A stretch of 19,160 bases of DNA from Candidatus Woesearchaeota archaeon. Lineage in GTDB: Archaea; Nanobdellota; Nanobdellia; Woesearchaeales; GW2011-AR4. Shown here in pieces: positions 1 to 19,160 of this stretch (its first letter is position 1; each line of letters opens with the position of its first letter). Under the pieces are notes generated by a model. That model saw only the letters and a program-made list of their open reading frames with translations. It had not been told where the DNA came from and did no database searches. A program made the position numbers and the translations under genes. The stretch is taken from contig DUHN01000006.1 of assembly GCA_013330825.1 (NCBI GenBank), positions 27,560 through 46,719 on the forward strand, read 5' to 3'.

Positions 1-48
1 CCCTTTGCCAAGACACCATCCGGCCATAGTGCCCAAGACACATAAATC

Positions 49-55
49 CTATAAA
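49..55 (+). promoter_or_regulatory. TATA box of the Nudix-like gene
   Basis: The sequence tataaat is centred 27 bases before the ATG at 79. This is the same spacing seen before at least six other genes here, and it argues for a leaderless transcript starting at the 79 ATG. An in-frame ATG at 55 overlaps the TATA box itself and is therefore a poorer start. Confidence 0.5.
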
Positions 56-78
56 TGAAAGCATCTTACCCGGATGAC

Positions 79-717
79 ATGCAGCTTTCCGGACTTGAGG
101 CCAATCTTGGAAGGAAGAGCCTGCGCGATGAGCAATTGGTCCACGCCGCAATCTTCCAGCGGGATGTCGCATATCCCCTTGTGTTTCTCCAGGTACTCCC
201 AAGAGTCGGCGGCGGTTTCTACTGGGGATTTCCCCATGCCGACATCGTTAACTGGGGGGAGCCGGAACCCGCTGCGCTTAGGAGGGCGATCACCGACAAT
301 GTCTTCCCTTCGACGTTCACCATCTTACCGCGGCTATCCTATGAACGCACCACTATAGAGGACAATGGGTATCTCATCATCACCCATCGGGCTTATGCCA
401 TCATCGCACATCCCGGACAGAACATAGAGGCAGGCCCTGCAATACACAACAGAAGGCCTCATGAATGGGTTCCCTTCCACGAAGCCAGAGGACGGCTCAT
501 CAACGGGGAACAGCTGGAGCTATTCGATGGCATCATTGGCAGGGCGCGGGAAAAAGGCATCCTCCCAACGGCTAAACTATACGATTTCCCCGGAGATAGG
601 GTTTATGCTCCAGAACACGAAGGGTTTTGCCTTCCAGGACCAATCATTGTATATTCTCCTTCTTCCAGAGCGTTAGCGCCTCTTCCTCCACAAAATGGAG
701 CTGGCCAGGGACGATGA
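79..717 (+). CDS. Nudix-like protein with degenerate Nudix box
   Basis: A 212-residue protein, starting at the ATG 27 bases after a TATA box (an ATG at 55 would add eight residues). Residues 42-75 follow the Nudix layout: a Gly-rich turn, W-x-F-P, then E-x7-R, and a later segment near 129-155 (HEWVPF and the following helix) resembles the usual Nudix C-terminal part. The metal-binding acids of the box REUxEE are not conserved: the equivalent residues read RAITDN, and the usual FPGG is FPHA. I infer a Nudix-fold protein that is either catalytically inactive or uses other ligands. Residues after about 180 are low-complexity and Pro/Ala-rich. The last 74 bases overlap the end of dph5 on the other strand, which is a long convergent overlap. 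Substrate unknown; alternatively an unrelated fold with chance resemblance. Confidence 0.65.
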   Translation: MQLSGLEANLGRKSLRDEQLVHAAIFQRDVAYPLVFLQVLPRVGGGFYWGFPHADIVNWGEPEPAALRRAITDNVFPSTFTILPRLSYERTTIEDNGYLIITHRAYAIIAHPGQNIEAGPAIHNRRPHEWVPFHEARGRLINGEQLELFDGIIGRAREKGILPTAKLYDFPGDRVYAPEHEGFCLPGPIIVYSPSSRALAPLPPQNGAGQGR

Positions 718-1414
718 GGCAGTGCACGGGCTTGCCGAAGTCCGCTTTCAGGAGCTGGGAGGCGGAGCCGGCCTTGATGATCGGGTCTTTTGCCCCGAGC
801 CGGGCGCAGCCGACGCATAAGGTGGAATCCTTGAATCCGCCGTCCCCTTTCCGCAGCGCTGCCCTGAGGAGGTAGCGGATGGCATCGCCAACCGTCATGT
901 ACCTGCCTTCGATGGGATCGAGGTCCAGCAGGAACAGCGTATGCATGCCCATCTTCCTGTTCTCCTTCATGGCCTCATAAGGGGAATCCACCTGCTCGTT
1001 GCTGAACGGGATGCTCGTGGTCTTGCCGAACTTGTAGACCTGCAGCCCGGTGACGCCAACTGCCGAGATGACGGAGGCGTTGTGGATAATGCGGCACGCG
1101 ATGCCCGCTTTCCGCGCCCTCAGGTAGAGATCGACATGGGTGGTGGCGCAGAACGGGTCGCCGATGACCAGAAAAGCCGTATCCTTCTCCGCCGCGTCCT
1201 TCAGGATGGTGGCCTCGGCGTCCTGCTCAACCAAGGCGCGGGTGGCCAAGATGACTCTCTTGCCATAGAATTTCTCCAAATCCTGCTTGGCGCAGTTGAG
1301 GACAGATGTGTAGTGCTCAAGATACACCGCTCCGCATCTTTCTACGGCCTCCAGCCCTTTGACAGAGATGTCTTTTTCATCACTGAGGCCCAATCCGATG
1401 AAGTAGAGCGTCAT
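644..1414 (-). CDS. dph5: Diphthine synthase (S-adenosylmethionine-dependent)
   Basis: A 256-residue protein, the usual length for archaeal DphB/Dph5. It methylates the 3-amino-3-carboxypropyl group on a histidine of elongation factor 2 in diphthamide synthesis, acting in the cytosol with S-adenosylmethionine as donor. Visible family marks are the N-terminal MTLYFIGLGL segment, the VIGDPFCATTH region (residues about 83-93) which is the classical SAM-binding stretch, and HNASVISAVGVTGLQVYKFG (about 111-130). The start at 1414 sits 25 bases after a TATA box (1434-1443). The end overlaps the Nudix-like gene by 74 bases tail to tail. Upstream it is divergent from the PEP/pyruvate-binding gene. 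Diphthamide is absent from bacteria, so this gene is one of the best archaeal markers in the window. Confidence 0.95.
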   Translation of the reverse strand: MTLYFIGLGLSDEKDISVKGLEAVERCGAVYLEHYTSVLNCAKQDLEKFYGKRVILATRALVEQDAEATILKDAAEKDTAFLVIGDPFCATTHVDLYLRARKAGIACRIIHNASVISAVGVTGLQVYKFGKTTSIPFSNEQVDSPYEAMKENRKMGMHTLFLLDLDPIEGRYMTVGDAIRYLLRAALRKGDGGFKDSTLCVGCARLGAKDPIIKAGSASQLLKADFGKPVHCLIVPGQLHFVEEEALTLWKKENIQ

Positions 1415-1433
1415 AAGCGAAGGGAACTATGCT

Positions 1434-1443
1434 CCTTTAAAAA
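1434..1443 (-). promoter_or_regulatory. TATA box of dph5
   Basis: Read on the minus strand the sequence is tttttaaagg, centred 25 bases before the dph5 ATG. This is consistent with a leaderless or nearly leaderless transcript. Confidence 0.5.
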
Positions 1444-1455
1444 CATTGAGATGGG

Positions 1456-1478
1456 TAACAATTTTGTAACTATTGTTA
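1456..1478. promoter_or_regulatory. Inverted repeat between divergent promoters
   Basis: Seven-base arms taacaat (1456-1462) and attgtta (1472-1478) flank a nine-base centre. The repeat lies between the dph5 TATA box on the minus strand and the TATA box of the PEP/pyruvate-binding gene on the plus strand, so a bound regulator could affect both. It sits in AT-rich DNA, so chance symmetry is possible. Confidence 0.3.
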
Positions 1479-1496
1479 AGTAATAATTAAAGAAAC

Positions 1497-1505
1497 ATTT
1501 AAAAA
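1497..1505 (+). promoter_or_regulatory. TATA box of the PEP/pyruvate-binding gene
   Basis: The sequence atttaaaaa is centred 26 bases before the ATG at 1527. No Shine-Dalgarno sequence is visible, so the mRNA is probably leaderless. Confidence 0.55.
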
Positions 1506-1526
1506 GATACGCCTTAGGATGCCCCC

Positions 1527-2825
1527 ATGCAAAACGCTTTTCGCCAAGAAGGACTATGGATATTGCCTCATGAAGGGACGATGGGCAACAAGGCCCGGAA
1601 TCTCTATGCCAACACCCCAGCCATCCTTTCCACTGGGTTCTTTGTGCCCAAATCACTGGTTGTTCCTTCTGAATACCTTTCTGAGGCAAAGAACAAGCCG
1701 GAAGTCGTCTGGAAAACCATCGATGGTTATTTTCCAGGCTGGAGAAGGATGGTGGTCCGCTCCAATGCCCCTGATGAGGACGCAGGCAACAGATGTCCTG
1801 GCCTGTACGAATCAGTGGATGTGTGGCATGAAGACGCCGATTATGGGAAAGGGCTCATCGAGAAGGTTCTCCATTCTTACAACAAGCAGAGTGCCCAGTT
1901 ACGGAGGAAAGCCCTTGGCTTGCCGGAGATCGGGATGGGTTTGCTTGTCCAAGAGCCGGTGAGCGAAGATATTGATAATTTCAAAGTCCCTTATTCAGGC
2001 TGCTTCAGCCAGATCGGGGAAAAGTCCCTTCTGACGTTTATCTCGGACATGAAAGGCCACCAGCTTGATTCCATGAAATACTCGCCAGACAGCCTTCATT
2101 ATGTTGATGAATCGGGAAAAATAACCGGAACAGCTCAGCCTCATCAGCACGATCTTGCCTGCCGCCTTCATCAGCTGGCGAATGCGCTTCCACGCCAAGA
2201 AGGAAAGGGTTGGGAACTGGAGTTCGTGGCCAAAAAAGATAAGGAAGTGTATGTCGTCCAGACAACGCCCATTGTGCGCTCCCCTCCCCTCGTGATGCCG
2301 GATAACTTAGATAACCTCTTCAGGGCCAAGGAATTCGTAGGCATAAGGGAAAAGCGCACCCAGGGAATTCTTATTGCCCCCTTCCTCGGTGGGTGCGATG
2401 CCCTTTCTCGTATTACTTCTCATTTGGTCAATTTTGACGTCCACCATAAGGATTATTGCCTGATAACAAACCATCTTAACATTGCCAGATCAGACCGCAC
2501 TACCAACATCCTGGAATACCTGAAAAATGCGGCAGTGATTCTAGACATCGGAGGAGGAATGAGAGCTACTGATGAGCATTACGCTCCGCACGTGATGCAG
2601 TTCATGAGGGGGGGGAGAGTAGCTATGGAAGGCCACTTTATGCACAAGATGTTTCCCACCGCGCGCACATTAGACCCAGATATGTATCTGGACGAGAAAC
2701 GTTTGAGGGGAATTCAGTATTCTCCGGCCCAATTGTATGTGAGCGTAGATGAAATTAACCGTAAAGGAATCGTTTCCTTGGTCGATCAAAATCCGGTTAC
2801 TTTCGGTTTTGTCCCAATAAAATAA
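1527..2825 (+). CDS. PEP/pyruvate-binding (PpsA/PPDK-like) domain protein
   Basis: A 432-residue protein recognisable as a member of the PEP synthase/pyruvate phosphate dikinase N-terminal (ATP-grasp) group. Residues 76-96 read VVRSNAPDEDAGNRCPGLYES, matching the family's RSS-x-x-x-E-D...G-x-y-e-S stretch. Residues 230-249 match the D/E-I/L-E-W...D-x-x-x-Y/V-x-Q-x-x-P-I signature that closes the nucleotide-binding domain. Residues 337-367 contain a GGG turn followed by HYAPHVM and may be a diverged swivelling phospho-histidine domain (normally GG-x-T-x-H-A-A-I); this is weaker. No C-terminal PEP-binding TIM barrel is present; PEP synthases are near 800 residues. It is therefore not a complete PEP synthase, and its reaction (perhaps phosphotransfer to another substrate) is unknown. 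Start chosen from the TATA spacing. It is a single-gene unit followed by AT-rich sequence. Confidence 0.75.
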   Translation: MQNAFRQEGLWILPHEGTMGNKARNLYANTPAILSTGFFVPKSLVVPSEYLSEAKNKPEVVWKTIDGYFPGWRRMVVRSNAPDEDAGNRCPGLYESVDVWHEDADYGKGLIEKVLHSYNKQSAQLRRKALGLPEIGMGLLVQEPVSEDIDNFKVPYSGCFSQIGEKSLLTFISDMKGHQLDSMKYSPDSLHYVDESGKITGTAQPHQHDLACRLHQLANALPRQEGKGWELEFVAKKDKEVYVVQTTPIVRSPPLVMPDNLDNLFRAKEFVGIREKRTQGILIAPFLGGCDALSRITSHLVNFDVHHKDYCLITNHLNIARSDRTTNILEYLKNAAVILDIGGGMRATDEHYAPHVMQFMRGGRVAMEGHFMHKMFPTARTLDPDMYLDEKRLRGIQYSPAQLYVSVDEINRKGIVSLVDQNPVTFGFVPIK

Positions 2826-2936
2826 GTGGAATTTCTACATTTATATACTAAAATCTATACTTAACACCAAAGAAATCTTTATAAATCTACTGAACACCTC
2901 AGATTTAAAAAGGATAACATAAGAACTGCTAAAATT

Positions 2937-3076
2937 GAGTTTTTTTGGCGAAAAACTCGATTGGTTCAGGCGATTTTTGGCGAAATCGGCTGAAAACAGT
3001 GTTTTTGGCGAACAACAGTTTTTTGGTAATCGGCAAACTGTCAAACGGTTACTGTGTTCGTTTTGGCGAAACGAAC
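2937..3076 (+). promoter_or_regulatory. Five-hairpin array with repeated TTTTGGCGAA motif
   Basis: The 10-mer ttttggcgaa occurs exactly four times, starting at 2943, 2975, 3003 and 3061. Each copy sits in a hairpin whose loop contains TTGGCG or TGGCG but whose stem sequence differs. H1 pairs 2937-2944 with 2951-2958 (8 bp). H2 pairs 2971-2976 with 2983-2988 (6 bp). H3 pairs 3000-3003 with 3011-3014 (4 bp, weak). H5 pairs 3056-3063 with 3069-3076 (8 bp). H4 (3015-3021 with 3035-3041, 7 bp) has an interrupted loop that begins TTTGG and ends CGGC. Conserved loops with compensating stem changes suggest selection on folded RNA or DNA. The position just before ftsZ suggests control of ftsZ, either as an operator array or as an RNA leader. 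Confidence 0.6.
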
Positions 3077-3112
3077 TGGCGATTTCTAAGGTAGGAATAC
3101 CTATGAACTTCA

Positions 3113-3119
3113 ATATAAA
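3113..3119 (+). promoter_or_regulatory. Probable proximal TATA box of ftsZ
   Basis: The sequence atataaa predicts a transcript start near 3142, giving ftsZ a leader of about 60 bases, unlike the leaderless arrangement of most neighbours. The hairpin array ends 36 bases upstream of it. Confidence 0.4.
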
Positions 3120-3204
3120 CATTTCGGTACTCTAATGGGTATGTTGAAGTCAGGTGTTTCAAAAAAGACCACAAAGCACACACCTACGGGAGACGGGGGA
3201 GACC

Positions 3205-4284
3205 ATGGAGTTTTTGGTGAATACGGCGCTGCAGCAAGAGGCAGCAATGCAGAAAGGGAGCGACGATGATCTGATCGGAAGCGCCAAGATCCGCGTGATA
3301 GGGTGCGGCGGCTCAGGCAACAACATGGTTGGCTGGCTGTACAAGAAGGGCGTGAAAGGAGCAGAGATTCTCGCGTGCAACACCGACAAGCAGCACCTCA
3401 ACATGATTGAGGCGGACAAGAAGTTCCTTATCGGCAAAGGTGTCACCAGAGGACTGGGCTGCGGCGGCTTCCCTGAAAAGGGAGCGGAGTCCGCGAAGGA
3501 GAGCATCCAGGACCTGAAGGAGCATCTCAAAGGGTCGGACATGGTCTTCGTGTGCGCGGGCATGGGCGGCGGCACCGGCACCGGAAGCGCCCCCATCGTG
3601 GCGCAGGTGGCCAAGGACACCGGCTCCATCGTGATCGGCACGGTCACCATGCCGTTCAAGATCGAACGGGCCAGGATCGACAAGGCCGAGTTCGGGCTCC
3701 AGCAGCTGCGCAAGGTGGCTGACACCGTGATTGTCATCGACAACAACAGGCTCGTGCAGATCGCAGGCAACCTGCCCATCCAGCAGGCCTTCGCGGTGGC
3801 GAACGAGCTCGTCGCGACCATGATCAAGGGCATCGTGGAGACCATCTCGGTCCCGAGCCTCGTCAACCTCGACTATGCGGACGTCAAGGCCATCATGTCC
3901 AACGGCGGTGTCGCGGTGATTGGCGTCGGAAGCTCTGACACCAACAACCGGGTTGAGGAATCCGTCAAGGGCGCGCTGATGAACCCCCTCCTCGAGGTCG
4001 ATTATCACGGGGCAACGGGCGCATTGATCCACGTGATCGGCGGCCCGGACATGACGCTGGACGACATCAACCGCGTGGGAGAACTGGTGACGGAAAGCCT
4101 TGATGATGACGCGAACGTCATCTGGGGAGCGCGCGTGGACGAGGGCATGAAAGGCAGGATCACCGTGATGACCATCATCACCGGCGTCAAATCGCCCTGG
4201 ATACTCGGCAAGCCCATGCAGTATGAGCGCAAGAGCCCGCAGGCAGTCGCCGTGACGGAAGAGCTTGGCTTGGAACTGGTGTAG
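3205..4284 (+). CDS. ftsZ: Cell division GTPase FtsZ
   Basis: A 359-residue tubulin-family GTPase that polymerises into the division ring at mid-cell. Signatures are the N-terminal IRVIGCGGSGNNMV nucleotide-binding turn (about residues 29-42), the tubulin signature GGGTGTG at 121-127, and the T7-loop region NLDYADVKAIMSNGG (about 228-242) which supplies the catalytic acids to the neighbouring subunit. Start chosen at the ATG of MEFLV because family members begin this close to the GTPase core and a purine-rich GGGGGAG lies just upstream; the frame stays open back to 3148 and a GTG at 3154 would add 17 residues. The gene is markedly GC-richer than the region before it. A structured 3' region and strong terminator follow. 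Regulation is probably through the hairpin array at 2937-3076. Confidence 0.97.
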   Translation: MEFLVNTALQQEAAMQKGSDDDLIGSAKIRVIGCGGSGNNMVGWLYKKGVKGAEILACNTDKQHLNMIEADKKFLIGKGVTRGLGCGGFPEKGAESAKESIQDLKEHLKGSDMVFVCAGMGGGTGTGSAPIVAQVAKDTGSIVIGTVTMPFKIERARIDKAEFGLQQLRKVADTVIVIDNNRLVQIAGNLPIQQAFAVANELVATMIKGIVETISVPSLVNLDYADVKAIMSNGGVAVIGVGSSDTNNRVEESVKGALMNPLLEVDYHGATGALIHVIGGPDMTLDDINRVGELVTESLDDDANVIWGARVDEGMKGRITVMTIITGVKSPWILGKPMQYERKSPQAVAVTEELGLELV

Positions 4285-4295
4285 CATCGCATCAC

Positions 4296-4380
4296 TCTCA
4301 CCCCTCCAGTCTTTGTGGAGTGAGTTGTTCTTTGCCATCATTGTGTAAAACCACCCCCAACGTTTTAATGATGATGGCAA
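4296..4380 (+). other. Structured 3' region of ftsZ transcript
   Basis: Between the ftsZ stop and its terminator there is nested symmetry. Arms ttgccatcat (4332-4341) and atgatggcaa (4371-4380) form a perfect 10-bp stem. Inside it, taaaac (4346-4351) pairs with gtttta (4362-4367), leaving a C-rich loop cacccccaac. A further hairpin of ctcca and tggag arms lies near 4304-4320. The C-rich loop could in principle pair with the G-run of the terminator at 4392-4397, so an attenuation-like switch is conceivable but unproven. Confidence 0.4.
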
Positions 4381-4382
4381 TT

Positions 4383-4413
4383 TCCCCCTTCGGGGGGATT
4401 TTTTTATTTTTTT
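4383..4413 (+). terminator. Hairpin and U-tract terminator after ftsZ
   Basis: A 6-bp stem (4383-4388 with 4393-4398) closed by a TTCG tetraloop in the c(UUCG)g context is followed by a long T-tract (4399-4413, interrupted by one A). It resembles a bacterial intrinsic terminator. Archaea usually terminate at U-tracts alone, so the stable hairpin is notable. Confidence 0.75.
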
Positions 4414-4429
4414 AAACCCCAACAAAAAT

Positions 4430-4437
4430 TATTTAAA
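4430..4437 (+). promoter_or_regulatory. TATA box of the 4461 gene
   Basis: The sequence tatttaaa is centred 27 bases before the ATG at 4461, again predicting a leaderless mRNA. Confidence 0.5.
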
Positions 4438-4460
4438 GAGACGTTAGAGAAGACAAGATA

Positions 4461-5033
4461 ATGACCGTAACAGGCCGGCTCAAGCAAATTCTCGCTGTTA
4501 GTGCTATGGCAGCTATTATTGCAGGTACTCCATTTAGCAGAGGAACAAAATTAGCATCATTTGCAGTAGCCGACCCTCTACCCAAGATTGTAGGTCAAGT
4601 GACTACAGACAAAGGTGCCCAAGATTTCATCGAACAAGAGTTTGAAAAAATCCGAAGAAGCACGAATGCGCGATGCGTTGATTTTGTTCATAACTTGACG
4701 CAATACATGGAAAAACCTAATTACATGACTGCGCAAATGGCCACTAAAGTCCTAGATGCCCTGAGTAATCTGTTGGTAGACCACCTAACCATTGCTATCG
4801 ACAGAGCAGAGGATATAGTAAAAACACACCCCAAGATGGAGCCAGATCTAAAGAGTGCTCTGCAAAACTATGCGAGTGGCCAACGAGGACTAAAAACGCT
4901 GTTCTCTCGCATTGTTGCCGACTTAAGGAGTCAAATCCAAAAAGGAGGCATCGATCCAAAAAAAGTTGAAGAATTCAGGAAACTTAGCGATTCCATCTGT
5001 AATTCAACATCCTCTATGTTTCTCAGATTCTAA
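4461..5033 (+). CDS. Unknown protein with N-terminal signal or anchor
   Basis: I do not recognise this 190-residue protein. Residues 1-9 are basic (TGRLK) and residues about 10-22 (ILAVSAMAAIIAG) are hydrophobic, giving a short Sec-type signal peptide or membrane anchor. The remainder is rich in charged helices without obvious repeats, including a stretch from about 90 to 175 predicted by eye to be mostly helical, and it contains two cysteines (near residues 67 and 181). The start is supported by a TATA box 27 bases upstream. The gene is AT-richer than ftsZ and the EamA gene, with different codon use, and shares this trait with the HicB-like gene after it, so both may have been acquired. A second TATA box precedes the next gene, so the two are probably separate transcripts. 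Confidence 0.6.
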   Translation: MTVTGRLKQILAVSAMAAIIAGTPFSRGTKLASFAVADPLPKIVGQVTTDKGAQDFIEQEFEKIRRSTNARCVDFVHNLTQYMEKPNYMTAQMATKVLDALSNLLVDHLTIAIDRAEDIVKTHPKMEPDLKSALQNYASGQRGLKTLFSRIVADLRSQIQKGGIDPKKVEEFRKLSDSICNSTSSMFLRF

Positions 5034-5053
5034 ATCCCACTCAAAACGGTAAT

Positions 5054-5061
5054 TATTTAAA
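5054..5061 (+). promoter_or_regulatory. TATA box of the HicB-like gene
   Basis: The sequence tatttaaa lies 19 bases after the stop of the preceding gene. Its spacing predicts a transcript start around 5081-5087, where two in-frame ATG codons lie. Confidence 0.45.
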
Positions 5062-5086
5062 CATAAAACCATTGATGTGCATGAAG

Positions 5087-5284
5087 ATGAAGCAGAAAAA
5101 AGGCGCAAAAAGGATGAGCATTTCCAACCTCCCGTTGGTCATCAAGAAAGAGGAAAAGGGATATTCCATGGAATGCATTGACCTCAATATTGTCACTCAG
5201 GGAAACACCTTGAAAGAGGCGAAGGAAAATGCCATAGAGGCAATCACTCTCCATCTCCGAAGCGCTGAAGAGCTGAAAGATTAG
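5087..5284 (+). CDS. Solitary HicB-like protein (UPF0150 fold)
   Basis: A protein of about 65 residues whose core fits the HicB N-terminal fold: LPLVIKKEEKGYSMECIDLN, then VTQGNTLKEAKENAIEAI, the family's hallmark of a partially degraded RNase-H-like domain. HicB proteins neutralise the HicA mRNA interferase in type II toxin-antitoxin pairs. No HicA frame is visible on either side, and no DNA-binding tail follows, so this looks like one of the many solitary archaeal HicB-like proteins, of unknown role. The start is uncertain: ATGs at 5075, 5081, 5087 and 5114 are in frame. I chose 5087 because of the TATA spacing; the conserved region begins only after 5114. A T-rich tract at 5308-5316 may end the transcript. 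Confidence 0.7.
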   Translation: MKQKKGAKRMSISNLPLVIKKEEKGYSMECIDLNIVTQGNTLKEAKENAIEAITLHLRSAEELKD

Positions 5285-5307
5285 GATTTAAGTTAAACCT
5301 TCTATAG

Positions 5308-5316
5308 TTTTTTAAC
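5308..5316 (+). terminator. T-rich tract after the HicB-like gene
   Basis: A run of T (agttttttaac) follows the stop of the HicB-like gene without a strong hairpin, which is the usual form of an archaeal terminator. Confidence 0.35.
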
Positions 5317-5419
5317 AAAAAGTGCATCCCTAATTAGCATCTATGTCTTCTGACGGCCAATTTTTTCTTTTCCCCCGGCTGACCGCAACCCTTTTGAACA
5401 AGCCCCCTTGGACAATGTC

Positions 5420-6316
5420 ATGAACTGGCTACTCATCGCCCTAGTGCCGGGCATCACCTGGGGATTCGCGAGCATCTGCGACAAGATTCTCGTGTCGCGG
5501 TTCGTCAAGGATGGCATCACCGCGGGCATACTGACCAACGTCTTCTCAGCGGTGTTTCCCCTGCTGCTCCTGCCGTTCTGGCCCATCCACCTGCTTCCGC
5601 CGGCCCCCGCCCTGCTCATCTTCCTTGCAGGTGTCATCTGGGGATGGAACCGGCTCGCGTACATGAAAGGGATCTCCCTTGAGGAAGCGACGCGGGTGGT
5701 TGCCATCGCGAGCCTGAGCCCGGTCGTCATCCTGCTCGGCTCTGTCGCCTTTTTCGGGGAGGTCCTGACATCCACCCATTTTGCCTCATTTGCCCTCATC
5801 CTCACCGGCGTCATCTGGATCTCGCTCAAGAAGACGGGCAAGGCATTCCATTTCAGCCCCGCGATGCTCTGGCTCCTCCTCAGCGTGGCGATGTTCTCTG
5901 CTGCCACCCTGCTGCTGAAGAAAACGGCCGTTGACGACTGGTGGTCCGCGGTGTTCCTCATCAACGTGGGATTTGCCGCGGGCTCTGCCCCCTTCCTCGC
6001 TTTCCCGCGGCAATTCTCAGCGGTGCGGGCGTCCTTTTCCCGGCACGCCTTTCCCCTCATGGGAATGCTGCTCCTGATCAATGCCTTTACGCTGGCAGGA
6101 AGGGCAGGCTACTTCCTGTCCGTGCAGCTCGGGCCTGCGGCTCTCGCCTCTGTCCTCGCGTCCCTGCAGACCGCGTTCGTCTTCATCCTGGCGCTGCTCC
6201 TCACGTTCTTCGCGCCCTCCATCATCAAAGAGGACTACCACCCCGGCATCATACTGGGCAAGCTGGGCGCCATCCTGCTCATCCTTGGGGGCATCGCGCT
6301 GCTGTATCTGGGGTAG
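5420..6316 (+). CDS. EamA/DMT-family membrane transporter
   Basis: A 298-residue, very hydrophobic protein with about ten predicted membrane helices in two related halves, the layout of the drug/metabolite transporter superfamily (EamA). Marks include WGFASICDKIL in the first helix, ...WGWNRLAYMKGISLEEATRVVAIASLSPVVILLGSVAFFGEVLT (the canonical end of the first EamA repeat, with GE before helix 5), and ASVLASLQTAFVFILALLLT in the second half. The substrate cannot be told. Start: ATG at 5420 (a TTG at 5408 would add four residues). No clear TATA box is seen at the usual distance. The gene is GC-rich like the core genes. It converges on the broken nucleotidyltransferase gene, with a gap of only 16 bases. 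Confidence 0.85.
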   Translation: MNWLLIALVPGITWGFASICDKILVSRFVKDGITAGILTNVFSAVFPLLLLPFWPIHLLPPAPALLIFLAGVIWGWNRLAYMKGISLEEATRVVAIASLSPVVILLGSVAFFGEVLTSTHFASFALILTGVIWISLKKTGKAFHFSPAMLWLLLSVAMFSAATLLLKKTAVDDWWSAVFLINVGFAAGSAPFLAFPRQFSAVRASFSRHAFPLMGMLLLINAFTLAGRAGYFLSVQLGPAALASVLASLQTAFVFILALLLTFFAPSIIKEDYHPGIILGKLGAILLILGGIALLYLG

Positions 6317-6332
6317 AAAAATGGGAGAAGAA

Positions 6333-6718
6333 TCAAGCATCCCCAAAAATCTCCGGATAACCTTTCCTGTTCTTTATCCCGTATAGCTCTGCTATGGCCT
6401 TCCTTCCTTCCGGCGTTTCCGCAAGCTTCCTGATGGCACTGTTCGCCTTCTCCAGCTGGGCATTGATGAATCTTGTACGGATTTTCTTCCAGTCCGGATG
6501 GCATGGAGAGCGCGAAATTTCTCAGGCGGCAGGCGCTCGACAATCATGTCGATGTCTTCCGTGCCTCTCGGCCTTCCTGAAGAAATAGCGACAAAGCCGG
6601 AGACAATGATGTATTTCGCGTGCCTCTCAACGACAGCGCAGAAATCCTCGGTGAATGCGTCCAGCAGGTTCTTGCCGCCGGTTTCCCTTCCACTGGGCAG
6701 AGGCAACAGAAGGAGCAT
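6333..6718 (-). pseudogene. Broken nucleotidyltransferase-like gene
   Basis: Starting at the ATG that overlaps the nitroreductase stop (TAATG), the frame encodes about 70 residues containing YIIVSGFVAISSGRPRGTEDIDMIV. This is the start of a minimal nucleotidyltransferase of the kind with G-x-x-A-x-x-x-G...T-x-D-I-D (AbiEii/MNT-like). After FRAL the frame drifts, and the coding signal resumes in another frame (near 6490 down to the TGA at 6333), giving WKKIRTRFINAQLEKANSA and a tail ending YGIKNRKGYPEIFGDA. The total length is not a multiple of three, and the usual central part of such proteins (normally 160-200 residues) is missing. Either a frameshift plus deletion or a fusion of two remnants. 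The one-base overlap shows it was once co-translated with the nitroreductase. A sequencing error could explain the shift but not the missing middle. Confidence 0.55.
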
Positions 6719-7386
6719 TAAGAACCTTTCCCCTTCACCATCTCCCTTGCCTTCTGGTGGGCCTTCTTCGCCCCTTTCTTCACCGCCTTCTTCGTCTCGT
6801 CCACGATCCTCGCGACGTACGGCGACCACATGTTGATGCCGGTCTTGGGGTACTCGACGCGCCCATGCCAGCCGCCGAAATTGCAGATGTCCTCGATGCT
6901 CCTCTTCAGGGGCACCGGCGGGTGCTCGTCTGCGTATCCCAAGGTGATGATCATCTGCACGTCCACCATGCCCGGCAGGTTGCAGATGTCCTTGATCTTC
7001 TCCTCGTCGAACGCCCCCACCCAGGCGCTCCCCAGCCCCAGGGCGGTGGCCGCGAGGAGGATGTTCTCCGCCGCGGCGGCGCAGTTGTGGAGCGTGTAGA
7101 CGCGCGCGCCTTTCTGGCCGTAGTAGCGCTCCATCTTCAGCGTCTCGGAGACCACCACGATGTGGATGGGCGCGTCCTGCATCCAGTACTGCTCCATGCA
7201 CGCTTCCGCGATGGCCTTGCGCTGCGCCTCCGCCTTGACGATGATGAAGCGCATGTTGAACACGTTGCCCGCGACCGGCGCGAACCTTCCCGCATGCAGG
7301 CACGTCACCACGTTGTCCCAGGGGATGTCCTTCTGCTTGTACTTCCGTATGGTCCTCCTTTTGACAATGGCCTGAAACGCGTCCAT
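6718..7386 (-). CDS. Nitroreductase-family flavoprotein
   Basis: A 222-residue protein of the FMN-dependent nitroreductase fold, which reduces nitro-compounds, quinones or similar substrates with NAD(P)H. It begins MDAFQAIVKRRTIRKY; the R-R-x-I-R-x-Y stretch at 10-16 binds FMN phosphate. Later marks are AGRFAPVAGNVFNMRFIIV (about 32-50), an AAAAENILLAATALGLGSAWVG segment typical of the family, and a GYADEHPPVPLKRS C-terminal part. The Lys-rich end (KKAVKKGAKKAHQKAREMVKGKG) is unusual and could bind nucleic acid or membranes. Start chosen at 7386: two TATA-like boxes lie 18 and 36 bases upstream, and longer frames would read through these boxes and a GC-rich hairpin region. The stop overlaps the next start (TAATG). 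The gene is divergent from DNA ligase. Confidence 0.88.
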   Translation of the reverse strand: MDAFQAIVKRRTIRKYKQKDIPWDNVVTCLHAGRFAPVAGNVFNMRFIIVKAEAQRKAIAEACMEQYWMQDAPIHIVVVSETLKMERYYGQKGARVYTLHNCAAAAENILLAATALGLGSAWVGAFDEEKIKDICNLPGMVDVQMIITLGYADEHPPVPLKRSIEDICNFGGWHGRVEYPKTGINMWSPYVARIVDETKKAVKKGAKKAHQKAREMVKGKGS

Positions 7387-7417
7387 GCTTCCAACAAAGT
7401 ATTTATAGGGATGGTCA

Positions 7418-7425
7418 TTTATAAA
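7418..7425 (-). promoter_or_regulatory. Probable TATA box of the nitroreductase gene
   Basis: Read on either strand this is tttataaa, centred 36 bases before the nitroreductase ATG, which would give a leader of about 9 bases. A second box, tataaat on the minus strand at 7401-7407, is only 18 bases away, too close for the chosen start. Confidence 0.4.
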
Positions 7426-7503
7426 GATAGCGACATGGGGAATGCTGTTCGTGAAGGGTTTTGCCATTGCCGCCCTCCGGGCGGAGCATGTGAGGCGCCG
7501 CGC

Positions 7504-7592
7504 CCAGTGCTGCACGCGCGGCGCACTATCCAAGCGCGCCCCGTGCAGCATTGGAGGGGCGCGCGTAACTTCCTCCCGCGAAGCGGGCGAGG
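7504..7592. other. GC-rich double-hairpin intergenic element
   Basis: Between the divergent nitroreductase and ligase genes, arms 7504-7516 and 7542-7554 form a 13-bp stem with one G-T pair, and cgcg (7517-7520 with 7535-7538) extends it inwards. A second hairpin follows with cccgc (7575-7579), a GAA loop and gcggg (7583-7587), extended by cct/agg. No reading frame with family resemblance covers it. It could be a small structured RNA, a 5' leader of the ligase mRNA, or a protein-binding palindrome. Confidence 0.35.
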
Positions 7593-7635
7593 GTGATTAT
7601 GCTGGTCCGGGAATGGCAGCCAACCCACTCATACC

Positions 7636-9387
7636 ATGAAATACTCGCAACTGGCGGACGTGTACCGGAAGCTCGAGTCGACCACGAAGCGCCTCCAGAA
7701 GACGGCCATCATCGCGGAGCTGCTCAAGAAGACGCCCGCCGCGGAGCTTGAGACGCTTGTCCTCCTTCTCGAAGGCAAGATCTTCCCGAACTGGGACGCG
7801 AGCGAATCGGGCGTCGCGGCCAAGCTCATCCTCAAGGCCATCATCGCGGCGAGCGGCGAGTCCCGCGAGAGGGCGGAGCACGAGTGGAAGAAGACCGGTG
7901 ACCTGGGAAAGGCCGCCGAGAACCTGCTCGGGAAGCGGAAGCAGCACACGCTGTTCTCCCGCGAGCTGACCGTGGAGAAGGTCATGGCGAACCTGCGCAA
8001 GCTGCCCGGGATGGAAGGCAGCGGCAGCGTCGAGCGCAAGACCCAGCTCATCGCGGAGCTGCTGACCTCCGCCACTCCCGCGGAGGCGAAGTACGTCGTG
8101 AAGACCGTACTGTCGGAGCTGCGCGTCGGCGTCGGGGAAGGCTCGCTGCGGGACGCGATCGTGTGGGCCAATTTCGGGAAGCAGGCAGGCATCTCCCTGG
8201 AGGACGGCGAGGAGGTCTCCATCGGGAACCGGGAAGAATACACCAAGGCGGCCAGCGCGGTGCAGGGCGCGTACGACCTCACCAACGACTTCGGGGTCGT
8301 GGCGGAGACGGCCGCGACCAAGGGCATCAGGGGATTGCAGGCCATCTCCCTGAAGATCGGGACCCCCATCAAGGTGATGCTGGCCATCAAGGCGGACACC
8401 ATCAAGGAGGGCATCGAGACCGTCGGCGTTCCGGCTGAGGCCGAATTCAAGTACGACGGCTTCCGGGTGCAGATCCACAAGGACGCGAAGGGCGGCATCA
8501 CGCTGTTCACCCGCCGCCTGGAAGACGTCACCAAGCAGTTCCCGGAAGTCGTGGCCATGGTGAAGACGCACGTCAAGGGGGACTCGTTCATCCTCGACTC
8601 CGAGGCCGTGGGGTATGAGCGGAAGAGCGGCAAATACCTCGCGTTCCAGAGCATCTCCCAGCGCATCAAGCGCAAGTACGGCATCGAGAAGCTCGCGGAG
8701 GAGATTCCCGTCGAGGTGAATGTCTTCGACGTCCTGTGCTACAAGGGGGAGAGCTGCCTCCACAAGCCGTTCTCGGAGCGGAGGAAGATTGTCGAGAGGA
8801 TCGTCCGGGGCGAGGAGAAGAAGATCGTTTCCGCCCGGCACATCATCTCCTCCTCGGAAAAGGAGATCGGCGACTTCTACAAGAAATCCCTGAAGGCGGG
8901 CAACGAGGGCATCATGCTCAAGAAGCTCGACGCGCCGTACAAGCCGGGTGCCCGGGTGGGGTACATGGTGAAGCTCAAGCCGGTGATGGAGACCCTCGAC
9001 CTGGCCATCGTGGGCGCGGAGTGGGGAGAAGGCAAGCGCTCCTCCTGGCTGAGCTCGTACGCGGTGGCGTGCCAGGACGACGACGGGAACCTGCTCGAGG
9101 TGGGCCGGGTGAGCACCGGCCTCAAGGAAAAGGACGAGGAAGGATTGTCGTTCGCCGGGATGACGAGGCTGCTGGAGCCGCTCATCGCCTCGGAAAAGGG
9201 GAAAGAGGTGTCGGTGAAGCCGAAGCTGGTGATCGAGGTCGACTACGAGGAGATCCAGAAGAGCCCGACGTACGCCTCCGGCTATGCGCTGCGCTTCCCC
9301 CGCGTCAAAGGTCTGAGGGAGGACAAGGGCATCGACGAGATCTCCACCCTCTCAATGGTCGAGGGTTTTTATAAGAAGCAGAAGTAG
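7636..9387 (+). CDS. lig: ATP-dependent DNA ligase
   Basis: A 583-residue archaeal-type DNA ligase I, which seals nicks during replication and repair through an enzyme-AMP intermediate. The N-terminal part (about 1-230) is the helical DNA-binding domain. Motif I is KYDGFR, with the adenylated lysine at residue 272. Further motifs are the FILDSEAVGYE segment (motif III region, about 317-327), the EGIMLKKLDAPYKPG stretch (motif IV, about 424-438) and MVKLKPV (motif V, about 443-449); the C-terminal OB-fold carries VIEVDYEEIQKSPTYASGYALRFPRVKGLREDK. Length is normal for archaea (550-610). The ATG at 7636 starts immediately at the domain. No TATA box or Shine-Dalgarno sequence is clear; gattat near 7595-7600 is the best candidate. 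It ends one base before the stop of the next gene on the other strand. Confidence 0.96.
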   Translation: MKYSQLADVYRKLESTTKRLQKTAIIAELLKKTPAAELETLVLLLEGKIFPNWDASESGVAAKLILKAIIAASGESRERAEHEWKKTGDLGKAAENLLGKRKQHTLFSRELTVEKVMANLRKLPGMEGSGSVERKTQLIAELLTSATPAEAKYVVKTVLSELRVGVGEGSLRDAIVWANFGKQAGISLEDGEEVSIGNREEYTKAASAVQGAYDLTNDFGVVAETAATKGIRGLQAISLKIGTPIKVMLAIKADTIKEGIETVGVPAEAEFKYDGFRVQIHKDAKGGITLFTRRLEDVTKQFPEVVAMVKTHVKGDSFILDSEAVGYERKSGKYLAFQSISQRIKRKYGIEKLAEEIPVEVNVFDVLCYKGESCLHKPFSERRKIVERIVRGEEKKIVSARHIISSSEKEIGDFYKKSLKAGNEGIMLKKLDAPYKPGARVGYMVKLKPVMETLDLAIVGAEWGEGKRSSWLSSYAVACQDDDGNLLEVGRVSTGLKEKDEEGLSFAGMTRLLEPLIASEKGKEVSVKPKLVIEVDYEEIQKSPTYASGYALRFPRVKGLREDKGIDEISTLSMVEGFYKKQK

Positions 9388-9752
9388 TCATTTTTTGACG
9401 TGTTCCAATCTTCCCTTCTGGCCAGAATCCCTTTCACGATTCATGCAGGCATTCTGAATATTATTAAAGACAAATGTGTATTCTGGGGGGACGAATGTGT
9501 CAAACACCACTGTTTTATCGCTCCGCTTGAACGTGAACATGCCTTCCAACACCGTGGGACGTATCGATTGACCACCAGATCGCTGATCAGCCTTTCCTTA
9601 CTCGTCAGGGACCTTGGTGTTGATGCATGGATGCTGGCAAACCTCTGGCCAGTTGGTCTCGTCTCAGCCGGGCTGTACGCCAGTGCAGCGGAACTATACG
9701 CAGAAATCGCCGCCGCCGCGATGCCAGCATAGACACCTGCCTTCATGTGCAC
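9388..9752 (-). pseudogene. Probable frameshifted small secreted-protein gene
   Basis: Two minus-strand frames together look like one gene. From the ATG at 9746 (or GTG at 9752) the first frame begins MKAGVYAGIAAAAISAYSSA, a plausible signal peptide, and continues with acceptable codons to about SKERLISDLVVN. The second frame, open from about 9590, reads ...SIRPTVLEGMFTFKRSDKT, then VVFDTFVPPEYTFVFNN and on to a TGA at 9388-9390, abutting the ligase stop tail to tail. A TATA box on the minus strand (9780-9787) and AAAGGT eight bases before the ATG support expression. A frameshift near 9560-9590, real or from sequencing, would join them into about 120 residues. I recognise no family. Alternatively only the 50-residue frame 9388-9540 is real. 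Confidence 0.4.
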
Positions 9753-9779
9753 GACCTTTCCCCTGCTGTTCAGGGTACA

Positions 9780-9787
9780 CTTTTAAA
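9780..9787 (-). promoter_or_regulatory. Candidate TATA box on the minus strand
   Basis: The minus strand reads tttaaaag, centred about 37 bases before the ATG at 9746. It would drive the probable frameshifted gene and sits immediately beside the palindrome cluster. Confidence 0.35.
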
Positions 9788-9794
9788 CAACGGA

Positions 9795-9981
9795 ATTCCA
9801 CCAATCTCTGATTGGTGGAATGAGCAGTGCTCAAGAACCACCGAGTTTGCGGAATTCCGAGCGTCAAGAACCACATGGCTTATGCTTTTGCTGTCACCAT
9901 GCCACCGGCCTCATGAAAATCGGAGATTTTCAGGACACCAGAAATCTTTGATTTCTGCGTGTTTGACCGGTGGTTCTTGAC
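9795..9981. repeat. Cluster of perfect hairpins and inverted repeats
   Basis: Within 187 bases lie three perfect hairpins with three-base loops. A 12-bp stem pairs 9795-9806 with 9810-9821 (loop tct). An 8-bp stem pairs 9914-9921 with 9925-9932 (loop gga). An 8-bp stem pairs 9939-9946 with 9950-9957 (loop ttt). All share the core AATC-NNN-GATT. The 11-mer tcaagaaccac occurs directly at 9831-9841 and 9864-9874 and, extended to 12 bases (9863-9874), inverted at 9970-9981; ccaccgg (9902-9908) pairs with ccggtgg (9967-9973). The last two hairpins are thus enclosed by outer stems, forming a cloverleaf-like fold. The palindrome ggaattcc occurs at 9851-9858, and ggaattcca at 9792-9800. Candidate REP-like element, structured RNA or replication/recombination site. 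Confidence 0.6.
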
Positions 9982-10003
9982 ACCTTGCGCTATCGCTCCA
10001 CCC

Positions 10004-10186
10004 ATGGACGATGACGCCCATCAGGAATTATGCGCTGCCTTGCATGAGCAGGCATGCTCCAGGGGAGAGCTGTCCTACACCGATCCCCAGACGGGGCTGC
10101 AGGCCTTCACCAGGCTCTACCTCTTGAAGCGGCCGTGCTGCGGGACGGGATGCCGGCACTGCCCGTATGGATTCAGGAGAAAATGA
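10004..10186 (+). CDS. DUF5522-type Cys-rich small protein
   Basis: A 60-residue protein whose C-terminal half, LYLLKRPCCGTGCRHCPYGF, matches the CC-x-x-x-C-R-H-C-P-Y signature of the small DUF5522 family, with four cysteines and a histidine arranged to bind a metal ion or an Fe-S cluster. The upstream TGEx-like segment (YTDPQTGLQAFTRLYLL) also fits, as members have Y...G..VFT..yhl before the cysteines. Function unknown. The ATG at 10004 gives the family's usual length; the frame is open back to a GTG at 9959, but that would run through the hairpin cluster. No TATA box is visible at the usual distance, so its promoter may lie within the palindromic region. Confidence 0.75.
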   Translation: MDDDAHQELCAALHEQACSRGELSYTDPQTGLQAFTRLYLLKRPCCGTGCRHCPYGFRRK

Positions 10187-10245
10187 GAGAGATTAGAGGC
10201 AAATGAATAGCAGTGATGGCGCTGCGGGGCAATCTCCCAATAAAT

Positions 10246-10254
10246 TTTAATATA
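10246..10254 (+). promoter_or_regulatory. TATA box of the PIN-GNAT-ASCH gene
   Basis: The sequence tttaatata is centred 27 bases before the ATG at 10277, predicting a leaderless mRNA. Confidence 0.5.
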
Positions 10255-10276
10255 GGGGAAACTCTCTTGTCCATTA

Positions 10277-11788
10277 ATGAGGATAGTCATTGACACTAAT
10301 ATTCTGATAAGCAGGGAGCAGAATACTGTCCTCAGCTCAGAGCTCCAAGAATTGTTGCGTTTGATAGATGAGGGGGGGCATCAACTGGTTGTCCATCCTC
10401 TTTCGTTAAAGGAATTAGTAAAAGATAAGGATGAAGAGAGAAGAAAAGTAAACCTTTCAAAAGTTGGTGCATACAATAAGCTTGAAGAACCAGCGAATCC
10501 TATTGATGATGAAGGATTCCTCTTATCATTGAAGATACCTTTACCCATAAAGAACACTCACGATGAGATTGATATAAACCTCATCTATGCTATCCACAAA
10601 AATTCTGCGGATTTCCTCATTACAGAAGACAGGGGAATCCATACTAAAGCAGAATTGCTCAAACTTTCCGATAGGGTTTTTGATGTTACAGAAGCTTTGA
10701 CTTATTTTAAGAGATTGTCTCCTTCTTCCCAGCGGGTTATTTCACCCCCAGCAATCAAGGATGTCCCCATGCACAACATAAACCTTGATGACCCTTTCTT
10801 TAGAACATTGAAAGGAGACTATGGAGATGGAGAATTTGTTGATTGGTGGAATAGAAAATCACGTGAAGGAAGGAAAGCTTGGGTATATTATGTGGATGGT
10901 AAGATTGGTGCACTGCTTGTCTACAAAATAGAGGAGGAAATTATAGACACCAATCCCCCATTACCAAAGAAGAGAAGATTAAAGATATGCACATTACAAG
11001 TTGTTCATCTTGGACATAAAATTGGGGAGCTATTCATCAAAATGTCCGTGAAATTTGCAGTAAATTCTGATGTTGATGAGGTATACTTGACTCATTTTTC
11101 GAAAGAAGAGGACTTTTTGTTGTCTCTTGTTAAAGAATTTGGGTTTTTAAAAGTGGGCAAAAACCAAAGAGGAGAAGATGTTCTATTGAAGAAACTGGTT
11201 CCAGAAACCGCAATCACCTCTCCATTGGAAATGCTCCAAAACTACTTTCCTAGCGTCTATGAAGGCATTTCTGTGAGAAAATTCATTATACCTATAAGAC
11301 CAGAATACCATAATCGCCTCTTCACGGATTATGAAGCCAGACAGCCAAGCCTTGTGGAATTCCAAGGACAACTCATCATTGAGGGAAACACTATCAGGAA
11401 AGCTTATTTGTGCCACTCGAAGATTACAAGGATAAGAAGCGGAGATATTGTCTTATTTTACAGGTCGATAGATAGAAAAAGTTTGACTTCTTTAGGTGTT
11501 GTTGAAAAAGTAATTAATGAAACAACTGACTCAGAATATATCATCAAGGAAGTTGGAAAAAGAACGGTCTACACTAAGAAAGAGATAGAAACGATGGCTA
11601 AAGAACCTACCAAAGTTATTCTCTTTTCCCTTAACTTTCATTTCCCTCAGTTGGTACCATTGGAAAAGTTGAAGGCAGAAAGATTACTCTTTGGGACTCC
11701 GCAGTCTATTACCGAGATTAATCATCAACAGTATTTCAGAATAATTGAATTATCTGGACTGAAGCAGAAGTATTTCTTTAACAATTAA
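10277..11788 (+). CDS. PIN-GNAT-ASCH/EVE-like three-domain fusion protein
   Basis: A 503-residue protein in three parts. Residues 1-145 are a PIN nuclease: MRIVIDTNIL with D6, E46 in LSLKELVKD, D99 in IDINLIYAIH, and D118 in LITEDRG, so the acidic metal site appears complete. Residues about 180-310 look like a GNAT acetyltransferase: VYYVDGKIGALLVYKI, a CTLQVVHLGHKIGELFIK acetyl-CoA loop (238-255), and a C-terminal FGFLKVG strand. Residues about 335-490 look PUA-like (ASCH/EVE): IPIRPEYHNRLF, then RIRSGDIVLFYRS and LGVVEKVI. PIN cleaves RNA and PUA-like folds bind modified RNA, so RNA is the likely target (inference). The gene is far AT-richer than its core neighbours, suggesting transfer. 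It overlaps a convergent ASCH gene by four bases (TTAA serves both stops). TATA box 27 bases upstream. Confidence 0.75.
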   Translation: MRIVIDTNILISREQNTVLSSELQELLRLIDEGGHQLVVHPLSLKELVKDKDEERRKVNLSKVGAYNKLEEPANPIDDEGFLLSLKIPLPIKNTHDEIDINLIYAIHKNSADFLITEDRGIHTKAELLKLSDRVFDVTEALTYFKRLSPSSQRVISPPAIKDVPMHNINLDDPFFRTLKGDYGDGEFVDWWNRKSREGRKAWVYYVDGKIGALLVYKIEEEIIDTNPPLPKKRRLKICTLQVVHLGHKIGELFIKMSVKFAVNSDVDEVYLTHFSKEEDFLLSLVKEFGFLKVGKNQRGEDVLLKKLVPETAITSPLEMLQNYFPSVYEGISVRKFIIPIRPEYHNRLFTDYEARQPSLVEFQGQLIIEGNTIRKAYLCHSKITRIRSGDIVLFYRSIDRKSLTSLGVVEKVINETTDSEYIIKEVGKRTVYTKKEIETMAKEPTKVILFSLNFHFPQLVPLEKLKAERLLFGTPQSITEINHQQYFRIIELSGLKQKYFFNN

Positions 11789-12231
11789 AAATCGAGCAGA
11801 GTGACCGCCTTATTTCCCAATTTTTTATGAATAAGAGAATATAAAGACTCGTTGAGATTGCAGTAGGATTGGGGGGGAACAAAACCCCGCAGTTTTTTCC
11901 TGATTTCGGCAAGTGGCAATCCACTGACAAACATTTTGATAGCCTTAAAGACGATTGCAGTGCCTTCTTCGCAACCCTTAAAATATTCCATAAACTCCTC
12001 TTTGGTGATTCCCGCCATCTCTTTTGTCCTTTTCCAAAGCTTATCCAAAGATAACCTAATTTTTTCTTTCACTACAAAGTAACCTGTAATTTCTTTAACA
12101 GGGAAACTTGTATAAATCAAACACACATCATTTTCTTTGACTTTGACGTTTTGCCTCCTGAATTCCACAAGCTTTTTTTTGGCGTAGATTTTTTCAGAAT
12201 ATTGACGTTTGATAGAAAATAGTTTTGGCAT
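11785..12231 (-). CDS. ASCH-domain protein
   Basis: A 148-residue single-domain protein. Residues 5-26 (FSIKRQYSEKIYAKKKLVEFRR) show the ASCH hallmark of a peYaekI segment followed by K-x-x-E-x-R; VKENDVCLIYTSFPVKEITGYF (31-52) is the typical β-barrel continuation. ASCH domains are related to PUA and are predicted to bind RNA; one bacterial member, E. coli YqfB, hydrolyses N4-acetylcytidine. The extra helical part (60-120) is found in archaeal relatives. The start has a clear Shine-Dalgarno sequence (GAGGTG, eight bases before the ATG) and a TATA box near 12284-12293, so it has a leader, unlike its neighbours. It shares AT-richness and a four-base tail overlap with the PIN-GNAT-ASCH gene, which itself seems to carry an ASCH-like domain. 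Confidence 0.8.
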   Translation of the reverse strand: MPKLFSIKRQYSEKIYAKKKLVEFRRQNVKVKENDVCLIYTSFPVKEITGYFVVKEKIRLSLDKLWKRTKEMAGITKEEFMEYFKGCEEGTAIVFKAIKMFVSGLPLAEIRKKLRGFVPPQSYCNLNESLYSLIHKKLGNKAVTLLDF

Positions 12232-12283
12232 CTCTTCTCACACCTCTTGGAATTCTCCTAATTACCCCTTGGTTGGTTTGTTT

Positions 12284-12293
12284 TTAAACTTTC
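12284..12293 (-). promoter_or_regulatory. TATA box of the ASCH gene
   Basis: The minus strand reads gtttaaaaac-like sequence here, predicting a start near 12262 and a leader of about 30 bases that contains the GAGGTG ribosome-binding site. Confidence 0.4.
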
Positions 12294-12350
12294 CGCCTGT
12301 GGTTGTCCAGTGGAAATAAAGATTCCCTATTTTATAACAAAAATGTATAA

Positions 12351-12423
12351 TGCCCCTGCGGGGAATTGAACCCCGTTCGCAAGGTCCGGAACCTCGCATT
12401 CTAATCCGGTGAACTACAGGGGC
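12351..12423 (-). tRNA. tRNA-Arg (anticodon CCG)
   Basis: The 73-base minus-strand sequence folds as a full cloverleaf. The acceptor arm GCCCCTG pairs with CAGGGGC with discriminator A. The D arm GTTC/GAAT carries GGA in its loop (A20, an arginine identity base). The anticodon stem CGAGG/CCTTG encloses the loop TTCCGGA, giving CCG. The T arm CGGGG/CCCCG encloses TTCAATT. No intron and no encoded CCA. A TATA-like gctttttt at 12448-12458 lies about 30 bases upstream, and T-rich sequence follows the 3' end. Confidence 0.93.
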
Positions 12424-12447
12424 ATATGTTCATGGGCATTGCAGGGC

Positions 12448-12458
12448 ATTAAAAAAGC
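12448..12458 (-). promoter_or_regulatory. TATA-like box of tRNA-Arg
   Basis: The minus strand reads gcttttttaat, centred 30 bases before the tRNA 5' end. Confidence 0.4.
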
Positions 12459-12564
12459 TTGCCCTCGTGGGTTCTGCTTAATCTGTGGCTGGCGGTCTTA
12501 GGTGCTTCGACGGAAGATAAAAGCCGAGCAGCCGAGGATTAACCAATACCACCCCACAACAAAG

Positions 12565-12572
12565 TATAAAAA
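12565..12572 (+). promoter_or_regulatory. TATA box of leuS
   Basis: The sequence tataaaaa is centred 26-27 bases before the ATG at 12595. It is the cleanest TATA box in the window and fixes the start of LeuRS. Confidence 0.65.
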
Positions 12573-12594
12573 CCGTCCTCCCACCCTTCCGACG

Positions 12595-15432
12595 ATGGTG
12601 GACTTCAAGGCCATAGAGGAGAAGTGGAAGACGGAATGGGAGCGGCAGGAGGCCTTCGAGGCCAATGCCGATCCCGGGAGGAAGAAGTTCTTCGTCACCT
12701 TCCCGTACCCGTACATGAACGGCTACCTCCATCTCGGGCATTTCTACTCCATCATGCGCACAGAAGCGTTTGCAAGGTACAAGCGCCTGAAAGGATTCAA
12801 CGTCCTCTTCCCGCAGGGATGGCACTGCACCGGCTCCCCGATAGAGAGCGCGGCGAAGCGCATCAGGGAAAAGGAGCCGGGCCAATGGAAGACCATGAAG
12901 CTCTCGGGCTTCTCTGAGCAGGAGACAGGGCAGTTCGGCAACCCGGAGCATTGGACTGAATTCTTCCCGAAAACGGCCAAACAAGACCTCATCGACCTGG
13001 GGATGAGCATAGACTTCCGGAGGAGCTTCATCACCACCGACCTCAACCCGCAGTACAACAGGTTCATCGAGTGGCAGTTCAGGAAGCTGAAGGAAAAAGG
13101 CTACGTCGTCAAGGGCAACCATCCCGTGGTGTGGTGCCCGAAGGACAACACCCCCGTGGGAGACCATGACCGCGTGGAGGGGGAGGGCGAGACCCCCAAG
13201 GACTTCATCTGGGCGAAATTCAGGATGAAGCATTCCGATCTCATCATCATGGCCGGAACGACCAGGCCGGACGCCCTTCTGGGCCAGACCCACATCTGGA
13301 TAGACCCGCAGGGGGAATATGTCGTGGCAAAGGTCAAAGGCGAGAAATGGGTCGTGGGAAAAGAGGCCATCAGGAAGATCGAGCAGCAGTTCGCGAAGCC
13401 GGAGATTATCGGGAGCATCACGGCAGGGGAGCTCATGTACAAATGGGCGCAGGGGCCTCTGGTGGGGTACGAGACCACCATCATCCCCGCGGCGTTCATC
13501 GATGCCACCGTCGGCTCGGGCATCGTGTATTCCGCGCTTGAGGATCCGGTCGACCTCATGGAGATGCAGCACATCCAGGCACAGCCGGAGATCGCGAGGA
13601 GCTACGGCCTCGACCCAGAGGTCATAGCAAAGCTGAAACCCATCTTCATCATCGACGTCGAGGGCCTTGGAGAGAACCTCGGCCAGGAGATGCTGGACAA
13701 GTACCGGATAACATCCCCTGCGGACAAGAAGAAGCTGGAGGACGCCAAAGGCGAGCTCAACCGGGTGGTGTTCAGGAAAGGCGTCATGAACAAAAGCTGC
13801 GGGAGATATGCGGGAATGAGCGTTCCGCAGGCGCAGGAAGCCATCAAGAAGGACCTCATCAAGGGCAACGATGCGGTCATGTTCTACGAGCTTACTGGCA
13901 AGGCGGTCTGCAGGTGCCTGACGGAATGCATCGTGAAAGTGGTCAGCGACCAATGGTTCCTCCACTACTCCGACGAGGAATGGAAAAAGGTGGCCCATGA
14001 GTGCCTCAACAGCATGCGCCTCTATCCCGAGAAATCGCGGCAGCAGTTCAATTACGTCATCGACTGGCTCCAGAACTGGGCGTGCGTCAGGGAGTACGGC
14101 CTCGGCACGAAGCTGCCGTGGGACCGGAAATGGGTGATTGAGGCATTGTCCGATTCCACCATCTACATGGCGTATTACACGCTCGCCCACCTCATCAGGG
14201 ACGAGAACCCGGAAGACATTGATGACTCTCTTTTTGATTACGTGTTTGCATTGAAAAAAGACCCGCCAAAAAACGGGAAAAAAATAAGATCATTGGAGGC
14301 AATGAAAAAGGAATTCGGCTATTGGTATCCCATGGACTTCCGCAACTCGGGAAAAGACCTCATCCAGAACCACCTCACGATGTGCATCTTCAACCACACG
14401 GCCATCTTCCCGAGGAAGCACTGGCCGCAGTCCTTCGGGGTGAACGGCTGGGTAACGGTCGACGGGAAGAAGATGTCCAAGTCATTGGGGAACTTCATCC
14501 TGCTCAAGGACCTCGTGCAGCAGGCTCCCGTCGATGCGTCGCGGATCACCATCCTCTCCGGAGGGGAAGGGCTGGACGACCCGAACTGGGACTCCGAGTT
14601 CGCGAAAGCGTGCCCGGCCAAGCTGGAAGGGCTCACCGAGCTGTGCCTCGGGCATCACGGCAAGGGCAGGGCGGACATGCTCTCCGCCGACCACTGGATG
14701 GAATCCACGCTCCACCTCATCATCCGCGACGCCACGACATTCATGGACGAGCTCATGTTCAGGAGCGCGCTGCAGAAAATCTTCTTCGACCTGCCGAAGG
14801 CGATGCGGCAGTACCTCCGCAAGACGTCCAGCAGCCCGAACAGGGCCATCATGGACGCGGCCATCACGGCGCAGATCGTCATGCTCTCCCCTTTCGCCCC
14901 CTTCCTCGCGGAGGAACTGTGGCAGAAGACCGGCGGGAAAGGGCTCGTGGCGCATGCCCGGTGGCCGGCCTACGACGAGAAGAAGATAGACGAGAAAGCC
15001 ACCTACATCGACGACATGCTCTCCTCGGCGAGAGGGGACATCGACGCCGTGCTCCACCTCGCGAAGATCAGCAAGCCGTCCACTGTCACGCTCCTCATCG
15101 CGCACCCGTGGACGTACGACCTGGTGAAGCTGGTCAAGGAGCAGCTTCCGGAGACCAGGAACCCGGGAGACATCCTCAAGGCGGCCATGGCCACTCCCCT
15201 TAAGCAGCACGGCGCCCACATCGCCAAGCTCGTCCCTAAGCTGGTCAACAACCCCTCGATGCTTCCCGCCGCGGCGCTGTCGCAGGAGCAGGAGCAGCAT
15301 GCGTTCGCGGAGGCGAAATCATTATATGAGGATGAGCTGAAATGCCCTGTCGAGATCGTCCGGGCGCAGGACAGCACCCACCCCAAGGCGCAGCAGGCGC
15401 TGCCGGGCAAGCCGGCCATCATCGTCACCTGA
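12595..15432 (+). CDS. leuS: Leucyl-tRNA synthetase (archaeal type)
   Basis: A 945-residue class I synthetase that charges tRNA-Leu; the length fits the archaeal/eukaryotic form. The N-terminus reads FPYPYMNGYLHLGHFYS with HIGH-type HLGH at residues 46-49. The CP1 editing domain occupies about 150-500 (GTTRPDALLGQTHIWI and the later AKVKGEKWVV). KMSKS is exact at 626-630 in VDGKKMSKSLGNF. The WLQNWACVREYGLGTKLPW stretch before it is typical of archaeal LeuRS. The anticodon-binding and C-terminal tRNA-binding domains follow. The frame is open 31 codons further upstream, but the TATA box at 12565-12572 excludes that start. A short AT-rich patch lies at about 14220-14310. pyk follows after 9 bases with GAGGAAG overlapping the stop, so the two are probably co-transcribed. 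Confidence 0.97.
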   Translation: MVDFKAIEEKWKTEWERQEAFEANADPGRKKFFVTFPYPYMNGYLHLGHFYSIMRTEAFARYKRLKGFNVLFPQGWHCTGSPIESAAKRIREKEPGQWKTMKLSGFSEQETGQFGNPEHWTEFFPKTAKQDLIDLGMSIDFRRSFITTDLNPQYNRFIEWQFRKLKEKGYVVKGNHPVVWCPKDNTPVGDHDRVEGEGETPKDFIWAKFRMKHSDLIIMAGTTRPDALLGQTHIWIDPQGEYVVAKVKGEKWVVGKEAIRKIEQQFAKPEIIGSITAGELMYKWAQGPLVGYETTIIPAAFIDATVGSGIVYSALEDPVDLMEMQHIQAQPEIARSYGLDPEVIAKLKPIFIIDVEGLGENLGQEMLDKYRITSPADKKKLEDAKGELNRVVFRKGVMNKSCGRYAGMSVPQAQEAIKKDLIKGNDAVMFYELTGKAVCRCLTECIVKVVSDQWFLHYSDEEWKKVAHECLNSMRLYPEKSRQQFNYVIDWLQNWACVREYGLGTKLPWDRKWVIEALSDSTIYMAYYTLAHLIRDENPEDIDDSLFDYVFALKKDPPKNGKKIRSLEAMKKEFGYWYPMDFRNSGKDLIQNHLTMCIFNHTAIFPRKHWPQSFGVNGWVTVDGKKMSKSLGNFILLKDLVQQAPVDASRITILSGGEGLDDPNWDSEFAKACPAKLEGLTELCLGHHGKGRADMLSADHWMESTLHLIIRDATTFMDELMFRSALQKIFFDLPKAMRQYLRKTSSSPNRAIMDAAITAQIVMLSPFAPFLAEELWQKTGGKGLVAHARWPAYDEKKIDEKATYIDDMLSSARGDIDAVLHLAKISKPSTVTLLIAHPWTYDLVKLVKEQLPETRNPGDILKAAMATPLKQHGAHIAKLVPKLVNNPSMLPAAALSQEQEQHAFAEAKSLYEDELKCPVEIVRAQDSTHPKAQQALPGKPAIIVT

Positions 15433-15441
15433 GGAAGACCC

Positions 15442-16842
15442 ATGAGACGCACCAAGATCATCTGCACCATCGGCCCCAAGACAGAGACCGAGGACATGAT
15501 GGGGAAGCTCATCGCCGCAGGCATGAACATCGCCCGCATCAACATCTCCCACGGGGATCCGGACTGGCACGCGGCCATCCATGCGAGGCTGAAGGCCGTC
15601 TCGAAGGATGCGCCGTTCCCTCTCGGCATCATGGTGGACACCCAGGGGCCGGAGATACGCACCTCGGCCACGGAAGTCGACCTCCAGGAGGGAGACACCC
15701 TGAAGATCGCCATCAGCAGCGCGTGCGACATCCAGGAGGGGGAGAAGCACACGTTCGTCAACTACGAGCAGCTCATCCATTCCGTGAAGAAAGGAGATAC
15801 CATCCTCGTTGATGACGGGCTGATCGCCCTCGAGGTGCTGAAGATCGGCCAGTACCACGTCACGTGCAAGGTCCTCAATCGGGGGAAGATTGGCAAGCGC
15901 AAGAGCGTCAACCTGCCGGGCATCAAGACGACCCTGCCGGCCGTCACGAAAAGGGACAAGGAATGCATCACGCGCCTGGCCCCGCTGGGCATCGACTTCA
16001 TCGCCCAGTCCTTCGTGAGCAGGAGGGAGGACATCACCGAGATGCGCTCGTTCCTCAGGAGCATCGCATGCGACGCGCTCATCATCGCGAAGATAGAGAA
16101 CCAGGACGGCATCGACAACATCGACGCCATCGTCTCCGAGGCGGATGGCATCATGGTGGCGCGCGGCGACCTCGGCGTGGAGATCCCCCTCGAGAAGATC
16201 CCCCTCGCGCAGCACATGATGGTGGGCAAGTGCATCGACGCGGGCAAGCCCGTCATCATCGCCACCCACCTGCTGGAGTCCATGGTCACCAATCCCCGGC
16301 CGACCAGGGCGGAAGTGACGGACGTGGCGAATGCCGTCTTCCAGAAGGCGGACGTGATCATGCTCTCCGCCGAGACCACGAAAGGGGAGCACCCCATCGA
16401 ATGCGTGCGCACCATGCACAAGATCGCGAAGAGCGTGCAGGCGCAGCTGAAGTTCGACTATCCCGCGGCCGCGATTAGGACGGATGACCCCCAGGAGGCG
16501 ATCGCCCTCGCCTCGTGCATCAACGCGGAAAACCTGGGAGCGAAGGCCATCCTCGTGTTCTCCCAGACCGGGAAGCTCCTCTCGCTCGTCGCGAAAAAGC
16601 GCCCGAACATCGACATCTTCGTCTTCACCGGAAGCGAGGACATGAGGCGCAAGCTCATGCTGCACTGGAGCACCTTCCCCTTCCACCTGGAGTTCCAGCC
16701 GAGCTTCAATGCCACCATCACTGCCGCCTTCAGCATCCTCAAGCGATCCAGCCTGCTGGTCAAGAACGACAAGGTGGTCATCGTCTCGGACATCCTTCCC
16801 AAACGAGGCATAGAGACGCTTGAGATCCGGTCGATAGACTGA
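15442..16842 (+). CDS. pyk: Pyruvate kinase
   Basis: A 466-residue pyruvate kinase, which transfers phosphate from phosphoenolpyruvate to ADP in the last step of glycolysis. Marks are TKIICTIGPKT at the N-terminus, ARINISHG (31-38), MVDTQGPEIRTS (64-75), VDDGL (123-127), IIAKIENQDG with catalytic Lys217, and MVARGDLGVEIP (238-249) which binds the divalent metal. Two family positions differ from the common form: DTKGPEIRT is DTQGPEIRT, and ATQMLESM is ATHLLESM (274-281). The C-terminal regulatory domain (about 345-466) is present. The gene starts 9 bases after leuS; GAGGAAG overlapping the leuS stop is the ribosome-binding site. The neighbouring acyltransferase gene converges, 46 bases away. 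Confidence 0.96.
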   Translation: MRRTKIICTIGPKTETEDMMGKLIAAGMNIARINISHGDPDWHAAIHARLKAVSKDAPFPLGIMVDTQGPEIRTSATEVDLQEGDTLKIAISSACDIQEGEKHTFVNYEQLIHSVKKGDTILVDDGLIALEVLKIGQYHVTCKVLNRGKIGKRKSVNLPGIKTTLPAVTKRDKECITRLAPLGIDFIAQSFVSRREDITEMRSFLRSIACDALIIAKIENQDGIDNIDAIVSEADGIMVARGDLGVEIPLEKIPLAQHMMVGKCIDAGKPVIIATHLLESMVTNPRPTRAEVTDVANAVFQKADVIMLSAETTKGEHPIECVRTMHKIAKSVQAQLKFDYPAAAIRTDDPQEAIALASCINAENLGAKAILVFSQTGKLLSLVAKKRPNIDIFVFTGSEDMRRKLMLHWSTFPFHLEFQPSFNATITAAFSILKRSSLLVKNDKVVIVSDILPKRGIETLEIRSID

Positions 16843-16888
16843 CACCCTCAAACATAGTTTCCTTTCAGCGCATTCCTCTCCCTGATTT

Positions 16889-18022
16889 CTACACTATCCT
16901 ATTCAACACGGGGGTTTTCCTGACGACAAAGGCCGCGAACAGGAAGCAGGCGGGCACGGCAATCGCCGAGAGGATGACCCACTTCGCCAGGGGATGGAGC
17001 ATGAGCGGCCTGAGCAGCAGGGCGATGGACACCACGATGGGCGCGTGGAAGACATAGACCGCGAAGGAATTCTGCGCCATGCCCTTGAACACCCCTTTTT
17101 GACGGCCGCACCTCTTCCTGAACACCGCCAGCAGGCCAATGGACATGGCGACGCCGACGAAGGATTCCCAGAGGGCATAGGCCGCGCTCTGCCAGTGCAG
17201 GCCGCCGAGAAGAGCCCAGCTCCCGCCCATGATGCCGCTCGCGCGGACCAGCACGGCCCAGGAGGCGCTTCCCAAAACCACCGCTGCAATGAGCCACCAT
17301 TTCCCCTGCTGCTCATCGAGCCTCTCCAGCCACCCCTTCCGCGACGCGACGATCCCGGCGAAAAACAGGATGGCGTACTGGGCAAAAAAGTATACCTGGA
17401 AGTTGAAGACCGTGGTGCCGATGGGATAGAAAATCCTGATGGCAAACGTCAGGAGGGCGATGGCACCCATGAGAAAGAGGATGGTTCCCATGCCCGGCAT
17501 GGCCTTCCGGCGCAGCATGGGGATGTCCCACTTCCACAGGCGGGCGAGCGCATAGGTGGCGCTGAGCAGGAGCAGCACCTCCGCGAACCACAACGGGCCG
17601 GCGGCCCAGGTGAAACCAAAGCTTGTTATATGATTGGCGTAAAACGAGAAGAAATCCGGATACTTGTTCGGTCTCGCAAAGCCGAGCAGGCCGTGGACGA
17701 CGAGGGGGTATATCGCGAGCATGAACAGGAGCGTGGGCATGCCCAGGCGGAACAGCCTGTTCCTGACGAAGGCGGCGAATCCCCTGCTCCCATACGCCAG
17801 CGGGACGACATAGCCCGCCATGAAGAACAGCAGCCCCATGGTGAACGCCTGCGAGAACGACGCGAAGAAGCCGAAGACGCCCAGGGTGAGGACGTCCAGC
17901 CTCGGTTTTTCCGTGTAATACCAGCTCCCGATGCCACTGTACGTGACCGAGGAGTGGAAGACGACGACGAGAACGATGACCAGCAGCTTGAGATTGTCCA
18001 GATAGGCAATCCTCGCCCTCAT
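16889..18022 (-). CDS. Acyltransferase-3 family membrane protein
   Basis: A 377-residue protein with about ten membrane helices, of the acyltransferase-3 (OafA/OpgC-like) family, which transfers acyl groups, usually acetyl or succinyl, to extracytoplasmic sugars or other surface molecules. It opens with RIAYLDNLKLLVIVLVVVFHSS; the His at 23 is the conserved catalytic residue of the first helix. FFMAGYVVP and the loop RNRLFRLGMPTLLF are further family marks. Substrate unknown. The start is the ATG that overlaps the NAD kinase stop (ATGA), indicating translational coupling; a longer frame reading into the NAD kinase gene is spurious. It converges on pyk. Confidence 0.9.
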   Translation of the reverse strand: MRARIAYLDNLKLLVIVLVVVFHSSVTYSGIGSWYYTEKPRLDVLTLGVFGFFASFSQAFTMGLLFFMAGYVVPLAYGSRGFAAFVRNRLFRLGMPTLLFMLAIYPLVVHGLLGFARPNKYPDFFSFYANHITSFGFTWAAGPLWFAEVLLLLSATYALARLWKWDIPMLRRKAMPGMGTILFLMGAIALLTFAIRIFYPIGTTVFNFQVYFFAQYAILFFAGIVASRKGWLERLDEQQGKWWLIAAVVLGSASWAVLVRASGIMGGSWALLGGLHWQSAAYALWESFVGVAMSIGLLAVFRKRCGRQKGVFKGMAQNSFAVYVFHAPIVVSIALLLRPLMLHPLAKWVILSAIAVPACFLFAAFVVRKTPVLNRIV

Positions 18023-18807
18023 GGCACGACAGAACGCACGGTTCTCCCGGACAGGCCGACACGCACCACGTCGTTGAATCTCAGGGGGAATTCCTCGCCC
18101 AGCGAGTCGGCGACAACAACGCCATCCTTCATCTTGGAGATGATGGCGAGGCGCTGGCCCTTCCGTATGATGCCCTTCTTGAGGCGGTAGTCGGAGAACA
18201 CCTTGTTCTCGTACGGCTCCCTCACCACGTACGCGAAGCTGCCTGCGGGGATGTGGATGCTCATGCCGGCGGAGCGCGCCCACGCGTTCACGCCCTGCGG
18301 CGTCGCCGCGATTATCCCTGAGCTGCGGTGCACCTCTTTCCTGTTCCCCAGTACAATCTCATAGCGGGAGGTGCGGTAGGATTTCAACGCTCCGGCGTAG
18401 AACTCGTTGACGGCGAAGGCCGGGAGCCTCTTCCCGTTGACCGCGCATTCGAGGGTGGGCAGCTCCCTTATCCCGGCCTTGCCTTCCAGGAATTTTTTGA
18501 GGACGGTGGGAAACGTCTTCGCCGTGGCCGCCAGCAGGTAGCCTTCCTTCCTCTTCGGATCGGAATTCACGCCGATGACGGGCTTGCCTTGCGGGATGAA
18601 ATGGGCCGCGTACAGGAACGTGCCGTCCCCACCGACCGCGACGCAGACACCGGCACCCCTGAAATGAGATGCGGAAAGCTTCCTGCGCTCGACAGCCCTT
18701 GCAGCCATCTTCTGGGAGCGCAACGCGGCAAGAACTGATGTGAGTGCCTCCTTGTCCTTCTTTGAGGATGATGCCGTGTAGAGGACGAGAGCCCTGCCTG
18801 TTTCCAT
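18019..18807 (-). CDS. nadK: ATP-NAD kinase
   Basis: A 262-residue NAD kinase (PpnK family), which makes NADP from NAD in the cytosol. The hallmark GGDGT lies at 59-63 in VAVGGDGTFLYAAHFIP; the VIGVNSDPKRKEGYLLA segment (78-93), VNEFYAG (133-139, the NE motif) and GIIAATPQGVNAWARSAGM (164-182) follow in the normal order. In the last motif the usual TP-x-G-S-T-A-Y reads TPQGVNAW, a divergence shared by many archaeal enzymes. Start at 18807: a TATA box at 18831-18838 is 27 bases upstream. A longer frame would run into the SRP RNA gene, so it is rejected. Overlaps the acyltransferase start by four bases (ATGA). Confidence 0.94.
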   Translation of the reverse strand: METGRALVLYTASSSKKDKEALTSVLAALRSQKMAARAVERRKLSASHFRGAGVCVAVGGDGTFLYAAHFIPQGKPVIGVNSDPKRKEGYLLAATAKTFPTVLKKFLEGKAGIRELPTLECAVNGKRLPAFAVNEFYAGALKSYRTSRYEIVLGNRKEVHRSSGIIAATPQGVNAWARSAGMSIHIPAGSFAYVVREPYENKVFSDYRLKKGIIRKGQRLAIISKMKDGVVVADSLGEEFPLRFNDVVRVGLSGRTVRSVVP

Positions 18808-18830
18808 GCACGATGTTGGAGGAAGGGCGT

Positions 18831-18838
18831 TTTTAAAG
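18831..18838 (-). promoter_or_regulatory. TATA box of NAD kinase
   Basis: The minus strand reads ctttaaaa, centred 27-28 bases before the ATG at 18807. It lies between the SRP RNA end and nadK, so the two genes have separate promoters. Confidence 0.55.
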
Positions 18839-18881
18839 GTTTTGAGAAGACACTTCCTTTTCCATGCCTGACCGAAGAGAG

Positions 18882-18887
18882 AAAAAA
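18882..18887 (-). terminator. U-tract terminator of the SRP RNA
   Basis: Six Ts on the minus strand immediately follow the last paired base of the SRP RNA, the usual archaeal termination signal. Confidence 0.7.
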
Positions 18888-19156
18888 CGGAGGACTCCCC
18901 GCAATCGATACAACCTTTGGGCAAGGGCTACCCTGGAAAGAGCTCGGCTCCGCGCCCCCAAAAGCGCCCCAGCAGCCAGTTACCGCTGCTCCCTTCCGGG
19001 CCTGACGGGATTTCTCGCCGCAAGAGCCAATTGGGACAGAGTGTCAACACCCTGGCCAAGACCATTGCGCAAAGGAGGCACCTCTCGCGGGATTCGCCCT
19101 GCCTGAAGCGCGTGTGCAGTCACAGAAGAGCGCTAACCTCCCGGCATAGTCCTCCG
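18888..19156 (-). ncRNA. ffs: Archaeal 7S signal recognition particle RNA
   Basis: About 269 bases, close to the archaeal SRP RNA length of near 300. The helix-8 tip, GTCAGGCCCGGAAGGGAGCAGC, lies at about 18985-19006 and is the universally conserved SRP54-binding site with its GGAA tetraloop region. The ends pair: cggaggact at the 5' side (complement of 19148-19156) with agtcctccg at the 3' side (18888-18896), forming helix 1, which is specific to archaea. The Alu domain shows a UGUGAC that fits the UGUNR turn. A hairpin near 19036-19053 with a four-base loop is a candidate helix 6. The RNA joins ribosomes to the SecYEG translocon through SRP54 and SRP19. The 5' boundary is close to the window edge, so a few bases may be missing; its promoter is outside. 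Confidence 0.93.
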
Positions 19157-19160
19157 AGGA

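Follow-up and report, generated by a model that had tools for sequence, protein, structure and literature searches.

Tandem hairpins with a fixed UUGGCG loop upstream of ftsZ in DPANN archaea suggest a cis-encoded sense/antisense RNA pair

Directly before an ftsZ gene of a Woesearchaeota archaeon we found a tandem array of hairpins that share the loop UUGGCG but differ in their stems, flanked on either side by promoter-like sites in convergent orientation. Such arrays, with a fixed TTGGCG loop on unrelated self-complementary stems, are widespread before ftsZ in the order of this archaeon and extend to further orders within its class. As judged from sequence, the array is probably part of a chromosomal sense/antisense RNA pair, encoded in cis, in which kissing loops control ftsZ. 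By the window we mean the whole stretch of 19,160 nucleotides that was analyzed, a part of contig C66 of our genome G000 (an assembly of 1.157 Mb in 83 contigs). Its relevant features are the following.

644-1414, minus strand: dph5 (diphthine synthase, TIGR00522), upstream of the array
1527-2825: gene of 432 amino acids without NCBIfam match, between dph5 and the array
2872-2885, plus strand: P+, BRE/TATA-like box GAAATCTTTATAAA with one mismatch, TATA box at 2878-2885; predicted ftsZ promoter
2906-3087, minus strand: predicted antisense RNA of about 180 nt, start AGAAAUCGCC at 3087, putative end near the U-run opposite AAAAA at 2907-2911
2933-2962, plus strand: hairpin 1, 12-nt arms (92% complementary), loop UUGGCG at 2945-2950 (CGCCAA on the minus strand)
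2965-2994, plus strand: hairpin 2, 11 pairs and one G.G mismatch, loop UUGGCG at 2977-2982
3000-3014, plus strand: hairpin 3, weak, 4 bp, 7-nt loop UUUGGCG at 3004-3010; read from the sequence
3015-3041, plus strand: variant hairpin, 7 bp, 13-nt loop holding UUUGG; read from the sequence
3056-3076, plus strand: hairpin 5, 7 bp with loop UUGGCGA (3063-3069), or 8 bp with TGGCG
3112-3125, minus strand: P-, BRE/TATA-like box GAAATGTTTATATT with one mismatch, between the array and ftsZ, facing P+
3205-4284, plus strand: ftsZ, probable ATG at 3205 preceded by GGGGG at 3195-3199; longest frame from GTG at 3154

An earlier note on this DNA had drawn attention to four exact copies of the decamer TTTTGGCGAA, spaced by 28, 32 and 58 bases. 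The four copies are indeed present on the plus strand, starting at 2943, 2975, 3003 and 3061, with the same three distances in the order 32, 28 and 58. They span 2943-3070, i.e. 135 to 262 bases 5' of the probable ATG, and all of them lie in hairpins. The described combination of differing, self-complementary stems with a conserved (T)TGGCG loop was borne out, the third hairpin being weak with its 4 bp, and the variant hairpin was recovered as well. Folding of 2925-3210 gave a better energy than 200 out of 200 shuffles (z -3.8). Hairpin 3 is absent from the predicted folds of both the sense and the antisense RNA, while the variant hairpin is present in the antisense fold and absent in the sense fold.

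A scan of the whole assembly for TTTTGGCGAA, as the note had proposed, returned eight exact copies on both strands, four of them within the array and the other four without a TTGGCG hairpin (contiguous stems of 2-3 bp). Allowing up to two mismatches, 22 occurrences were found in the window where 21.6 were expected; given this lack of enrichment, the signal consists of the exact motif together with its stems. The ftsZ frame from 3154 matches TIGR00065 with 388.9 bits. Three ftsZ copies occur in the assembly, and no TTGGCG hairpin was found upstream of the other two (77% and 50% identical), so that the window copy is the only one with an array. When the region 2400-3700 was compared to Rfam 15 (E<=5), two weak matches were obtained, both outside the array; in seven relatives (E<=1) the arrays gave none, and the sole match was an archaeal SRP RNA gene (RF01857, 121 bits) located upstream of the ftsZ array on the minus strand in L118:1886-2156.

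A set of 80 named ftsZ loci, overlapping with a set of 59 genomes, was searched for TTRGYR hairpins with 5 bp or more. Most of these loci are labelled Woesearchaeota or Nanoarchaeota, which places the source of the window among the DPANN archaea. Such a hairpin was found in 56 and missing in 24, three of the latter having upstream stretches shorter than 250 nt. For the 59 genomes, 50 upstream regions were collected from the copies taken as counterparts of the window ftsZ (one genome is represented twice and one stretch is only 186 nt long); exact TTGGCG hairpins with 4 bp or more were identified in 39 and lacking in 11, while TTRGCG hairpins occur in 40. None of the 20 other ftsZ copies had a TTGGCG hairpin, although a weak 4-bp TTGGTG hairpin was seen once, and a general feature of ftsZ genes was consequently rejected as an explanation.

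A chance repeat was rejected as well, based on several counts. Pairs of the exact decamer 15-45 bases apart were found in 31 of the 59 genomes and the reversed control pattern in none. At -400 to -60 of the 80 loci we counted 132 six-base-loop hairpins with at least six Watson-Crick pairs, of which 77, distributed over 45 loci, have the loop TTGGCG; among 266 such hairpins elsewhere in about 506 kb, read in the direction of ftsZ, this loop is absent. It is borne by thirty different 5-bp stems in the 80 loci. Between -400 and -100, TTGGCG occurs 158 times on the sense and once on the antisense strand, and 111 of these 158 sites are flanked by a stem of at least 4 bp, compared to 6 of 201 sites elsewhere.

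A covariance model of a single hairpin (R1), built from sites picked for long stems, matched 41 of the 59 genomes at E<=0.5 and, under strict filters at E<=0.1, 71 out of 279 genomes in a sample of the phylum, thereby reaching other orders of the class. There was no match in the one-contig genome G044 or the three-contig genome G053. The best matches in the phylum sample correspond to 30 loci, of which 20 were new (L219-L238), and all 20 have ftsZ downstream on the same strand. Together with the 56 named loci this substantiates the link to ftsZ, and the loops proved to be conserved, though not universally, upstream of ftsZ in relatives, as the note had asked to be checked. Six R1 matches in the 59 genomes lie outside ftsZ (L240-L245); they are single hairpins or none, without arrays, and one is leader-like. 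In L244:860-879 (G045:C2), a 20-nt hairpin, CTTTGTT-TTGGCG-AACAAAG, is identical to one in the ftsZ array of the same genome (L071, G045:C8) and is part of a leader that precedes a small gene with no Pfam match, possibly a trans target of the antisense RNA. Only one copy of this hairpin was found in the congeneric G185. Viral decoys were considered, and discarded: one 18-mer gave two matches on viral contigs, both being one and the same solitary hairpin next to a terminator-like repeat, with neither an array nor an ftsZ match, and a second 18-mer gave no match.

For the analysis of covariation, 151 entries (the 80 named loci, the 20 new loci, the window and the 50 upstream regions) were reduced to 87 array-bearing leaders by removing 29 duplicates as well as 35 entries that lacked a 5-bp TTRGCR hairpin. 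Sites were picked by position, either as the first TTGGCG in each leader having both promoter boxes with at most two mismatches (51 distinct sites) or as the last in the leader (65 distinct sites, none among the first set; hairpin 5 of the window is one of them). In the first sites 89.8% of the cells were paired, compared to 54.2% after shuffling, and the covariation was 0.841 versus 0.180, with no slid register exceeding 0.22; the corresponding values for the last sites were 70.4% versus 43.9% and 0.601 versus 0.172, with slid registers up to 0.18. These numbers derive from related leaders, mostly from metagenome assemblies, that were retained for carrying a hairpin, and the counts do not represent independent events. 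A measure of further pair types was not significant for the last sites (211 of 500 shuffles reached it). Over 215 unique sites, selected without any stem filter, pairs 1 to 6 were Watson-Crick in 72-82%, compared to shuffled means of 27-54%. The suggestion of selection on structure is thus well supported, with loops kept in relatives, strong base-pair covariation at the first sites and covariation at the last sites. Two to four TTGGCG sites were present in 74 out of 75 leaders. The proposal that the hairpins are spaced by near-multiples of helical turns found no support, since the spacing differs between relatives while loops and pairing are kept.

Promoter-like sites were searched with the box pattern RAAANNTTTAWATA, presumably reflecting the archaeal BRE/TATA consensus; both this pattern and the word AGAA (see below) were chosen after inspecting the leaders. 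P+ was found just outside the array in 80 of the 87 array-bearing leaders with at most two mismatches and in 72 with at most one, while the corresponding numbers for P- were 81 and 62. As an orientation control with at most one mismatch, a minus-strand box on the left occurred in 4 of 87 leaders and a plus-strand box on the right in one; mononucleotide shuffles of the right zone gave a box with at most one mismatch in about 2%, and with at most two in about 16%. AGAA is located 22-24 nt behind the P- TATA box in 71 out of 81 leaders (in the window from 3087, 24 nt behind), whereas the offsets from P+ to AGAA are scattered. Among the 20 other ftsZ copies the best plus-strand box is 64-320 nt away, and AGAA follows the best minus-strand box by 18-29 nt in two, once at 22. 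The earlier note had correctly placed a promoter just upstream of the array, but its TATA box near 2906 has to be moved to 2878-2885; a transcript from P+ would be expected to start near 2908-2912. It did not mention the promoter-like site on the minus strand.

As P- faces the ftsZ promoter, the array would be both the ftsZ leader, with UUGGCG loops, and an antisense RNA, with CGCCAA loops. The putative 3' end of the latter has a counterpart in most leaders, i.e. a minus-strand T-run of at least four within 40 nt of the outer hairpin was seen in 76 of 87, compared to 21 of 87 for A-runs as a control. Where both boxes are present (75 leaders), the two predicted RNAs would share a median of 139 nt (70-178). 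The start of the antisense RNA is situated a median of 117 nt (75-213) upstream of the ftsZ match, so the ribosome-binding site would not be covered. The median distance from P+ to ftsZ is 282 nt (80 leaders). An independent sense non-coding RNA that ends before a separate ftsZ promoter (P2) was dropped as a candidate, as the second TATA-like site reads as a minus-strand promoter.

Mismatches in the stems carry information on the folding strand, because selection on the sense RNA only would tolerate G.T but not A.C, which is G.U on the antisense strand. Isolated mismatches in the last-in-leader hairpins were A.C in 31 cases, G.T in three (19 + 3 distinct contexts) and other in 25, numbers that are inflated by the relatedness of the leaders. 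This excess indicates that the stem in question is better as antisense RNA, and a sense-only RNA is not favoured. No strand bias was seen in the first-in-leader hairpins (A.C 6, G.T 5, other 4), and with the loosest filter all sites together gave 28 A.C versus 12 G.T, again inflated by relatedness. The antisense fold thus looks to have been selected, at least at the 5' end of the antisense RNA, of which hairpin 5 is the predicted first hairpin in the window. Both strands fold better there than shuffles: the sense sequence 2910-3090 has a z of -3.7 and the antisense sequence 2906-3087 a z of -2.8, the latter being equalled by 3 of 200 shuffles. On both strands the arrays are poor in ATG, with 60 on the sense strand versus 213 expected and 60 on the antisense strand versus 150 expected, as in a leader barred from early translation start, the palindromic design coupling the two strands. 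The array part of the sense leader contains no ATG at all in 34 of 75 leaders. A leader peptide within the array found no support; no conserved one was detected there.

UUGGCG fits the YUNR motif, and in the 75 standard leaders YTGG occurs 267 times on the sense and nine times on the antisense strand. Of the 24 named loci lacking a UUGGCG-type hairpin, nine have other YUGG motifs repeated on the sense strand, namely UGGACA in L160, L162, L167 and L168 (13 TGGAC in 582 nt) and UUGGU in L179, L182, L183, L184 and L187 (21 in 546 nt). YTGG is absent from the antisense strand in all nine. In eight of them a P- box with one to three mismatches is followed by AGAA at a distance of 22 or 24 nt, and in eight, L184 being the one without, at least one motif lies in a perfect 5-bp hairpin. 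Two further loci (L178 and L185) keep both promoter-like boxes, without AGAA at 20-26, and have TTGG confined to the antisense strand, as though the U-turn loop now belonged to the other RNA. No clear P- was found in L126, L142, L150 and L171, which have one GGTTTTGGCG motif close behind the plus-strand TATA box, followed by GC-rich sequence in L142 and L150.

Taken together, we infer the existence of two RNAs and a kissing of their loops. P+ would give rise to the ftsZ mRNA with a leader of about 290 nt, the first 150-180 nt of which would form the UUGGCG-loop hairpins, and P- (3125-3112) to an antisense RNA across the array with CGCCAA hairpin loops. Each sense loop would kiss its own antisense loop, with the U-turn of UUGG (YUNR) exposing its bases so that pairing is fast, and with the stems, which differ between hairpins, keeping every sense/antisense pair specific. 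Kissing at several loops would then alter the fate of the ftsZ leader by e.g. termination, decay of the duplex, refolding or translation. The pairing would most likely lower FtsZ output, the direction of control and the step at which it acts being presumptive. Such control would bear on how DPANN archaea, with their very small genomes, time division. A tentative and rather unlikely extension is that the system is, as in plasmids, a gene-dosage meter, in which an unstable antisense RNA proportional to the number of ftsZ loci would set FtsZ per chromosome copy or per cell volume and so tie division to chromosome number, whether through domestication of a plasmid copy-control unit or by reaching UUGGCG independently.

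The target loop 5'-UUGGCG-3' is shared with the plasmid systems CopA/CopT of R1 (IncFII), Inc/repZ of ColIb-P9 and RNAI of IncB pMU720, and a 1998 paper by Asano reportedly has the 5'-rUUGGCG-3' motif of the ColIb-P9 target in its title. The antisense RNA of these plasmids is transcribed within the leader region, off the other strand. The archaeal array likewise has sense-leader hairpins with a UUGGCG (YUNR) loop and, at the level of sequence, an opposite-strand promoter-like site for a fully complementary RNA. Unlike the plasmid systems, it is found on an archaeal chromosome before ftsZ, not a replication initiator (rep), in two to four tandem loop copies, with TATA-type promoter-like sites and no Rfam match. 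The IncI, IncB and IncFII types couple a leader peptide to the controlled gene, whereas the array part of the archaeal leaders revealed no conserved peptide. In the antisense-induced attenuation of pT181 and pIP501 the RNAs pair far ahead of the start codon, as they would in the archaeal leader. In a 2013 study, reportedly by Takahashi and Lucks, loop-loop attenuator chimeras from pMU720, R1 and ColIb-P9, all with the six-base loop 5'-TTGGCG-3', were still orthogonal, and the loop alone therefore does not dictate orthogonality (PMC3753616), which fits the identical loops and differing stems of the archaeal array. The system of pT181 resembles the proposed pair in its kissing hairpin (PMC3753616) and pIP501 in its two loop pairs and U-turn (PMC4485353, PMC6562991), but no attenuator structure was identified in the archaeal leader. 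The two pIP501 sources state that the YUNR motif can form a U-turn and occurs in recognition loops of many sense/antisense systems (PMC4485353, PMC6562991), the loops of the txpA/RatA pair being without it (PMC6562991).

Sponge RNAs of the CsrB/RsmZ type also have many hairpins sharing one loop motif, with GGA in the loops. In the window and in most leaders seen, the UGGACA loci excepted, the archaeal hairpins carry UUGGCG in place of GGA, and the array has convergent promoter-like sites and is tied to one gene; a motif in target leaders of the CsrB type amounts to the one leader-like site among the six fetched matches outside ftsZ. Control of haloarchaeal ftsZ2 by CdrS is another case of archaeal ftsZ regulation, but through a protein, not an RNA. 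In Prochlorococcus, a 72-nt RNA opposite ftsQ and ftsZ, Yfr28, is perfectly complementary to an ftsZ 5' UTR over its first 46 nt; it is bacterial, and the accessible text describes neither a repeated loop array nor facing archaeal promoters (PMC7368042). No earlier report of an antisense or noncoding RNA at archaeal ftsZ was encountered in the literature searched, the Weinberg 2017 survey and Asano and Mizobuchi 1998 falling outside its scope.

Several other explanations have to be weighed against the kissing-loop pair. Regulators that read a loop have precedents in CsrA with CsrB and Smaug with its recognition elements, and the UUGGCG hairpins, as ftsZ leader or as a separate RNA, could likewise bind a protein that recognizes the loop irrespective of the stem, which is what a fixed loop on free stems, in two to four TTGGCG sites in 74 of 75 leaders, and the near absence of the loop complement from the leaders (1 vs 158) would look like. 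We nevertheless regard such a protein as unlikely. It gives no reason for a minus-strand promoter-like site that points inward with a fixed start spacing, for the G.U pairs of antisense type or for the swap to other YUGG words in nine loci, and it would have few targets in trans, given six hairpin matches outside ftsZ in 59 genomes with one leader-like. The site for an RNA-binding regulator suggested in the earlier note meets the same objections. A very unlikely alternative is that the minus-strand RNA acts independently in trans, its CGCCAA loops pairing with other mRNAs and its proximity to ftsZ being incidental. The identical hairpin in a small gene's leader in G045 speaks for it, but its congener G185 yielded no second copy, and ftsZ lies downstream on the same strand in all 20 new loci fetched. 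P+ just outside the array also implies that the ftsZ leader carries the complement of the antisense RNA, which argues against a trans-acting RNA.

Transcriptional interference, in which transcription from P- would run into the ftsZ transcript so that ftsZ output depends on collisions, with the hairpins as terminators or pause sites, would agree with the two convergent promoter-like sites and their implied overlap; yet collision needs neither an invariant loop nor covarying stems, and we consider it highly improbable. The chance of a DNA operator or cruciform array bound by a DNA-binding protein, which the earlier note had also raised, appears close to negligible. An exact decamer repeated in the window is what would be expected of it, but the flanks vary freely among relatives while loop and pairing are kept, and recognition of duplex DNA by a protein does not depend on base pairing inside either strand, which led us to reject it.

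Should the kissing-loop pair prove real, it would be an undescribed layer of archaeal division control in several orders of one class, within the literature searched, and would place the UUGGCG kissing loop of plasmids on chromosomes of another domain, with two to four loops per leader. The dozens of natural loop/stem pairs would also constitute a set for the study of antisense specificity despite identical loops.

The contigs carrying the arrays of G049:C101, G014:C2, G029:C23 and G037:C13 stop no more than about 220 nt past the array, and in some relatives an apparent start of dph5, as read from the sequences, is found directly before it.
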